Shown: positions 1-64,000 of the stretch, in pieces
Layout of the letters: the number at the start of each line of letters is the position of its first letter
Position numbering within the stretch: position 1 is the stretch's first letter
Assembly (NCBI GenBank): GCA_937867335.1
Contig: CALMKX010000369.1
Span: forward strand, 1-64,000
Direction of reading: 5' to 3'
Source of the DNA: an uncultured Acidobacteriota bacterium
GTDB lineage: Bacteria > Acidobacteriota > Thermoanaerobaculia > Multivoradales > SZUA-115
DNA length: 64,000 nucleotides
Notes under the pieces: model-generated
Seen by the model: only the letters and a program-made list of their open reading frames with translations
Databases searched by the model: none
What the model was told of the DNA's origin: nothing
Position numbers and translations under genes: made by a program

Positions 1-545
1 GCCACCGCGGCCACCGGCGCCAGCACCTCGCCTCGAGGCTCCGCTCCGGCGCCGAGCACCAGCACCGCGGGAGCCCGCTCGCATTGGCCGAGACAGGGGC
101 TGCGCTGCCAGGAAACGCCGCTGCGGCCGGCGCTACCCGCAGCTCCCAGCCGGGTTTCGAGCTCGCGGCAGAGGCCCTCGGCGCCGGCCAGCCGGCAGGC
201 GAGGTCGTCGCAGACATGAGCCACCACCGGGGGCCGCGGCTCGGTGGCGAAGAGGTGGTAGAAGGTGAGCACTCCCCAAGCCTCGGCCGGTGGCACGGAG
301 AGGCGCCGGCAGATGTACTGCAGGGCGCCCGGGCTCACCCAGCCGATGCGATCCTGCACCGCGTGGAAAGCGGGCAGAAGCTGGTCTCGGTGGCTGGCCG
401 CAGCGAGCCCTCCCACCGCCACCCGGCCATCTCGCTCGGCCACCCTGTCGCCGCCATCCCAGCCCGAGGCGGGCGGACCGAGCAGGGCGTCGACCGCGGC
501 CCGCTCCTCGGCGCTGGGTTGCTCCTTGCCCAGATGGAGATCCAC
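1..545 (-). CDS. NuoE/FdsG-like [2Fe-2S] subunit of NAD-linked formate dehydrogenase, 3' end outside window
   Basis: This is the thioredoxin-like [2Fe-2S] subunit that passes electrons between the formate dehydrogenase catalytic subunit and a NuoF-like flavoprotein reducing NAD. The frame read from a GTG at 545 gives a protein with the family signature AFHAVQDRIGWVSPGALQYI, then the four cluster cysteines as C-x4-C (VCDDLAC) and C-x3-C (CLGQC). The GTG start lies 5 bases after the formate dehydrogenase stop, with GGAGG about 10 bases upstream, so the two genes form an operon. The frame stays open to the window edge, about 181 codons; a NuoF part could follow as a fusion or as the next gene. 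The family is clear. Assignment to formate dehydrogenase rather than complex I rests on the neighbour. Confidence 0.85.
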   Translation of the reverse strand, partial: MDLHLGKEQPSAEERAAVDALLGPPASGWDGGDRVAERDGRVAVGGLAAASHRDQLLPAFHAVQDRIGWVSPGALQYICRRLSVPPAEAWGVLTFYHLFATEPRPPVVAHVCDDLACRLAGAEGLCRELETRLGAAGSAGRSGVSWQRSPCLGQCERAPAVLVLGAGAEPRGEVLAPVAAV

Positions 546-550
546 TCCGT

Positions 551-2449
551 TCAGGCCTCCAATCGCTCGACGGCGATGGCCGCCGCCTTGAACTCCGCCG
601 TGCCGCTGCGCGGATCGGTGGCATCGATGGTGAGATGGTTGGTGGCGACTTGCTCGGGGAAGTGGAAGGTCATGAAGGTGAGCCCCGGGCGCAGCCCCTC
701 GTCCACATGCACCGGCACCACCAGCTGGCCTCGGCGTGAGCGTACCCGCACCCGCTCACCTTCGCGCACACCCCAGCGCTCGGCATCTTCAGGCGAGATG
801 TCCAGGGTCTCGCCGCGCCGGGTCGGCGAGGCGTAGGCACCCGTCTGCACGCCGGTGTTGTACTCGGCCAGGCGGCGACCGGTGGTCAGGCGGATCGGGA
901 ATTCAGCATCCAGGCGGTCCACCGGCGGCTCGTCTTCCACCACATGGAAAGGCGCCCTGGGCCCCACTACCGGCCTTTCCCACAGGCGGCTGTGGAGGAA
1001 GCGCTCACCGGGATGCGCTTCGTCGTAGCAAGGCCATTGCAGGCCGCCCAGCTCCTCGAGCCGGCGATAGCTCATGCCGGCATGGATCGGGGAGAGGCTC
1101 CTGAGTTCGTCCCACACGGCCTCGGCATCCGGCCGGCCCCAATCGTGGCCCATTCGACGGGCGAGCTCGAAGAGGATCTCGAGGTCCTCGCGGGCCTCGC
1201 CGGGAGGGGCCACGGCTCGGCGTACCCGCTGCACGCGACGCTCGCTCGAGGTCACTGTGCCCTCGCTCTCGCACCAGGCCGAAGCCGCCGGCAGCACCAC
1301 ATCGGCCAGCCGGCTGGTCGCGGTCTCCACCACGTCCTGCACCACCAGGAAATCGAGCCCGCGCAGCAGCCTCTCGGAGCGATGCTGGTCCGCCTCGGAC
1401 TGCGCCGGGTTCTCGCCGATCACGTAGAGGGCACGCAGCTCGCCGCGGTCCATGGCATCGAACATCGCCGAGAGGTGCCAGCCGCGCTTGGGCGGCACCG
1501 TCACTCCCCAGGCCTGGTCGAAGCGGGCGCGCGCCGCGTCGTCTTCCACGTGCTGGAAGCCCGCCAGTCGATCCGGCAGGGCGCCCATGTCGCCGCCGCC
1601 CTGCACGTTGTTCTGGCCGCGTAGCGGGTTCAGGCCGGAACCCCAACGCCCCACATGGCCGGTGAGCAGGGCCAGGTTGATCAAAGCGAGCACGTTGTCC
1701 ACCGCGTTGTGGTGCTCGGTGATGCCGAGTGTCCAGCACAGCGTGGCGGTGCGCGCCCGGGCGTAGCAGTGAGCGAGGTCGCGGATCACCTCCACGGGAA
1801 CGCCGGTCACTTGGGAGCCGCGTTCGAGCGTCCAGGGTTCGACTCCGGCGCGATAGGCCTCGAATCCGGTGGTGGCATGCTCCACGAAATCCTGGTTCAC
1901 CAGGCCCGAGGCGATGATCTCCCGGCCCACGGTGTTGGCGAGAGCGATGTCCGTGCCGACATCGAGGCCGGCCCAGAGATGGGCCCAACGCGCCGAGCTG
2001 GTGCGGCGCGGGTCCACCGCGATCATGCGCGCACCCCGCCTCAGCCCCTTGAGCAGGTGATGGAAGAAGATCGGATGCGTTTCCCGGGCGTTCGAGCCCC
2101 AGAGGAGAATGCAATCCGTCTCCTCGATCTCCTGATAAGAGCTGGTACCACCGCCCATGCCGAAAACCGTCGCCAGACCGACGACGCTCGGCGCGTGTCA
2201 GGTACGGTTGCAGCTGTCGACGTTGTTCGAACCGATCACCGCTCGGGCGAACTTGCCGGCGACGAAGTTCACCTCGTTGGTGCTCTTCGAGCAGGAAAAC
2301 AGCCCGAAGCTACGGGGTCCGAACTGGTCGACGGTGGTGCCGAGCCCTGAAGCGACGCGGTCGAGCGCCTCTTCCCACGAAGCCGGACGAAGCTCGGCGT
2401 CACGGCGATCGCGAACCAGAGGCTGCAACAAACGATGATGGCTGGTCAT
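551..2449 (-). CDS. fdhF: Formate dehydrogenase alpha subunit, selenoprotein (in-frame TGA = Sec84), lacking the N-terminal [4Fe-4S] domain
   Basis: Molybdopterin (bis-MGD) enzyme oxidising formate to CO2. The reading frame is interrupted only by TGA at 2200-2198, exactly where FdhF enzymes carry the active-site selenocysteine: NNVDSCNRT-U-HAPSVVGL aligns with NNVDCCARV-U-HGPSVAGL of E. coli FdhF. His85 follows Sec84. The catalytic arginine sits near residue 277 in NPLRGQNNVQGGGDMGALP. A SECIS hairpin follows the TGA. With Sec the product is 632 aa and ends in the normal MopB C-terminal beta-barrel domain. It starts at ATG 2449 in the segment equivalent to just after the usual N-terminal CxxCxxxC iron-sulfur domain, which is absent; no cysteine motif lies upstream in frame before the csp terminator. 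It is followed by a NuoE-like gene. An automatic caller would split it into two ORFs or call a pseudogene. Confidence 0.9.
2168..2200 (-). promoter_or_regulatory. UGA selenocysteine codon with bacterial SECIS hairpin
   Basis: Read on the minus strand, TGA (2200-2198) is followed after 18 bases by the loop GGUCU (2179-2175). The loop is closed by a stem of seven pairs, CGUCGUC (2186-2180) with GGCGACG (2174-2168), one of them a G-U wobble. The E. coli fdhF SECIS has the same GGUCU loop at the same 18-base distance. Counting the U of UGA as 1, the bases known to matter for SelB binding (U17, G23, U24) are all present here. In E. coli U17 is bulged; here it can pair with A. Confidence 0.9.
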
Positions 2450-2513
2450 GCCGGCAAGGTTAGCACGGGCCGACAGCCAGAGACCGGCACCAGCCGAGCG
2501 AACGGTTCCAACG

Positions 2514-2544
2514 AAAAACGCCCCGCCGGCAGGGCCGGTGGGGC
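2514..2544 (-). terminator. Intrinsic terminator of the cold-shock gene
   Basis: On the minus strand a GC-rich stem, GCCCCACCGGC pairing with GCCGGCGGGGC across a short CCT loop, is followed by GTTTTTC. It lies 33 bases after the csp stop and before the formate dehydrogenase start, so it separates the two transcription units. Confidence 0.85.
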
Positions 2545-2576
2545 GCAAGAAGATCCGAAACGGTTGAGGGGCGAGG

Positions 2577-2780
2577 TTAGATGCGAACGACGTTGCGAGC
2601 CTGCGGCCCCTTGGGGCCATCGCCGACCTCGAAGGAGACGACATCCCCTTCATTCAGCGTGCGGAACCCTTCCGCCATGATGGCCGTGTGGTGGACGAAC
2701 ACATCCGGCCCGTTTTCACGGGAGATGAATCCGTAACCCTTGGCATCGTTAAACCACTTGACGGTTCCCTTCTCGGGCAT
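2577..2780 (-). CDS. csp: CspA-family cold shock protein
   Basis: A small single-domain RNA/ssDNA-binding protein of 67 aa, the normal length. Both nucleic-acid motifs are intact: RNP1 as KGYGFI (residues 14-19) and RNP2 as VFVHH (27-31), with GTVKWFN at the start. These proteins melt RNA secondary structure and are often cold-induced. TAGGAG lies 6 bases before the ATG. A strong terminator follows, and the promoter candidate at 3020-3048 gives a transcript with a leader of about 230 bases. Long leaders of this kind are typical of cspA-type genes that regulate themselves through RNA folding. Identification is certain; the cold regulation is inferred. Confidence 0.97.
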
Positions 2781-3102
2781 GACGACTCCTACCTACTAGT
2801 TGGTGAACATTTACCGCGCCAAGAGGCGCGGAGGGTACCTCGTTGGGAAGAAAACGGGGGCAACTGGTTGGGCGAAAAGGCCACGGGCGATCTTGCTTGG
2901 CTTTCGAGCTTGGCGAGGGGGGCGGAACGAGGGTCTGACGAGAGCTTCCTGGCTTTGACTACAGTTGCGGCTTCTAGAGTTGCGGCTTCTTGGACGGTTC
3001 CGTTTTCTAACTGCGCGGCAGTCTAGCAGGACTCGTCGCGCGTTGCAAGCGAGCGACATTGCGCCGACAACCAGGCCCCGGAAACCGCTGTGCGAGCAGC
3101 GC
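2781..3102. other. Intergenic region: csp leader and promoter
   Basis: A 322-base gap without a convincing gene. It holds the presumed long leader of csp and its promoter candidate at 3020-3048. A short direct repeat, GTTGCGGCTTCT, occurs twice near 2965-2993. The rest shows nothing I recognise. Confidence 0.6.
3020..3048 (-). promoter_or_regulatory. Candidate sigma-70-like promoter of csp
   Basis: On the minus strand TTGCAA (3048-3043) and TAGACT (3025-3020) are separated by 17 bases. Transcription from here would start near 3013 and give a leader of about 230 bases before the csp ATG. This is motif matching by eye only. Confidence 0.45.
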
Positions 3103-4020
3103 TCAGGACGCCGACTCTCGCACTCGGTTGAGGGTGGCCAGGCTCACCAGCACCACCGAGACAACGATCAGCCCTGTGGCGATCAAGGTCGCTCTCTCCA
3201 CAGGCTCGTCGAGCAGCCACCAGCCGAGAAAGACCGCCACCATCGGGTTGACGAAGGCATAGGTGGCCACCAGCGTGGGCGCCGTGGTGCGCACCAGGAA
3301 GTTGTAGGCGAGGAAGGCCACCAGGGCTCCGAAGAAGATCAAGAAGCCCAGCGCCAGCAGCGAGCGGAGGGAAACCGCCGCGAGCGAGAAGCGGCTCCAG
3401 TCGCCGGTGGCGAGTCCCATCACGCTGAGGGCGATCCCGCCGCAGAGCATCTGCATGCCGCTCGAAAGCGGCAGCGACCGGGGCAGACGCGAGCTCCGCG
3501 CGGCGAGGGAACCAGCCGCCCAGGAGAGCGAGCCTGCCACCACCACGAGCAAAGAAGGTAGGTGCAGCGTGCTGCCGTCGGCCGAGCGATGGAGCGCGAG
3601 AACCGCGGCCCCGGCGAAACCCAGCAGCACCCCCACCAACGAGAGCCCGCTCGGCCTATCGCCGCGCCCGAGAAGCCAGAGCATCAGCATCACCCAGAGC
3701 GGCTCGGTGGCCACGATCAGGGCCACCACCCCCGAAGCCACGTGCTGCTCCGCCCACACCACGGCGCCATTGCCGACGGCGACGAGCAGGATTCCCACCA
3801 GGGCCGAGCTCCGCCACTCGGCGAGCGACGGCCAGCCATCGCCGCGGGCCCAGGCCCAGGTGAACAGAATCCCGGCCACCACCAGAAAGCGCATCCCGGC
3901 CATGGCGAAGCCCGGCAAGGTCTCGAGCGCCACCCGGATGGCCAGGAAGGTGGATCCCCAGATCAGATAGACCGCGGCGAAGGCGAGGACCTGCTTGAGG
4001 CGAGGCGAGAAAGCCGACAC
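3103..4020 (-). CDS. EamA/DMT-family exporter (YedA-like)
   Basis: A 305-aa inner-membrane protein of the drug/metabolite transporter superfamily, the usual length for the ten-helix, two-EamA-repeat type. The start has the family motif YLIWGSTFLAIR (residues 18-29); the second repeat ends with TYAFVNPMVAVFLGWWLLDE, typical of YedA/RhaT-like exporters. The substrate cannot be told from sequence; relatives export amino acids or metabolites. It stands alone, downstream of the gap that separates it from csp, and its start is 92 bases from the stop of the CRTAC1-family gene on the same strand. ATG at 4020 is the only sensible start. Confidence 0.9.
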   Translation of the reverse strand: MSAFSPRLKQVLAFAAVYLIWGSTFLAIRVALETLPGFAMAGMRFLVVAGILFTWAWARGDGWPSLAEWRSSALVGILLVAVGNGAVVWAEQHVASGVVALIVATEPLWVMLMLWLLGRGDRPSGLSLVGVLLGFAGAAVLALHRSADGSTLHLPSLLVVVAGSLSWAAGSLAARSSRLPRSLPLSSGMQMLCGGIALSVMGLATGDWSRFSLAAVSLRSLLALGFLIFFGALVAFLAYNFLVRTTAPTLVATYAFVNPMVAVFLGWWLLDEPVERATLIATGLIVVSVVLVSLATLNRVRESAS

Positions 4021-4112
4021 GAAGCGATGTTATCCCGAGCCACCGCGGGCTCAGCCGCCCCGAACGGGTCGAGGCCGGCGACCGCAGGGGCGCGAGTCGC
4101 GCCTTCCTTCCC

Positions 4113-5984
4113 CTAGGAGGCAGCTTGCTGCACTTCGACCAGACGGTCGATCGCCACCTCGCCGAGCTTCTGCTGGCTGCCGTCCGGCCAGGTGATGGTC
4201 ACCGAATCCACCCGGCTCGCTTCCCCCAGCCCGAAGGTCAGCGGCAGCTCCACCTGCGACAGATAGCTGTGCGTGGGCATCACCTGCCGTCGCTGCGTGA
4301 CGCCACCTGCCACCAGCTCCACGCGGGCGCCGATCGCGGCCGAATTGGGCCCTTTGCCCTTGAGCTTCAGCCGTAGCCAGTGGTGCCCCAGGCTCTGCTG
4401 GTTCACCAGCAACACGGCCGGCCCCCCAGCCTGCGTCAGCACCACATCGAGATCCCCATCGCCGTCTACATCCGCATAGACCGAGCCTCGCCCCACCACC
4501 GGCCGGCCGAGATCTCCGGTCTCTCCAGGCGGCACCAGGACGAACGGCGGCTGCGCCTGCGGCCCGGCGTTCCAGAACAGCTGCGCGGCCTGCTCGTAGC
4601 TCTGGCTCGGATCCACCTTGGCGATCTCGCGCTCCAGATGCCCGTTCACCTGCAGCAGATCGAGCCGGCCGTCCAGGTCGTAGTCGAAGAGGAACAGCCC
4701 GAACGACAGCGCCCGCCGGCTGGGAGCGCCCACCCCCGAGCTGATCGCCTGATCCACGAAGAAATCCGGTGCCTCCTCGCGCACGTAGACCGACGTCATC
4801 TCGTTGGCGAAGTTCCCCACCAGGAAGGCCAGCCCACCGTCGTTGGCCAGGTCCCCGGCATCCGAGCCCATCGAGCCCGTGGCGTTGCCGTCCCGGTCGT
4901 AGGCCAGGCCCCAGGCCTCCCCCACCTCGGCGAACTTGCCACCGCCCAGGTTGTGGAAGAAGAACTTGCGCACCGTGTCGTTGGCCACCAGCAGATCCAT
5001 CCGCCCATCCGCGTCGGCATCCACCGGCACCAGCCCCAGGGTCTTCGCCATCGGCGCCCCGGTCGCCTTGTTCACCACCTGCACTCCCGCTTCCCCCGAA
5101 ACATCCGTGAACGTGCCATCGCCGTTGTTCCGGTACAGGCTCGGGAACGTGCCCTCGTAGTTGTTCGGCGGGCCGTAGGCTCGCCCCACCCCGGTGAGGC
5201 GATAGTCCACCGCGAAGTCGATCTTCGGCGACCACTTCACGTAGTGGCCCACCACGAGGTCGAGATCCCCGTCGCCATCCGCGTCGAAAAACGACGCGGC
5301 GGTCGACCACTGATCCGCCGAGCCCGCGACCCCGGCGGCCGCCGAAACATCCTCGAACCGGCCCTGGCGATTGCGCAACAGCCGGTTCTTGCCCACTGCC
5401 GTCAGGAGCACATCGGGCCAGCCGTCGCCGTCGTAGTCCCCCACCGCCACGCCCATGCCGTAGATCGGCACCGCCAGCCCAGCCTCGCGGGTCACCTCTC
5501 GGAAGTGCCCGTGCCCGTCGTTCTGGTAAAGCGCCGGCGTCGCGCTCGCGATGCCGTGCCCGCCGGGCCAGGCCGTGCCGTTGGCGAACAGCAGGTCAGG
5601 GTCGCCGTCGTTGTCGTAGTCGAGAAAGGCCACTCCCGAGCCCATCGACTCCGGCAACAGCTTGTCGCCGTAGGCGCCGGTGGTGTGGACGAAGCGGATC
5701 CCCGCGGCCGCCGTGCCGTCGGCGAAGCGCACCGCGGGGGGCTTGGCCTCCCGCACCACCGCCTCGGGCGCGGCTCGGGCGATCTTCTGCTCCGGCGCCG
5801 CCTCCTTCGGCCGGCGCGACCACCACCAGCCCCCACCCACCACCAGGGCGAGAGCCCCCAGCACCATCAGAGACCGCCGGAACGCCAGACCGATCACCGC
5901 ATCGTCTTCGGCGACCAGTTCCTCCGGGTCCTCCGCCTCGAGAGCCTTGCGCTCCCGCTCCTTGCTCCCCTGAGGCTCGCTCAT
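4113..5984 (-). CDS. CRTAC1-family FG-GAP/VCBS repeat protein with C-terminal ASPIC/UnbV domain, membrane-anchored
   Basis: A 623-aa protein. A charged cytoplasmic N-terminus is followed by one transmembrane helix (about residues 35-53, rich in L/V/G and ending WWW). A large beta-propeller follows, built from calcium-binding FG-GAP repeats of the form DYDNDGDPDLLF, DYDGDGWPDVLL, DADGDGDLDLVV and DVDGDGDLDVVL. The last 100 residues match the ASPIC/UnbV module (NSAAIGARVELVAGG). The propeller should lie outside the cytoplasmic membrane. The function of such proteins is not established; adhesion or complex scaffolding is a guess. The ATG overlaps the stop of the pentaheme cytochrome gene by four bases (5981-5984), so the two are translationally coupled, which suggests a shared complex. 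Confidence 0.88.
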   Translation of the reverse strand: MSEPQGSKERERKALEAEDPEELVAEDDAVIGLAFRRSLMVLGALALVVGGGWWWSRRPKEAAPEQKIARAAPEAVVREAKPPAVRFADGTAAAGIRFVHTTGAYGDKLLPESMGSGVAFLDYDNDGDPDLLFANGTAWPGGHGIASATPALYQNDGHGHFREVTREAGLAVPIYGMGVAVGDYDGDGWPDVLLTAVGKNRLLRNRQGRFEDVSAAAGVAGSADQWSTAASFFDADGDGDLDLVVGHYVKWSPKIDFAVDYRLTGVGRAYGPPNNYEGTFPSLYRNNGDGTFTDVSGEAGVQVVNKATGAPMAKTLGLVPVDADADGRMDLLVANDTVRKFFFHNLGGGKFAEVGEAWGLAYDRDGNATGSMGSDAGDLANDGGLAFLVGNFANEMTSVYVREEAPDFFVDQAISSGVGAPSRRALSFGLFLFDYDLDGRLDLLQVNGHLEREIAKVDPSQSYEQAAQLFWNAGPQAQPPFVLVPPGETGDLGRPVVGRGSVYADVDGDGDLDVVLTQAGGPAVLLVNQQSLGHHWLRLKLKGKGPNSAAIGARVELVAGGVTQRRQVMPTHSYLSQVELPLTFGLGEASRVDSVTITWPDGSQQKLGEVAIDRLVEVQQAAS

Positions 5985-8923
5985 CGGTGCCCCCCTCCCT
6001 CCTTGCTGGTGACGAGCGGCGCGGAGCCGAGCTCCGCCGTGGCGACCGGCAGGGGCGGCGCCACCTCGTACCGCGCCGCCCGCCGGCTAGGCCCGGCATC
6101 GGCGAGCTCATAGGCGCCGGTACGCTCGAGATCGTAGATCACGATCGCGTCGGCCGCGTGATCTGCCGCCGGGTCTGCCGCCCGCGCGATCGCGATCGCG
6201 CGATCCCGGGCGTTGTCGTCCGGCTTGTAGGTCTGGTACAGCGCAAGGTGCTTCTCCGCCTCCTCCTTCTTGCCCAGGAGCCGGTCGATCTGCGCCAGAT
6301 TGTAGTGGGCCGTGGCGTCCTCCGGCTCGAGGCCTAGAGTGCGCTCGAACTGCGCCGCGGCCTCGGCCAGCAACTCGTCCCGTCGGGCCTTGCGCGCTGC
6401 TCCGCTCTCCAGCTTGGCGCGCTCGAAGAGCGTCTCGCCGAGCTCGTTCAGCACCCGGTAATCCTGCGAGAAGTCGAAGCCCCGCTGGCGCGTTTCGGCG
6501 TCGTCGAGGGTCAGGATGCCCTTGAAATCGCCGATCGCCTGGTCCAGGAAGCCGTTCTGCTTGTTGGTCAGCCCGGTGAGCCAGGCCACCGTCCACGAGG
6601 GCGCCGGCGGGTTGAAGCTCGCCGCCCGCTTCAAGGCGGCGATCGCCTGATCCTGCACCGTGCCCTGCGCCAGGTACACCCGCGCCAGGTTGAGCGGCCC
6701 ATCCGGCCGGCCGAGCGCCTCCACGCGGGCGAAAGCCTGCTCCGCTCCTTTGAGCTCGCCCTTGGTCTTGCCTCCCTTGAGCAGGAGCCCGATGCCGTAG
6801 TCGTTCCAGCGCTGCCATTCGTCGGCGATCGGCGAGGTCTGCTGGGCGACGATCCCTGCGCCTCCAACCACCGGCAGCGTCAGGCGATCCACTCCCAGAG
6901 TGAGGATCGGCAGGTCGTTCACCCGCTCCTGGCCGTAGACGTACTTCATGTAGAGGGTGTCGAACTTCCGGTACTGCAGCCGCGCCTCGATGGTGATCGG
7001 CTCGGTCACGCCCTTGGGTACCGTCAGCAGGTAGTGGAGGGTGTCCGCCGCTCCCGGCGGAATCTGGTGGTTGTAGAGCGGAGTGAAGATGTCCTGGGCA
7101 TTGCGGCGATCGATGCGATGGCCGTCTCGGTCGAGCATGTAGACGTTGGCGAAATGCGACCAGGGGTCCACCGAGTTGGCCGGCCCGAGGCCGCCGCTCC
7201 TGCCGATCACGCGATCGCCGGACTTCACCACCACATCGAGCCAGAGCTCATTCGAGTCCGTCGTCCCCTGGGTGAGATGGTGGCCCATCCGCATCGTGCG
7301 CACCACCGTCTCGAGGATGTAACTCTGTCCCGGCACCAGGGCCGGCAGCTCGGGCCGCAGCGGCGCCACCAGCTCGCCTTCTAGATCTCCCCCTTTGCGC
7401 AGGCCGAAGAGATCCACCCTCGCCGTCTTCTCGTTGAACTTGCGGTGCTTCTCGTTCACCCACGCAGGCAGGTCCAGCAGCTGCGGCAGGGCCGTGTTGG
7501 CGCTCGGGAACTGATGATCGTGGATCTTCAGGACGCCCGAGCCGTCGAAGTTCCGGGCCGCGAACTGATTCGACTCGGACAGCGTCATATGGCAGACGGA
7601 GCAGTTCGAGAACGCCTTGTCCGGGTAGTAGAAGCTCTGCGCGCCGTGGCCGGAGGCCCCGGAAAGGAGGTAAGTGTCGTAGTGATTCTGGCCCCGCAGC
7701 CACTTGTAGCGGTTGAGCTCCTCGGGCAGATGCACCTTGTGGCACGCGCCGCAGAACTCGGCCGTCTTGTGCAGGGGTTTCAAGTAGGTGCGCTTGTGGA
7801 ACTCCGGCTTGGCCTTGATCAGCTGCTCGTTGATCCAGGCCAGAGCCCGATTCGACGAGCCGGTGAAGGGATATTGCACCGGCTCCTCGAGGGTGAAATC
7901 CGCGTTGCCGCGCGGGCTGTTCACGTGGGTGATCGCGTGGCACACGCTGCAGGTGATGCCCGCCTGGCCCGCCGGCTGCTGCACCGCGGATTTCGGATCG
8001 TCGAAACGCGGATCGTCGAATTTCCCCGAGAAGAACACCACCGGATCGTGGCAGCCGGCACAGAAGCGCGAGGCCTGGCTCTTGCCGTCGTTCTTGCGTG
8101 CGGCCTCGCGGGTCTGGTTCACCGAGAAAGCGTAGGGCGGGTTGTTGAACGAGCTGAAGCGGTGCATGGACACGCTCCAGCTCTTGTGGCTGTCTTCGTG
8201 GCACTTCTTGCAGTATTGATCGTTGTTGAGCACCGCTTCCGGGATGAAGTCCCCGGTGGCCGTTCGTGCCAGGGAAGGGAAGAAGTACTTCTCGCCGGAA
8301 GCCGGCCCCACCTGGTTCCAGCGCCGCGGGTCCTGCGCCTGCCAGATCACCAGCAGGCCGGCGAAAACACCGGCCACCGCGGCCCAGCGCAAACCCACCT
8401 GCCAGCGGATCTTGCGCCCGGCCAACCGGTGGAGCACGAACAGCCAGGCCGCGGCGAGCGGAGCCAGCACGTGCACCCAATAGGCGATGCCGCGCACCGT
8501 GGGGTCCTTCACCACGATCACGCCTTCTAGCCGGGTGAGCACCAGCCCGGAGGCGAGCAACACCAGGGCCGCCGCGAACAGGGCGTAGCCGGCGTACACG
8601 GCGCGCCGGTTCGGGCGGTTGTGGGCGTTCTTGATGTGAGCGATACCGAAGCCGAGAACCGGCAGGATGATCAGAGCGCCCAGGGCGAGGTGTACCAGGA
8701 ACATGTTGAGGTAGAACCAGTTCTGGTAAACCCTGCCGGTGGCCCACTCGAGCAGCGAGACTCCCACCAGGTAGGTGGAATTCACCGCCAGCAGGGCGAA
8801 CAGGCCGAGCACCACGAAGAGGACCTTTTTCAGCCGTGGTCCCACGGCCGGAACGTATTTCCGCAGCCGTGGCGCGGCTGGAGCGGGCGCTGATTCTTCG
8901 GGGCTTCTCGGCGGCTGGTCCAT
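5981..8923 (-). CDS. Membrane-anchored pentaheme cytochrome c (cytochrome c554-like) with C-terminal TPR region
   Basis: Start at ATG 8923, with GAGGAGGAC 8 bases upstream, gives 980 aa. Residues 30-195 hold about four to five transmembrane helices with histidines at helix positions (for example FLVHLALG and WLFVLHRL) that could bind heme b. A periplasmic part follows with five heme c sites: CKKCH (238), CAGCH (288), CSVCH (325), CGACH (391) and CSVCH (441). The spacing and the WSVSMHRF segment resemble the cytochrome c554 family. A beta-rich region and TPR-like repeats occupy the last 300 residues. It is coupled to the CRTAC1-family gene downstream; the TPR gene lies 133 bases upstream. A role in quinone-linked electron transfer is inferred. 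A paralogous pentaheme region lies at 50907-53687. Confidence 0.88.
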   Translation of the reverse strand: MDQPPRSPEESAPAPAAPRLRKYVPAVGPRLKKVLFVVLGLFALLAVNSTYLVGVSLLEWATGRVYQNWFYLNMFLVHLALGALIILPVLGFGIAHIKNAHNRPNRRAVYAGYALFAAALVLLASGLVLTRLEGVIVVKDPTVRGIAYWVHVLAPLAAAWLFVLHRLAGRKIRWQVGLRWAAVAGVFAGLLVIWQAQDPRRWNQVGPASGEKYFFPSLARTATGDFIPEAVLNNDQYCKKCHEDSHKSWSVSMHRFSSFNNPPYAFSVNQTREAARKNDGKSQASRFCAGCHDPVVFFSGKFDDPRFDDPKSAVQQPAGQAGITCSVCHAITHVNSPRGNADFTLEEPVQYPFTGSSNRALAWINEQLIKAKPEFHKRTYLKPLHKTAEFCGACHKVHLPEELNRYKWLRGQNHYDTYLLSGASGHGAQSFYYPDKAFSNCSVCHMTLSESNQFAARNFDGSGVLKIHDHQFPSANTALPQLLDLPAWVNEKHRKFNEKTARVDLFGLRKGGDLEGELVAPLRPELPALVPGQSYILETVVRTMRMGHHLTQGTTDSNELWLDVVVKSGDRVIGRSGGLGPANSVDPWSHFANVYMLDRDGHRIDRRNAQDIFTPLYNHQIPPGAADTLHYLLTVPKGVTEPITIEARLQYRKFDTLYMKYVYGQERVNDLPILTLGVDRLTLPVVGGAGIVAQQTSPIADEWQRWNDYGIGLLLKGGKTKGELKGAEQAFARVEALGRPDGPLNLARVYLAQGTVQDQAIAALKRAASFNPPAPSWTVAWLTGLTNKQNGFLDQAIGDFKGILTLDDAETRQRGFDFSQDYRVLNELGETLFERAKLESGAARKARRDELLAEAAAQFERTLGLEPEDATAHYNLAQIDRLLGKKEEAEKHLALYQTYKPDDNARDRAIAIARAADPAADHAADAIVIYDLERTGAYELADAGPSRRAARYEVAPPLPVATAELGSAPLVTSKEGGGHR

Positions 8924-9056
8924 GCGGGCGTCCTCCTCGCACTCAGTGCCCATCGGCTCAGGAATCCGGACAGCAGGGTAACCAAAAAGCCGCCATAACT
9001 TCTATGAGCAGAAGCCCGAGCGGGGGCCGGGCCGGCGATGGGCCGGGGCCGGGCTG

Positions 9057-9872
9057 CTACTGCGCGGCTCGGGGGTCGCAGCCGCAGGCTTCTTGCCAGC
9101 CTTCACGCCAGATTTCAGCGAGGTCGGTGGCCACCCGGGTCTCCGGGCGGAGCAGCTGCGAGAGGAAGCGATCGAGCCCGGAATCGTCGAGCTCCAGCCG
9201 GGTTACGAGGCGGCTATCGCCGGGGAAGAGCTCCTGCCCTCGCTGCCAGCTCTTGCGCGCTTCCACCAGGTTGCCCACACGCCAGTAGCCATCGCCCAGC
9301 GCCGCCCAGGCGAGCGCCTGATAGCTGCGGCGAGCCTGGCTCTCGCTCTCGGCAACCGCTCGTTTCAGGTCGGCGATGCCGGACTCGGTGTAGCCGAAGA
9401 AGCGGGGGAAGTAGATCTTCACGTTGCCCAGGCTGTAACGGGCGAGCCAGCTCTCCTCGAGATTCGCGGAGCGCTCGAACTGGGCCATCGCCTTCTTGGC
9501 GAGCCCCACCTGCGAGAGCTTGAAGGCCGCCGGCAGCTTGTCCACCAGGGCGAAGCCGTAGCCGAGGGCCACGGTCGCCGAGCTCGGGTGGGCTTCTGCC
9601 AGGGCTGCGAAGAAGTCCACGCTGCGGTCGAAGGCCTTGGCGGCGATCGCCGTCTGGCGCAGCTCCGTGCCGTAGCGCAGGTTGCCGGGTGCCAGGCGCA
9701 CGGCTGCCTCCAGGCGGTCGAGCGCCAGGGCATGGTTGCCGGCACGAGCGGCGGCCTGCCCTGCCTCGAAAAGCGCCTCCGCCGAACTCGGCTCCGGCGC
9801 GGCCGAGAGCGGCAGGGCCCAGGCCAGGGCCAGGAGGAGAAGGCTCCAGGAGGACGCCTGAGAGGGGCTCAT
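9057..9872 (-). CDS. Secreted TPR-repeat protein
   Basis: A 271-aa protein with a signal peptide (LLLLALAWALPLSAAPEP, cleavage probably after SAA near residue 25) followed by tetratricopeptide-like helices, clearest in AGQAAARAGNHALALDRLEA and ALGDGYWRVGNLVEARKSWQ. It should be a periplasmic protein-interaction module; no catalytic motif is seen. It precedes the pentaheme cytochrome/TPR gene on the same strand, 133 bases away, and faces the NapH-like/TPR gene across about 104 bases. TPR segments in three adjacent genes suggest that the products contact each other. The exact partner is unknown. Confidence 0.8.
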   Translation of the reverse strand: MSPSQASSWSLLLLALAWALPLSAAPEPSSAEALFEAGQAAARAGNHALALDRLEAAVRLAPGNLRYGTELRQTAIAAKAFDRSVDFFAALAEAHPSSATVALGYGFALVDKLPAAFKLSQVGLAKKAMAQFERSANLEESWLARYSLGNVKIYFPRFFGYTESGIADLKRAVAESESQARRSYQALAWAALGDGYWRVGNLVEARKSWQRGQELFPGDSRLVTRLELDDSGLDRFLSQLLRPETRVATDLAEIWREGWQEACGCDPRAAQ

Positions 9873-9976
9873 GGGTGCCGATTCTCGCCAATCGGCGAGC
9901 CAAGATCCAGCCGCCAGGCCGAGTCAACCCTCGCTCGGTGGCATCTACTCAGTCTTCGCGCTAACCTTGGGCCATC

Positions 9977-11944
9977 GTGGCCTGCCTACCGATCCTGAAG
10001 GACGAGCCTGAGCTTCCCAAGCCCGCGGAGATCCGACCCTCGCGGATGGGCAAGTGGCGAGCCCTGGTGCTCATCGCGGTGCACGTGATCGCCGCCGTCC
10101 ACATCGTGCACTGGCGAGTCACCGGCCGGTCGATCACCCCGGTCGAGCCTTCCGAGGCCATGGCTTTCGCCAAGGCCAACATGGTCAATGCCGGGCTGAT
10201 CTTCTTCGCCGCCACGGTGCTGCTCACGCTGGTCTTCGGCCGCTACTTCTGCGGCTGGGGCTGCCATCTGGTGGCGATCCAGGACCTCTGCCTCTGGCTC
10301 CTCGGCAAGGTGGGCATCAAGCCGCGGCCGCTGCGCTCACGGCTTCTCGCCCTGGTGCCGGCGCTGGCCTTCGCCTATATGTTCCTCTGGCCGGTCGCCT
10401 ACCGGCTCTGGGTGCGAGATTCGTTCCGGGGCTACGGCCTCGAGCTCACCACCACGGAGCTCTGGTCGACCTTTCCCGGATGGGTGGTCGGCATCCTGAC
10501 CTTCCTCTCCTGCGGCTTCGCGATCGTCTACTTCCTGGGCGCCAAAGGTTTCTGCACCTACGCCTGCCCGTACGGGGCGATCTTCGGCGCCGCCGACAAG
10601 CTCTCGCCGCTGCGCATCCGGGTCAGCGAGGCCTGCAACCAATGCGGCCACTGCAGCGCCGTCTGCACCTCGAACGTGAAGGTAGCCCAGGAAGTGCGGG
10701 ACTACGGCATGGTGGTGGACAGCGGCTGCATGAAATGCCGCGACTGCGTGAGCGTTTGCCCCACCGGCGCCCTCTCCTACGGCTTCGGGCCGATCTCGCT
10801 GTTCGCGGATCCGCGGGTTGCGAAGCCCGCGCGAGCGAGCTGGCCGCTCAAGGCCTGGGAGGAGCTGCTGCTCGCCGCGAGCTTCGCGGCCGCTTTCTTC
10901 ACCTTCCGGGGCCTCTACGGCGCGGTGCCGTTCCTGATGTCCCTGGGCGTAGCCGGGATCCTCGCCTACCTGGTCCTCGCCACGTCGCGCCTCCTGGCGA
11001 GGGCCGATTTCAAGCTCCCTGGAATCACCCTGCGCCAGGCCGGAAGCCTGCGCCCGGCGGGACGGCTGTTCCTGGTCGCGATAGGCCTCCTGGCGCTCTT
11101 CTGGCTGCACAGCGGCTGGCTGCGCTGGCTCAGTTTCCAGGCCGAGAGGAGCTTCGCCGCCCTACCTGCCCTCGAGGGCTCAGACCTGGACCCGGGCCGC
11201 CGCCAGGCCCTGCTCTCGAGCCTGCCCCCGGAAGCTGCGCCACGCGCGGTGGCGGCCCTCGAACAGGTGGAACGCTGGTCGCTCTTGCCTACACTCGGCC
11301 TCCACAGCCGTCTGGCCTCCGCTCTCGAGCTCGCAGGCCAGGGTCAACGAGCCGAAGCCGAGGCGAAAGCCGCTCTGGCGGCAGGGGAGCAAGCGCCGGA
11401 GATGCGCCAGCTGCTGGCGAGGCTGACGCTCGGGCGCGGCGACCTCGACGGCGGCATCGCCTGGCTCGAGCGGGGAATCGCCGACCACCCGGCCTCCGAA
11501 GCTCCCTATCTCGAGCTGGGAAGCCTGCTCGCCAGGAGCGGCAGGCTGCAGCGGGCCGCCGAGGTGTTCGACCAGGCTATTGGCCAAGTGCCAAATTCTC
11601 CTCAACTGCTTTATAATCGGGCGTTAGTGCACGCCCTGGCAGGACAGACTTCCGAGGCCATCGACCTCCTGGAAAAGACCGTGACCATCTCACCGGATTA
11701 CCTCGCCGCGCGCGAGAACCTGGCCGGCCTGCTCGCCAGCCAGGGCCGCTGGGAGGAGAGCGTCGGCCACTACCGCCGCGCCCTCTCCCAGGCGCCGGGA
11801 GATCTCGTCACGCACCGCTTACTCGCTCGCGCTCTCCTCGGCATGGGTGACTCAACAGGCGCCCGCGGCGAGCTCGAGGAGGTGCTGCGGCTCTCTCCAG
11901 GCGACACCGAAGCGCTCTCCCTGATGGCGTCCATGGGGAGATGA
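9977..11944 (+). CDS. NapH/NosR/CcoG-like membrane ferredoxin with C-terminal TPR domain
   Basis: A 655-aa polytopic membrane iron-sulfur protein. The membrane part carries YFCGWGCHLVAIQD (about residue 91) and FCTYACPYGAIFG (about 195), the paired cysteine motifs of NapH, NosR and CcoG. These are followed by two [4Fe-4S] ferredoxin sites, CNQCGHCSAVC and CMKCRDCVSVCP. Further helices follow, and from about residue 400 a soluble TPR region of at least four repeats, an addition not normal for NapH or CcoG. Family members carry electrons from quinol to periplasmic redox partners. The start is a GTG at 9977 with a weak ribosome site; ATG 10046 is an alternative. It diverges from the TPR/pentaheme/CRTAC1 genes, so a shared promoter region is likely. 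Confidence 0.85.
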   Translation: MACLPILKDEPELPKPAEIRPSRMGKWRALVLIAVHVIAAVHIVHWRVTGRSITPVEPSEAMAFAKANMVNAGLIFFAATVLLTLVFGRYFCGWGCHLVAIQDLCLWLLGKVGIKPRPLRSRLLALVPALAFAYMFLWPVAYRLWVRDSFRGYGLELTTTELWSTFPGWVVGILTFLSCGFAIVYFLGAKGFCTYACPYGAIFGAADKLSPLRIRVSEACNQCGHCSAVCTSNVKVAQEVRDYGMVVDSGCMKCRDCVSVCPTGALSYGFGPISLFADPRVAKPARASWPLKAWEELLLAASFAAAFFTFRGLYGAVPFLMSLGVAGILAYLVLATSRLLARADFKLPGITLRQAGSLRPAGRLFLVAIGLLALFWLHSGWLRWLSFQAERSFAALPALEGSDLDPGRRQALLSSLPPEAAPRAVAALEQVERWSLLPTLGLHSRLASALELAGQGQRAEAEAKAALAAGEQAPEMRQLLARLTLGRGDLDGGIAWLERGIADHPASEAPYLELGSLLARSGRLQRAAEVFDQAIGQVPNSPQLLYNRALVHALAGQTSEAIDLLEKTVTISPDYLAARENLAGLLASQGRWEESVGHYRRALSQAPGDLVTHRLLARALLGMGDSTGARGELEEVLRLSPGDTEALSLMASMGR

Positions 11945-12048
11945 AGAGGCGCTCCGGCAAGCACAAGGCGGGTGGGGTCGAGAAACGCGCAACCTAGCAT
12001 GGCTCTCTCGAGCCGTCAGAATCATTCGCTAGTCTGGAGGATGGAAGA

Positions 12049-13356
12049 ATGAGAAACCCAGTAGGACGGATGAAGCAGCGGCAGAAGCTGGCGATCTCGG
12101 CCGGCGCGCTGCTCCTGGTCGTCGCGGCGGCCGGGATCTGGAGCCTGTCGGCAGCGGGCACCAGCCAGACCACCGGGCCGGACGTCACCGTCATCAGCAT
12201 CACTGGCACCGGCAACTACGGCGCCGTGAGTGGCATTCGCGCCTTTGCGGTGGGGACCACCTCCTGCAACGTGGGCGACCAGCCGGTGTGGTGGTGCAAC
12301 GGCAACAAGGGCTTCTGCTCAGACGAGCAACACCCGGTCATCGCCCAGAACCTCTACCGTCTGAAGGACGGCCGCTTCGAGCAGATCGGCATGAGCTGGT
12401 TGAAGCACGGCTTCGTCTCCACCAACAGCTTCGACTCCAACTGTGGCAGCTGCGCGGGCTCGCCCCACGGCGGCTCGCAGCTGGGCGTGGGCTGCACCGA
12501 CACCTACGGCTCCAGCCTGAACGGCAGCCGCCCCCTCGGCATGCGCTCCGAAGTGAACGTCCAGACCGGCTCCTTCCCGTACCCCTACACCAGCGTCGCT
12601 ACTTCCACGGTGGTCGACCAGCGCATGCAGGTGCGGGAGGACGACCTCAACCCGGCTCTCAACACCGGCGCACGCTATTGGGCCGAGGGGCAGTACGTCA
12701 CCGAGGACGACGCCCTGGCGGGCAACGGCTTGAACAACGCCTCCTACCGCGAGGTGACGGTTTCCGGCCCGAGCTTCGACCTGCCGGCGGTGGGCTCGAC
12801 CACCCGTGAAAAGGCTGCCATCTACGTCTGGCCGGTGGTGGATCCGACCGTGGAGATCATGGCGGTGGACAACACCGGCGCTTCGCCGATCGAGCGCTTC
12901 GACGTGGCCCGCAAGGTCACGGACCTGGGTGGTGGCGTGTGGCACTACGAGTACGCCATCCACAACATGAACTCGGACCGCTCGGCCCGTGGCTTCACGG
13001 TGGACTTCCCGTCGAACACCACCATCACCAACGTGGGCTTCCACGGCGTCGCCCACCACTCCGGCGAGCCCTACGCCACCGCGGACTGGACCTCGACGGT
13101 GGACACCCCGACCGGCCGGGTGACCTGGCAAACGGAAGACTTCGCCACCAACGCCAATGCCAACGCCCTGCGCTGGGGCACGATGTTCAGCTTCTGGTTC
13201 GACGCCAACTCCGGGCCCAACACGGCCTCGCACTCGATCGAGCTCTTCAAGCCCGGCTCGCCTACGGCGCTGTTCTTCACCTTCGGTACCCTCCAGCTCT
13301 TCGCCGACGGCTTCGAGACCGGTGATACCACCGCCTGGACCGCGACCGTTCCGTGA
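12049..13356 (+). CDS. Secreted protein of unknown function with GFETGDT-type C-terminal tail
   Basis: A 435-aa protein with an N-terminal signal or anchor helix (about residues 16-36: LAISAGALLLVVAAAGIWSL) and a cysteine-containing extracellular region (CNGNKGFC; CGSCAGSPHG). I recognise no enzyme domain. The last residues, LFADGFETGDTTAWTATVP, are a recurring short tail seen at the end of unrelated exported proteins in Acidobacteriota and some Gammaproteobacteria, and it may act in surface sorting; that role is not proven. GGAGGATG lies ahead of the ATG. It stands alone between the NapH-like gene and a hairpin (13366-13397) that probably ends its transcript. Confidence 0.75.
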   Translation: MRNPVGRMKQRQKLAISAGALLLVVAAAGIWSLSAAGTSQTTGPDVTVISITGTGNYGAVSGIRAFAVGTTSCNVGDQPVWWCNGNKGFCSDEQHPVIAQNLYRLKDGRFEQIGMSWLKHGFVSTNSFDSNCGSCAGSPHGGSQLGVGCTDTYGSSLNGSRPLGMRSEVNVQTGSFPYPYTSVATSTVVDQRMQVREDDLNPALNTGARYWAEGQYVTEDDALAGNGLNNASYREVTVSGPSFDLPAVGSTTREKAAIYVWPVVDPTVEIMAVDNTGASPIERFDVARKVTDLGGGVWHYEYAIHNMNSDRSARGFTVDFPSNTTITNVGFHGVAHHSGEPYATADWTSTVDTPTGRVTWQTEDFATNANANALRWGTMFSFWFDANSGPNTASHSIELFKPGSPTALFFTFGTLQLFADGFETGDTTAWTATVP

Positions 13357-13365
13357 CCCGGCCGG

Positions 13366-13397
13366 GCCGCGAGCCGAGGCTGAACTCGGCTCGCGGC
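13366..13397 (+). terminator. Strong stem-loop after the GFETGDT protein gene
   Basis: A perfect 13-base stem, GCCGCGAGCCGAG with CTCGGCTCGCGGC, closes a 6-base loop 9 bases after the stop at 13356. No T-run follows, so it is either a non-canonical terminator or an mRNA-stabilising hairpin. Confidence 0.55.
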
Positions 13398-13438
13398 ACT
13401 TCGAGCTTCTCCGCCTCGCCTGAATCGATATGATCGAC

Positions 13439-13463
13439 GCTCCTCGGTGCCCCACCGAGGAGC
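13439..13463 (+). other. Leader hairpin upstream of the lipoprotein operon
   Basis: An 11-base perfect stem, GCTCCTCGGTG with CACCGAGGAGC around a CCC loop, ends 35 bases before the ATG at 13499. It is the second strong hairpin within 100 bases. It may control expression of the operon or simply insulate it. Confidence 0.5.
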
Positions 13464-13498
13464 GGGGCCCATCGGCCCGGATCTCCCTCGGAGGAACT

Positions 13499-14185
13499 AT
13501 GCTTGGTGGTTCAAGCGGGCCTTCTCGGGCGGCTCGCTGGTTTTCCCTGGCACTCTCCCTCGCCCTGGTTGCGGCCTGTGGCGATGGCAAGCCGGCTGCC
13601 TCGAAGCCCGGCGCACCGACGACCTCGGCCCCTCCGGCCACACCCGCCCGGGCCGCCGGCAAAGGGGTACGGATCAAGATCGAAGGCCCCGACAAGAAGC
13701 TCTTCGCCACCCTCAAGCCGGGCAAGCAAGACTTGCATATCGAGCCGGCCGAAGGAGGAGCGATCGTCGGCTCGCTCAAGGACGGCGTACGGACTTACCA
13801 GCTCGCGGACGGCACCGTGCTCCTGCGTGCCAAGACGGACTCCACTCGCACTACCTTCGAAGGCGCAGACGGCAAGCTCAAGTACGAGCTCAAGGCCGCG
13901 GGCCGCAAGGTCCAGCTGACCCTCTCCGGCCAGTCCGGGGACCCCTACACCCTGCTGCGTACCGCCAACGACCGGATCAAGCTGATGAGGGGCAAGACCG
14001 AGATCGGCAGGGTGACCTTCGATCCCCTGAAGCTCAAGGCGCGCGCCCGCAATCCCCAGGGGGTCTCCCAGTTCGACGTCTCGAGCCCCCGCACCTCGGA
14101 CGGCTTCGCCCTCCTGCTGCTCTCGGACTTACCCGTCCAGGACCGCCTGGTGCTGCTCACCGAGCTCTATTCACGAGGGTTGTGA
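13499..14185 (+). CDS. Putative lipoprotein, first gene of a coupled operon
   Basis: Start at ATG 13499, placed 5-6 bases after GGAGGAAC, gives 228 aa. The N-terminus is a lipoprotein signal with lipobox LVAAC (about residue 26), followed by a proline/alanine/threonine-rich linker and a soluble domain of about 150 residues rich in beta strands and lysine, with repeated segments such as DGVRTYQLADGTVLLRAK and ADGKLKYELKAAGRKVQL. I do not recognise the domain. The stop overlaps the GTG of the pantothenate kinase gene by four bases, so translation of the two is coupled. An upstream start at 13430 is possible but lacks a ribosome site and would bury the signal peptide. Confidence 0.75.
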   Translation: MLGGSSGPSRAARWFSLALSLALVAACGDGKPAASKPGAPTTSAPPATPARAAGKGVRIKIEGPDKKLFATLKPGKQDLHIEPAEGGAIVGSLKDGVRTYQLADGTVLLRAKTDSTRTTFEGADGKLKYELKAAGRKVQLTLSGQSGDPYTLLRTANDRIKLMRGKTEIGRVTFDPLKLKARARNPQGVSQFDVSSPRTSDGFALLLLSDLPVQDRLVLLTELYSRGL

Positions 14186-15006
14186 TCACTCAGAGCGGGC
14201 CACGGGTCGCCGGCGTCGACCTCGGAGCGACCCTCGCCAAGCTCGTGTTGCTGGGCGGCGAGGGAGAGCGAGCCCGCTTTCCTTCCCAGGACCTCGAGGC
14301 GGTGCGAGGGGAGCTCGAGCGCTGGCAGCCGAACCGGATCGCCACGACCGGCGGCGGCGCTCAGGAACTGGGAGCCGAGTTCGCGGGCGTGCCGATCGAA
14401 ACCGTGAGCGAGTTCGCCGCCTGGGGCGCCGGAGCTTCGGAGCTGGCCCGCGCAGCGGCGATCGAGCTGCCGACCCGCTACCTCCTGGTCAGCCTCGGCA
14501 CGGGGACTTCGATGCTCAAGGTGGAGGCAGCGACCGCCGAGCGGGTAGGCGGCTGCGCCCTGGGAGGCGGAGCCTTCCTGGGCCTGGCTCGGCTCTTGGC
14601 CGGCAGCGAATCCTTCGCCGCCGCGGCGGCGCTCGCCGCGCGCGGGGACCGCAAACGCGTGGACCTCCTGGTGGGAGACATCTACCGCCAGGGGGGCATC
14701 GCCTTGCCACCGGACCTCAATGCCGCCAGCTTCGGCAAACTGGCCTCCACTCGCGCCGAGGACCTGGCCGACGCCGTGGCCGGCATGATCGGCGAGAACG
14801 TGGCTCTGATCGCGATGGCCCTGGCCCGTGCCGAGCAGCTGGAGACGGTGGTGTATTGCGGCTCCACATTGGAGAGCAACCCGGCCCTCCAGGCGGCGCT
14901 GTCGTTCGTCACCGGCGCACTCGGCCGGCGTGCTCTCTATCTGCCCGATGGGGCCTACTGTGGAGCGCTGGGCGCGGCGGCTCTGGCGCGGGAAGGACGC
15001 GGATGA
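14182..15006 (+). CDS. coaW: Type II pantothenate kinase-like protein (BadF/Fumble fold)
   Basis: A 274-aa ASKHA-fold kinase. It shows the phosphate-1 loop GVDLGATLAKLVLL (about residue 10) and the phosphate-2 loop LVSLGTGTSMLKVE (about residue 97), followed by GGCALGGGAFLGLARLL as in eukaryote-type pantothenate kinases. The expected reaction is ATP-dependent phosphorylation of pantothenate, the first step of coenzyme A synthesis. The GTG start (14182) overlaps the stop of the lipoprotein gene, and its own stop overlaps the next ATG. Type II enzymes are uncommon in bacteria outside staphylococci, and this company (lipoprotein, DUF3592 protein, arrestin-like protein) is odd for a CoA gene, so a different small-molecule substrate is possible. 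Confidence 0.8.
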   Translation: MITQSGPRVAGVDLGATLAKLVLLGGEGERARFPSQDLEAVRGELERWQPNRIATTGGGAQELGAEFAGVPIETVSEFAAWGAGASELARAAAIELPTRYLLVSLGTGTSMLKVEAATAERVGGCALGGGAFLGLARLLAGSESFAAAAALAARGDRKRVDLLVGDIYRQGGIALPPDLNAASFGKLASTRAEDLADAVAGMIGENVALIAMALARAEQLETVVYCGSTLESNPALQAALSFVTGALGRRALYLPDGAYCGALGAAALAREGRG

Positions 15007-16709
15007 AAGCTCGTTCGGTAAGCGGACTCGGCTGTTTTCTCGGGACGTTCGCCATCCTGCTCACGATCTTCGGCCTCTGGGCCACGGTGCTGTCGGGCCG
15101 CAGGCTGATCACCGTGGCGGAGAGCTATACCTGGGAGAAGTGGGGCTGCCAGATCGAGTCCTCCTCTCTCGGCTCCGGCGCCGACGCCGATCGCTCGAAC
15201 GAAGTGGTGGTGAAGTACCGCTATCGCTTCCGCGGCCACGACCTGGTGGGCAGCACCGTTGAGCCGGGCTATCACGGTTCCCGGAGCCGCCTCGAGGCGG
15301 AGCGCCTGCTGGCGCGCTTCCCTCCAGGCTCTGACACCAGCTGCTACGTCGACGCTTCGACTCCCGGCCGCTCGGCTTTGATCCGCCCCGGCTATGGCAA
15401 GCCGGTGGCGGCGTTGGCGTTTTTCCTGCTCCTTTCCTGCCTCGGTGGCTTCGGAGCCTGGTGGGGTTTCCGCTTGAAGGAGACTCCCCAGAATTCCGCT
15501 GCCTTCGGCCAGGCGATCTCGGAATCGGCGCGCAGCAGCCAAAGCGTGGGCTGCATCATCGCCTTCCTCTCGATCTTCGCGGTGATGGGCCTGGGCCTCT
15601 TGATCCCGTTCTTCCTGGTGCCGGTGGTCCGATCTCTCTCGGCTCGCGGCTGGCAGGCGGTTCCCTGCGAGATCCTCGCCAGCGAGGTCGAGGCCCACCC
15701 CGGCAACGACGGCGATACTTATTCCGTCAAGGTCCGCTATCGCTTCACGGCCGGTGGACGGCAGATCGAAGGCGATCGCTACAGCTTCATCTCGGGCTCC
15801 TCGAGCGGACAGGCCGGCAAGCAGGAGGTGGTGGATCAGCTCCCTGCCGGCAAAGAGACCACTTGCTACGTCAACCCGGACGATCCGTACGACGCCGTGC
15901 TCGAACGCGGGCTGACCTCCGATATCTGGTTCGGCCTGGTTCCCCTGGCCTTCGTGGTGGTTCCGGGGGGGATCGCTCTGCTGCTGTGGCGCACCAGCCG
16001 CAGGCAACTCCAGGTAGGCAAGGCCAGCTGGGCCCCGGGGGCCGCCGGCAAGGCCACCCCGGCCGCGGCTCAAGTGCCCATGCCCTACGGCAGCGAGCCC
16101 ATCGTGCTCAAGCCCAGCTTGGGCCCGATCGGCAAATTCGCCGGCATGCTGCTCTTCGCGTTGTTCTGGAACGGCATCACCGGCGTCTTCGTGGGCTTCA
16201 TCGCCAAAGCGTGGCAGAAGGGCGAGTCTCCGGGCTGCCAGACGGCGTTCATCACCCCGTTCGTGCTGGTGGGTCTCTTCGCCATCTGGGGCGTGTTCTA
16301 CCAGCTCCTCGCCCTGTTTAACCCCCGGCCCGTCCTGACGCTCAGCCGAGGCGGGGTGGCTCGGGGCGGCCGAGTGGAGCTGGGCTGGAAGTTCCGCGGC
16401 CTGCCGGGGCGGATCCGTCACCTCAAGATCCGTCTCGTCGGGCGTGAGGAGGCCACCTACCGCCAGGGCACCCGCTCGGTCACCGATCGCCAGGCCTTCG
16501 CCTACCAAGAGGTCCTGGACACCCAGAACCCGGCGGAGATCCGCGAGGGCTGGACGACCGTGGAGATTCCTGTCGACACCATGCACTCCTTCGAGGCCGG
16601 CCACAACAAGGTGGTGTGGACCTTGAGCCTCGCCGGCGAGATCGCCCGCTGGCCCGACATCAGCGAGGACTTTCCGTTCGTGGTGCTGCCCCAGGAGGAA
16701 AGCCGATGA
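15003..16709 (+). CDS. Membrane protein with two DUF3592 domains
   Basis: Start at ATG 15003, overlapping the preceding stop by four bases, gives 568 aa. The sequence contains two copies of a unit made of a transmembrane helix, a periplasmic or extracytoplasmic beta domain and another helix. The repeated domain is seen as VVVKYRYRFRGHDLVGST and VKVRYRFTAGGRQIEGDR, each followed by a segment with a single cysteine (TSCYVDASTPGRSAL; TTCYVNPDDPYDAVL), the usual DUF3592 pattern. The last 150 residues, after two more helices, form a soluble beta-rich region. The function of DUF3592 is unknown. It is coupled to the kinase upstream and to the arrestin-like gene downstream. Confidence 0.8.
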   Translation: MKARSVSGLGCFLGTFAILLTIFGLWATVLSGRRLITVAESYTWEKWGCQIESSSLGSGADADRSNEVVVKYRYRFRGHDLVGSTVEPGYHGSRSRLEAERLLARFPPGSDTSCYVDASTPGRSALIRPGYGKPVAALAFFLLLSCLGGFGAWWGFRLKETPQNSAAFGQAISESARSSQSVGCIIAFLSIFAVMGLGLLIPFFLVPVVRSLSARGWQAVPCEILASEVEAHPGNDGDTYSVKVRYRFTAGGRQIEGDRYSFISGSSSGQAGKQEVVDQLPAGKETTCYVNPDDPYDAVLERGLTSDIWFGLVPLAFVVVPGGIALLLWRTSRRQLQVGKASWAPGAAGKATPAAAQVPMPYGSEPIVLKPSLGPIGKFAGMLLFALFWNGITGVFVGFIAKAWQKGESPGCQTAFITPFVLVGLFAIWGVFYQLLALFNPRPVLTLSRGGVARGGRVELGWKFRGLPGRIRHLKIRLVGREEATYRQGTRSVTDRQAFAYQEVLDTQNPAEIREGWTTVEIPVDTMHSFEAGHNKVVWTLSLAGEIARWPDISEDFPFVVLPQEESR

Positions 16710-17152
16710 GCCAGCTAGGGATCGAAACCGAAGGCCGGCGGTCGACCTTCGCGCCGGGCGACGTCATCCGCGGCACCGTCGATTGGCAGCTGGACGGCCC
16801 TCCCAATCGGGTCGACCTCCGGTTGTTCTGGTACACCGAGGGCAAGGGGGACAGCGACCTCGGTGTGGTGGCCGTCGAGAACTTCGAGCAGCCCGGACAG
16901 CGCGACCGGCGCAGCTTCAGCCTGCAGGTGCCGGAAGGTCCGCTGTCGTTCTCCGGCACGTTGATCTCTCTGCTCTGGGCCATCGAGCTCGTGGCCGCGC
17001 CGGGAGGCGAGGTGGCCCGCTTGAACCTGCTGGTGTCCTACAGCGGCCGGGAGATCCGCCTGAGCAAGGTGACCTTGCCGGAGGAAGCAGACGCCGAGGC
17101 CAAGGCGGAGAAACTCAAAGGCCGGTTTTCCTCGCTCAAGCGCTCGAAGTGA
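16706..17152 (+). CDS. Small beta-sandwich protein, arrestin/Spo0M-like
   Basis: A 148-aa soluble protein beginning at ATG 16706, which overlaps the preceding stop by four bases. It begins with GIETEGRRSTFAPGDVIRGTVDW and continues with LRLFWYTEGKG and SFSLQVPEGPLSFSGTLISL. This run of beta strands, with a PGD turn and a later P-x-S-FSG segment, resembles arrestin-fold proteins such as Spo0M and Vps26 relatives. The last 20 residues are charged (EADAEAKAEKLKG). The C-terminal part of the preceding protein has a similar strand pattern, so the two may interact or share ancestry. The assignment is by pattern only and no function can be given. Confidence 0.65.
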   Translation: MSQLGIETEGRRSTFAPGDVIRGTVDWQLDGPPNRVDLRLFWYTEGKGDSDLGVVAVENFEQPGQRDRRSFSLQVPEGPLSFSGTLISLLWAIELVAAPGGEVARLNLLVSYSGREIRLSKVTLPEEADAEAKAEKLKGRFSSLKRSK

Positions 17153-17748
17153 GGCCGGCCCCGCTGCGCCCTTGCGACAACCCCTTCCGCGTGCAGCGGT
17201 TGCGGGAGCTGCGCTACCGGGTGGCAGGCGGTTCGCTCGAAGGCCTGCTCGATCGCCTCGCCGAACTCGGCCAACGCGCCGCTCTGGTGGGGCCCGAGGG
17301 TAGCGGCAAGACCACTCTGCTCGGCCAGCTCCAGCCCCTGCTCGAAGCCCGCGGCTTCGAGGTTCGGCGCGCTCGGGTGTACAACGAGCCGCCCTTCTGG
17401 AGCCGAGCCGAAGCGCGAGCGCTGGTGGCCGGTGTCGGCGCGGGGCACTTCCTGCTGGTGGACGGTGCCGATGCGCTGCCCTCCTGGCGGCTGGCCCGTC
17501 TGAGATGGAATACCCGCAGGGCCGGTGGGCTCTTGATCACCAGCCACCAGGTGGGGCCCTTGCCCACTCTGCTCGAGTGCCGCACCTCGGAAGAGCTGCT
17601 TCGAGAGCTGGCGACCGAGCTCCTCGGTGCGGCCCCCGTCTCCGGCCTGCCGCCCCTCGACGAGGTCTACCGCCGCCACGGCGGCAATCTCCGCGAAGCG
17701 CTGAGGGAGCTCTACGACGTCTGCGCCGGCCTCGGGCCGGGCTGCTAG
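17149..17748 (+). CDS. P-loop NTPase of ExeA/AAA type
   Basis: A 199-aa ATPase starting at GTG 17149, overlapping the preceding stop by four bases. Walker A is GPEGSGKTTLLGQL (about residue 48) and Walker B HFLLVDGADALPSW (about residue 100). A sensor-like LLITSHQVG follows, so it looks like a compact AAA-type ATPase missing a C-terminal domain. It is the last gene of the five-gene coupled unit 13499-17748. Its partner could be the DUF3592 membrane protein, with ATP hydrolysis powering or gating some membrane process; that is inference from position. The stop lies 9 bases from the stop of the convergent PIN gene. Confidence 0.72.
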   Translation: MRPAPLRPCDNPFRVQRLRELRYRVAGGSLEGLLDRLAELGQRAALVGPEGSGKTTLLGQLQPLLEARGFEVRRARVYNEPPFWSRAEARALVAGVGAGHFLLVDGADALPSWRLARLRWNTRRAGGLLITSHQVGPLPTLLECRTSEELLRELATELLGAAPVSGLPPLDEVYRRHGGNLREALRELYDVCAGLGPGC

Positions 17749-17757
17749 GGGCGGCGG

Positions 17758-18165
17758 CTAGGGCACCAGCTCGAGGCGGAACCGGAAGGCGAGCGGACCG
17801 AAGTGCCGGCGGTCCACCGTGGCGATCTTGCGCAGCCCCAACTGGCTCGCCAGCGCCACCACCGCGGCATCGACGAAGCCCAGCTCGAGGTCCGCGAACT
17901 GGCGATTGAGCTCGGCCACCGTGGCATAGCCCTCGGCGGGCAGCTCGGCCACGAAGTAGTGGCCGTCCGCCAGGCCCTGGTAGAAGGCCGTTCGGGCCTG
18001 GCTCCCGAGGCGCTTGCCCAGGAGGTAGTCCACCTCAGGAATCACCGGCGCAGGAACGATCAAGCCTCGAGGATTTTCAGCGAGCAGAGACTTGGCGGCC
18101 TCGTGCCAGGAGTCGCTTCGGTCGTAGCCGGCGTAGAGGATGCCGGTGTCGAGCAGCAGCGCCAA
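17758..18165 (-). CDS. PIN-domain toxin, VapC-like
   Basis: A 135-aa PIN-domain protein, the usual VapC size. The acidic metal-binding residues of the RNase site are all present: Asp6 (LLLDTGILYAGYD), Glu44 (IPEVDYLLG), Asp99 (GFVDAAVVALA) and Asp118 (ATVDRRHFG). VapC toxins cleave tRNA or rRNA and are held inactive by the partner antitoxin. The small ribbon-helix-helix gene 4 bases upstream on the same strand is the expected partner. The gene converges with the P-loop ATPase gene. The RNA target cannot be told from sequence. Confidence 0.9.
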   Translation of the reverse strand: MALLLDTGILYAGYDRSDSWHEAAKSLLAENPRGLIVPAPVIPEVDYLLGKRLGSQARTAFYQGLADGHYFVAELPAEGYATVAELNRQFADLELGFVDAAVVALASQLGLRKIATVDRRHFGPLAFRFRLELVP

Positions 18166-18169
18166 ACGG

Positions 18170-18400
18170 TCAATCCCGCCCGAAGCCGAGTTCGTCGAGC
18201 ACTTCCTCGGCGCGCTCGGCGGTGTCGGCGTGGCCGCTGTCGAAGCCTCCGATCCCCGGAGGCAGGGCGCGGCCGTCGTCCGCCAGATAGGCCCGGACGG
18301 CTTCCCGCAACAGAACGGACATGGGCTGCTTCCTCTTCATGGCTTCGAGCTTGAGAAGAACCTCGAGGTCCGGCTCCAGATAGATGGTGGTCCGCTTCAT
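18170..18400 (-). CDS. Ribbon-helix-helix antitoxin of the PIN toxin
   Basis: A 76-aa protein from ATG 18400, beginning MKRTTIYLEPDLEVLL, the standard DNA-binding beta strand of ribbon-helix-helix antitoxins. A helical segment follows, then an acidic C-terminus (ERAEEVLDELGFGRD) that would wrap the toxin. It lies 4 bases ahead of the PIN gene, giving the usual antitoxin-toxin order. Such proteins repress their own promoter together with the toxin. An in-frame ATG at 18415 would add MSTAA; neither start has an obvious ribosome site, so the start is uncertain. Confidence 0.82.
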   Translation of the reverse strand: MKRTTIYLEPDLEVLLKLEAMKRKQPMSVLLREAVRAYLADDGRALPPGIGGFDSGHADTAERAEEVLDELGFGRD

Positions 18401-18547
18401 GGCTGCTGTCGACATAAGCAGCATACACCCCTCTCTCGATCGGCGCAAGACCTCAGCTCTCCTGCCACGACGGTGTCAGGAGGCTCGAGAGATGCTCTCT
18501 CCCAGCCGAGGAAGGTCTTCGGCGGAACTCGACCCGGAGGGATCGAC

Positions 18548-19024
18548 ATGAACCTCAAGCAGGAAGCCCTGGCGAGCATCGCCCCGATCCACAAATTCTT
18601 CGACCGCAGCACGCGCTGCCTCGGCGAAGACGATTCCGCCTTCCGCCCGCGCGAGGGCATGCTGCGCGTGGCCGAGCATGTGGCTCAGGTGGCCCAGGTG
18701 ATCGACTGGTTCCGCGTCGGCGCCCTCGAGGACAGCTGGGACATGGACTTCGAAGCTGCGGTCCAGGCGGTCGCCAAGGTGACCTCGCTCCAGGAAGCCC
18801 GGCAATACCTGGCCGATGCCTGCGACCGACTGAAAACGGCCCTCGAGGCGACGTCGGAAGCACGCCTGGCGGAGATGTTGCCGGACAACCCGATTCTGCC
18901 GGGCCGGCCGCGTTACCACTTGATCGAAGCCATCGTCGACCACACCGCCCACCACCGCGGCGCCCTCACGGTCTACGCGCGGCTCCTGGGCAAGACGCCC
19001 GACATGCCCTACGCCGAGGACTGA
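18548..19024 (+). CDS. DinB-family metal-dependent protein
   Basis: A 158-aa four-helix-bundle protein of the DinB/YfiT type. Start at ATG 18548 with GGAGGG 7 bases upstream. The metal-binding histidines are seen in RVAEHVAQVAQVIDW and in IVDHTAHHRGALTVYARLLG near the C-terminus, the hallmark HxxxH placement. Members include thiol-dependent transferases and DNA-damage-induced proteins of unknown activity, so the reaction cannot be named. Its last 16 bases overlap the end of the WYL regulator gene on the other strand. DinB genes next to YafY-type WYL regulators are a common pairing. Confidence 0.88.
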   Translation: MNLKQEALASIAPIHKFFDRSTRCLGEDDSAFRPREGMLRVAEHVAQVAQVIDWFRVGALEDSWDMDFEAAVQAVAKVTSLQEARQYLADACDRLKTALEATSEARLAEMLPDNPILPGRPRYHLIEAIVDHTAHHRGALTVYARLLGKTPDMPYAED

Positions 19025-19704
19025 GCTCGCTCCCGCTCCATGCGGGAGTGGAAGTCTTCGAGCGTCTTGCCCGGCTCGGGCTTGAACAGCTCGGGCAGGA
19101 CCTCGAAGCTCTGGAAGCGATCCAGACGGAAGGCGCGGAAATCGCCGCGCAGCTCGCACCAGGCGAGCAGCAGCCAGGCGGGCGGATGGAAAGCGAGGGC
19201 GAGGGGGCGTAGGCGTCGCTCGGTCTCGCGCCCGTGTTCGTCGCGATAGGAGAGCTCGATCACCCGGTGCTGGTGGATGGCCTGGCGCATCGCCGACAGG
19301 GGCAGGCGCTCGGCCAGCCGCTCTCCCCAGGTGGGCACGTAAAGCGGCGTCTCTTCGATCATCGGTGACAGGCTTCGGGGCAACGCGGCTTCGATCTTGG
19401 CCAGCGCCTCGGCGGCGGAACGGGCCAGCCGCTGGTCCCCCCAGGCTTCCACCACCCGGGCTCCCAGCACCATGGCCTCGACCTCTTCGCGATCGAACAT
19501 CAAGGGAGGCAGGTCGAAGCCGCGCAGCTGGTAGCCCACTCCGGCCTCGCCGGTGATCGGCACTCCCGAGGAGGCGAGATCGGCGATGTCGCGGTAGACG
19601 GTACGCTCGGAAACCTCCAAGCGCTCGGCCAGGCTGCGGGCCGTCACCACCCGTCCTCGGCGCAGCTGGAGCAGCAAGCGAAACAGGCGGTCGGCACGCC
19701 GCAT
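19009..19704 (-). CDS. YafY-type HTH/WYL transcriptional regulator
   Basis: Start at ATG 19704 gives 231 aa; the longer frame to 19791 adds a poorly conserved N-terminus. Residues 1-55 are a winged helix-turn-helix of the DeoR class (TARSLAERLEVSERTVYRDI). The rest is a WYL ligand-sensing domain (RVIELSYRDEHGRETERRLR, then PLALAFHPPAWLLLAWCEL and FRLDRFQSFEVL). Such regulators sense small ligands or nucleic acid and control neighbouring genes. The gene converges with the DinB gene with a 16-base overlap of coding ends, which fits regulation of that neighbour, though this is not shown. Confidence 0.9.
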   Translation of the reverse strand: MRRADRLFRLLLQLRRGRVVTARSLAERLEVSERTVYRDIADLASSGVPITGEAGVGYQLRGFDLPPLMFDREEVEAMVLGARVVEAWGDQRLARSAAEALAKIEAALPRSLSPMIEETPLYVPTWGERLAERLPLSAMRQAIHQHRVIELSYRDEHGRETERRLRPLALAFHPPAWLLLAWCELRGDFRAFRLDRFQSFEVLPELFKPEPGKTLEDFHSRMERERAQSSA

Positions 19705-19861
19705 TGCGATCGCGAACCTCGAAATCCAGGAAGAAGGCTGAGGGCTCTCCGCTCTGGGCCCGATGCGAGCGGTACCGGGGGAGGCTAGCACCCGCCCCCG
19801 GGAGGGTCAACGCCGCCTCGAGCGCAGCTGCTAGACTTCGGTCCGCTGCTCCGACCCCGAG

Positions 19862-21166
19862 GTGACCATGCGCCGAGCCTTGCTGACACTCGCGATTTCG
19901 TTGAGCCTCAGCCTCACCGCCCACGCCGCTCCACGCACGCTGGTCTATGCCGGCCGGCTGATCGACGGCTCTTCTCCTTCCGCCCGCACGCAGGTGACGG
20001 TGTTGGTCGAAAACGGCAAGGTGGTCGCCGTGGAGAATGGCTACCGGGCTGCGGCCGCCGGCGAGACCGTGATCGATCTCAAAGACCAGACGGTGATGCC
20101 GGGGTTCATCGACCTTCACGTCCATCTCGGCTTCGAGCCCTCGCCCCAGCAGTACCTCGAGCGGTTCACCTTGAACGCGGCGGACTTCGCCCTGCGCGCG
20201 GCGGCTCACGCCCGCACCACCCTCGGCGCCGGTTTCACCACCGTGCGCAATCTCGGCGACTCGGACAACGTCACCCTCTCGCTGCGCGAAGCGATCCGCA
20301 AAGGCTGGGTGCCGGGGCCGCGAATCTTCAGCGCCGGCAAGGCCATCGCCACCACCGGCGGCCATGCGGACCCGACCAACGGCTGGTCGGAGGACATCCA
20401 GTTCGACCCCGGGCCCCGCGAAGGGGTGATCAATGGCGTCGACGACGCCCGCAAGGCGGTTCGCCAGCGCTACAAGGACGGCGCCGACCTGATCAAGATC
20501 ACGGCCACCGGCGGCGTACTCTCGCTGGCCAAGAGCCCGGACGCCCCGCAATTCCGTGAGGAAGAGATCCGCGCCATCGTGGAGACCGCCCACGACTACG
20601 GCTTCACCGTGGCCGCTCACGCCCACGGCGCCGAGGGCATGAAGCGGGCCATCCGCGCCGGTGTCGATTCGATCGAGCACGGTACCCGGGCCGACGACGA
20701 GGTGTTCCAGCTGATGGTGGAGCACGGCACCTACCTGGTGCCCACGCTCTCAGCCGGTCGCTACGTGGCCGACAAGGCGAAGATCGACGGCTTCTATCCC
20801 GAGGTGGTGCGCCCCAAGGCCGCAGCGATCGGCCCGGAGGCGGCGCAGATGTTCCGGCGCGCCCTGGCCAAGGGAGTGAAGATCGGCTTCGGCACGGACG
20901 CCGGCGTCTACCCCCACGGCGAGAACGCCCGCGAGTTCCTCTACCTGGTAGAAGGCGGCATGACGCCCATGGCGGCGCTCCAGGCGGCCACCCGCGAGGC
21001 GGCCCGGCTGCTCCACCAGGAAGAGGTGCTGGGCACCGTGGCCCCCGGCAGATACGCTGATCTGGTGGCCACCCGCCGCAACCCTCTCGAGGACATCTCG
21101 GCCGTTCTGGACGTGGACTTCGTGATGAAGGAAGGCGTGGTCTTCAAGAGCCCCTCGGCCCCCTGA
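19862..21166 (+). CDS. Exported metal-dependent amidohydrolase (imidazolonepropionase/prolidase-like)
   Basis: A 434-aa amidohydrolase with a signal peptide ([19 protein letters not shown], cut near residue 22). The metal site is complete: [12 protein letters not shown], the lysine in [11 protein letters not shown], histidines in AAHAHGAEG and [10 protein letters not shown], and the aspartate in [13 protein letters not shown]. The closest pattern is the broad group of imidazolonepropionase-related hydrolases, several of which are Xaa-Arg or Xaa-Pro dipeptidases. The substrate is probably a dipeptide or N-acylated amino acid, but that is family-based. The start could be GTG 19862 or ATG 19868; both keep the signal peptide. 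Confidence 0.9.
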
Positions 21167-21204
21167 AGCCGGGCCGAAGGGCTGGCGCTCCAATCCCCCG
21201 CAGC

Positions 21205-21237
21205 GCCGGTGGCGGTTCTCGCGGCAACGCCACCGGC
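21205..21237. terminator. Stem-loop between convergent genes
   Basis: A perfect 10-base inverted repeat, GCCGGTGGCG with CGCCACCGGC, spaced by 13 bases, lies between the stop of the amidohydrolase (21166) and the stop of the Cys-rich gene (21255). It probably ends transcription from both sides; it has no T-run. Confidence 0.5.
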
Positions 21238-21254
21238 TCCGTCGGTTCGTGGCC

Positions 21255-21692
21255 CTAGCAGGTCGACTCGCGGCAACCGTGCGTTGCGTAGCCGTCGATC
21301 CGGTATACGCCCGGGGAGACCTGCTGGCATGGCACCGTCTGGATCACGTTCAGGTGGCAGGCGCCCGCGGTGAAGCCGCAGGTGGTATCTGCGAGGCTGC
21401 GCAGGAGCGTGGTCAGGTTGGTGAGGGCCACCGAGCAGCTGCTGCCTGTGGCATAGGTGGTGGCCGTAGTGAGAGCACCGGAGTCCTGGCAAAAGACCTG
21501 GCAGCCGCCCACCCTCGGCTCGGCAGCCGGCGTCAAGCCGAGAGGATCGGCCTGCAACAGGGCGGCCCGGGCATCCTCCCCGCTCCGAGCGTCGCAGGGA
21601 GTCGATTGCGGTGCAGCCAGCACGGGCTGTAGGAATACGAGGCCGAGGATGGCGGCCAGGCTCAGGGCTCGAAACAGGCTCTTCTTCATCAT
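21255..21692 (-). CDS. Small secreted cysteine-rich protein of unknown function
   Basis: A 145-aa protein with a clear signal peptide (MMKKSLFRALSLAAILGLVF, cleavage after VLA near residue 26) and a mature part of about 119 residues with nine cysteines, one of them the last residue. Segments include GGCQVFCQDSGAL, GFTAGACHL and THGCRESTC. No known domain is recognised; disulfide bonding in the periplasm or outside the cell is likely. CAAGGAGATCGG precedes the ATG, and an AT-rich promoter candidate lies at 21725-21751. An odd cysteine count leaves one free thiol or an intermolecular bond. Confidence 0.72.
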   Translation of the reverse strand: MMKKSLFRALSLAAILGLVFLQPVLAAPQSTPCDARSGEDARAALLQADPLGLTPAAEPRVGGCQVFCQDSGALTTATTYATGSSCSVALTNLTTLLRSLADTTCGFTAGACHLNVIQTVPCQQVSPGVYRIDGYATHGCRESTC

Positions 21693-21724
21693 CCGATCTC
21701 CTTGTGGTTAGAAACAGTGACATG

Positions 21725-21751
21725 ATATTAGGAATAGCAGAATACTAGCAA
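21725..21751 (-). promoter_or_regulatory. Candidate promoter of the Cys-rich secreted protein gene
   Basis: On the minus strand TTGCTA (21751-21746) and TAATAT (21730-21725) are spaced by 15 bases, slightly short of ideal. The surrounding 100 bases are markedly AT-rich for this genome, as expected of a promoter. Confidence 0.4.
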
Positions 21752-21840
21752 TGGAATTACTCTCGTGCCATTAGACAACACTTGAGGACAGAGACCTCTC
21801 TGGAGACTCTCGCTGGAGGGCGTGCTGTTTCGGACTCTTA

Positions 21841-22200
21841 CTAGCGCGGAGTCCGGCCCCGCCAGCGGCCGCCACGGATTCTGGGCAGGCCTGGATCTTC
21901 GCTGCCGGGGAGGAAGTACGCCCAGGCCCTCGGCGCGCGCTCGAGGGCGACCGGCCGGCGCTCGAAGAGGGTGGGGTGCTCCTCGAACTCGTCGAGCCTC
22001 AGCAGCAGTGGAGGGCTCACCACGTAGAGCTCGCCGTGAACCCGGCCAGCGCCTGCTTCGACCAACGCCGGGTAGGGCCCGCAGTCGAGCAGGGCGTAGC
22101 CCTTTCGAGTGAGGGCGGCGCCCACCCGGTGGCTGCCGTCGAGCAGACGATGGTTGCGCTCTCCCTCGAGCAGGGTGCCGTAGACGAAAAGCAAGGGCAT
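21841..22200 (-). CDS. Gamma-glutamylcyclotransferase family protein
   Basis: A 119-aa protein of the AIG2/GGCT fold. The N-terminus LFVYGTLLEGERNHRLL carries the YGTL substrate-binding loop, and the general acid glutamate is in RLDEFEEHPTLFERRPV. The length is normal. Family members release 5-oxoproline from gamma-glutamyl peptides or amines, but many bacterial copies are uncharacterised. The stop at 21841 and the divergent oxidoreductase start (22241) leave it alone; only 40 bases separate the two starts, so their promoters must overlap. Confidence 0.85.
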   Translation of the reverse strand: MPLLFVYGTLLEGERNHRLLDGSHRVGAALTRKGYALLDCGPYPALVEAGAGRVHGELYVVSPPLLLRLDEFEEHPTLFERRPVALERAPRAWAYFLPGSEDPGLPRIRGGRWRGRTPR

Positions 22201-22240
22201 GGTGGGTCTCGTTCGGCCGAACCATTATCATCTACCCACC

Positions 22241-24322
22241 ATGGCGGAGACGAACGGCACCACGCACCGCACCTACTGCCCGCTCGATTGCCCGGACTGC
22301 TGCAGCCTCGAGGTGAAAGTCGAAGGCGGCAAGGTGGTGAAGCTCGACGGCGACCAGCGCAACCCGGTCACGCAGGGCTTCATCTGCACCAAGGTGCGCC
22401 ACTTCCCGCAGCGGCTCTATGGCCCCAAACGCTTGCTCCGCCCCGGCGTGCGCGATGGCGCCAAGGGCGAGGGCAAGTTCCGCCCCGTCTCCTGGGGGGA
22501 GGCCCTCGACCTGGTGGCCGGCAAGCTGAGGGAAACCGTCGATCGCCACGGCGGGGAAGCCATCCTGCCCTACTCCTACGGCGGCGGCAACGGCGTGCTC
22601 AGCCAGGATGCCTACGACGCTCGGCTGTTCCGCCGCCTGGGGGCTCTGAACCTGGCGCCCACGGTCTGCGCGGCAGCCACCTCGCGAGCCGCCGAAGCGA
22701 TGTATGGGCAATTTCCCGGCGTGGCCTACCAAGACGTGGCCGAAGCCCGTCTGGTGGTGGTTTGGGGAGCCAACCCTTCCGTCTCGAGCATCCACCTGGT
22801 GCCCTATGTGTTGGAGGCCAAGCGGCGCGGCGCCCGGCTGGTGGTGATCGACCCGCGACGCATCGCCCTCGCCAAACAGGCGGATCTCCACCTGGCCGTC
22901 AACCCGGGGACCGACCTCGCGGTCGCTTTGTCGCTCGTCCGCTGGCTGTTCGCTTCCGGCCGGGCCGACCGCCGCTTCCTCACCGAGCATGCCGACGGCG
23001 CCGAGGAGCTCGAGCGCCGGGCCGAGCCCTGGACGTTCGAAGCCGCTGCGAGCGTGGCCGGCGTGCCGGCTTCCGATCTCGAGACCTTCGCGCGCTGGTA
23101 CGCCGAGAGCTCCCCGGCCCTGATCCGCTGCGGCTGGGGCCCCGAACGCAACCGCAACGGCGGCTCCGCGGTGGCCGCCATCCTCACGCTGCCGGCGGTG
23201 GCCGGCAAGTTCGGCGTCCGGGGCGGCGGCTACATGCTGTCGAACGCCTCCGCGTGGAACCTGAGCACCGAGGGGGCGGTGGCCGCCCCCCCCACGGACA
23301 CGCCTACGCTCAACATGAACCGGCTCGGCAGAGCTCTGCTGGGCGAGACCAAGCTCGAGATCCGCCTGCTCTTCGTGTTCAACTCCAACCCCCTCGCCAC
23401 GCTTCCCGAGCAGGAGAAGGTGCGGGCGGGCCTGCGCCGCGAGGACCTCTTCACGGTGGTCTTCGACCCGGTACTCACCGACACGGCCCGCTACGCCGAC
23501 GTGGTGCTGCCGGCCACGACCTTCCTCGAACAGGCCGAGCTCTCCCGTGGCTATGGCGCTTACGTGGCCCAACGCAGCCGGCCGGTGATCGCCCCCGTGG
23601 GCGAGTCCCGATCGAACTTCGAGGTCTTCCGGGACCTGGTGCGCCAACTGGGCCTCGGTCGCCCCGGCGACCCGGAGGATCCCGAAGAGTGGGTGGCGGC
23701 CGCCCTGGGTGCGGATGGGAGAGCCGAGGAGCTCGCTCCGCTGCTCGCCGAGCAGGGCATCGGCCCGGCGCGCTTTCCCCGCCCCGTGCAGATGGTGGAT
23801 GTTCTGCCGGCGACCGCCAACGGGCGCATCCAGCTCTGCTCCGAGGATCTCGACCAGGAGACCGGCGGCTGGCTCTATCACTTCCGGCCCAACCCAGAAG
23901 AGCGGGCGGGCTCGCTGACGCTGATCTCGCCGGCCACCTCGAAAGCGGTCTGCTCCACCCTGGGCGAGCTCGACGGCAAGGTCGCGAGCCTGGAGCTCCA
24001 TCCGGACGACGCCGCCGCCCGCGGCCTCGAGCCCGGGGACATCGTGCGGGTATGGAACTACCTGGGCGAGGTTCGCTGCCCGCTGGCCCTCTCACGCGAC
24101 CTGCGGCCGGGAGTGGCCTTCCTGCCCAAGGCGCTCTGGAGCCACCACACCCTGAACGGCGTCACCGCCAACGCCCTGGCCGCCAACCATCCCACGGACT
24201 TCGCCGAGGGAGCCACCTTCAACGATGCCCGGGTGGAAGTGGAGCTGGTGGAGCGTCCTACCAGGCCGGTCGCCGGGGAGAGCCAAGAGCCTGCGTTCGA
24301 GCTCCTAGCCGGCGGCGGGTAG
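22241..24322 (+). CDS. Molybdopterin-dependent oxidoreductase, DMSO reductase family
   Basis: Start at ATG 22241 gives 693 aa. The N-terminal [4Fe-4S] site is present as CPLDCPDCCSLEV followed by FICTKVRHF. The MopB body has typical segments: PVSWGEALDLVAGKL, VVWGANPSVSS, RRGARLVVIDPRR and YADVVLPATTFLEQAELSRG. The C-terminal domain has ELHPDDAAARGLEPGDIVRV. The presumed metal-ligand region is LAPTVCAAATSRAAEAMYG. The protein appears soluble and has no signal peptide, so it should be cytoplasmic. Close relatives are widely annotated but biochemically undefined; no dedicated partner subunit lies nearby. The 3' end overlaps the M16-like gene on the other strand by 18 bases. Confidence 0.88.
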   Translation: MAETNGTTHRTYCPLDCPDCCSLEVKVEGGKVVKLDGDQRNPVTQGFICTKVRHFPQRLYGPKRLLRPGVRDGAKGEGKFRPVSWGEALDLVAGKLRETVDRHGGEAILPYSYGGGNGVLSQDAYDARLFRRLGALNLAPTVCAAATSRAAEAMYGQFPGVAYQDVAEARLVVVWGANPSVSSIHLVPYVLEAKRRGARLVVIDPRRIALAKQADLHLAVNPGTDLAVALSLVRWLFASGRADRRFLTEHADGAEELERRAEPWTFEAAASVAGVPASDLETFARWYAESSPALIRCGWGPERNRNGGSAVAAILTLPAVAGKFGVRGGGYMLSNASAWNLSTEGAVAAPPTDTPTLNMNRLGRALLGETKLEIRLLFVFNSNPLATLPEQEKVRAGLRREDLFTVVFDPVLTDTARYADVVLPATTFLEQAELSRGYGAYVAQRSRPVIAPVGESRSNFEVFRDLVRQLGLGRPGDPEDPEEWVAAALGADGRAEELAPLLAEQGIGPARFPRPVQMVDVLPATANGRIQLCSEDLDQETGGWLYHFRPNPEERAGSLTLISPATSKAVCSTLGELDGKVASLELHPDDAAARGLEPGDIVRVWNYLGEVRCPLALSRDLRPGVAFLPKALWSHHTLNGVTANALAANHPTDFAEGATFNDARVEVELVERPTRPVAGESQEPAFELLAGGG

Positions 24323-25552
24323 GCCGATCGTCACCTTGAGCTCTTGGGGCCGGATGTGCCGGCGGGCGAGCTCCTCGAGGCTCGGGCGGTCGAGCTCCTG
24401 CAGGCGCTTCGCCCGCAGCTCGAGGTCGTCCTCGGGAAGGCCGTAGAACAGCGCCTCGACCAACAGATCCGCGTATTGCCGGGCGGTCTCTCGCCGGAAC
24501 GGCTCGCGGCCCAGCAGATAGGCGCGGGCTTCGTTCACCTCGTCATCCCCAAGGCCCTGCTCGACCAGCCGCTCGAGCTCCTCTCTCACCCCTCGCTCCG
24601 CCTGCGCCGCGGTTTCCGGCGAAGTGCCCACGTAGGCGATCAGCCGGCCCGGGTCGAGCCCCGCACCCAGAGTGGTCTGAGCGAAGGTCGAGTAGGCCAG
24701 CCCTTCTTGCTCGCGGATTCGCCCGGGGATACGCCCGGCGAGGCCGGCTCCGGCGCCGAGGATCACTGCGAGGAGCTCGAGGGGCAGGTAGTCGGGATGG
24801 CGGCGGTCCACCGTGAGATGGCCGAGGTAGAGATGGGCCTGCTCGCCGGTGCGGATGGGCACCACCTGGCGGCTGCCGAGCCCCACGGGCCGGGGCGGCT
24901 CGACGAACGGCAGCGACGGAGCCGCCACCGGTAGGGCGAACAGCTCTTCGATGCGCCGGCGGACGGCGTCCGGCTCGAGCTCCCCCGTCACCACCACGAT
25001 CGCGCCTTCCGCTACCGAGCTCTGGTGAAAGGCCCGACAAGCCTCGGCATCGACCAGCGCGAGCCCCTCTGGAGTGCCCAGCACCGGGCGCTGGCGGGGA
25101 TGAGGATGGTAGAGCTGGGCGCTGAAGCGCCAGGCGGTGGCCACTTCGGGTTGATCCCCCAGGCTCGCGAGCTCGGCGGTCGCCTGCCGCGCCAGCCAAT
25201 CGCAGCGGTCGGCCGGGAAAGTGGGCTCGAGAGCGATCTCCGCGGCCCAGGCGAGCGCCCGGTCGAGGTCCGAGGCCAGCGCTTCGAGCCCCAAGGTCAG
25301 GCTCTCGGCGGTGCCGGAAGTCTGCAGGATCATCCCCCGGCCCTCGAGATCCTCCGCCAGCTGCCTCCAGCCGCGGCGGCGGGTCCCTTCAGCGAGCATC
25401 CGGCCGGTGACGAGAGCCTGGCCGGGAATCGTCTCGCAACGGGCTCCTCCGGGGAAGAGCACGCGGACCGAGACGATCGGCATGCCCTCGACGCGGCGGA
25501 CGGCCGAGCGGAGTCGGGGCTTTTCGGGCGGAGCGCTTGCAGCGAGGCTCAA
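24305..25552 (-). CDS. M16-family peptidase-like protein without zinc site (R/Y partner subunit)
   Basis: A 415-aa M16 (insulinase/PqqL-type) protein. The N-terminal half lacks the HxxEH zinc motif: where it is expected there is ALVTGRMLAEGTRRR. The C-terminal half keeps IREQEGLAYSTFAQT, the arginine/tyrosine loop that completes the active site of the partner subunit. Such inactive subunits pair with a catalytic M16 protein to form a heterodimeric peptide-degrading clamp. Its ATG overlaps the stop of the catalytic gene by four bases. It runs convergently into the molybdopterin oxidoreductase gene. Confidence 0.9.
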   Translation of the reverse strand: MSLAASAPPEKPRLRSAVRRVEGMPIVSVRVLFPGGARCETIPGQALVTGRMLAEGTRRRGWRQLAEDLEGRGMILQTSGTAESLTLGLEALASDLDRALAWAAEIALEPTFPADRCDWLARQATAELASLGDQPEVATAWRFSAQLYHPHPRQRPVLGTPEGLALVDAEACRAFHQSSVAEGAIVVVTGELEPDAVRRRIEELFALPVAAPSLPFVEPPRPVGLGSRQVVPIRTGEQAHLYLGHLTVDRRHPDYLPLELLAVILGAGAGLAGRIPGRIREQEGLAYSTFAQTTLGAGLDPGRLIAYVGTSPETAAQAERGVREELERLVEQGLGDDEVNEARAYLLGREPFRRETARQYADLLVEALFYGLPEDDLELRAKRLQELDRPSLEELARRHIRPQELKVTIGLPAAG

Positions 25553-26892
25553 GCCTCGGCCTCCGGCTCCTCGCCCGCGGGCAAGGACCAGCCGAGAACC
25601 CCGCCCCGCTCCGGATCGAGGTAGCGCCGGGCTGCCCGATTGAGCGAGTCGGCGTCCAGCCGAGCCAGGGCGCCGAGCGTCCGCTCGGGATGCCTCAAGT
25701 CGAAGAGCGTCAGGGCCGCGCCGAGGGTGATGGCCTGCTGGTGCACCCTTTCGTGGAGGAAGGTCCAGTCCGCGAGCAGGATCTGGCGAGCCCGCTCGAT
25801 CTCCTCGGCCGAGAAGCCTTCGCTCCTGATCCGGGCGAGCTCGCCCAGCAGGGCGGCTTCGGCGGCGGCCGGCTCGACGCCGGGCACCAGTTCCGCGGCG
25901 ATCTGGATATGGCCCGGATCGAGGGACTCTCCCAGGTCACAGCTCACCCAGCTGGCGAGCTGCCCTTCCTCCACCATGGCCCGATGGAGCGGGCTCGCCT
26001 TGCCGCCGTCGAGGGCGCCCAGGGTCAGCCGCAGGGCCGTGTGATCCGGGTGGGTGGCGGGCGGCGCCGGCAGGGCGAGAAGCACGCGGGCCACTTCCCC
26101 GGCCCGCCGGCTAACGCGCACCATCTCCCGCGGCTCGGGCCTCGAAGCCGGCGGCATGCGCACGATCCCGCGGCCTCCCGGTAGGTCGGCAAAGTACACC
26201 TCGGCGGCGGCAAAGGCTTCCTCTCCCACATCCCCCGCCACGATCAGCACGGCGTTCTCCGGCCCGTACCAGGCGCGGTGGAAAGCTGCGAGCTCGGCCG
26301 CGCCGATGCCGGCCAGAGATTCGCGAGTCCCGAGCACCGGCGAGCCATAAGGATGGGGACGATAGAGAGCCGCCGTGACCTCCATCTCGAGGGCGTCCCA
26401 GGGCTCGCTCTCACACATCGAGAGCTCCTCGAGGATCACCTGCCGTTCGCTCGTCACCTGCGCCGGATCCAAAGTCAGCCCGCGCATGCGATCGGCTTCG
26501 ATCTCCAAGGCATGCGTCCAGCGATCGGCCGCGAAGTCGAAGTAGTAGCCGGTCAGGTCGTGGCTGGTGAAGGCATTGTTCACGCCACCGAGAGCCTGGG
26601 TTCGGCGGTCGATCTCGCCGGCGATGAAGCGCTCGGAGCCCTTGAACATCATGTGCTCGAGAAAGTGGGCGGCTCCCGAGAGCTCGGGGGTTTCATCCCG
26701 CGCGCCGACCCGGTAGAAGAGCGCCGAGGTCACCACCGGGGCCGTGCGCTGCTCCACCACGCAGACCGTCATGCCGTTGCGCAGCACCCGGTGGCGGATC
26801 TTGCCCGGGAGGGCGGGAACAGCGAGCGGTGGCAGTGCTCCCACGCTCTCCGAGACGGCGCAATCAGCGGGAACCCGGCTCCTGATTCTCAT
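25549..26892 (-). CDS. M16-family zinc metallopeptidase, catalytic subunit
   Basis: A 447-aa zinc peptidase. The inverted zinc motif is AAHFLEHMMFKG (His76, Glu79, His80), with the distal glutamate expected about 70-80 residues later in ASERQVILEEL-type sequence, seen here as TSERQVILEELSM. Together with the next gene it should form a heterodimer that degrades peptides, either cytoplasmic or periplasmic; no clear signal peptide is visible in the first 40 residues. A good promoter candidate lies about 60 bases upstream (26950). The four-base overlap with the second subunit favours equal expression. Confidence 0.92.
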   Translation of the reverse strand: MRIRSRVPADCAVSESVGALPPLAVPALPGKIRHRVLRNGMTVCVVEQRTAPVVTSALFYRVGARDETPELSGAAHFLEHMMFKGSERFIAGEIDRRTQALGGVNNAFTSHDLTGYYFDFAADRWTHALEIEADRMRGLTLDPAQVTSERQVILEELSMCESEPWDALEMEVTAALYRPHPYGSPVLGTRESLAGIGAAELAAFHRAWYGPENAVLIVAGDVGEEAFAAAEVYFADLPGGRGIVRMPPASRPEPREMVRVSRRAGEVARVLLALPAPPATHPDHTALRLTLGALDGGKASPLHRAMVEEGQLASWVSCDLGESLDPGHIQIAAELVPGVEPAAAEAALLGELARIRSEGFSAEEIERARQILLADWTFLHERVHQQAITLGAALTLFDLRHPERTLGALARLDADSLNRAARRYLDPERGGVLGWSLPAGEEPEAEA

Positions 26893-26949
26893 CGTTCCTC
26901 CCCGGCGGCCAACGGCTCAAGAGGCGCCAGAGCAACTTCTTCTATCAAC

Positions 26950-26955
26950 ATTATA
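26950..26955 (-). promoter_or_regulatory. Candidate -10 box of the M16 peptidase operon
   Basis: On the minus strand a perfect TATAAT lies 58 bases before the ATG at 26892, within a short AT-rich island (about 26937-26970) that stands out in this genome. The matching -35 hexamer (near TCGCTG) is weak. Confidence 0.5.
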
Positions 26956-26997
26956 AATAAAACTCTTGAAACCAGCGATAGGCCCCAGCATGATACC

Positions 26998-27810
26998 TCA
27001 GCGGACCACCGGCCTCGCCCACCGGGGCCAGGCCTGGCGCTCGAGCTCGACGAACTCGCGACCCTGCCAGCCGAGCACCGCGACTTCGATGCGCTCCGGG
27101 CCCACCACCACCCAATTACAAGTATTGGCGTGTTCTTCCCGCCCTCGACCTCGGCTCGAGGTCGAAGTGCCGGTGTGAGCCAGCAGGAAGGCCGGCTCGA
27201 GGTCGGGGAAGAAGGCTCGGGAGCTGCCCAGGAAGGTCTGATGTTGGTGCCCCGAGAGCACCATCTCGACCCCCAGCCGGGAAAAGGCCCGAGCCGCCCT
27301 CCGTGCTCCGCGGATCACCCGCTGACGGTCGAAGTGCTCCGGGGAGACCATGTGGTGATGAGCGACCACGATCCGCGCCTGCTCGGGCTTGGCCGCGTCC
27401 AGCCGGCGCTCGAGCCGACCCAGCTGGCTGCGGGTGAGCCGGCCGCCCTTGAAGGTCCAGTTGTAAGCGGTGTTGAGGCCCACCACCAACAACTCGGCGT
27501 CCTCGAAGGTGGGCTCCAGGTTGCGCTGGTAGTGCCGCCGGTAAGCCCCGTAGGGCAGGAACACCCGCTCCCAGACCCGGTAGAGCGGCACATCGTGGTT
27601 GCCGGGCACCGCCAGCACCGGCAGGCTCAGGCGATCGCTGAACTGCCGGGCTTCGCGGAACTGGTAGGGCTTGGCCCGTTGGGTGAGATCGCCGGAGATC
27701 ACCACCAGGTCGGGCCGTCGCTCGGCGGCCAGCCGGAGGACTCCAGCCGCCACCTCCGGCAGGTGCTTGGGACCGAAATGGACGTCCGAGAGGTGGAGAA
27801 GCTGGCGCAC
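26998..27810 (-). CDS. Calcineurin-like metallophosphoesterase
   Basis: Start chosen at GTG 27810, giving 270 aa, because the frame further upstream overlaps the next gene and lacks homology. All metal-site motifs are present: LLHLSDVHFG at the start, VISGDLTQRA, VPGNHDVP, VAHHHMVSPEHF and LSGHQHQTFLG. Members hydrolyse phosphodiesters such as cyclic nucleotides or phospholipid headgroup intermediates; the substrate here cannot be told. No signal peptide or membrane segment is seen, so it should be cytoplasmic. It follows the short gene at 27846-28175 on the same strand at 35 bases. Confidence 0.88.
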   Translation of the reverse strand: MRQLLHLSDVHFGPKHLPEVAAGVLRLAAERRPDLVVISGDLTQRAKPYQFREARQFSDRLSLPVLAVPGNHDVPLYRVWERVFLPYGAYRRHYQRNLEPTFEDAELLVVGLNTAYNWTFKGGRLTRSQLGRLERRLDAAKPEQARIVVAHHHMVSPEHFDRQRVIRGARRAARAFSRLGVEMVLSGHQHQTFLGSSRAFFPDLEPAFLLAHTGTSTSSRGRGREEHANTCNWVVVGPERIEVAVLGWQGREFVELERQAWPRWARPVVR

Positions 27811-27845
27811 GCGGCGACGAGAGGCCGACAGGGGCTCGGCCCGAG

Positions 27846-28175
27846 CTAGAGGACGTCGTCGCCCAGAAGCTCGTTGACGTGCTCGGAGATGCGCGCCGAA
27901 GCGAAATCGGAGAGAGCCTGGACGATTTCCTCGCCGTGGGAGCGCGCGAGCAGGAAACCGCCCAGGGCGGCCACGATCATCGACGGCCAGGGATGTTCGC
28001 GCACGACTTCGCGCCAATCGAAATCGAGCGGCAGGAGATCCTGGAGCAAGTCGGCACCGCCCGGCTGCGGGCGCGCGCTCCTCACCCGAGGCCGAGGCTC
28101 CTCGTCCTCCTCCAGCTCTTCAGCCGGCGGGTCCAGCCCCAGCTCGTCCAAGCTCTCCTCGCTCGTCACGCTCAT
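27846..28175 (-). CDS. Small hypothetical protein, possible membrane-associated
   Basis: A 109-aa protein with an acidic N-terminal half (SEESLDELGLDPPAEELEED) and a short hydrophobic stretch, PWPSMIVAALGGFLLARS (about residues 62-79), that could be a membrane helix. After this comes a basic/neutral helix ending NELLGDDVL. The order of hydrophobic helix and terminal arginine resembles the neighbouring YtxH/YqjD-like protein, and the two genes are 33 bases apart on the same strand, so they may act together at the membrane. No known domain is recognised. Confidence 0.6.
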   Translation of the reverse strand: MSVTSEESLDELGLDPPAEELEEDEEPRPRVRSARPQPGGADLLQDLLPLDFDWREVVREHPWPSMIVAALGGFLLARSHGEEIVQALSDFASARISEHVNELLGDDVL

Positions 28176-28208
28176 CTCCCGATCTCGCCTCTGGCTCGAA
28201 TTCGGCGA

Positions 28209-28604
28209 CTAGTCGTCGTGCCGCCGGCGGCGGGTGAGCAGGAAGCCGAGGACGAAGCCCACCCCGGCGGCGATCAGCACCGACTTGCCCGGGTTGTCTT
28301 TGATGTAGCTGGTGGTGTCGTCGACCAGGCCATCCATGTCCTTCTTCACCTTGCGATAGCCGCTCTTCACGGCTTCAGCGGTCTCGCGGTAGCGGCGGCG
28401 GGCGGCCTCGGCGGCCTTCGAAGCGGTGCGGCGGACGTCGTCGCTCAACCGCTCGTAGCGCTCGCCCACTTCCTCTCCCAGATCCTCCAGGCGATCCCGG
28501 GCCGAAGCGTAGGTGTCCCGAGCCATCTCGCTGGCGTCGTCGGCGAGGTCCTTGGCGCGATCTGCCATCTCTTCGACGGCGTCGAATCTTCGATCCCTGG
28601 CCAT
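28209..28604 (-). CDS. YtxH/DUF883-like membrane-anchored helical protein
   Basis: Start at ATG 28604, after AGGAGG at about 9 bases, gives 131 aa. The first 90 residues form a long amphipathic, highly charged helix (DRAKDLADDASEMARDTYAS and RLSDDVRRTASKAAEAARRR). It is followed by DNPGKSVLIAAGVGFVLGFL, the glycine-patterned membrane anchor of ElaB/YqjD/YtxH proteins, and a basic tail RRRRHDD. E. coli relatives bind ribosomes or the inner membrane in stationary phase. The upstream frame to 28697 has no ribosome site. A palindromic hairpin lies between this gene and parC. Confidence 0.8.
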   Translation of the reverse strand: MARDRRFDAVEEMADRAKDLADDASEMARDTYASARDRLEDLGEEVGERYERLSDDVRRTASKAAEAARRRYRETAEAVKSGYRKVKKDMDGLVDDTTSYIKDNPGKSVLIAAGVGFVLGFLLTRRRRHDD

Positions 28605-28665
28605 GGTGCAGCAACCTCCTCGCCCCCGCGGCGGAGGCGATCGTCTCTTGATGCAGTCCGAGTAT

Positions 28666-28689
28666 GAGGCGCCGCAGCTGCGGCGCCTC
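28666..28689. repeat. 24-base perfect palindrome downstream of parC
   Basis: GAGGCGCCGC, AGCT, GCGGCGCCTC form a 10-base stem with a 4-base loop on either strand, 43 bases beyond the parC stop. Flanking GTATGA and TCATAC extend the symmetry with a small offset. It may be a parC terminator without a T-run or a protein-binding site. Confidence 0.6.
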
Positions 28690-28731
28690 CCCATCATACG
28701 AGAAAGCCCCGCTCCGAGCCCAACTGGAAGC

Positions 28732-31008
28732 TCAGCTCACTTCCAACCGGGCAACGTTCCGGAAGCCCTGAGGCAGCTTCGCCCCACGCAGCGCCCGGGC
28801 GCCGCGGAAGGGCTCGAGCTCGGAGGCTTTGAGGCCCAGGTGGCGCCTGCCGGCGTGCACCTTGAGCCCGCAGCCGGCTGGCAAGATCGCCAGGGCGGCC
28901 AGGACCTCTTCTTCCGCCTTCGCCCGTGGGATGCCGATCAGCTTGACCCCTTTGCCCCGGGGCAGCTGCGGCAGCTCGCTGGCCGGGAACACCAGCAGAC
29001 GGCCGGCGGAGGTGGCCGCGGCCACCGTCACGGCTCCGGGATCCCCCACCGCCAGCGGCGAGAGCGGGTGCTCGCCGGTTCCGAGAGTGAGCACGGCCTT
29101 GCCGGCCTTGTTCTTGGCGATCAGATCTCCCAGCCGAACCAGGAAACCGTAGCCGGCGCTCGAAGCCAGCAGATAGAGCTCCTCCTCGCCGCCCATCAGC
29201 ACGGAGAGGAACGAAGCGCCCGGCGGCGGAGCCAGGCTCGAAGACAGCGGCTCGCCGTGGCCCCGGGCCGAGGGCAGGGTGTGAGCCGCCAGGGAATAGG
29301 AACGGCCGGTCGAGTCCAGGAACACGGCCTGCTGGTTGCTGCGGCCCCGCGCGGCTTGCAGGAAGCCGTCGCCGCTCCGGTAGCCCAGGCCTTCGGCATC
29401 GAGCTCGTGGCCCTTGGCCGAGCGCACCCACCCCTTCTCGGACAGCACCACGGTGATCGGCTCGGAAGGCAGCAAGGCGGTTTCGTCGAGCGGCCGGGCC
29501 GCCTCGCGCCGGCGCAGCGGCGAGCGGCGGTCGTCGCCGAACTCGCGGGCATCCGCGGCGAGCTCCTGCTTCACCTTCTCCCTGAGCTTGGCCTGGGAGC
29601 GCAGGATCTCCTCGAGCTCGAAGCGCTCTTGCAGCAGCTCGTCCTGCTCGCCGCGGATCTTCATCTCCTCGAGGCGAGCGAGATGGCGCAGCTTGGTCTC
29701 GAGGATGGCCTCGGCCTGCAGATCCGAGAGCCCGAAGCGGGCGATCAAGACCGGCTTGGGCTCCTCTTCGGTGCGAATGATGCGGATCACCTCGTCGAGG
29801 TTGAGATAGGCCGCCAGCAAGCCTTCCAGGATGTGCAGCCGGGCCGAGACGCGGTCGTAGCGGTGCTGCAGGCGCCGCCGCACGGTCTCGATGCGGAAGC
29901 CGAGCCACTCCGCCAGCAGGGCCTTGAGCGAGTAGAGCCGGGGCTTGCCGTCCAGGCCCACCACGGTGAGGTTCACCCGGTAGCTGCGCTCGAGGTCGGT
30001 GGTGGCGAAGAGGTGTGCCATCAAGGGCTCCACCTCTACCCGGTTCGAGCGCGGCACGATCACCAGCCGGGTAGGGTTCTCGTGGTCCGACTCGTCGCGC
30101 AGGTCCTCGACCATCGGCAGCTTCTTGGCCTGCATCTGCTGGGCGATCTGGGTCAGCACCCGGGCGCCGGAGACCTGGTAGGGCAGGGCCGTGATCACGA
30201 TCTCCCCCCCCTCCTCCTCCCAGGCGGCTCGCTGGCGCACCGAGCCCGCGCCGGTCTCGTAGAGGGCCAGAAGTTCCTCCGGGGCGCTGATGATCTCGGC
30301 CTCGGTGGGATAGTCGGGCCCCGGCAGATGCGCCACGAGCTCTGCGGTGGTGGCCTCGGGATGATCGAGCAGGTGGATGGTGGCCGCCACCAGCTCGCGC
30401 AGGTTGTGAGGCGGGATATCCGTGGCCATGCCCACCGCGATGCCGGAAGCGCCATTGGCCAGCACATGGGGCAGGCGAGACGGCAGCCAGCGGGGCTCGT
30501 CGAGGGTGCCATCGAAGTTCGGGCCCCACTCCACCGTGCCCTGCTCGAGCTCGGAAAGCAGCGTCTGGGCGAAACGGGTGAGGCGGGCCTCGGTATAACG
30601 CATGGCGGCGAAGGACTTGGGGTCGTCCTGGCTGCCCCAGTTGCCCTGGCCGTCCACCAGCGCATAGCGGAAGGAGAACGGCTGGGCCATCAGCACCATG
30701 GCCTCGTAGCAGGCGGAGTCGCCGTGGGGGTGGTACTTGCCCAGCACATCGCCCACCGTGCGGGCGCTCTTCTTGAACTTGGCCAGGGCCGACAGGCCGA
30801 GTTCGCTCATGGCGTAGACGATCCGCCGCTGCACCGGCTTCAGGCCGTCGGCGAGATACGGCAAGGCGCGGTCGAGGATGACGTACATCGAGTAGTCGAG
30901 GTACGCCTTCTCGGTGAAGCGGCCGAGGCCCAGCCGCTCGACCTCGGCGAAGGAGGCGAGAGGCAGCCGAGGCTCGGCCGAGCGGGAACGCGACAGACGC
31001 TTGGCCAT
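28732..31008 (-). CDS. parC: DNA topoisomerase IV subunit A
   Basis: A 758-aa type IIA topoisomerase subunit that cuts and rejoins DNA to unlink daughter chromosomes. The quinolone-determining region is [14 protein letters not shown] (about residues 91-104), and the catalytic tyrosine is Tyr138 in [11 protein letters not shown]. The winged-helix and tower regions continue through [14 protein letters not shown] and [18 protein letters not shown]; the C-terminal DNA-wrapping domain is short, as in E. coli ParC. The partner parE lies 4.5 kb away on the same strand, separated by the TonB-type receptor and a nucleotidyltransferase pair, so the two subunits cannot share one transcript unless the intervening plus-strand gene is ignored. 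Confidence 0.95.
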
Positions 31009-31435
31009 GGCGGCTGCGGATCTTAGCAGGCGCGGAGACGCCCCCCGGCCCCTGCTAGAATCTGGGCTCGAGGACCCAGACCTTGCCCATCCTGGACGAA
31101 ATCCTGCCCGGCGAAGCCGTCTTCGGCCTCGAGCCGGAGCTTCGCCCGGTGCCGGCGGCGCTCGGGGCTTGGTTCTCCTTGCCTATTTAACGCTGCGCTC
31201 CGATTTCTCGCATTTCCCGCTCCAACTCCTTGGATCCAGCTCGCGGCCGAGCCGTCTCGCAGCGCGGCGGGCAATGCGGAAAGTGCCTGATTTTCCGCAT
31301 TAAAGCCGTTTTTAGCGACGCTGGCACCACCATTGCTAAAAGCAGCCAACGACGGCGTCGTCCCGGTTTCGAGGCTCCAGGCGCGAACGGCCTGGAGCAC
31401 AACTTAGGAGTAGGCAACTGAGGAGCGACCATCCT
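31009..31435. other. Divergent intergenic region between parC and the TonB-type receptor
   Basis: A 427-base gap between two divergent genes. It contains the inverted repeat at 31273-31301 and some AT-rich sequence (TATTTAACG near 31183). I see no RNA gene and no credible ORF; a 63-codon frame at 31230 lacks a ribosome site and homology. Confidence 0.6.
31273..31301. promoter_or_regulatory. Candidate operator: perfect inverted repeat upstream of the TonB-type receptor
   Basis: AATGCGGAAA and TTTCCGCATT are exact 10-base inverted copies separated by 9 bases, a spacing that suits a dimeric DNA-binding protein. It lies 135 bases before the receptor ATG. A hairpin role is also possible because TTTTT follows 9 bases later. 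Confidence 0.5.
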
Positions 31436-34400
31436 ATGAGGAAACGTCCGCACGCCTGGAGCTGGCTCGTCGCCGTGTTCTTGCTGATCGCAGGAACGCA
31501 GCCGATACTGGCCCAGGCTCAGAATGGAAATCTTTACGGTACGGTTCGAGACAGCTCGGGAGCGCTGCTTCCCGGCGTGACCCTCACCTTGAGCGGTGTC
31601 GGCGCCACGCAAGTGACACAATCGGATGCGCAGGGCGGCTATCACTTTCTTTCTTTGGCCTCGGGAGTGTGGAAAGTGCGCGCCGAGCTCGAAGGGTTCG
31701 GCACGGTGGATCGCGAGAACATCGCCATCGCAATCGGCAAGAACACCACTGTCGATTTCGCACTCGATCCAGCGATCACCGAGATCGTGGTGATCAAAGG
31801 CGAGGCGCCTCTGCTCGACTCCCATCGCGATGGCACCGTGTTCAACTTCGGCAAGACCGAGCTCGAGCAGCTGCCCAACGCTCGCGACCCCTGGGACGTG
31901 ATCCGCCAGGCCCCGGGAGTGCTGATGGACCGCGTCAACGTGGGCGGCAACGAGAGCGGCCAGCAGCCGATGTACGTCAACCCCGGAACCAACCGCAACA
32001 ACTCGGTGTGGGCGGTGGACGGCGTGGCGATCACCGACATGGGTGCGATCGGCTCGTCTCCTTCTTATTACAACTTCGATTCCTTCGAGGAGATGCAGGT
32101 CTCCACCGGCGGCAGCGATGCCTCGCTCGCCACCGGCGGCGTGACCATGAACATGGTGACCAAGCGGGGATCGAACGAGTGGCGATTCTCCGCTCGCTAC
32201 CTGAAGGAAGACGACTCGCAGCAGTCGGATCTCAGCTTCGATCGCAAGGAGCTCGGCAGCGCCGGGCCGTGGAACGACGACACCGCCCAGCCCCGCTTCC
32301 AGCAGGGCAATGAGATCGTCGACATCAAGGATTACGGCCTCGAGGGCGGCGGCCCGCTGGTGGCCGACCGGCTGTGGATCTGGGGCTCCTACGGCGTGCA
32401 GGACATCGACCTGCTCACCCTGGCCGGTGTGCGGGGCTCGACGGGCCCCGGCTCGCACGACAAGACCAAGATCGAGAGCTACGCCGCCAAGATCAACGCC
32501 CAGCTGGGGGCCAACAACTCGCTGACGGCGTTCTACCACTACGGCACCAAGGAGAAATCCGGCAGAAACGCCAGCCCCACCCGGCCGGCGCCGACCACCT
32601 GGAACCAGAAGGGCCCGACGCCGATCTACAAGCTCGAGGATCTGCACACGTTCGGTTCGAGCTTCTACCTCACGGGTATGGCTTCGTATGTCGGCGGCGG
32701 CTTCAGCCTCGAGCCGATCGGCGGCGGCGTGGGCGATCCGAGCTTCCCGAATGTGGTGCGCGGGCCGGACCGTGTGTGGCGTCACAGTTTCATTGGCTTC
32801 GAGACCGACCGCCCCCAGCGCCAGGCCAAGCTCGACGGCAACTACTTCTTCCCGCTGGGCACGGCGTCGAGCGAGCTGCGCTTCGGCGTGGGCTACCGCT
32901 ACGCCGAGGTGAAGTCCTTCTCCACCTGGCCGGGCCAGCAGCTGGTGGGCCGGGCGGATATCCGCCTGGGGCCCAACACCTACCAGGGCCGCAACCGCAC
33001 CACCCGCGACGTCTCGGACGAGATCCGCTACGACTCCGCCTACGTGCAGGACACCGTGACCCTGGGCAACCTGGTGGCCAACCTCGGGCTGCGCTACGAC
33101 CGGCAGAAGGGCCACAACAACGCTTCGGAGATCCCCGCAGCACCGGTTCCCTTCCGCGACTCGAGGGGCAACGTGATCTCTTCCGGCGGCAACTTCGCCG
33201 GCGGCGACCCGGGCTTCACCTGGTCCGACCTGACGCCCCGCCTGGGCTTGACCTACGCTCTCGGCCGAGACAAGAAGACCCTGCTGCGCCTCTCCTACTC
33301 GCGCTTCGCCGACCAGCTCGACTCGGCGACCGTGGGCGTCACCAACCCGACCAACTACCAGTACGGCTACTTCCTCTGGCAAGACCGCAACGGCGACCTC
33401 GAGCTCACCTCCGACGAGGTGGGGCCCTACTTCGCCTTCTCAGGCATCGATCCGGCCAACCCCGGCCTGCACTCGATCTCGGCCACCGACCGGCAGCTTT
33501 CGGCCCCCAGGACCGACGAGCTGATCGCCTCGGTGGAGCACGCTCTCCTGCCCGAGCTGGTGGTGGGGCTGTCGGCGACCTACCGGCAGTACTCAAACAT
33601 CATCGAGAACGAGCGGTTGATCCTCGACGCCGATACGCCGGCCACCGGGCCGGGCTCGATCGGCCGGCCGCACCAGCGCTCGGACTACGTGCTCAGCCAC
33701 CGACTGCGCGGCACCTTGCCCAGCGGCCAGGCCTTCGATGTGCCGATCTACACCCTGGCCTCCGGCCGCACCTACAACGGCGGCATCTTCCAGACCAACG
33801 GCGACCGCGAGCAGGAGTACCTCGGCCTCTCGCTCACCGTGAACAAGCGCCTGGCCAACCGCTGGCTGATGCGCGGGCATGTCACCTGGAGCGATTGGAC
33901 CTGGCAGGTTCCCGACTCGGAGCGCGAAGACCCCACTCAGCTCCTGCCGGGCAACTACGTGGACGGCGGCGCGGTGCTGGTGGCCGCCGGTGCTGGCTCG
34001 GGGGCCAAGGCGGACGTGTTCATCAACAGCCGCTGGTCGGTGGACATCTCCGGGCTCTATCAGATCGCGCCGAGCCGGCCCTGGGGCTTCAACGTCTCGG
34101 CCAACCTCAACGCTCGCCAGGGCTATCCACTGCCCTACAACGTGACGGTGGACCCAGGCGACGCCATCTCCACCCGCAGCGTGCTGGTGGCGGGCTCGGT
34201 GGATGACCAGCGCAACGACAGCACGCTGGTGGCCAACGCGCGGGTTGAGAAGGAGCTGCACTTCGGTGACTGGAACCTCACCCTGTCGCTCGACGGCTTC
34301 AACCTCGGCAACGAGTCCACGGTGCTCCAGCGCGACACCAACTTGAACGCCACGTTGGTCGACCTGCGCACCGGCGAGGAAGAGAACCTCGGCAACGCGA

Positions 34401-34471
34401 GTGGCAACCACGTGCGTGAGATCCTCTCGCCCCGGGTCTTCCGCCTGGGCGCCCGGATCAGCTTCCGCTAA
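31436..34471 (+). CDS. TonB-dependent receptor-type outer membrane protein with N-terminal carboxypeptidase-regulatory-like domain
   Basis: A 1011-aa exported protein. A signal peptide (residues 1-28, ending PILAQAQ) is followed by a carboxypeptidase-regulatory-like beta-sandwich (LYGTVRDSSGALLPGVTLTL). The plug domain then appears (VWAVDGVAITDMGAIGSSPS; FEEMQVSTGGSDASLATGGV), and after it a long strand-rich barrel ending VFRLGARISFR with a terminal aromatic/basic strand, typical of outer membrane barrels. This Oar-like architecture is abundant in Acidobacteriota; the ligand is unknown, possibly peptides or glycans. A canonical terminator follows at 34564. An inverted repeat upstream may be its operator. 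Confidence 0.9.
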   Translation: MRKRPHAWSWLVAVFLLIAGTQPILAQAQNGNLYGTVRDSSGALLPGVTLTLSGVGATQVTQSDAQGGYHFLSLASGVWKVRAELEGFGTVDRENIAIAIGKNTTVDFALDPAITEIVVIKGEAPLLDSHRDGTVFNFGKTELEQLPNARDPWDVIRQAPGVLMDRVNVGGNESGQQPMYVNPGTNRNNSVWAVDGVAITDMGAIGSSPSYYNFDSFEEMQVSTGGSDASLATGGVTMNMVTKRGSNEWRFSARYLKEDDSQQSDLSFDRKELGSAGPWNDDTAQPRFQQGNEIVDIKDYGLEGGGPLVADRLWIWGSYGVQDIDLLTLAGVRGSTGPGSHDKTKIESYAAKINAQLGANNSLTAFYHYGTKEKSGRNASPTRPAPTTWNQKGPTPIYKLEDLHTFGSSFYLTGMASYVGGGFSLEPIGGGVGDPSFPNVVRGPDRVWRHSFIGFETDRPQRQAKLDGNYFFPLGTASSELRFGVGYRYAEVKSFSTWPGQQLVGRADIRLGPNTYQGRNRTTRDVSDEIRYDSAYVQDTVTLGNLVANLGLRYDRQKGHNNASEIPAAPVPFRDSRGNVISSGGNFAGGDPGFTWSDLTPRLGLTYALGRDKKTLLRLSYSRFADQLDSATVGVTNPTNYQYGYFLWQDRNGDLELTSDEVGPYFAFSGIDPANPGLHSISATDRQLSAPRTDELIASVEHALLPELVVGLSATYRQYSNIIENERLILDADTPATGPGSIGRPHQRSDYVLSHRLRGTLPSGQAFDVPIYTLASGRTYNGGIFQTNGDREQEYLGLSLTVNKRLANRWLMRGHVTWSDWTWQVPDSEREDPTQLLPGNYVDGGAVLVAAGAGSGAKADVFINSRWSVDISGLYQIAPSRPWGFNVSANLNARQGYPLPYNVTVDPGDAISTRSVLVAGSVDDQRNDSTLVANARVEKELHFGDWNLTLSLDGFNLGNESTVLQRDTNLNATLVDLRTGEEENLGNASGNHVREILSPRVFRLGARISFR

Positions 34472-34563
34472 GGGTCGAAGGGCTCGGCGAAGCGGCAGTT
34501 CGAGCTTCTCCGGGCCCACAATCCCCAGGCTCGGGACTCCCACCTCGGTCCCAAACCCGAGCC

Positions 34564-34600
34564 GGCCGCGCCGATCGCCGGGATCGGCGCGGCCTTTTTT
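34564..34600 (+). terminator. Intrinsic terminator of the TonB-type receptor gene
   Basis: A perfect 13-base stem, GGCCGCGCCGATC with GATCGGCGCGGCC around a 5-base loop, is followed directly by TTTTTT. Confidence 0.95.
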
Positions 34601-34622
34601 CCACCCTCAGTCCCTTCTCTTC

Positions 34623-35192
34623 TCAGAAGTCCACCTCCCGCATTGCCTTCTCGAGTAGCGTCGAAAGCCCGTGGGCAGCGGCCCACTTCTGCAGGTAGTC
34701 GAGATCCAGGCGGCGATTCTGCACCTTGAGAACCCCAAGGATATCCATCCATTGGCGATCTGAGACCCCCCCTCCGAGTTGGAACCAGGTGAGCTTTTCG
34801 AGGATGGTGTCCTCCGGAGAGCTGAACTGCAGCTTGGTCTCACCCAGTTCAAGCGATTGGCGGCGGGCCATTTCCTCTCTTGCCAGAGGGGTCTGCTTCA
34901 GCATAAAGAGGTCAACCTTGAACATCGTGCCGAGGTGGATCGCGTTGAAACTAGAACGGTGAGCCAGCGCCTCCCAGGCTCGTTCTTGGTCCACGTAGAA
35001 GTCCCGGCTCAGGCGTTCGATCAGAGGCGGAATGTGGCCAGGAAGCAGATCTACCACGATGTCGGCATCGAGAGTGGAGCGAGGGATGCCGTGAAACGAG
35101 CTAGCTAATGAGCCCCCCACGTAGTAGTCGATCCCTAGTTCCTCGAGAACGGCGACTACCCTCCGGGTGACCTCCAGCGCTTCACTGGTCAC
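34623..35192 (-). CDS. Nucleotidyltransferase-like protein (AbiEii/MNT-type fold)
   Basis: A 189-aa protein with the nucleotidyltransferase signature GGSLASSFHGIPRSTLDADI: the GGS loop and the D-x-D pair of metal ligands (DADIVVD). The middle part, SSPEDTILEKLTWFQLGG, is shared with AbiEii/AbiGii-type toxin nucleotidyltransferases and related uncharacterised proteins. A toxin role is possible: AbiEii-like enzymes transfer nucleotides to tRNA or proteins. The 87-aa gene 5 bases upstream on the same strand may be its partner; it is not a recognisable AbiEi. The pair sits between parE and the receptor, downstream of parE, and looks like a later insertion. Confidence 0.78.
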   Translation of the reverse strand: MTSEALEVTRRVVAVLEELGIDYYVGGSLASSFHGIPRSTLDADIVVDLLPGHIPPLIERLSRDFYVDQERAWEALAHRSSFNAIHLGTMFKVDLFMLKQTPLAREEMARRQSLELGETKLQFSSPEDTILEKLTWFQLGGGVSDRQWMDILGVLKVQNRRLDLDYLQKWAAAHGLSTLLEKAMREVDF

Positions 35193-35197
35193 AGCTC

Positions 35198-35461
35198 TCA
35201 GAGGCCTCGCTCCACCGGGTCCCAGGCAAACGCCCTGATCATCGTGTCGCGGTCGAGAAACAGCGAGGCATAACGCAGCAGGAGTTCCCTCTCAGGCAGG
35301 CCAGAGCCGTGGCGGGCGCGGATCCCAGCCAAGGCGATCTGGCGCGCCGTGCTGCTCAAGTCCATAGCGGTGAAGAACCGCTGCTCGGGCGTCATCCGGC
35401 GCAACCCTTCGAGCCAGATGGCCTCCACCTCGGCAGGAGTGTCTGGAGATTGGGTTCTCAC
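35198..35461 (-). CDS. Small hypothetical protein paired with the nucleotidyltransferase gene
   Basis: An 87-aa soluble protein, mostly helical, containing EGLRRMTPEQRFFTAMDLSS and RHGSGLPERELLLRYASLFL. Similar small proteins (MTPEQR-x-FxxA with a later ARHGxG-type motif) accompany nucleotidyltransferase genes in other genomes as a two-gene cassette. It lies 5 bases before the nucleotidyltransferase gene and 34 bases after the parE stop. A role as partner or antitoxin is inferred from this arrangement; I see no DNA-binding motif. Confidence 0.65.
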   Translation of the reverse strand: MRTQSPDTPAEVEAIWLEGLRRMTPEQRFFTAMDLSSTARQIALAGIRARHGSGLPERELLLRYASLFLDRDTMIRAFAWDPVERGL

Positions 35462-35495
35462 GTTCCTACAACCTCAGCGTAGCACTGCCCTCGCC

Positions 35496-37385
35496 TCACA
35501 CCTCGGCCAGGTTGCCTTTCTCGCCCAGCCAGTGCTTGCGGTCGGCCACTCGGGCTTTAGCGAGCAGGAGGTCGAGGGTTTCTTCGGCCGGGTTCTCAGG
35601 CTCGAGCACCAGCTGCACCAGCCGGCGGGTCTCGCGGGCCATGGTGGTCTCGCGCAGCTGGATCGGGTTCATCTCACCCAGCCCCTTGAAGCGCTGCACG
35701 TTCACCTTGCCCCGCTGGCCCTCGGCCTCGATTCTCGCCAGGATGCCCCGTTTCTCCTCTTCGTCGAGGGCGTAGTAGACCTGCTTGCCGACATCGATGC
35801 GGTAAAGCGGCGGCATCGCCACGTGTACTCGCCCGGCCTCGACCAGCGGTCGGAAGTGGCGGAGAAACAGCGCGCAGAGCAGCGAGGCGATGTGGGCGCC
35901 GTCCGAGTCGGCATCCGCCAGGATGCAGAGCTTGCCGTAGCGCAGACCGCTCAAGTCCTCCGAGCCCGGATCGACACCCAGGGCCACGGCGATGTCGTGC
36001 ACCTCCTGGGAGGCCAGTACCTCGCCCGGCGCCACCTCCCAGGTGTTGAGGATCTTGCCCCGCAGCGGCAGGATGGCCTGGAACTCCTTGCTGCGGGCCT
36101 GCTTGGCCGAGCCGCCGGCGCTGTCGCCTTCCACCAGGAAGAGCTCGGTTTCGTCGAGATTCTGGCTGGTGCAGTCGGCGAGCTTGCCGGGCAAGGCCGG
36201 GCCGGCCGTGACCTTCTTGCGCAGCACCTGCTTGGCCGCCTTCTGGCGGGCCTGGGCGCTGTCGATCGCCAGCTGGGCGATGCGCTCGGCATCGGCCACG
36301 TTCTGGTTGAGCCAGAGGCTGAAGGAGTCCTTGGCCACTCCGGAGACGAACGCCGCGGACTCTCTCGAGGCCAGGCGCTCCTTGGTCTGGCCGGTGAAGA
36401 GCGGCTCCTTCATGCGTACCGAGAGCACGTAGGTGCAGCGCGCCCAGACGTCCTCGGGCGCGAGCTTCAGGCCGCGGGGCAGAAGGCCTCGGAACTCGCA
36501 GAACTCGCGGATCGCCTCGGTCAGGCCGGAGCGAAAGCCGTTCACGTGGGTGCCACCCTGGGGTGTGGGGATCAAGTTCACGTAGCTCTCGGCCACCGGC
36601 TCGCCCTCCTCCGCAAGCCAGGCCACGGCCCAGTCGGCTTCCTCCTCGGCGCCCTTGAAATGGGCCACGAACGGCTTCTCCGGGATCAGCGCCAGGCCTT
36701 CCAGCTCGTCGAGCAGATAGTCCGTGAGGCCTTCTTCGTAGAACCACTCCTCGCTCTCGTCCGGGTTGGCTTCGTCGGTGAAGCGCAGATGGAGGCCCGG
36801 ACAGAGCACCGCCTTGGCCTTGAGTGCGCGCTTGAGCCGGGAGGTGCTGAAGCGGGGGCTGTCGAAGTACTTCGCCTCCGGCCAGAAGCGCACCGTGGTC
36901 CCGGTGTTGCGGGCGCCTACGTCGCCCACGGCGGCGAGCTCGGAAGTCTTCTCGCCGTGGGCGAAGCTCATGCGGTACTCCTTGCCGCCCCGGCGCACCG
37001 TCACTTCCAGACGCTCGGAGAGAGCGTTGACCACCGAGACGCCCACCCCGTGGAGGCCGCCCGAGAAGCGGTAGCTCTTGTCCGAGAACTTCGCCCCGGC
37101 GTGGAGGCGGGTGAGGATCACTTCGACGCCCGAGACCCCTTCTTCCTTGTGGCGGTCCACCGGCATGCCCCGGCCGTTGTCGGCCACGGCGAGCGAGCCG
37201 TCCTCGTGGAGGGTGACCTCGATCCGGCTGCAGTGGCCGGCGATCGCCTCGTCGACGGCGTTGTCGATCACCTCCTGGGCCAGGTGGTTGGGCCGCTCGG
37301 TGGTGGTGTACATCCCCGGGCGCCGGCGTACCGGCTCGAGCCCGGTCAGTACCTCGATGGCGGAGGCGTCGTAGTCGCTGCGCAT
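35496..37385 (-). CDS. parE: DNA topoisomerase IV subunit B
   Basis: ATG 37385, with GAGGGAG just upstream, gives 629 aa, close to the 630 aa of E. coli ParE. The GHKL ATPase part has EVIDNAVDEAIAG, DNGRGMPVDRHKEEGV and FSGGLHGVGVSVVNALS. The TOPRIM part has LVEGDSAGGSAKQARSKEFQ and ILADADSDGAHI, and the end has RFKGLGEMNPIQLRETTM. It forms the ATP-driven half of topoisomerase IV with ParC, encoded at 28732-31008. The longer frame to 37421 adds a proline-rich N-terminus without conservation. It diverges from spoVG. Confidence 0.95.
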   Translation of the reverse strand: MRSDYDASAIEVLTGLEPVRRRPGMYTTTERPNHLAQEVIDNAVDEAIAGHCSRIEVTLHEDGSLAVADNGRGMPVDRHKEEGVSGVEVILTRLHAGAKFSDKSYRFSGGLHGVGVSVVNALSERLEVTVRRGGKEYRMSFAHGEKTSELAAVGDVGARNTGTTVRFWPEAKYFDSPRFSTSRLKRALKAKAVLCPGLHLRFTDEANPDESEEWFYEEGLTDYLLDELEGLALIPEKPFVAHFKGAEEEADWAVAWLAEEGEPVAESYVNLIPTPQGGTHVNGFRSGLTEAIREFCEFRGLLPRGLKLAPEDVWARCTYVLSVRMKEPLFTGQTKERLASRESAAFVSGVAKDSFSLWLNQNVADAERIAQLAIDSAQARQKAAKQVLRKKVTAGPALPGKLADCTSQNLDETELFLVEGDSAGGSAKQARSKEFQAILPLRGKILNTWEVAPGEVLASQEVHDIAVALGVDPGSEDLSGLRYGKLCILADADSDGAHIASLLCALFLRHFRPLVEAGRVHVAMPPLYRIDVGKQVYYALDEEEKRGILARIEAEGQRGKVNVQRFKGLGEMNPIQLRETTMARETRRLVQLVLEPENPAEETLDLLLAKARVADRKHWLGEKGNLAEV

Positions 37386-37756
37386 GCTCCCTCTGGTTGA
37401 GAGTGCCGGAGGCGGCGGCATCTTAGCAGCCGAGGTGGAGCCCAGCCGAGCTCTCTCGACGGCGACAGATTCCCGGAGCCGGTGCCGGCCGGTTATCGAC
37501 GGCGGGGATCCGGGAAGTGGTTACGGCTCTTTGTTGCGGGCGAAGCTGCTTGATCCATTTGACACAGCTGCCCGCCCACTTTAGCATCCAGTGTTCAGCG
37601 CCCCCGCCTTGACGCCGTTGGTCACGGCGGTTTCTTGAAACGAGCTTTGTTGGGCTGCGCCTCTCGTGGGGGCTCAGTTTCGTTTCGGGTCGAGCGCAAC
37701 CCGCTTGGACCCCTACTTCCCCCGCCCTGGCGGGGGTGCTGAGGGAGGGACCGGAG
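37386..37756. other. Divergent region between parE and spoVG with promoter and structured leader
   Basis: A 371-base stretch with no convincing gene. It contains the spoVG promoter candidate (37559-37587). The leader downstream has two GC-rich hairpins: CGCCGT/ACGGCG around 37612-37629, followed by TTTCTT, and CCCCCGCC/GGCGGGGG near 37723-37740, just ahead of the ribosome site. The first could be an attenuator. The parE promoter should lie in the left part, but no clear hexamers stand out. Confidence 0.55.
37559..37587 (+). promoter_or_regulatory. Sigma-70 promoter candidate of spoVG
   Basis: A perfect -35 TTGACA (37559-37564) and TAGCAT (37582-37587) are spaced by exactly 17 bases. Transcription would begin near 37594 and give a leader of about 160 bases before the spoVG ATG. 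Confidence 0.65.
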
Positions 37757-38194
37757 ATGCAGATTACCGAGGTGAAGGTATTCCCCATCCAGGAGGACAA
37801 GCTCAAGGCTTTCGTGTCGGTGGTGTTCGACGGTTGCTTCATGGTCAACGACATCAAGGTGATCCAGGGCCGGGAGGGGCTCTTCATCAGCATGCCGAGC
37901 CGCAAGAAGAAGAACGGCGAGTTCAAGGATGTGGCTCATCCGCTCAACAACGAGACTCGCCGCATGATCGAGACCCGCATCCTCGCCGAATACGAGCAAG
38001 CGGTGAAGCTGGGCGGGGCCCCGCTGGTCTCGGGCCGTGACCGCAGCGAGGCCGGCCTGGATACCTCCGAACGGCCGGCGGTGACTCACATCGAGAGCCC
38101 GATGCCGCAGGAGAGCCTGGCCGCCAAGGAAGGCAAGAGCCTCGACGAAATCGAAGAGCTGCACCTGCGGGACTCGTTCTGGTCTGTGACCTAG
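37757..38194 (+). CDS. spoVG: SpoVG-family regulatory protein
   Basis: A 145-aa protein. The first 90 residues match SpoVG throughout: [40 protein letters not shown], and [18 protein letters not shown]. SpoVG binds DNA or RNA in several phyla and affects virulence, cell division or sporulation genes; this organism need not sporulate. The C-terminal 45 residues extend beyond the usual core. ATG 37757 is preceded by GAGGGACCGGAG. The order spoVG, prs, rplY, pth recalls the Bacillus spoVG-glmU-prs-ctc-pth block, here without glmU and with a tRNA gene inserted. Confidence 0.93.
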
Positions 38195-38356
38195 GCACGC
38201 CCCTCACACGAACCACCGCCGCCTGCCCCGCCAGGCGGCGCTTCCTCTCTCCCCCCGACATGAACCCGTTCCGCAGCACCGCAGGGGCCCGATCCGCCTG
38301 CCGGGTGCCGTGCGACTGGAAAAGGATGGCCGGGATGGGATAAAAGAGGGGGGCTC

Positions 38357-38431
38357 TGGGGCGTCGCCAAGTGGTAAGGCACCGGACTTTGGCTCCGGCA
38401 CTCGTGGGTTCGAATCCTACCGCCCCAACCA
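38357..38431 (+). tRNA. tRNA-Gln (anticodon TTG), CCA encoded
   Basis: A seven-pair acceptor stem, TGGGGCG (38357-38363) with CGCCCCA (38421-38427), is perfect. The anticodon stem CCGGA/TCCGG encloses the loop CTTTGGC, giving anticodon TTG, which reads CAA/CAG glutamine codons. The T-arm GTGGGTTCGAATCCTAC is normal. The discriminator A is followed by encoded CCA. It lies between spoVG and prs; a tRNA-Gln just before prs is a conserved arrangement in several phyla. TTG-anticodon tRNA-Gln may be charged by GlnRS or by the GatCAB route. Confidence 0.96.
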
Positions 38432-38568
38432 GACCATCCGTGGCAGCAGACGACCGACCACCCCTCTCGCCGCGAACCATGCCCGAGGAGAGGGGCCGTA
38501 GAGCAGCCCGTTTCGACCGACCAGGCGAGAGTGCCACGCCCGGGCCGGAACGGCGCTGGTGGGGAAAG

Positions 38569-39510
38569 ATGTACGGCGAGCTCAAGGTATTCGGTGGACG
38601 CGCGCACCCGGCCCTGACCGAGGAAATCTGCGCTTACCTCAACATCCAGCCTGGCAATGCCACCCTGTTCAACTTCTCGGACGGCGAGATTTTCGTCCAG
38701 ATCGAGGAGAACGTGCGGGGCTCGGACGTCTTCATCGTCCAGCCCACCTGCGAGCCGGTCAACGAGAACCTGATGGAGCTCTTGATCATCCTGGACGCCC
38801 TCAAGCGCTCCTCGGCCGCCCGCGTCACCGCCGTTCTGCCCTACTACGGCTACGCTCGCCAGGATCGCAAAGACCGCCCCCGCGTGCCCATCACCGCCAA
38901 GCTCGTGGCCGACCTCATCTCCCGGGCCGGAGCCGAGCGCGTCCTCACCATGGACCTCCACGCCGGCCAGATCCAGGGCTTCTTCGACGTGCCGGTGGAC
39001 CACCTCTTCGCCGCCCCCGTCCTGCTCGACGCCCTGCGCGAGATGAACATTCCGGACCTCGTGATCGTCGCCCCCGACGCCGGCGGCGTCGAGCGCGCCC
39101 GGGCCATCGCCAAGCGCCTGGGCGCCGGCCTCGCCATCGTCGACAAGCGCCGCTTCGCCGCCAACGAGGCCGAAGTGATGCACCTGATCGGCGACGTCGA
39201 AGGGATGAGCGCCCTGGTCATCGACGACATCATCGACACCGCCGGCACCCTCTCGAAGACCGTCGACGCCTTGAAGCAACAAGGAGCGAGACGTATCCTT
39301 GCGGCCGGGATTCACGGTATCCTTTCCGGTCCTGCCCTCGAGAGGCTTTCGCGCTCGGTGGTGGAAATGGTGCTGGTGACCAACACCACGCCGATCGCCG
39401 ACAAGCTGGCCAGGCTGCCCAAGCTGCGGGTGCTCTCCGTGGCAGGCCTTCTGGGAGAGGCGATCCGGCGCATCCATGAGGACAGCTCGGTCAGCTCGCT
39501 CTTCGTCTAG
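38569..39510 (+). CDS. prs: Ribose-phosphate pyrophosphokinase
   Basis: A 313-aa enzyme that makes PRPP from ribose 5-phosphate and ATP for nucleotide, histidine and NAD synthesis. Conserved parts are GNATLFNFSDGEIFVQIEEN, the catalytic flap region YYGYARQDRKDRPRVPITAK, the divalent-metal site TMDLHAGQIQGFFDVPVDH and the PRPP-binding loop VIDDIIDTAGTL. Start at ATG 38569 after GGGGAAAG; longer frames run back into the tRNA and are false. Length is normal for the class I enzyme, which is activated by phosphate and inhibited by ADP. Confidence 0.96.
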   Translation: MYGELKVFGGRAHPALTEEICAYLNIQPGNATLFNFSDGEIFVQIEENVRGSDVFIVQPTCEPVNENLMELLIILDALKRSSAARVTAVLPYYGYARQDRKDRPRVPITAKLVADLISRAGAERVLTMDLHAGQIQGFFDVPVDHLFAAPVLLDALREMNIPDLVIVAPDAGGVERARAIAKRLGAGLAIVDKRRFAANEAEVMHLIGDVEGMSALVIDDIIDTAGTLSKTVDALKQQGARRILAAGIHGILSGPALERLSRSVVEMVLVTNTTPIADKLARLPKLRVLSVAGLLGEAIRRIHEDSSVSSLFV

Positions 39511-39573
39511 CCGGCCGCGCCACCTCACCCCGTAGGCAGCAAGCAAGGGCGCCCAGGCGCCATGAGGAAAATC

Positions 39574-40218
39574 ATGAGTGAGCTACAGATCGAAGTCCAC
39601 AAGCGCGAGACCCGAGGCAAGAACGCCAACCTCAAGCTGCGCGCTTCCGGCTGGGTGCCCGCGGTGGTGTACGGTGGCGGCAAAGAGCCCGTGCCCGTCA
39701 AGCTCGAGCGCCGCAAGTTCCTCGACGTGATGCGCCACGGCGCCGGCGAGAACACCCTCTTCCTGCTGACCATGGCCGACTCCGGCCAGCAGCGCCACGC
39801 CATGATCCGTGAGCTGCAGGTCAACCCGGTGGACAACAAGGTCCTCCACGTCGACTTCCTGCGCGTGCTGATGACCGAGCGAGTGCGGGTGGACGTCAAG
39901 ATCGAGATCAAGGGCGTGGCCGCCGGCGTCAAGAACGAGGGCGGCGTGCTCGACTTCGTCAGCCGCGAAGTCGAGGTCGAGTGCCTGCCGGGCAATATCC
40001 CGGAGCACCTCACCCTGGACGTCTCCAACCTGCACATCGGCCAGCACGTCGAGGCCGGAGCCCTTTCCCTGCCCGAGGGCGTGAAACTGATCACCGAGCC
40101 GGACCGCGTGATCGTCTCCCTCGGCCATGGACGACTCGAAGTCGAGGCCGCTGCCGAAGGCGGCGAGCAGGCCGAGCCCGAAGTCATCTCCCGAGGCAAG
40201 AAGGAAACCGAAGCCTGA
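39574..40218 (+). CDS. rplY: 50S ribosomal protein L25/general stress protein Ctc
   Basis: A 214-aa protein, the long Ctc form with the N-terminal 5S-rRNA-binding L25 domain (EVHKRETRGKNANLKLRASG and PVKLERRKFLDVM) and the C-terminal TL5-like beta domain (VECLPGNIPEHLTLDVSNLH; GVKLITEPDRVIVSL). A charged tail follows. It binds 5S rRNA in the large subunit. ATG 39574 with GAGG 7 bases upstream is preferred to ATG 39562. The gene lies between prs and pth, as in many bacteria. Confidence 0.95.
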   Translation: MSELQIEVHKRETRGKNANLKLRASGWVPAVVYGGGKEPVPVKLERRKFLDVMRHGAGENTLFLLTMADSGQQRHAMIRELQVNPVDNKVLHVDFLRVLMTERVRVDVKIEIKGVAAGVKNEGGVLDFVSREVEVECLPGNIPEHLTLDVSNLHIGQHVEAGALSLPEGVKLITEPDRVIVSLGHGRLEVEAAAEGGEQAEPEVISRGKKETEA

Positions 40219-40228
40219 TCCCGGGCCG

Positions 40229-40249
40229 GGGGGCCGCCCAGCGGCCCCC
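40229..40249. other. Stem-loop between rplY and pth
   Basis: A perfect 9-base stem, GGGGGCCGC with GCGGCCCCC around a CCA loop, lies 10 bases after the rplY stop and is followed by TCCCCCTTCC rather than a T-run. It may reduce read-through or protect the mRNA end. Confidence 0.5.
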
Positions 40250-40281
40250 TCCCCCTTCCGGACAGCGCCCCCCGAGCCGCC

Positions 40282-40839
40282 ATGCCCAAGCTCATCGTCG
40301 GCCTGGGCAACCCGGGAGAGCCCTATCGCCTCACCCGCCACAACGTGGGGTTCCAGGTGGTGGAGGAGCTCGCCCGGCGCCGCGGCCTCGCTTTTGCGCG
40401 GGAAGAATGCCGCTCGCGCGTGGCCGAGCAGGGCGACATGCTCCTCGCCCTGCCTCAGACCTTCATGAACCGCAGCGGCTACGCCGTGCGCTGCCTCGCC
40501 GAGCGACGGGGCTACCTGCCCGAACACGTCCTGGTGGTCTACGACGAAGTACGCTTGCCCCTGGGCAAGCTGCGGATGCGGCGCGAGGGCAGCCCTGCCG
40601 GCCACCGCGGCCTCGAGTCGGTGATCGAGGGCCTGCGCTCCGACCAGGTCCCCCGGCTGCGCCTCGGCGTGGCCGGCACCGACGCCCCCAGCGGCGAGGC
40701 CCTGCCGGACTACGTGCTCTCCCCGTTCCACCCCGTCGAACTCGAGATCGCCGAGCCGATGATCCTCCGCGCCGCCGACGCCTGCGAGGCCTGGCTCGAG
40801 GAGGGTATCGACATCGCAATGAACCGCTTCAACGGCTGA
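40282..40839 (+). CDS. pth: Peptidyl-tRNA hydrolase
   Basis: A 185-aa enzyme that releases peptides from stalled peptidyl-tRNA. The N-terminus PKLIVGLGNPGEPYRLTRHN contains the catalytic His20. Other family parts are KPQTFMNRSG-type LPQTFMNRSGYAVR, VVYDEVRLPLGKLRMRREGS with the catalytic aspartate, and AGHRGLESVIEGLRSDQVPR. Length is normal. It follows rplY after 63 bases and a stem-loop, and precedes the ribosomal protein operon rpsF-rpsR-rplI. Confidence 0.95.
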   Translation: MPKLIVGLGNPGEPYRLTRHNVGFQVVEELARRRGLAFAREECRSRVAEQGDMLLALPQTFMNRSGYAVRCLAERRGYLPEHVLVVYDEVRLPLGKLRMRREGSPAGHRGLESVIEGLRSDQVPRLRLGVAGTDAPSGEALPDYVLSPFHPVELEIAEPMILRAADACEAWLEEGIDIAMNRFNG

Positions 40840-40867
40840 GGCTTTCCTGGTAGTATCTGCGTTTCGC

Positions 40868-40894
40868 GCCGGGCGGGACCGCAAGCGACCCGGC
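40868..40894 (+). other. Leader hairpin upstream of rpsF, possible S6:S18 regulatory element
   Basis: GCCGGG and CCCGGC close a 15-base loop containing ACCG, about 70 bases before the rpsF start. In many bacteria the S6:S18 complex binds a leader hairpin with an exposed CCG in this operon. The match here is only suggestive. Confidence 0.3.
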
Positions 40895-40962
40895 AGATCA
40901 TCCACCCCTCTCTGTTCCGCGCCCAGGCAGCGGGACTGTTCAGGCCAAAGGGAGGAACCGGC

Positions 40963-41367
40963 TTGACACGTACCTACGAGTTGGCTCTCGTCATCGATCC
41001 TCGTATCTCCGACGAGGAGTCCGTCACCCTGACGGACGGCTTCAAAGATCTCCTCACCACCGGCGGCGCCCGCATCACCAAAGAAGAGAACTGGGGCAAG
41101 AAGCGCCTCGCCTACACCATCGACAAGCTGAACGAAGGCCGTTACACCTTCCTCTTCTTCGATCTCGACGTCGACGGCAAGGCCAAGAACCCGATTCCCG
41201 AAGTCGAGCTGCGCCTGCGCCAGAACGACAAGATCCTGCGCTACTTGACCGTGCGCACCGATCTCGACCTCAAGCGCGCCGCCAACAAGGGCGGCAAGGT
41301 CTCCACCAGCGCCGGAGCCCTGACACCGGAGGAACCGGCTGCCGAGGAAGGTTGGGAGAAAGAATGA
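40963..41367 (+). CDS. rpsF: 30S ribosomal protein S6
   Basis: A 134-aa protein with the S6 fold: [40 protein letters not shown] and [16 protein letters not shown]. It binds 16S rRNA with S18. The start is TTG at 40963, with the strong ribosome site AAAGGGAGGAA 7 bases upstream; no ATG fits. The C-terminus extends about 30 residues past the core and is lysine/alanine-rich and acidic. Its stop overlaps the rpsR ATG by four bases, so S6 and S18 are translationally coupled. No ssb gene lies between them. Confidence 0.95.
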
Positions 41368-41606
41368 AACCCACGAATCGCCCCAAGAAGACGTTCTTCC
41401 GCCGGCGCAAGGTCTGCAAGTTCACCGCCGAGAAGATCGAGTACATCGACTACAAAGACGTTCGTCTCCTGCAGCAGTACGTGCCGGAGCGGGGCAAGAT
41501 CATGCCTCGTCGCATCACCGGTACCTCGGCGCGTCACCAGCGGATGCTCCAGCAGGCGATCAAGCGGGCTCGCCACCTGGCGTTGCTGCCTTACCAGACC
41601 GACTAG
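41364..41606 (+). CDS. rpsR: 30S ribosomal protein S18
   Basis: An 80-aa basic protein, normal size, with [20 protein letters not shown], the [20 protein letters not shown] core and [16 protein letters not shown] at the end. It pairs with S6 on the small-subunit platform. A single cysteine is present. The ATG overlaps the rpsF stop; rplI follows after 12 bases. Confidence 0.96.
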
Positions 41607-41618
41607 GAGACGGACATC

Positions 41619-42065
41619 GTGGAAGTCATTCTCTTGAACGATCAGCGTCACCTCGGCCGGCGCGGCGAGGTGGTGAAGGTAAAGCCGGGCTACGCGCGCA
41701 ACTTCCTGTTGCCGCAGGGCCTGGCACTCGCGGCCACGCCGGCGAACCTGAAGTACTTCGCCGAGCAGCGCAAGAAGATCGACGCTCGCCATGCCAAGGA
41801 GCGCGACGACGCGCAGGCCGTGGCCGACACCCTCTCCGGCATCAAGCTCACCGTGGCCAAGCGGGTCGGTGAATCGCAGACCCTCTACGGCTCCGTGACC
41901 TCCTCCGAAGTGGCCGAGCTGCTTGCCGAGAAGGGCGTCACCGTGGATCGCCGCAAGATCGAGATGCCCGCGGTGATCAAGTCCCTCGGCGACCACACCG
42001 TGGTGATCGACCTCCACCACGACGTCAAGGCGGAGATCACCCTGACGGTGGTGCCGGAAGGCTAG
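41619..42065 (+). CDS. rplI: 50S ribosomal protein L9
   Basis: A 148-aa two-domain protein at the usual length. The N-terminal rRNA-binding domain has MEVILLNDQRHLGRRGEVVK, VKPGYARNFLLPQGLALAAT, and the long connecting helix follows. The C-terminal domain contains GSVTSSEVAELLAEKGVTVD and DLHHDVKAEITLTVVP. The start is GTG 41619, preceded by AGGAGACGG. It ends the S6 operon or continues into the methyltransferase gene 10 bases later. Confidence 0.96.
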   Translation: MEVILLNDQRHLGRRGEVVKVKPGYARNFLLPQGLALAATPANLKYFAEQRKKIDARHAKERDDAQAVADTLSGIKLTVAKRVGESQTLYGSVTSSEVAELLAEKGVTVDRRKIEMPAVIKSLGDHTVVIDLHHDVKAEITLTVVPEG

Positions 42066-42075
42066 TCCTCCCTCG

Positions 42076-43260
42076 ATGAGCTCCGGCGAGGAAGCCAGGC
42101 GTCCCCCGACGATCGACGACTTCCTCGCCGAGCCCACCCGCGACCTCTCCCGCTGGCGCTGGCTGTGGGAAGGGGATCACCCCTTCCCCATCCGCAGCCA
42201 CCGCGGGCCCTTCGGCCGGCTGCTGGTCGCCGCCAAGAAACTCCTCCGGCCTTTCGTCAAGCTGCCCCAGAACGACCTCTGGGAGCGCCAGCGCGTGTTC
42301 AACCTGATCCTGCTCGAATGGCTCGAGACCCGCGATCGGCTCAGCCTGGCCGAGCGGCTCGGCCACCTCGAGGGCGAGCTCGCCGAACGCTCCGCAGAGC
42401 TGCTGCGCCACAACGACGCCCTCTTCGCCCGGCTCGACCAGAAGCTCGACCAGTACCGCCGCCAGGCGCGGGACCTCTCCGCCAGCCTGGGCACCGCCCT
42501 CGCCAGGCTGGAGAGCTCGCCCGCGGGGCCGGGCGCGAGCGTCTCCGAGCTCGCCCGGGCCCACGAAGAACAGGCTTACCTGGAGCTCGAGGCCCGCTAC
42601 CGGGGCACCGAGGCCGAGATCGCCGATCGCCTCGCCTTCTACCTGCCCCTGCTCGCCGGCCACGATCCCGTGCTCGACCTCGGCTGCGGCCGGGGCGAAT
42701 CCCTGGTCGTCCTCGAGCGCTCCGGGCTCAAGGCGCGAGGCATCGACGCCAGCGCCAGCATGGTCGAGCGCTGCCGCGAGCGGGGCCTCGACGCCCGGCA
42801 GGCGGACCTCTTCGAGCATCTGGCGGGCCTCGAAGCCGGCGAGCTGGGGGCGGTGGTTTCCTTCCACGTGATCGAGCACCTGCCGCCTGCTTCTCTGGAC
42901 CGCCTGGTGCGCCTGGCCTTCCGAGCCCTGCGCCCCGGCGGCCTGCTGGTGCTCGAAACGCCCAACCCCCTCTCGGTGGTGGTGGCCGCCCGCAGCTTCT
43001 GGCTCGACCCCACCCACCAGCGCCCGGTGCACCCGGAGAGCCTCAAGCTCAGCTGCCGCCTGGCCGGCTTCGAGCCGGTGGAGGTGAAGCCGCTGCGCCC
43101 CTTCCCGGCCGCCGAGCGCCTGCCTGAGATCGACCTCGAGGCGCTCCCCGAGCCGAGCCGAGAGCTGGCCGATCGCCTCAACCGGCTGCGGGACCAGCTC
43201 GACGAGCTGTTGTTCGGCCACCAGGATTACGCCCTCCTCGCCGAAAAGCCGCCGGGCTGA
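42076..43260 (+). CDS. Class I SAM-dependent methyltransferase with N-terminal coiled coil
   Basis: A 394-aa protein. The first 70 residues include WRWLWEGDHPFPIRSHRGPF and AAKKLLRPFVKLPQNDLWER, a region often found in polysaccharide-modifying methyltransferases. A coiled coil follows (about residues 88-150). The methyltransferase fold then has motif I DPVLDLGCGRGES, GIDASASMVERC, and VVSFHVIEHLPPASLDRLV. The motif LVLETPNPLSVVVAARSFWLDPTHQRPV recalls O-antigen or glycan methyltransferases. The start is 10 bases after rplI, so it may be co-transcribed with ribosomal genes. The substrate is unknown. Confidence 0.85.
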   Translation: MSSGEEARRPPTIDDFLAEPTRDLSRWRWLWEGDHPFPIRSHRGPFGRLLVAAKKLLRPFVKLPQNDLWERQRVFNLILLEWLETRDRLSLAERLGHLEGELAERSAELLRHNDALFARLDQKLDQYRRQARDLSASLGTALARLESSPAGPGASVSELARAHEEQAYLELEARYRGTEAEIADRLAFYLPLLAGHDPVLDLGCGRGESLVVLERSGLKARGIDASASMVERCRERGLDARQADLFEHLAGLEAGELGAVVSFHVIEHLPPASLDRLVRLAFRALRPGGLLVLETPNPLSVVVAARSFWLDPTHQRPVHPESLKLSCRLAGFEPVEVKPLRPFPAAERLPEIDLEALPEPSRELADRLNRLRDQLDELLFGHQDYALLAEKPPG

Positions 43261-43511
43261 TCGGGTCTCCTCCAGTCTGGCCTGAACCTGTAACAACCCT
43301 CGCGGTCTCTCCCCCCAATAGCTCCCAGGAGGTTGCTTCAGGGGCCTCGACCCCTGCTCGGATCCGACTTCGGATCAAAGCCGGCGCTCCTTCACCGCCG
43401 CCTCCCAGCGAGAAAGCAGCCCCTCCACCACTCAGGCGATTCGCTCTCGAGCCCCACAGGAAGCGACCCAGCTACGGACTGGCTCGAGAGTTCTTAGAAA
43501 GGAGCAACCCG

Positions 43512-44363
43512 TTGAAACACACACCCATGAATCGAGGTAGCAACCGGCTCGAGCGCGCCGGCCTGATCGTCGCGCTTCTGGCCTGGACTCTCTCCGGCCC
43601 TGCCCTGGCCGCCGGGCCGGGCGACCCCGCCCAGCTCACAGCCGCGGCGGCCGATCCCGTCCAGGAACTCGTACGGTCTTCGGATTTCGTCTTTCGCGGC
43701 ACGATCCAGTCGACCGGTGCCGCCAATCTCTCCATCGTCGAGCCGGGGCCGACGACCGCCGTCGTCCGGGTGGACGCCGTCCTCCGGAAGGGCGGCAGCC
43801 TCGACGACTTCACCGGCCAGGCCGTCACCGTCTTCCTCTCGGAGGCAGCGAGCCCGGGTGAGTCGAGAGTGTTCTTCACCCGTGTCCGGCTGATCGGCGA
43901 GGCTCTCGGCGTCGAGGAGGTTGGCCGGGCCGCCGGCACTGCCGCCGAACTCGGACCGCGCGTCGTAGCCGCCGACCAGGCTCTGCTGCGCGAGGCTCTC
44001 AGCACCCGGCTGGCAGCTGCGGACCTGGTCGTCACCGGCCGGGTGGTCGCCACCCGCCCCGCCCTCGCCGAGAGCTCGAGCAACCCGACCACGGAGCACG
44101 ATCCCCAGTGGCGCCAGGCCGTGCTCGCGATCGCCTCTACTCTGAAAGGCCGGGTGGCCGAGAAGACTGTCACTTTCTGGTACCCCGCCAGCCTCGACCT
44201 CCACTGGGCCGGCGTGCCCAAGCCGCAGGTCGGAGAGCAAGGCACCTGGCTCCTCCATCGGGACCGACCCGAAGCGGCGACGGGGGTCTACGCCAGCGTC
44301 GACTCCCGGGATCGCCTCAGCCCCGACGAGGCCGCTCTGGCAGCCGAGCTGGTCCGGCCCTGA
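43512..44363 (+). CDS. Exported protein of unknown function
   Basis: A 283-aa protein. The start is taken as TTG 43512 because AAGGAG lies 7 bases upstream; ATG 43527 is the alternative. The signal peptide (ERAGLIVALLAWTLSGPALA) is cut near residue 34. The mature part contains two related strand-rich segments, SDFVFRGTIQSTGAANLS and ADLVVTGRVVATRPALAE, each followed by a region ending in a long beta strand. This suggests an internal repeat. No catalytic motif is recognised. It is followed by the two sialidase-like genes on the same strand and may belong with them. Confidence 0.65.
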   Translation: MKHTPMNRGSNRLERAGLIVALLAWTLSGPALAAGPGDPAQLTAAAADPVQELVRSSDFVFRGTIQSTGAANLSIVEPGPTTAVVRVDAVLRKGGSLDDFTGQAVTVFLSEAASPGESRVFFTRVRLIGEALGVEEVGRAAGTAAELGPRVVAADQALLREALSTRLAAADLVVTGRVVATRPALAESSSNPTTEHDPQWRQAVLAIASTLKGRVAEKTVTFWYPASLDLHWAGVPKPQVGEQGTWLLHRDRPEAATGVYASVDSRDRLSPDEAALAAELVRP

Positions 44364-44419
44364 GCCCGTGAGGCACGAACTTGTCCCTTCAACTCGAAGA
44401 ACTCGATAGGAGCCCGCGC

Positions 44420-45277
44420 ATGCACTCGCGGAAGAACTTCTTTCTCACTCTGTCCGTCCTGGCGGCCCTCTGCCTCTCGGCAGGAGCGGCCCAGGCCTTC
44501 GACGTCTGCGGTAATGGCATCTGCGCCACCACCGCCACCCCGCCCGAGTCCTGCTCCACCTGCCCCGAGGACTGCGGTCCCTGCCCCATTCCGGCCGTGA
44601 CCGTGGTCAACATGATTCCCCTGGCGCAGAGCGGCGAGACCGGCCAAGACAGCGAGCCCAACCTCTCCGTCAACCCGGCCAATCCCCTGCAGATCGCCGG
44701 CTCGGCCTTCACTCTCAACCCCACCGGCGCCGTCACCACAGCGCCCATCTTCGTGTCGCTCAACGGTGGCGCCAGCTGGACGATGAACAACATCGTGCCG
44801 AGCGGCAATGGGATGACGGGCGACATCACCCTGCGCTTCGGCAGCACCACCAACACGCTCTATGCCGGTACCCTGCGCGGGGGCTCGAGCCTGCGGCTCA
44901 ACCTGTTGCGCACTTCCGCCTTCAGCTCCACCACCCTCATGAGCTTGCTCAGCGCCCGCGACAACGTGGACCAACCGTTCGTCCAGGCCGCCACGTTCTC
45001 CGGAGCGGACCGAGTCTATGTAGGCGACAACGACTTCGGCGCCACGGGCGGCCGAACAGCCACCCTGGATCGCACCTTGAGCGGCACCGTGAGCATTCCC
45101 AGCTTCAATACCCTGCGGCTCGAGACCCGCACCACCTGCTCCCAGGACGCTCCGCCGATCCGCCCCGCCATCGCCTCGGACGGCACGGTGTACGCGATCT
45201 TCTATCGCTGGCGCCAACCCACCTGCAGCTCGCCGTTCACCACCGACGTGGTGGTGGTGCGGGACGACAACGGCTAA
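44420..45277 (+). CDS. Secreted sialidase/BNR-like protein, N-terminal half
   Basis: ATG 44420, with TAGGAG 7 bases upstream, gives 285 aa. A signal peptide ending GAAQA is followed by the cysteine motif FDVCGNGICATTATPPESCS and CPEDCGPCP, then a beta-propeller part with an Asp-box-like VSLNGGASWTMN. It ends abruptly at TTDVVVVRDDNG. Full-length relatives known to me continue at this point with a W-G-x-F-x-x-L-x-DPSDGLAG-type segment, and exactly that segment begins the mature part of the next gene. The protein therefore looks like the first half of a split sialidase-like protein; the activity is unknown. Confidence 0.75.
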   Translation: MHSRKNFFLTLSVLAALCLSAGAAQAFDVCGNGICATTATPPESCSTCPEDCGPCPIPAVTVVNMIPLAQSGETGQDSEPNLSVNPANPLQIAGSAFTLNPTGAVTTAPIFVSLNGGASWTMNNIVPSGNGMTGDITLRFGSTTNTLYAGTLRGGSSLRLNLLRTSAFSSTTLMSLLSARDNVDQPFVQAATFSGADRVYVGDNDFGATGGRTATLDRTLSGTVSIPSFNTLRLETRTTCSQDAPPIRPAIASDGTVYAIFYRWRQPTCSSPFTTDVVVVRDDNG

Positions 45278-45280
45278 GCG

Positions 45281-46207
45281 ATGGCTGCAAACCCGAGAAC
45301 TCAACCCATGAGGAACTTGCTCATGTTCCACAAGCTCGCCTTGCCTATCCCGACGATCGCCGCCGCCCTCTGCCTGATGCTCGTGGCGGCCCCGAGCGCC
45401 TGGGCGTTCGATGTTTGCGGCAACGGTATCTGCGCCACCGGAGCTCGGCCTCCCGAGACCTGCACCTCGTGCCCCGAGGACTGTGGCCCCTGCCCGCCAC
45501 CCCCGCCGCCACCTGCTGAGTTCGCCGACCTGACCGACCCGAGCGACGGACTCGCCGGCCGCATCGTGGTCTCGGGGGTACGAGTGCCGTTCGAGAACTT
45601 CCCCCATGGCGACCTCGGCCAGGAGCGGCTGGTGGCCTCCAACCTGAGCATCGCCGTGGATCCCAACAACAGCTCCCGGGTCTACATCGCCTGGGCCGAC
45701 TTCCTCAACGGCGTGGCACCCTACACCCTCCACGTCCGGCGCTCGGACAACCGTGGCGTGAGCTGGACGTCGACCGATCTGCTCACCATCTCCAACGCCA
45801 CCAATCCGGCCCTGGCGGTGAACTCCGTGGGCAAGGTCGCCTTTCTCTACCAGCAGAACACGCCGACCGGCGCCACCCTGGCCAACCAGCGCTGGGAGAC
45901 CCACGTGCGGCGCTCCACCGACCTCGGCACCACCTGGAACGACCTGGTGCTCGCCAACACCCCGGCAGCGACTCCCGCGGCCTCGTTCCTGCCCTACCTG
46001 GGCGACTACGCCTACATCCAGGCCATCGGGCAGGACTTCTACGGCATCTTCTCCGCCAGCAACGTGCCGGACCTGGCCAACTTCCCCCAGGGCGTGAGCT
46101 ACCAGCGTCGGGCCAACTTCAGCTCCCACCAGCTCCTCGCCGCCGACGGCGTCACGGCCGTGGCAGCGTCGATCGACCCGTTCTTCTTCCGGCTGCACGA
46201 TCCGTAG
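45281..46207 (+). CDS. Secreted sialidase/BNR-like protein, C-terminal half with its own signal peptide and Cys motif
   Basis: A 308-aa protein starting 3 bases after the preceding stop (ATG 45281; ATG 45308 is an alternative; neither has a clear ribosome site). It has its own signal peptide (MLVAAPSAWA) and repeats the cysteine motif of its neighbour: FDVCGNGICATGARPPETCT and CPEDCGPCP, then a proline run. The propeller part starts FADLTDPSDGLAGRIVVSGV and includes SNLSIAVDPNNSSRVYIAWA, the Asp boxes RSDNRGVSW and RSTDLGTTW, and the conserved end YQRRANFSSHQLL with SIDPFFFRL. It corresponds to the second half of the same family whose first half lies upstream. Confidence 0.75.
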   Translation: MAANPRTQPMRNLLMFHKLALPIPTIAAALCLMLVAAPSAWAFDVCGNGICATGARPPETCTSCPEDCGPCPPPPPPPAEFADLTDPSDGLAGRIVVSGVRVPFENFPHGDLGQERLVASNLSIAVDPNNSSRVYIAWADFLNGVAPYTLHVRRSDNRGVSWTSTDLLTISNATNPALAVNSVGKVAFLYQQNTPTGATLANQRWETHVRRSTDLGTTWNDLVLANTPAATPAASFLPYLGDYAYIQAIGQDFYGIFSASNVPDLANFPQGVSYQRRANFSSHQLLAADGVTAVAASIDPFFFRLHDP

Positions 46208-46217
46208 CACCCTGCGC

Positions 46218-46257
46218 GCCGGGCCCGGGAGCTCCTTCGTGGGCTCTCGGGTCCGGC
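46218..46257 (+). terminator. Long stem-loop after the sialidase-like genes
   Basis: A 15-base stem with two G-U wobbles (GCCGGGCCCGGGAGC with GCTCTCGGGTCCGGC) encloses a 10-base loop, 11 bases past the stop at 46207 and directly before the end of the convergent patatin gene. No T-run follows. Confidence 0.6.
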
Positions 46258-46259
46258 TT

Positions 46260-48518
46260 CTAGTCTGCGCACACAGAGTCCCCGCATCCCCTCCCCGCCA
46301 GGAACTCCAGGGCCCGGGCTTTCTGGCCCTGGACCTCCGAGCTCCTGAACCGCTTCTCCATCTCCTTCTGCTGGGGGTCCGTCAGGCGCCAGGAGAGAGG
46401 CTCCTCGCCCCCGTCCTCACTCGGCTGCAGGGTTACGGTGCACAGCTCCACCTGCTGGCCCAGGCGCTCTTTCCAGGCCTCCAGGAAGGCTTCGAGCTCG
46501 ATCTGGTTGCGGTTCTTGGCCGCGCCGCTGCGCACGGAGACCGCCCCCAGGAGCGGCCCTACCCTGGCCGAGAGGGAGCCCGAGGCCGCTTTCGGAGGCG
46601 AGCTCGGCACGAAGGCGTTGAGCTCCAGGATCAGCACCCGGCGGAAGCAACCGGGAGCGGAGCCTGCCGAGCACTGGGCCTCTCGCCGTGCGGCTAGCAC
46701 CGGCCCCAGCCAGTCCAGGGCCGAGGCGATGCCGTCGTTGTCGAAGTAGCCGCCGTCGAGCAGGTGGTAGCCCACGGGCTCGATCCGGCGCCCGTCGCCC
46801 GCGACCACCACACGTGGGGCCCGCGCCGCCGGGCTCACGAACGGGAAGGTCGCCGAAAGGCGGGCCGCCGTCCAGAGCGAGAGGTTAGCCCTCGGGGCTT
46901 GCGGCTCCTGCCGGAAGAGCATCTCGGAGAGGGTGGCGCCGCGGGCCCGGTAGCCGGCTTCGGAGGGCCCCGGGAACTCGAGCGGCGTGAGCATCATCCG
47001 CTGGCCGGTCTCCATCTCCGTCGAGTTGAAGATGAAGGCGGGCAGCCGGCCGTCGCGGATCATCGGCTCCAGGCTCTCGAAGGTCCAGTCCCGGCCGTTG
47101 GCGAAACTCTGCCAAGCCCCATCCTCCAGGCTTCCTCGATCGCGCTCGCTGAACAGATTGCCGACGAAGAAGCGCCAGAAGTCGAGCATCACGAAGCCGT
47201 AGGAGATCGAGCCCAGGGCCGACTGCCGAGACCACTTCGAAGCCAGCTCGAGCTGCTTCTGGCGTCGCTCGGGGCTCGTGGCGCCCTGGCCATCGAGCTC
47301 CGCCAGGGCGGCGAGGGAGAAAGCCGCTCCCGTCGAGCCGCCGGAGACGGTGGAGAGCAGGCGGATCTCCCCGGGGAGCTGGGGCCGCTCGCGGGCGAGT
47401 TCGGCGAGCGCGTGGGTGGTCCAGGCACCGGCCAGGATGCCGCCGCCGGAGGAAGTCACCACAATCAGGTTCTCGCGGGGCCCACCCGCCGTCGCAGCCA
47501 GCTCCGGGCTCAATCTCTGGTCGGAAGCACTGGCCGGATGCACGCTCGCCAGGGGGTAGAAGTGGTCCGCCCGGCCGGTCGAGTAGACCAGGCTGGTCCA
47601 GAGGAGCAGGAGCAGGATCGGCGAGAGCCGGAAGCGGGAGAGGTGGTAGTCCAGAGCCTGAAGCACCCAGATCCACAGCGTGATCAGCATCCAGAGAAAG
47701 GCCGCCGCGGTGGGTACTCCCGGCCAGTGCTCGTGGTACGGAGGGTCGAAATACACGCCGCAGAGCACGATCGCCACCACCAGCAGCAGGAAGTGCACGG
47801 TGCCGAGGAAGTGATCCGGCACCAGGACCTTCCGGCCACCCGCACCCGGCTGGAGGATCCATTCGAGGCCCAGGCGGTCGAACAGCCGCGACAGGCCACC
47901 GCGCAGCGCGAGGGCCAGCCGGGTGAGGGTCCGGCTGCGGGAGGCGAGGCCCCAGGCGGCCCGGGCGAGAAGGGAATTGGGCAGGGGATCGAAGCTCGGC
48001 TCCGCGAGCTTGACTGGCACCAGCATCAGCACCGTCAAGAGATAGGCGGCCACGGCTCCGGCCAGGGCCGCCGGGAAGGCGGCCCACCCGGGGCTGCGCG
48101 AGCTGGCCGCCACCACCAGGGCGTTGGGCAGCCCCAGGGCGGTGAACAGTAGGAACTGCCCCCAGGTGAGGGGGAAGGCGAAGAACCGGGTGGCGATCTT
48201 GGGCAGCGCCTTGGCCTCGGGCGACCCCGCGGTCTCGGGAGCCCTCGGCCCGTAGGCTCGCGCTTCGATGCCCCGTACCGTGAGGTTGGTGGCGATCATC
48301 AGGCTCCAGGCGGCCAGGAAGCCGAAGAGGGACACGCCGCCCACCGCCAGCCAGGAGAGCTCGTGGAACAGGCCGCTCGCCAGGGCCGAGACGCCGCCAC
48401 CGATGGGCCGGAACGAGGCGAGCGGCAGCAGCACCAGGAGCAGCGCGAAAAACAGCGAGTACTTGAGGCCGTTCACCAGCGCCGACCCCTTGCGGTAGCG
48501 ATCCCATCCCTGGGCCAT
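46260..48518 (-). CDS. Patatin-like phospholipase with N-terminal multi-helix membrane region
   Basis: ATG 48518, with GGGAGG 7 bases upstream, gives 752 aa. The first 340 residues contain about seven transmembrane helices (for example YSLFFALLLVLLPLASF and LLLVVAIVLCGVYF). The C-terminal half is a patatin acyl hydrolase: SSGGGILAGAWTTHAL (oxyanion loop), LLSTVSGGSTGAAFSL with the nucleophile serine, and HLLDGGYFDNDGIASAL with the catalytic aspartate. It should hydrolyse acyl esters of lipids at the cytoplasmic membrane. Substrate is unknown. The gene stands alone, convergent with the sialidase-like pair. Confidence 0.85.
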   Translation of the reverse strand: MAQGWDRYRKGSALVNGLKYSLFFALLLVLLPLASFRPIGGGVSALASGLFHELSWLAVGGVSLFGFLAAWSLMIATNLTVRGIEARAYGPRAPETAGSPEAKALPKIATRFFAFPLTWGQFLLFTALGLPNALVVAASSRSPGWAAFPAALAGAVAAYLLTVLMLVPVKLAEPSFDPLPNSLLARAAWGLASRSRTLTRLALALRGGLSRLFDRLGLEWILQPGAGGRKVLVPDHFLGTVHFLLLVVAIVLCGVYFDPPYHEHWPGVPTAAAFLWMLITLWIWVLQALDYHLSRFRLSPILLLLLWTSLVYSTGRADHFYPLASVHPASASDQRLSPELAATAGGPRENLIVVTSSGGGILAGAWTTHALAELARERPQLPGEIRLLSTVSGGSTGAAFSLAALAELDGQGATSPERRQKQLELASKWSRQSALGSISYGFVMLDFWRFFVGNLFSERDRGSLEDGAWQSFANGRDWTFESLEPMIRDGRLPAFIFNSTEMETGQRMMLTPLEFPGPSEAGYRARGATLSEMLFRQEPQAPRANLSLWTAARLSATFPFVSPAARAPRVVVAGDGRRIEPVGYHLLDGGYFDNDGIASALDWLGPVLAARREAQCSAGSAPGCFRRVLILELNAFVPSSPPKAASGSLSARVGPLLGAVSVRSGAAKNRNQIELEAFLEAWKERLGQQVELCTVTLQPSEDGGEEPLSWRLTDPQQKEMEKRFRSSEVQGQKARALEFLAGRGCGDSVCAD

Positions 48519-48742
48519 CGTTGCCTCCCTGCGAAGTGCCGCCTCCGGACCTGCTCCGGGCCAGGGCGGACTGAGAGCCCGCCTCGGGCCGCGCAACCGC
48601 CCGGAAGAGGCGGCAGCTTGGATCTGGAGCCGTTTGCTCTAGGATCTCAGAGAAGAGAGACGGATGCACCCTCTGAATTTCTGCCCTGCCGGCTACGAAG
48701 TGGGTCGAGAACGCGCCCCGCAGGTCGAGAACCACCCGTAAC

Positions 48743-49678
48743 ATGCGCTTCTGCTACCTGGTCCAGAGCCACACGAACCCGGTCCAGATCGGCCGGCTGG
48801 TGGCCACCCTGGGGCGGCAGAGCCCCGGCTCGGTGATCGTGGTCGCCCACGACTCGACCGGCTGTCGCCTCGAGCGGCAAGACCTGCCCACCGCCTGCGA
48901 GCTGCACCTGCTTTCCGTACCCGGGCCGATGCGCCGGGGCTACCTCTCGATGCTCGACCCTTACTTTGCCGGCCTCGAGCACCTCGAACGCGAGCGAGTG
49001 GACTACGGCTGGGTGATCTACGTCTCTGGCCAGGACTATCCCACGCAGCCCTTGGCCGGCTTCGAAGCGCGCCTGACGGCCTCGGGCGCTGACGGCTTTC
49101 TGCGCTACTGGCCGGCCCTGAGCGCCGAGGGGCCCTGGCAGAGGCGGCACCAGGGGAAGCTGCGCTACTTCTACCAGTACCGGGACGTATCGGCCTGGGC
49201 GGCGCCGCTTCTCCGCCTGCTGCGTGGCACAAACAGCTGGCAGAAGCTGTGGCATGTACACCGGGTCTACGGCCCTCGGCTCGGCCTGCGGGCCCGGCGC
49301 ACCCCGTTCGAGGGCGGCCGGCAGTGCTACGCCGGTTGGCAGTGGACCAACCTCGGCCGGAGCTGCACGGAGTACTTGCTCGAAGCCTCGAGGCGGGAGC
49401 CGGGACTCGTGGACTACTACCGGCGCACCCTCTGCCCGGACGAGTCCCTGGTGCAGACGGTTCTCCTGAACGCCGGGCGCTTCCGGCTCGAGAACGACAA
49501 CCTCCGCTATGCCGACAACCAGGGCGCCCGCGATGGCCGGCCGCGGATTCTGGGGCTTGCCGACCTCGAGACGATCACGGCCGGGGGCTGCGCCTTCGCT
49601 CGCAAATTCGACCTCGAGCACGACGCCCGCATCTTCGACGCCCTCGACCAGCGGATCGATTCCTCCACTAGGGGTTGA
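48743..49678 (+). CDS. Core-2/I-branching-type (GT14-like) glycosyltransferase
   Basis: A 311-aa cytoplasmic protein resembling the bacterial beta-1,6-N-acetylglucosaminyltransferase group. Seen parts are FCYLVQSHTNPVQIGRLVAT at the start, DYGWVIYVSGQDYPTQPLAG, the tryptophan-rich GGRQCYAGWQWTNLGRSCTE, and CPDESLVQTVLLNAGRFRLE with the conserved DE pair. Members add GlcNAc or xylose to polysaccharides or glycoproteins. The start ATG 48743 is about 220 bases from the divergent patatin gene. The gene converges with the next glycosyltransferase-like gene with 4 bases between stops. Confidence 0.82.
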   Translation: MRFCYLVQSHTNPVQIGRLVATLGRQSPGSVIVVAHDSTGCRLERQDLPTACELHLLSVPGPMRRGYLSMLDPYFAGLEHLERERVDYGWVIYVSGQDYPTQPLAGFEARLTASGADGFLRYWPALSAEGPWQRRHQGKLRYFYQYRDVSAWAAPLLRLLRGTNSWQKLWHVHRVYGPRLGLRARRTPFEGGRQCYAGWQWTNLGRSCTEYLLEASRREPGLVDYYRRTLCPDESLVQTVLLNAGRFRLENDNLRYADNQGARDGRPRILGLADLETITAGGCAFARKFDLEHDARIFDALDQRIDSSTRG

Positions 49679-49682
49679 AGGC

Positions 49683-50786
49683 TCAGCGGGCGGGGCGGCC
49701 GGAAAAAGCTCGCTGGGCTCGGCGCACCAGGGGTCGCAGCCGAGGCGGCACCGCCTGGAGCGGCCGCTGGTCTACCAGCGCCGGGATCTGCTCGAAGAGC
49801 ACCTCGGCCCACAGGCCGACGATCTCCTCCGCAGCGAAGGCGGCTCGGCGGCGCTGGCCGTTCTCCACCATCGCCCGGTAGAGCCCGGAGTCCTGCCGCA
49901 GGCGATCGACCGCGGCCACGGCCTCTTCCGGCGTTCGCACCTCGAAGTAGTCGAGCTCGGACTGCCGGAGCTCGCGGTAGGCCGGCTCCGGGCCGAGCAG
50001 CGCCGGGACCCCTGCGGCCCAGGCGTTGTAGAGCTTGGTGGCCGGCTTGTTGCGGTGCCCGCCGTGGTCCGCGGGACGCACCGCCAGCACCAGATCCACT
50101 TCCCGGAAGTCCCGCCAGTTGAGCTCGGCGGCGCAGGTGGCGGTGCCGTTGTAGCCGGTGGCGTCGAGCTCCCAGCGGATCCCCCGCTGCTCGAGTGCCT
50201 GGCGCCAGAACGGCCCGTGGAAGGCCGGGTGGAGGTTGCGGACGAACCCCTTGAAGGCGATGCGGCCGATCTCCGTGCCGCGCGAGCTCTCCCGCGGCAG
50301 CAGATCCGGCTGCGGCCAGAGGGGCACATAGAAGCAACGCCGGCCATCCACGAAGACGTGGTTCTGCACGACCTGGAAATCGGCGGTCAAGGGCTCGCGC
50401 AGATCGGCCCGGATGCCCACCAGCACCGCCTCCCGCATCGCCCCGAGGTGGCGCGCCAGCAGGCGGCCGTGCTTGGCGTGGTAGATCACCAGCCCCCGGC
50501 TCGGCGGCACTTCGGCGAGCTCCACCTCGTAGCCGGCGGCGCGTAGACGCAAGAAAGTCTGGAGCACCCAGGCGTGCTCGCCCCGCACCAGCTCGCGCCA
50601 GTCGCGGTCCGGATCGAGCTCGCGCAGGCGGTCGAGCTGCGCCTCGCCCGGCAGATAGAAGGTCACCGGCAGCGCCCGGGGCGAAGGTCCCGAGCGCCCG
50701 GACCTAGCCGTCGGACGCCGGAACTCGGTTCGGGCGGCCTCAGCCTGCGCTGCCAGGGCAGTCGGCTCGGAGGTTCGACTCTTCAT
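49683..50786 (-). CDS. Putative glycosyltransferase (GT-B-like)
   Basis: ATG 50786 gives 367 aa; the frame back to 50843 adds a poorly supported N-terminus. Residues near RELDPDRDWRELVRGEHAWV lead into a Rossmann-like part, and the C-terminal half has LVLAVRPADHGGHRNKPATK followed by LYNAWAAGVPALLGPEPAYR and EEAVAAVDRLRQD, the nucleotide-sugar-binding pattern of GT-B enzymes (K-x-x-x-A-x-A-x-G-x-P). Donor and acceptor are unknown. It is convergent with the GT14-like gene, suggesting a small glycan-modifying locus with the methyltransferase at 42076 as a possible but distant companion. Confidence 0.7.
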   Translation of the reverse strand: MKSRTSEPTALAAQAEAARTEFRRPTARSGRSGPSPRALPVTFYLPGEAQLDRLRELDPDRDWRELVRGEHAWVLQTFLRLRAAGYEVELAEVPPSRGLVIYHAKHGRLLARHLGAMREAVLVGIRADLREPLTADFQVVQNHVFVDGRRCFYVPLWPQPDLLPRESSRGTEIGRIAFKGFVRNLHPAFHGPFWRQALEQRGIRWELDATGYNGTATCAAELNWRDFREVDLVLAVRPADHGGHRNKPATKLYNAWAAGVPALLGPEPAYRELRQSELDYFEVRTPEEAVAAVDRLRQDSGLYRAMVENGQRRRAAFAAEEIVGLWAEVLFEQIPALVDQRPLQAVPPRLRPLVRRAQRAFSGRPAR

Positions 50787-50906
50787 GGCTGGTGGAGCCC
50801 AGATGGAGCAATCGTAGCGCAACCGCTCCCCTTCTGGTGCCACAAACCTTCGACGGGCACCCGGCGGAGCGGTTGCAGGACGCGGCCCGCCGGCCAGCGG
50901 GCTTCC

Positions 50907-53687
50907 TCAGCGAGAGGACACCCGAGGGAACCCGAGTGGAATGGTGCTGGTGCCCGCGCCTTCCTGGCCGGCCGGAGCGATGGTGAAGCTCCAGGCCTGC
51001 TCGCCGGAGGTGCAGTTGCCGCGGAAGTCGCAGGCACCGGCCGCCAGCCGCGCCGTGTAGGTCTTGCCGGGCTCGAGGAAGACCTGGTGCGGGAACAGCG
51101 CCCAGGTGCCATCGCCGATCTGGTTGACGAAAGCCGGCACCGCCACCCCATCCTCGCCAACCAGAGTGAAGCGGCTGGGGTCGAGGTCGCGGATCGGCTC
51201 GGAGAAGATAGCCTTCACCACCACGTCCCGGGGCACGTCGACCGCCCCTGCCCGCGGGTAGCCGGCTGCTGCAGGGGGCTCGCGGTCGGCCCCGGCTCCC
51301 TCGACCTCGATCACCCAGTTGCGGACCGCCATCGGCACCGGCGGAGCTCCCTCCACTACCGCCGGCTCGTGGACCGGCACCCGGCCATCACAGGGGCCGC
51401 GCAGCACGCAGGGCTCGAGCAGGGCGTCGGTGTCGGTGTCGGCGAGGTTGCCCAGGAACTTCTGCGCCACCTGGGCTTCGAGAGATTGGTAGTACACCGC
51501 CGCGACCACCGCGATCGGGCCGCGAAGGCCGGACGGCACCACCACCGAGTAGCGGTCGAGGCGCAGGGTGGCTCCGGCGTTGGGCATCGGCCGCAGCCGG
51601 GTGTCCACCAGGTAGGCGTCGTCGAAGCGGTCGCCATCGCCGTCCAGGTCCCGGAAGTTGGGGAGCCCGGAGGGATTGTCCGGGTCGATCACCTTGCCTT
51701 CGGTGTCGAGGGGCATGCCATCGCGATCCACCTCGAGGTTGAGCGGCGCCGCGTAGGGCAGGGCCAGCGTGGGGCAGCCGTCGCCCAGCGAGGCCACGGC
51801 CCGGAACTGGTAGGCGTAGGGATCCGGCGAGGCGGCGGGCACCATCTGCTGCGGGCAGTTCGGGAAGTTCGGGTCCGGCCCGTTCTCGCGGGTGAGGTAG
51901 CCCACGCCGCGGGAAGACCGCCGCCACTCCGAGTCGTAGATCTCGAGTTCGGCGCCCGTCGCGAGATCGAAGGCACGCACCGCAACCCAGGCGTTGCGGC
52001 CCTCCGGGAAGCCCGACGGGAAGTTGTGCCCGCTGCCCTCGTTGGCCACCTCGATCGCGATCGGCGCCTTGCTGCCCGGCTTCGCGCGGCTGGCCCCTTC
52101 GAGCTTCAGGGAGAGCACGTTGCGCAGCCGGTCCCAGGCCAGGCGGGCGTGCTGGGTGGGCGGGCCTTTCGCTTCTGTACCCGTCCAATAGGCGTTGTGG
52201 TAGACGCTCTTCTCGTCCGCCGAAGAGAAGCTGTACACCGAAAGCTCCGGCCAGGGCTGGTTGTTGCCGTAGGTGTCGACGTCGGCGCCGATCAGCCGTG
52301 GCACGAAAGTGTTGCCGCCGATGAAGTGGTGAGTGAAGGCCGGTGTCCGCTCGGGGGCTTCGTTGGCGAGACGGGCGGTTCGGGGGGCCGCCGCCTTGCC
52401 TCCCGGGTTCAAGGTGCGGGCGGTGCCCGGCTGGCCGAAGTCCTGCTGCATGTGGCAGGTCTGGCAGTCGCGCTTGTAGCGGGGATCGAAGTTGCGGTTA
52501 CCGGGCCGGTCGGCGTAGCGGCTGCTCAGCCATTCGGTGTACGTGCGCTCGATCGGGAAGCCGCCCACCCAATGCCCCAGATGGTTCTTGATGGTGAGGA
52601 AATTGGTCACGTCGTGGCAGGTGGCGCAGGCCTCGGCGCGCTCGTGGAGCGCCTGGTAGGTACCGCTGTGGGCGGCGGTGAAAGCACCCTGATGGCGCTC
52701 GATCGGGCGCCCGAAAACGCCGCTCAGATAGGGGTCCGTGCCGCTCTGAGGCTGGGCGGCGAGGGGGCCGAGAAACTCCTGGCTGGCGATGGCGTGGGGC
52801 GAAACCCGGTAGGAAGCGGCGCCGATCGCGTACCCCAGGTTGGGGCTCTCGGGGTCGGGTACTTCGAGCTGATCTCCCCGCCGCCCCTCGCCGGGCACCA
52901 CCCGCGGCGGCGTGCCGCTGGGCCGGTAGTTGGCGAAGGCGGTCACCCGGGTGCCGGCGAGGGTGTGGCAAACGCCGCAGAAGATCCCCGCTTGGCCCGT
53001 GGTGGTGTTGCGCATCTGAGAATCCAGGGTGGCGAAGGCGATGCCGGTGCCGGCGTCCGAAGTGGGGTTGAAGCCCGGGTCGAGATGACCTCGCTCGGGC
53101 CCTCCCGGGGTCGCCGAGGCTTCCGCCACCACGTTGTCCACGTAGTTGGTGGGCATGTGGCACTGGGAGCAGAAGCCGTCCAGGAGGGACCCCGGCCGCG
53201 CCAGCACCTGGCGCTCCCGGCCGAGGTCGAAGGTCGAAGTACAGTCGCTGTTGGCGAAGGGGTTCAAGTGCGCCTTCTCGGTGCCGTCCGGCGGCTCCGG
53301 CAGGTCGCAGTCGCCCGCCGTGGAGGTCAGACGGGAGACCAGCAGGAAAGCGCCCCGCCAGGCTGGATCTCGCCAGGCATTCGACATCATCGAGCCGTTC
53401 CACTGGGCGAAGATCTCGCCGTGGCAAGTGCCACATTTGGCCGGGTTCAGATGGTTCTTGAAATAGCCCTCATAGGGCGGTGGAACGGCTTTCGCCTCGG
53501 CGGTGAGAAATGGCGGTGTGAGCGGCATCGCATTCTTCAGAGCGAGTGCCGAGACTCGCGGAGAACTGGCACCCGCAAGCAACGCGAGCCCAGCTGCCAC
53601 TGCCGCGCCGAGCGGTAGCACCCACTGCAAGAGACGACTCAGCCGCGTTGATCGATTGGCGTCTGCGTTTTTTGACAACGGTGTCAT
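50907..53687 (-). CDS. Exported pentaheme cytochrome c (cytochrome c554-like) with C-terminal Ig-like domain
   Basis: ATG 53687 gives 926 aa. A basic N-terminus and a membrane segment or signal (LLQWVLPLGAAVAAGLALLAG) are followed by five heme c sites: CGTCH (85), CSQCH (173), CGVCH (237), CATCH (354) and CQTCH (408). GQAGIFCGVCH and NGSMMSNAWRDPAW resemble the corresponding parts of the pentaheme protein at 5981-8923 and the cytochrome c554 family. The C-terminal third is beta-rich and ends in a bacterial Ig-like domain (VDVPRDVVVKAIFSEPIRDL). It diverges from the ACIII operon across a 366-base region, so it may exchange electrons with that complex. Confidence 0.87.
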   Translation of the reverse strand: MTPLSKNADANRSTRLSRLLQWVLPLGAAVAAGLALLAGASSPRVSALALKNAMPLTPPFLTAEAKAVPPPYEGYFKNHLNPAKCGTCHGEIFAQWNGSMMSNAWRDPAWRGAFLLVSRLTSTAGDCDLPEPPDGTEKAHLNPFANSDCTSTFDLGRERQVLARPGSLLDGFCSQCHMPTNYVDNVVAEASATPGGPERGHLDPGFNPTSDAGTGIAFATLDSQMRNTTTGQAGIFCGVCHTLAGTRVTAFANYRPSGTPPRVVPGEGRRGDQLEVPDPESPNLGYAIGAASYRVSPHAIASQEFLGPLAAQPQSGTDPYLSGVFGRPIERHQGAFTAAHSGTYQALHERAEACATCHDVTNFLTIKNHLGHWVGGFPIERTYTEWLSSRYADRPGNRNFDPRYKRDCQTCHMQQDFGQPGTARTLNPGGKAAAPRTARLANEAPERTPAFTHHFIGGNTFVPRLIGADVDTYGNNQPWPELSVYSFSSADEKSVYHNAYWTGTEAKGPPTQHARLAWDRLRNVLSLKLEGASRAKPGSKAPIAIEVANEGSGHNFPSGFPEGRNAWVAVRAFDLATGAELEIYDSEWRRSSRGVGYLTRENGPDPNFPNCPQQMVPAASPDPYAYQFRAVASLGDGCPTLALPYAAPLNLEVDRDGMPLDTEGKVIDPDNPSGLPNFRDLDGDGDRFDDAYLVDTRLRPMPNAGATLRLDRYSVVVPSGLRGPIAVVAAVYYQSLEAQVAQKFLGNLADTDTDALLEPCVLRGPCDGRVPVHEPAVVEGAPPVPMAVRNWVIEVEGAGADREPPAAAGYPRAGAVDVPRDVVVKAIFSEPIRDLDPSRFTLVGEDGVAVPAFVNQIGDGTWALFPHQVFLEPGKTYTARLAAGACDFRGNCTSGEQAWSFTIAPAGQEGAGTSTIPLGFPRVSSR

Positions 53688-54053
53688 GGTCGATGGACTC
53701 TCGCAGGTCGTGTTGTGTGATTGTCGGTCGACTCTGACCGAAAGAGTACTGTCCCGCTGGATTTTCGGGACACCTATTTCGTCGTCTCCCTTTCCCCACG
53801 ACGGCACACTTTACTTCGAGACAGAGCTATGGCCAACTTTGGCCGTCTCTGCCTGGAGTCTGTGCGTCCGGACCGCCAGGATGCCTATTGCAGCTTTTGA
53901 CGCAGATTAGAATCAGGAGGGAAGAGAGAATACCGTCGAAGACGGCTTGATCAATTGAGCGAGCCGTGCACTCGGCAAGGATACTCGCCCTAAGTTGCGG
54001 CGATGCTTCGCAAGAGCGGAGTTATGGCGAAGCTTTGCCCAAGGCTTTCCATC
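53688..54053. other. Divergent regulatory region between the pentaheme cytochrome and the ACIII operon
   Basis: A 366-base gap with unusual symmetry. TCGGTC-N6-GACCGA (53724-53741) and GTCCCG-N9-CGGGAC (53751-53771) are exact inverted repeats 37-84 bases before the cytochrome start. GGCCAACTTTGGCC lies near 53832, and the octamer TTGATCAA near 53948 is self-complementary. These are candidate operators for a redox or metal regulator; no known consensus was matched. The frame opening at 54003 could extend the diheme protein, but has no ribosome site. Confidence 0.55.
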
Positions 54054-54893
54054 ATGAAGGAGCTGGCCGTGAAAAGCCGATCGGTGATCTTCTCGCTCAT
54101 CCTCAACACACTACGGGTGGTACCGGTCTTCTGGATTGCTTTCTCAGCGCTACCGATCCACGCGGACTATCAGCCTGCGGTGATCTTCAATGGTCGCTGC
54201 AGCGGTTGTCATAGCGTTGGCCATGGCGTCGTGGTCGGACCGGATCTCGCCGGGGTCACCCAGCGCCATAGCAAGGATTGGCTGCACCACTTCATCCGCT
54301 CTTCGCAGACGGTGATCAAGAGCGGCGATCCCGAAGCCAAGGCGCTGTTCGACAAGTTCCACACCGTGATGCCCGATCACGACCTCGCCGATGCCGAGAT
54401 CGAGGCTCTGCTGGCGCTGATCGAAGCCGGCGGCCCCAAAGAGCCGGTGCCTCCGGAGCTGCGCCTGGCCAGCGAGGCCACGCCCGAAGAGATCGCAGCA
54501 GGCCGCGCGCTGTTCGAAGGCAAAGCCCACTTCGCTAGCGGAGCCGTCGCTTGCAGCCACTGCCACGTGGCCGGCCAGGCGGCCTGGACTCAGGGCGGGT
54601 GGCTGGCCTCCGACCTCACCCATACCTATGCACGCCTGGGCGACTGGGGCCTGGTGAAGCTCTTCCGCCAGCGCATGCTCACGCTCAAGGGCCATGCCTG
54701 CACCGGCAAGCCGCTCACCGGCGAGGAGCTCTTCGCCCTCAAGGCCTGGCTGCGCCAGACCTCCAGCGAGCCCTCCACGAGTTCGCGCACGCCGCTCGAC
54801 CCGATGGTCGCCGGCGCCGCGGGCGGAGCGGGCCTGGTGCTCCTGCTGCGCCGGCGCGCCCGGTCGAACCGCTCCGCGGAGGGCGGCTCATGA
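54054..54893 (+). CDS. Diheme cytochrome c with C-terminal membrane anchor, first gene of the ACIII operon
   Basis: Start at ATG 54054 gives 279 aa; ATGs at 54003 and 54024 are possible. A signal peptide (VVPVFWIAFSALPIHA) leads to two class I cytochrome c domains with CSGCH and CSHCH and methionine ligands probably in FHTVMPDHDLADAE for the first. After a serine/threonine linker a C-terminal helix, MVAGAAGGAGLVLLLRRRAR, anchors it or forms a sorting-like tail. The stop overlaps the actA ATG by four bases. Fusion or association of such a cytochrome with ACIII could provide an exit for electrons. Confidence 0.82.
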   Translation: MKELAVKSRSVIFSLILNTLRVVPVFWIAFSALPIHADYQPAVIFNGRCSGCHSVGHGVVVGPDLAGVTQRHSKDWLHHFIRSSQTVIKSGDPEAKALFDKFHTVMPDHDLADAEIEALLALIEAGGPKEPVPPELRLASEATPEEIAAGRALFEGKAHFASGAVACSHCHVAGQAAWTQGGWLASDLTHTYARLGDWGLVKLFRQRMLTLKGHACTGKPLTGEELFALKAWLRQTSSEPSTSSRTPLDPMVAGAAGGAGLVLLLRRRARSNRSAEGGS

Positions 54894-56074
54894 TCGAGCG
54901 TCTCTTCCTGGTAGGCCTGCCCTACCTCGCTCTGGCGAGTTGGCTCCTCCTGCCCGCAGGCCGCGGCCTCCTCGCCGCCGAAAAGCCCACCGCTCCGGGG
55001 CTCGCCGCCCTCGCCGGCGGCTGGCTCTGGCGGCTCGCCCTCGGAGTGGTGCTCGGCGCCCACCTGGTGGCGTTTCTCGCCCCGCAAGCTCTGACGGCGC
55101 TCCACCGCGCGGGTGCCACGGTGGTGCTCGAAGGGGTGGGAGGCACAGCCGCCTTGCTCTGCCTGGTGGGCGTCTGGGGGCTCTGGCGCGGCCGAGCCGG
55201 CAGGCCCTGGGGACTCGCGGACAACCTGCTCCTCGCGCTGGTCACCCTCAACCTGCTCTCCGGGCTGGGAGTCGCCCTGCGCTACCACTGGGGCTCGCTC
55301 TGGTACGGCGACACGGTCCTGCCCTATCTGGTTTCTCTGGCCCGCCTCAAGCCGGAGCTGGCGCAGATCGCCGAGCTGCCGCTCGCGGCCCGACTGCACC
55401 TGGCAAGCGGCTTCCTGGCCCTGGCGCTCGCTCCCGCAAGCTCGCTCGGCGCTCTACTCGCCTTGCCCTGGTTCCGGCTGCGCCAGCGCCCGGCCCTGGT
55501 GCGTCGCCTCGCGGCCACCGCCGCCGCCTGCGTGCTCCTCGCTCTCGGAGCGCTCGCCACCAGCGCCATGATGAACCTCGGCTACAGCCAGGGCTACGAG
55601 CCGGCGCAGCCGATCGCCTTCTCGCACAAACTCCACGCCGGCACCCATCAGATCCCCTGCCTGTACTGCCACTTCGGGGCCGAGCGCTCTCGGCATGCCG
55701 GGATTCCGCCCGCGAACGTCTGCATGAACTGCCACGCGCGGCTCAAGGTGGCAACTCCCGAAATCGCCAAGCTGAAAGAAGCGGTGGTCCAGGATCGCTC
55801 GATCGCCTGGGTGAAGATCCACAATCTGCCGGACTTCGTCTACTTCAACCACAGCCAGCATGTGGTCGTGGCCGGGCTCACCTGCCAGCGCTGCCACGGC
55901 CCGGTGGAGAACCTGGAGCGGGTACGCCAGGAAGCGCCACTGTCCATGGGCTGGTGTGTCGACTGCCACAGGAGCGAGGGCGTCGTGCCCCGTCATGGGG
56001 CCCAAACGCCGGCCGCGGATGGCAAGCCTCCGCGCGGGATGGGCGGCCTCGACTGCGGCAAATGCCACTACTGA
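54890..56074 (+). CDS. actA: ActA-type pentaheme cytochrome fused to NarI-like membrane domain
   Basis: A 394-aa protein. The first 215 residues hold about five transmembrane helices with the NarI pattern: GVVLGAHLVAFLAPQ (compare NarI GILGIFVGHFFGMLTP), LVTLNLLSGLGVALRYH and RLHLASGFLALALAPASSL (compare RLHLVLGMTLFLLFP). Its histidines could bind heme b. The C-terminal half is the ActA pentaheme cytochrome of Alternative Complex III: IAFSHKLHAGTHQIPCLYCH, RHAGIPPANVCMNCH, CQRCH, CVDCH and CGKCHY at the end. ActA normally has one membrane anchor, so the NarI-like module is an addition. It overlaps the diheme gene and precedes actB by 25 bases. Confidence 0.88.
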   Translation: MIERLFLVGLPYLALASWLLLPAGRGLLAAEKPTAPGLAALAGGWLWRLALGVVLGAHLVAFLAPQALTALHRAGATVVLEGVGGTAALLCLVGVWGLWRGRAGRPWGLADNLLLALVTLNLLSGLGVALRYHWGSLWYGDTVLPYLVSLARLKPELAQIAELPLAARLHLASGFLALALAPASSLGALLALPWFRLRQRPALVRRLAATAAACVLLALGALATSAMMNLGYSQGYEPAQPIAFSHKLHAGTHQIPCLYCHFGAERSRHAGIPPANVCMNCHARLKVATPEIAKLKEAVVQDRSIAWVKIHNLPDFVYFNHSQHVVVAGLTCQRCHGPVENLERVRQEAPLSMGWCVDCHRSEGVVPRHGAQTPAADGKPPRGMGGLDCGKCHY

Positions 56075-56099
56075 CGGACGGGACGGGGAGGGTTCTACG

Positions 56100-59081
56100 A
56101 TGAGCAACGAGCATCCAGACGGGCCGGAGCTTCTCGAGGCGGAGCCGAGAGGGAGCCAGGAGCCCGAGTTCCCCGGTGGCCAGCGGCTCTGGCAATGGCT
56201 TGGCGAGAGCGAGGGCGAGACCCGTCGCGACTTCCTCAAGGCCATGGGCTTCAGCTTGGCCGCCGCTTCCGCCGCCGGCTGCCGCATTCCCGAGCGCCGG
56301 GCTCTGCCCCTCGCCGCCCAGCCCGAGGGCTTCCTCGCCGGGGCCGAGAACTGGTACGCCACCACCTGCGGCGGCTGCAGCACCGGCTGCGGCCTGACCG
56401 TGAAGGTGCGCGACGGCCGGCCGATCAAGATCGAAGGCAACCCGGACTCGCTGCTTTCCCGCGGTGGCACCTGCGCCGCGGGCCAGGCCACGGTGCTCTC
56501 CCTTTACGACGACGAGCGCTTCGCCGGGCCGCTTCTCGCCGGCAAGGCCGCCGCCTGGACGGAGGTGGATGCCGCCGTCGCCGCCGGCTTCGAGGCGGCC
56601 TCGAAGGCCGGCAAGAAGCTGGTGTGGCTGGGCCGGGAGCGACCCGGCCCCGCGGGCGAGCGCCTGCTTCGGGACTGGCAGAGTCGCTTCCCGGGAGCGG
56701 AACATCGAGTGTACGAGCCGCTGTCCGCAAGCGCCGCGCGGACGGCGAACGAGCAGAGCTTCGGGCTAGCACGGATCCCCCGGCCCCGCTTCGACCGATG
56801 CCGGCTGGTGGTGGGCCTCGAGGCCGACTTCCTCGGCACCGGGCTGTCGCCGGTGGAGCACGCCCGGGCCTACGCCGAGAGGCGGCGGCCGGAGCTCGGC
56901 GCCGGGAGGCTACGCCATCTCCAGGTCGAATCCGCCTTCTCGCTCACCGGCGCGAGCGCCGACCGCCGCTGGCCCGTGCATCCCTCGGAGCTCGGCCTCA
57001 CGGCCCTGGCTCTCTTGGCCGGAGTCTCCAGGCTGGCCGGCGTCGCCCTCACCTTGCCGGGCGAGATCGCCGCCGAGGTCCAGCGCTTCGCCCCTGTCGC
57101 CGAGGAGCTCTGGGCCAGGCGGGGAGCCGCCCTGGTGCTGTGCGGAGACACCGACCCGGATCTCCATCGCGTGGTCAACCGCCTCAACAGCCTGCTCGGC
57201 GGCCTGGGCGCCACCCTCGACTTCGACCGCCCCTCCTACCAGAGCGAGGGCGACGACCGAGCCTTCGCCTCCCTGGTGGCCGAGATGGAGCGCGGCGAGG
57301 TAGGGGCTCTGCTCCTCGAGGGCGTGAACCCGGCCTACGACTCGCCGCTCGGCGAGCGCTTCGTCGCGGCGCTCGAGCGAGTTCCGCTCACCGTCTCCTT
57401 CGCCGATCGCCCGGACGAGACCACCGAGAAAGTCCAGGTGGTGGCTCCGGACACGCACTTCCTCGAATCCTGGGGGGACCACGAGCCGGTCGGAGGCTGC
57501 TACCAGCTGAGCCAGCCGATGCTCGAGCCGCTGTTCGCCGCTCGGCACGCCGGCGAGAGCCTGCTCGCCTGGAGCGGCCGGCCAACGCGCTGGTACGACT
57601 ACCTGCGGGAGACCTGGAAAGAGCAGGTCTTCCCCCGGCAGAGCCGCTTTCCCGGCTTCGACGAGTTCTGGGATCATGCCCTCGAGCAGGGAGGACTCGA
57701 GCTGCCTCCCCTGGCCGGTGAGGGCGCCACCCTCGCCGATCGCCTCTCCCCGGCCGAGCTCGAAGCCTCGGTGGCCGGTCTCCTCGCTCGGGGCCGGGCC
57801 GGGGCCGCTGCCCGCAGCCAAGGGCGGCTCGAGCTGCGGCTGGTCGAGTCGATCGCGCTCGGCGACGGCCGCCTGGCCAACAATCCGTGGCTCCAGGAGC
57901 TGCCGGACCCGACCACCAAGATCACCTGGGGAAACGCGCTCGCGATCTCTCCCTTCCTGGCGGCGAGGGAGGGCCTGGAAGACGGCGAGGTGGTGCGCCT
58001 CACCGGCCCGACGGTGGCCACCCCGCTCGAGGTTCCGGTGGTGGCCGTTCCCGGCCTCGCCGCCAGCACCGTCACGCTGGCGGTGGGCTACGGCCGGCGG
58101 CGGGCGGGCAAAGCCGGCACCGGGGTGGGCGTGAACGCCTTCCCCCTGGCGCCCCTCGAAGACGGGCTGGTGCGGACCTCGCTCGCCGGCGTGGCCCTCG
58201 AGAAGACCGGCCGCCGAGAAGTGCTGGCCCGCACCCAGCAGCATTTCTCGGCCGAAGGCCGGCCGATCGCCCGCGAAATCGGCCTGGCCGAGCTCGAGGC
58301 CGCTCCTGAAGGCGAAGCCGAGGAAGCGCCGGAGTCCCTCTGGCCTGAGCACGAGAAGCCGGAGCATTTCTGGGCAATGACCATCGACCTCGGCTCCTGC
58401 ACCGGCTGCTCGGCCTGCGTGGTGGCTTGCATGGCCGAGAACAACGTGCCCGTGGTGGGGCCGGACGAAGTGCGCCGCGGCCGCGAGATGCACTGGCTGC
58501 GGGTGGACCGCTACTACCAGGGCGACGCCGACGCCCCCGAAGTGATGCACCAGCCGATGATGTGCCAGCACTGCGATCACGCACCGTGCGAAACCGTCTG
58601 CCCGGTGCTCGCCACGGTGCACAGCTCGGACGGCTTGAACCAGCAGGTCTACAACCGCTGCATCGGCACCCGCTACTGCGCCAACAACTGCCCGTACAAG
58701 GTTCGCCGTTTCAACTGGTTCCGCTACGCCGACAACGACCGCTTCGACTACCACCAGAACAGCCCCCTCGGCCGGATGGTGCTCAACCCGGACGTGGTGG
58801 TGCGCTCCCGCGGTGTGATGGAGAAGTGCTCGCTGTGCATCCAGCGCATCCAGGCCGGCAAGCTCGAGGCCAAGCGCCGGGGCCGGCCCCTCGCCGACGG
58901 CGCCATCAGCACCGCTTGCCAGCAAGCCTGCCCCTCGCAGGCCATCCACTTCGGAGACCTGCGAGACGACCAAAGCACGGTGGCGGCCAAGCAGAAGGAC
59001 CGCCGCTTCTATCGCGTTCTCGCCGATCTCGGCACTCGCCCCGGCGTGGGCTACCTCGCGCGGGTGCGGGTCACGGAGTAA
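56100..59081 (+). CDS. actB: ActB: fused molybdopterin-like and iron-sulfur subunit of Alternative Complex III
   Basis: ATG 56100, with GGGGAGGG 7 bases upstream, gives 993 aa. The N-terminus has a Tat-type signal, TRRDFLKAMGFSLAAASAAG. The MopB-like half has GGCSTGCGLTVKVRDGRPIK and ends with LSPAELEASVAGLLARGRAG; in ACIII this domain lacks the molybdenum cofactor. The C-terminal ferredoxin half carries cluster cysteines: CTGCSACVVACMAENNVPVV, CQHCDHAPCETVCPVLATVH, CIGTRYCANNCPYKVRRFNW and CSLCIQRIQ followed by ACQQACPSQAIHF. It faces the periplasm and conducts electrons between the membrane subunits and hemes. Confidence 0.95.
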   Translation: MSNEHPDGPELLEAEPRGSQEPEFPGGQRLWQWLGESEGETRRDFLKAMGFSLAAASAAGCRIPERRALPLAAQPEGFLAGAENWYATTCGGCSTGCGLTVKVRDGRPIKIEGNPDSLLSRGGTCAAGQATVLSLYDDERFAGPLLAGKAAAWTEVDAAVAAGFEAASKAGKKLVWLGRERPGPAGERLLRDWQSRFPGAEHRVYEPLSASAARTANEQSFGLARIPRPRFDRCRLVVGLEADFLGTGLSPVEHARAYAERRRPELGAGRLRHLQVESAFSLTGASADRRWPVHPSELGLTALALLAGVSRLAGVALTLPGEIAAEVQRFAPVAEELWARRGAALVLCGDTDPDLHRVVNRLNSLLGGLGATLDFDRPSYQSEGDDRAFASLVAEMERGEVGALLLEGVNPAYDSPLGERFVAALERVPLTVSFADRPDETTEKVQVVAPDTHFLESWGDHEPVGGCYQLSQPMLEPLFAARHAGESLLAWSGRPTRWYDYLRETWKEQVFPRQSRFPGFDEFWDHALEQGGLELPPLAGEGATLADRLSPAELEASVAGLLARGRAGAAARSQGRLELRLVESIALGDGRLANNPWLQELPDPTTKITWGNALAISPFLAAREGLEDGEVVRLTGPTVATPLEVPVVAVPGLAASTVTLAVGYGRRRAGKAGTGVGVNAFPLAPLEDGLVRTSLAGVALEKTGRREVLARTQQHFSAEGRPIAREIGLAELEAAPEGEAEEAPESLWPEHEKPEHFWAMTIDLGSCTGCSACVVACMAENNVPVVGPDEVRRGREMHWLRVDRYYQGDADAPEVMHQPMMCQHCDHAPCETVCPVLATVHSSDGLNQQVYNRCIGTRYCANNCPYKVRRFNWFRYADNDRFDYHQNSPLGRMVLNPDVVVRSRGVMEKCSLCIQRIQAGKLEAKRRGRPLADGAISTACQQACPSQAIHFGDLRDDQSTVAAKQKDRRFYRVLADLGTRPGVGYLARVRVTE

Positions 59082-59084
59082 GCC

Positions 59085-60536
59085 ATGAAACCTGTTCCAG
59101 CGAGCCCGCGCCTCCCCCGCCCGCCCCTCATCGAGGGCGCGCCGAGCCTTGCTCAGATCACCGAATCGATCGCCAGCTCGCTCGAAGGGCGTGCCTCCGG
59201 CGCCTGGTGGGGCGCCTTCGCCGTCGCTGCGACAGCGCTCGCCGCCGGCGTGGCGGCCGTTACCTACGAGATCGCCACCGGCATCGGCACCTGGGGCCTC
59301 AACCGCACCGTGGGCTGGGCCTTCGACATCACCAATTTCGTGTTCTGGGTGGGCATCGGTCACGCCGGAACGTTGATCTCCGCCATCTTGCTGCTGCTGC
59401 GCCAGCGCTGGCGCACTTCGATCAATCGCTCGGCTGAAGCGATGACGCTCTTCGCCGTGATGTGCGCCGGCCTCTTCCCGCTGATCCATATGGGCCGGCC
59501 CTGGCTCGCCTTCTGGATCTTCCCCTATCCCAACCAGCGCGGCCCGCTGTGGGTGAACTTCCGCTCGCCGCTGCTCTGGGACGTCTTCGCCATCAACACC
59601 TACTTCATCATCTCGCTGGTGTTCTGGTACGTGGGCCTGATTCCCGACCTCGCAAGCCTGCGCGATCGCGCCAAGGGGCTCTGGCGGCGGCGCATCTTCA
59701 ACCTGCTCGCCTTCGGCTGGAACGGCTCGCACCGCACCTGGTCGCGCTACGAGGTGCTGTCGTTGATCCTCGCCGGCCTCGCCACTCCGCTGGTGCTCTC
59801 GGTGCACACCGTGGTGAGCATGGACTTCGCCACCTCGGTGATCCCCGGCTGGCACACCACGATCTTCCCGCCTTACTTCGTGGCCGGCGCCATCTTCTCC
59901 GGATTCGGCATGGTGATGACGCTCCTGGTGATCACTCGCAAGGTGATGAATCTCGAGCGCTACATCACGCTGACCCACCTCGAAGCCATGGCCAAAGTGC
60001 TGCTCGCCACCGGCACCATGGTGGGCTTCGCCTACCTGACCGAGCTGTACATCGCCTGGTACAGCGGCAACCTCTACGAACGCTACGCCTTTCTCAACCG
60101 CGCCACCGGGCCCTACGCCTGGGCCTACTGGACGATGATGAGCTGCAACTTGATCGTCCCCCAGCTGCTGTGGTGGAAGAAGGCGCGCCGCCACGTGCCT
60201 ACGCTCTTCGTTCTCTCGCTCTTGGTGAACGTGGGGATGTGGTTCGAGCGCTTCGTGATCATCGTCACCTCGCTGCACCGCGATTTCTTGCCCTCGAGCT
60301 GGTCGATGTACACGCCCACGGTGATCGAGATCGCCACCTTGATCGGCAGCTTCGGGCTGTTCTTCACCCTTTTCCTGCTCTTCGTGCGTTTCCTGCCCGT
60401 GGTGGCGATGTGGGAAGTGAAGGCCCTGCGGGGCGAGGAGCTCGCCGGTCATGGCGCTCTCGGCAGGCCGGCCGGCGCTCCGGTCCCCGAGGCGGCCGAA
60501 GACCTGGTCCTGGAGGTGGCCCCCCATGCCATCTGA
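59085..60536 (+). CDS. actC: ActC: NrfD-like quinol-binding membrane subunit of Alternative Complex III
   Basis: A 483-aa protein with about ten transmembrane helices. The N-terminal 30 residues are proline-rich and soluble. Typical NrfD/PsrC/ActC stretches are [40 protein letters not shown], and [19 protein letters not shown]. ActC holds the quinol-oxidising site and may contribute to proton movement. It starts 3 bases after actB and overlaps actD by 11 bases. Confidence 0.95.
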
Positions 60537-61038
60537 AACCCCTCGCGTGGTGGCTCTCTTCGAGGATCCCGAGCGGCTGCTGGGAGCGGTGACGGCCTTG
60601 CGCCGCCGTGGCTTCGGAGTGGCCGACGTCTACACTCCCTATGCTCTCCACGAGCTCGACGACGCCCTCGGAGTGAAGCGCTCCCGGCTGGGCGTGGTGA
60701 CCATGATCGCCGGCTCGGTGGGGGCGGCTTCGGCCATCGCGCTCCAGGTCTGGACTTCGGCCGTGAACTGGCCGCTCAACGTGGGCGGCAAGCCTCCGCT
60801 CTCCGGATTGGCCTTTCTGCCGATCACCTTCGAGCTGACGGTACTCTTCGCCGGATTGGGGACGGCCGCCGCCTTTCTGATGCGTAGCCGGCTCTTCCCC
60901 GGCAAGACGGCCCACCTGCCCCTCCCGGGCGTGACCGATGACCGCTTCGCCTTGGTCGCCCAGGGCGGCTATCCGGAGGTGTTGCGAGAGATCCTGCTCA
61001 AGGCGGGTGCCTCCGAAGTCCGCGAGGAAGCGCCATGA
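60526..61038 (+). CDS. actD: ActD: DUF3341 membrane subunit of Alternative Complex III
   Basis: A 170-aa protein. The N-terminal cytoplasmic part, [20 protein letters not shown] followed by [20 protein letters not shown], is the DUF3341/ActD signature. Two transmembrane helices follow ([19 protein letters not shown] and [20 protein letters not shown]), then a soluble tail ([20 protein letters not shown]). It is a peripheral structural subunit. Its ATG lies inside the end of actC, and its stop overlaps the actE ATG. Confidence 0.95.
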
Positions 61039-61601
61039 AGCGCCGAAGCTGCTCGATCGCTCTGCTCGTAGCCGGCCTCGTCGCTGGCTGCCACCGGGAT
61101 CCCGCCTCCCCCGGCCGCACCTATATGCCGGACATGGCCAACGCGGTTTCCTACGACGCTTTCGCGCCCAACCCCGTCACCGCCAACGGTCGCACGCTCC
61201 AGCGGCCGGTGCCAGGCACCGTGGCCCGCGGCACGCACCCGCTGCACTACACGGCGACGCCAGCGGACGCCGAGCGCGCCGGGCGGGAGCTTGTGAACCC
61301 GCTCCGGGCCACGCCCGAGATGCTTGCCCAAGGGCGCCACGTGTACCTCACCTTCTGCTTCGTCTGCCACGGCCAGGCCGGGCAGGGCGACGGGCCGATC
61401 ATCCCCAAGTACCCCACGCCACCCTCGTACCACAGCGACCGTCTGCTCCACATGGCCGACGGGCAGATCTTCCACACGGTCACCTACGGCACTGCCCTGA
61501 TGCCTTCCTACGCCAGCCAGATTCCGCCGGAAGAGCGCTGGAAGGTGGTTCTCTACGTGCGCGAACTGCAGCGAGAAGGCATTCCGGAGAAGAAGCCATG
61601 A
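61035..61601 (+). CDS. actE: ActE: lipid-anchored monoheme cytochrome c of Alternative Complex III
   Basis: A 188-aa lipoprotein with lipobox LVAGC (cysteine 19) and one heme site, FCFVCHGQAGQGDGPIIPKY, with the distal methionine probably in GTALMPSYASQI. The segment TYMPDMANAVSYDAFAPNPV near the N-terminus is typical of ActE. It accepts electrons from ActA and hands them to the terminal oxidase or another cytochrome. Four-base overlaps on both sides tie it to actD and actF. Confidence 0.95.
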   Translation: MKRRSCSIALLVAGLVAGCHRDPASPGRTYMPDMANAVSYDAFAPNPVTANGRTLQRPVPGTVARGTHPLHYTATPADAERAGRELVNPLRATPEMLAQGRHVYLTFCFVCHGQAGQGDGPIIPKYPTPPSYHSDRLLHMADGQIFHTVTYGTALMPSYASQIPPEERWKVVLYVRELQREGIPEKKP

Positions 61602-62764
61602 GCCTTGAAAACCCCACCTTCTCCGGACGGGGCGCCTGGCCCTGGCTGGTTGCCGCCGCCGTCCTCGCCCTGGGCGGCTTCGCGCTCGGCTCCGGGGAGC
61701 CACAACGGCTGTGGAGCGGCCTGCTTCTGAACGGTTTTCTGCTGGCTTCGCTCGGCCTCGGCTCTTTGTTGTTCGTGGCCTTGCAGTACCTGACCCGGGC
61801 CGGCTGGTGGGTGGCCCTTCGCCGGGTGCCCGAAGCGCTCTCAAGCCTTCTGCCGGTGGCGGCTCTGCTGCTGCTAGCCGTCTTCCTCGGCGGCCTCTCG
61901 CTCTACGGCTGGAGCTCCTCCGAGGCGCTGCGCGACCCACTGGTGGCGGCGAAGAGCGGCTATCTGAACCGCCCCTTCTTCCTGCTGCGAGCGCTCGTGG
62001 TGCTCGCCCTGTGGTGCGGCTTCGCCGTCGTCATGAAACGGTTTTCCCGCGCTCAGGATCGAAGCGGCGACGGCCTCGCCGAGCATCGTCGGCTCGCGGT
62101 GCTCTCGGCGGTTTTCGTGCCGGTTTTCGCTTTGAGCTTCTCGATCGCGAGCTTCGACTGGCTGATGTCGCTCGACCCGCGCTGGTACAGCACCATTTTC
62201 GCGGTGTATTGCTTCGCCGGGCTCTTTCTCGGCACCGTGGCGGCGATCACTCTCGCCGTGGTTCTGCTCGCGGAGGGCGGACCGCTCACCAGCGTGGTGA
62301 ACGAAAGCCATCTCCACGACCTCGGCAAGCTGATGTTCGCTTTCGCCACGTTCTGGGCCTATATCTGGGTGAGCCAGTACTTGTTGATCTGGTACACCGA
62401 CATCCCGGAAGAAGCGGTTTTCTATCTCAAGCGAACCCGCGGCGCCTGGCAGGGGCTTTTCTATCTCGTGCTCTTGCTGAACTGGGCCTTGCCCTTCCTG
62501 GTGCTGATGACCCGCTCGGCCAAGCGCAATCCCAAGGTGCTGGTGGGCGTGGCGAGCCTGGTGCTGGTGGGGCGCTGGCTGGACCTCTTCGTGCTGATCG
62601 GCCCACCGGTCACCGGCGAGCCCCGCTTCGGCCTGCCCGAGGTGCTGCTCGCCGCAGCCGGAGTCAGCCTCACCGCGGGCCTCTTCCGCCGCGCCTTGGC
62701 TCGGGACCCGGTGCTCGCCGCCAACGACCCCTACCTCGGGGAGAGCCTGGCGCACCATGGGTGA
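61598..62764 (+). CDS. actF: ActF: NrfD-related membrane subunit of Alternative Complex III
   Basis: A 388-aa membrane protein with about ten helices, homologous to ActC but shorter. Recognisable stretches include SIASFDWLMSLDPRWYSTIF, LHDLGKLMFAFATFWAYIWV and SQYLLIWYTDIPEEAVFYLK, all typical of ActF. It ends NDPYLGESLAHHG. The last 43 bases are copied, with four changes, 779 bases downstream (63504-63546), with a toxin-antitoxin pair between. ActF is the last act gene in the window; oxidase genes that often follow are not within view. Confidence 0.95.
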   Translation: MSLENPTFSGRGAWPWLVAAAVLALGGFALGSGEPQRLWSGLLLNGFLLASLGLGSLLFVALQYLTRAGWWVALRRVPEALSSLLPVAALLLLAVFLGGLSLYGWSSSEALRDPLVAAKSGYLNRPFFLLRALVVLALWCGFAVVMKRFSRAQDRSGDGLAEHRRLAVLSAVFVPVFALSFSIASFDWLMSLDPRWYSTIFAVYCFAGLFLGTVAAITLAVVLLAEGGPLTSVVNESHLHDLGKLMFAFATFWAYIWVSQYLLIWYTDIPEEAVFYLKRTRGAWQGLFYLVLLLNWALPFLVLMTRSAKRNPKVLVGVASLVLVGRWLDLFVLIGPPVTGEPRFGLPEVLLAAAGVSLTAGLFRRALARDPVLAANDPYLGESLAHHG

Positions 62765-62767
62765 GGG
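62725..62767 (+). repeat. Direct repeat, copy 1 (actual 3' end of actF)
   Basis: The 43 bases ending just past the actF stop match 63504-63546 at 39 positions. The similarity continues weakly into a small hairpin (CCCT, 3 bases, AGGG) present at nearly the same distance after both copies. Confidence 0.85.
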
Positions 62768-62802
62768 GGCTCAACCCTACCAGGGTCCGAGATCACTGGC
62801 TC

Positions 62803-62832
62803 TTGACAGTCGTATCCGAATAGATACGCTGC
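62803..62832 (+). promoter_or_regulatory. Promoter and operator of the toxin-antitoxin module
   Basis: A perfect -35 TTGACA (62803-62808) is followed after 16 bases by TACGCT (62825-62830). Between and overlapping them lies the inverted repeat CGTATC-N6-GATACG (62811-62828), well placed for autorepression by the antitoxin. Confidence 0.6.
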
Positions 62833-62905
62833 AAGAGCGTTCACGGTTCGCCAGACTCTAGAGTTCCAGAGTTGGCCCGATTCTCTGCAGGACTTCCGAG
62901 CCCAG

Positions 62906-63139
62906 GTGCGAATCGCCGCGAGGATCCGGCTGATCGAAGCGGGAAGCCTTGGTGATTGGAAGCCCGTGGGTGGCGCATTGTCCGAGCTCCCAGTGGACTT
63001 CGGCCCAGGTTACCGCCTCTACTTCACGCGTCGCGACCGGTTCTTGATCCTGCTCCTTGCCGGCGGCGACAAGTCGAGCCAGGCCAGGGACATCCGGAGA
63101 GCGCAGAAAATTCTGAAGCAACTGGAGCCAGAGCGATGA
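62906..63139 (+). CDS. HigB/RelE-type toxin (phage Gp49-like), start region degraded or non-canonical
   Basis: From GTG 62906 the product is 77 aa, MRIAARIRLIEAGSLGDWKP to AQKILKQLEPER, with the toxin features SELPVDFGPGYRLYFTRRDR, LLLAGGDKSSQARDIRRA. Homology clearly extends upstream in the same frame: FTVRQTLEFQSWPDSLQDFR is encoded from 62840, the normal N-terminus of this family. The codon expected to be the ATG, just before FTVRQ, is GCG (62837-62839). There is no ATG, GTG or TTG between the preceding stop (62804) and 62906. The toxin is therefore either truncated and inactive or started at a rare codon. The antitoxin gene overlaps it by four bases. Confidence 0.7.
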   Translation: MRIAARIRLIEAGSLGDWKPVGGALSELPVDFGPGYRLYFTRRDRFLILLLAGGDKSSQARDIRRAQKILKQLEPER

Positions 63140-63435
63140 GCCAGCCCGCTGCGAAGGCCCCCCTTCTCCCTTTCGATGCGGCTCGCTACCTGGGCGACGA
63201 CGCGGCGATCGCCGAGTACCTGACCGCCGTTCTCGAACTCGACGACCCGGACCTGCTTCTTCTGGCTCTGGGAGATGTCGCCCGCGCGCGGGGGATGGCC
63301 GAGATCGCGCGACAAGCGGGTCTGGGGCGCGAGAGCCTGTACAAGGCACTCGCGCCGGGAGCCAAGCCCCGCTTCGACACGATTCTCAAGGTGGCGCGTG
63401 CCCTGGGCGTGCGACTGGTTGCCCAGCCGGCCTGA
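63136..63435 (+). CDS. HigA-type addiction module antidote protein
   Basis: A 99-aa helix-turn-helix antitoxin. The start PLLPFDAARYLGDDAAIAEY and the DNA-binding part GMAEIARQAGLGRESLYKAL are characteristic of the putative addiction-module antidote family that partners Gp49-like toxins, with toxin first and antitoxin second. The ATG overlaps the toxin stop by four bases. The complex probably represses the promoter at 62803. The C-terminus, FDTILKVARALGVRLVAQPA, is complete. Confidence 0.9.
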   Translation: MSQPAAKAPLLPFDAARYLGDDAAIAEYLTAVLELDDPDLLLLALGDVARARGMAEIARQAGLGRESLYKALAPGAKPRFDTILKVARALGVRLVAQPA

Positions 63436-63503
63436 GCTCGAGGGTCGCGCGATGAGAAAGCGGTGACTCTGCCAGATCTACTGTAGTGCGCGGCCGACAT
63501 CGG

Positions 63504-63546
63504 CGACCCCTACCTTGCGGAGAGCCTGGCGCGCCACGGGTGAGGG
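63504..63546 (+). pseudogene. Duplicated fragment of the actF 3' end (direct repeat, copy 2)
   Basis: This segment encodes GDPYLAESLARHG and a stop, nearly the C-terminus of actF (NDPYLGESLAHHG). It matches 62725-62767 at 39 of 43 bases; the changes are two silent and two amino-acid changes. There is no actF sequence upstream of it, so it is a remnant. It marks the far side of the toxin-antitoxin insertion. Confidence 0.8.
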
Positions 63547-63616
63547 AGGGCCCTTCGAGGGATCAGAGCCGGGAGTTTGTTGCCGACTTGGACTCGGTGA
63601 CGGGTGGGGCCCTCGG

Positions 63617-63922
63617 TCAGGGGCCTACTCGTTCTCCCCAGTAGCGGGGTCTCCGCTTGTGATGGGCCAGGGCTACGACTTCGATCCCGGTAGCCGTCTC
63701 GCGGTAGAAGAGACTGTAGGGGAATCGGCCCAGCACATAGCGCCGGGTTCCCGCTTCGAACTTGGGCCAGACTTGGGGTTGGGCCGCGATTCTCTCGAGG
63801 GCGCGGTCCACTTCGTTCAGGAAGGCTCCGGTCGCGTCGGGACTACGCTCGAGGTACCAGTCGAAAGCATCCTCCAGCTCGGCCCGAGCGTCCGGGAAGA
63901 ACTCAACCCGACCGCCGCTCAT
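63617..63922 (-). CDS. RelE/ParE-family toxin
   Basis: A 101-aa toxin of the ParE/RelE superfamily, beginning RVEFFPDARAELEDAFDWYL and ending with PYSLFYRETATGIEVVALAH followed by HKRRPRYWGERV. These are the standard strands and the C-terminal basic/aromatic patch of plasmid-stabilisation toxins. ParE members poison gyrase and RelE members cut mRNA; sequence does not decide. An antitoxin reading frame overlaps its start by 20 bases and enters from beyond the window edge. Confidence 0.88.
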   Translation of the reverse strand: MSGGRVEFFPDARAELEDAFDWYLERSPDATGAFLNEVDRALERIAAQPQVWPKFEAGTRRYVLGRFPYSLFYRETATGIEVVALAHHKRRPRYWGERVGP

Positions 63923-64000
63923 TCATTCTCGCCACCAGCCGCTCTCGCAGCTCCGGCCAGGGCAGGCTTGGCGTTGCTTTCTCGGCGGCGAGTCGGACCC
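63903..64000 (-). CDS. Antitoxin partner of the RelE/ParE toxin, C-terminal part only
   Basis: An open frame enters from the window edge (first full codon at 63998) and ends VRLAAEKATPSLPWPELRER-LVARMNERRSG with TGA at 63905-63903, overlapping the toxin start by 20 bases. This is the usual antitoxin-toxin arrangement. The helical, charged C-terminus fits a small addiction-module antitoxin, but only about 31 residues are visible. Confidence 0.6.
   Translation of the reverse strand, partial: VRLAAEKATPSLPWPELRERLVARMNERRSG

Follow-up and report, generated by a model that had tools for sequence, protein, structure and literature searches.

A probable split formate dehydrogenase of the FdsABG type, with selenocysteine at UGA 84 and its proximal Fe4S4 domain encoded by a separate gene

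The window, a stretch of 64,000 nucleotides from an uncultured bacterium that the initial annotation, made from the letters alone, had rightly taken for an acidobacterium, carries on its minus strand the beginning of a three-gene operon. The features are as follows.

551..2449 (-): formate dehydrogenase (FDH) catalytic chain, 632 aa, with a predicted selenocysteine (Sec) as residue 84; covers positions 49-672 of TIGR01591 and residues 304-931 of Rhodobacter capsulatus FdsA
2198..2200 (-): TGA predicted to be read as selenocysteine; TGA in 80/80 named and 30/30 complete Acidobacteriota homologues
2168..2186 (-): putative SECIS hairpin, a 7-bp stem with pairs 15-33 to 21-27 (U of UGA = 1) and the loop GGUCU at 2179-2175; conserved synonymous sites and a sub-threshold SECIS_2 match
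1..545 (-): N-terminal part of gene 2, the NuoE-like thioredoxin-fold [2Fe-2S] domain of a NuoE-NuoF fusion; PF01257 match and translation

Elsewhere, the window encodes a second, complete molybdopterin oxidoreductase of 707 aa, which includes an Fe4S4 domain (22199-24319, plus strand). A protein of 1073 aa containing Molybdop_Fe4S4 and 4Fe-4S domains (55860-59078, plus strand) presumably resembles ActB of alternative complex III, which suggests aerobic respiration. A 990-aa cytochrome c554-like protein with a C-terminal TPR region (5984-8953, minus strand) adjoins an ASPIC/UnbV FG-GAP protein (4116-5984).

The first gene of the operon runs from an ATG at 2449 to a terminal TGA at 553-551, with an in-frame TGA at 2200-2198 as codon 84. 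Domain searches identify the joined protein as a molybdopterin oxidoreductase (PF00384 and PF01568), and its nearest solved structures are all formate dehydrogenases: the Methanospirillum complex FDH, HDCR FdhF, an F420-linked FDH, Escherichia coli FDH-H and R. capsulatus FdsA. In the alignment residue U84 coincides with the Sec of E. coli FDH-H, with the catalytic His directly after it, the formate-binding Arg is kept as R277 within PLRGQNNVQG, and the predicted structure (pLDDT 87) superimposes on FDH-H and FdsA with TM scores of 0.93-0.94. The active-site elements of an FDH alpha subunit, namely Sec/Cys-His, Arg and the bis-MGD domains, are all present. The chain alone nonetheless scores 638.1 bits against TIGR01591 (Fdh-alpha), below the curated cut-off of 666.25. 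The first 48 positions of the model are absent from it and are located in the FeS protein of the operon instead; no PF04879 match, the proximal Fe4S4 domain, was found in the domain search of the window chain, which starts just where, in other FDHs, the Fe4S4 domain stops. Thus the initial annotation was correct in proposing a Sec-containing FDH with its TGA at the catalytic Sec position of FdhF, and the alignment with FdhF matches at the catalytic site, but it overlooked that the chain is incomplete and that the proximal Fe4S4 domain resides in a separate gene.

The operon encodes the catalytic chain, a NuoE-NuoF fusion and a NuoG/HoxU-like FeS protein, in that order. Gene 2 begins with a GTG codon 5 bases past the FDH stop and is cut by the end of the window's contig (C369); contig C110 carries its remainder (L066, about 6903-5605) as well as the third gene, which in the window genome shares a GTGA overlap with gene 2. 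A sequence overlap between C110 and C369 was sought and none was found, so that the evidence for placing them side by side comes from orthologues and complementary coverage. The end of C110 (L066, 7026-6904) encodes about 40 protein-kinase-like residues in frame with NuoF, probably a chimeric contig end and hence an assembly artefact. The operon has the NuoE- and NuoF-like subunits of FdsABG systems, but not the single FdsA chain in which the NuoG-like and catalytic parts are joined.

The missing domain is found in the third protein, which combines 2Fe-2S and 4Fe-4S domains with a C-terminal Molybdop_Fe4S4 domain. TIGR01591 is divided between the two chains, with positions 1-49 at the C-terminal end of the FeS protein (an orthologue's protein was used here) and positions 49-672 in the window protein. 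Similarly, the FeS protein of the window genome itself matches residues 18-303 of R. capsulatus FdsA, while the window protein matches residues 304-931 of the same chain. The four Fe4S4 cysteines (253, 256, 260 and 288), the other cluster cysteines and Lys290 are invariant in 27 FeS proteins. Judged from alignment through FdsA, Lys290 corresponds to Lys44 of E. coli FDH-H, a residue with a reported stabilising effect on both the cluster and the active structure (PMC12176258). AlphaFold gave a low-quality model of the FeS protein (pLDDT 66.5), which was left out of the analysis.

The operon thus very probably encodes a split, NAD+-linked formate dehydrogenase of the FdsABG type, with Sec at UGA 84 and the proximal Fe4S4 domain in a separate FeS protein; docking, NAD+ activity and direction are predicted from sequence. 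The enzyme would be cytosolic and Mo- or W-dependent. SelB and tRNA-Sec would read UGA 84 as selenocysteine by way of the downstream hairpin, and the Sec would act as a metal ligand in the bis-MGD pocket held by the catalytic chain, which lacks a proximal [4Fe-4S] domain. By homology to FdsABG (PMC7171172), formate would be oxidised at the Sec-ligated Mo/W-bis-MGD. Electrons would leave the metal for the proximal cluster, located in the other chain, and travel on through two [4Fe-4S] clusters and one [2Fe-2S] cluster in the HoxU/NuoG-like part to the NuoE/NuoF FMN and finally to NAD+. Since the proximal cluster and its lysine sit in the other polypeptide, the catalytic chain and the FeS protein would have to dock.

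The same split complex could serve chiefly as a CO2 reductase, or use NADP+ or another acceptor, a possible but unlikely variant. FDHs are reversible and cofactor choice is not readable from the sequence evidence, yet the NuoEF-type diaphorase and the alternative-complex-III-like gene of the window fit, indirectly, respiratory formate oxidation.

Homologues were collected in a scan that took one genome per species and used peptide patterns leaving out the Sec codon, and the best 80 loci (the named homologues) were kept. Of the named loci, 65 extend more than 6 kb downstream; at 60 of these, across phyla, both partner genes follow on the same strand and the FeS protein carries the Fe4S4 motif. 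In the fetched stretch of the other five, a partner gene or both are absent, or the FeS protein is incomplete. This association, the invariant Fe4S4 cysteines and lysine, and the fact that both proteins tile one FdsA with no gap make it improbable that the catalytic chain dispenses with a proximal cluster, on its own or together with different partners, while the Fe4S4 domain of the FeS protein has another role, even though the catalytic chain is predicted to fold well by itself.

Far less credible is an ordinary full-length Sec-FDH whose missing domain is explained by a misplaced start, faulty assembly or a pseudogene. The window genome is indeed a fragmented draft with chimeric contig ends, but the start is identical in all orthologues, none of the 80 named catalytic chains (best 80 loci) contains the Fe4S4 motif, none of the split-clade homologues has it in the in-frame sequence upstream, and the domain is found elsewhere in the operon. 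The split arrangement is the preferred reading.

The predicted selenocysteine codon is highly conserved. All 80 named homologues, from eight phyla, have TGA at the codon-84 site (best 80 loci of the scan), and among 396 sampled Acidobacteriota genomes all 30 complete split-type homologues have a single TGA at the Sec site. By identity, the Acidobacteriota homologues in these 396 genomes form two sets separated by a gap. The first, with at least 65% identity, comprises the 30 complete sequences and one partial sequence listed without a stop. The second, with at most 48% identity, comprises long FdsA-type chains, mostly with TGA and two without a stop. A Cys form of the split clade was found neither among the best 80 named loci nor among the homologues from the 396 Acidobacteriota genomes; the split form is exclusively Sec in all sampled loci. 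This conservation of TGA (80/80 and 30/30) excludes a pseudogene as well as the sequencing error that the initial annotation had named as one thing that would count against it. A conserved UGA at a redox position is characteristic of bacterial selenoprotein genes, and UGA 84 is accordingly expected, from sequence, to be decoded as selenocysteine.

Downstream of the TGA, the loop GGUCU occupies positions 22-26 (U of UGA = 1), 18 bases past the codon, and U17, G23 and U24 are present, exactly as first described. As an isolated 22-nt element the hairpin forms a 7-bp stem and a 5-nt loop at -10.6 kcal/mol, a value reached by 7 of 200 shuffles, whereas within 41-44 nt of context around the TGA alternative folds beat it. 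The bacterial SECIS_2 model of Rfam gives a full-length match (2205-2145) of 14.4 bits, below its cut-off of 70. Structure alone is thus weak evidence, because other folds win in context and the match is sub-threshold. The earlier label of an E. coli-type SECIS holds for loop and spacing; the bulged U17 of E. coli is not supported, since U17 faces A31 in 66 of 89 hairpin regions and G31 in 22, and can pair with either in the drawn hairpin.

More telling is codon choice. The loop Gly codon is GGT in 87/89 hairpin regions, compared with 9.2% of Gly codons elsewhere in the same genes; CTG occurs in 89/89 (43% elsewhere in the same genes), the stem Val codon GTC in 88/89 (47% elsewhere) and the stem Ala codon GCG in 85/89 (42% of Ala codons elsewhere). 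With synonymous codons drawn from the genes' own usage, the whole hairpin with GGUCU would be expected in about 3 of the 89 regions and is observed in 86, counts that are not independent because the sequences share descent. Stem covariation beyond column composition was not detected in the 89 regions (139 of 500 column shuffles were equally good), and the SECIS evidence therefore consists of conservation at synonymous sites. A hairpin with conserved loop G and U is in place just downstream of the UGA, as bacterial SECIS elements require, although SECIS_2 itself stays sub-threshold. Two Rokubacteria-titled homologues (L072 and L073) keep the TGA and stem with a GGGCU loop in place of GGUCU, which may be readable by their own SelB.

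The machinery for Sec insertion, selA, selB, selC and selD, had been predicted for this organism, and all four genes are present in the window genome (G000), a fragmented draft that is 97% complete. A tRNA-Sec (selC) with anticodon UCA scores 69 bits with Rfam RF01852, though ARAGORN missed it; SelA scores 523 bits, and SelD, with a catalytic Cys, scores 257 bits. SelB is in two parts at the ends of contigs C71 and C299. On C71, SelB runs into unrelated sequence close to the contig end, and SelD (L049, G000:C2, around 24946-25869) forms the C-terminal part of a long frame in which a pyridine-nucleotide oxidoreductase-like part precedes it. FdhD, which FDH maturation requires, is also encoded. 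SelA occurs in 57 of 59 sampled genomes (the window genome and relatives of the same order), nearly all of which have a strong tRNA-Sec. At several Chloroflexota loci, selA, selB, selD or tRNA-Sec lies within the same 18 kb as a homologous split FDH. Against this background the UGA can hardly be a true stop or a mutated Cys codon in a dead gene: the in-frame TGA and a hairpin outcompeted by other folds in longer context speak for it, and TGA in about 110 homologues, strong synonymous-site conservation, complete Sec machinery and the lack of a Cys form in the sets searched speak against it.

The initial annotation called selenoproteins little described in this group, but they are not notably unexpected there. 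A 2006 survey gives three families and four selenoproteins for Acidobacteria (PMC1794560), and an acidobacterial isolate is listed with three selenoprotein genes (PMC12013277). Distant MopB frames with one in-frame TGA each in two relatives (G014:C44:14707-16080 and G042:C141:8486-8902) are possibly further selenoproteins.

In a tree of 80 split and 6 FdsA-type chains, the two kinds are fully separated (support 100), with the split clade spanning eight named phyla. The window protein clusters with three Acidobacteriota (support 99) inside a mixed-phylum set. Some transfer between phyla is likely, a reading kept short of a firm claim because bins and titles may be wrong; among plasmid records, only FDHs less than 60% identical were found. 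The operon probably represents a widespread, exclusively Sec, NAD+-linked FDH clade of at least eight phyla, whose catalytic chain receives the proximal [4Fe-4S] cluster and the adjacent lysine in trans, so that the active-site region is built from two polypeptides.

Sec-containing FDHs and selenoproteins in Acidobacteria are already known and are not new in themselves. An FDH whose Fe4S4 domain is separated from the remainder was not found described in the literature searched (preprints and most subscription papers lay outside it) or among solved structures. A 2025 study describes the [4Fe-4S] cluster that adjoins the Mo site within the catalytic subunit as ubiquitous in Mo-FDHs and the neighbouring lysine as strictly conserved (PMC12176258). 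The split clade offers a natural in-trans system for testing the roles of the proximal cluster and lysine in CO2/formate conversion, and possibly a way of wiring such enzymes with exchangeable relay subunits. One cultured member is Aquisphaera insulae JC669 (L076). Automatic annotation halts at the UGA and reads the gene as two fragments; in common soil phyla, members of the family are therefore likely to be recorded, wrongly, as truncated MopB proteins, and formate use and selenium need there may consequently be under-counted.

The closest known system is the NAD+-dependent FdsABG(D) of R. capsulatus (6tg9; PMC7171172), with the same modules and predicted electron path: a catalytic domain, a proximal Fe4S4 domain, HoxU/NuoG-like clusters and a NuoE and NuoF diaphorase. 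R. capsulatus FdsA is a single 958-aa chain with Cys386, whereas the split enzyme is cut at 303/304 into two genes and has a Sec ligand; moreover, its NuoE and NuoF are fused, its catalytic gene comes first, and no His-Cys3 cluster motif was seen by eye in its FeS protein. The W-FDH1 of Methylorubrum extorquens (7vw6, 7e5z) shares the NuoE-NuoF type of beta subunit (572 aa) and the FdsA-type catalytic module, but has a single-chain alpha subunit. E. coli FDH-H (FdhF; 1aa6) shares the Sec-His active site and a GGUCU-loop SECIS at equal spacing, and is 37% identical to the catalytic chain in the fold alignment, with a TM of about 0.9; its Fe4S4 domain and Lys44, however, belong to that one chain, and it lacks diaphorase partners of this kind. 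FdsA-type Sec-FDHs of the same Acidobacteriota order (e.g., L029 and L036) have the TGA and a similar hairpin, but are 41-48% identical, with one long chain, the Fe4S4 domain in frame and a separate clade. Splitting as such has a precedent, since the FdsA homologue of Methanothermobacter wolfeii has its C-terminus as a subunit of its own (PMC7171172).
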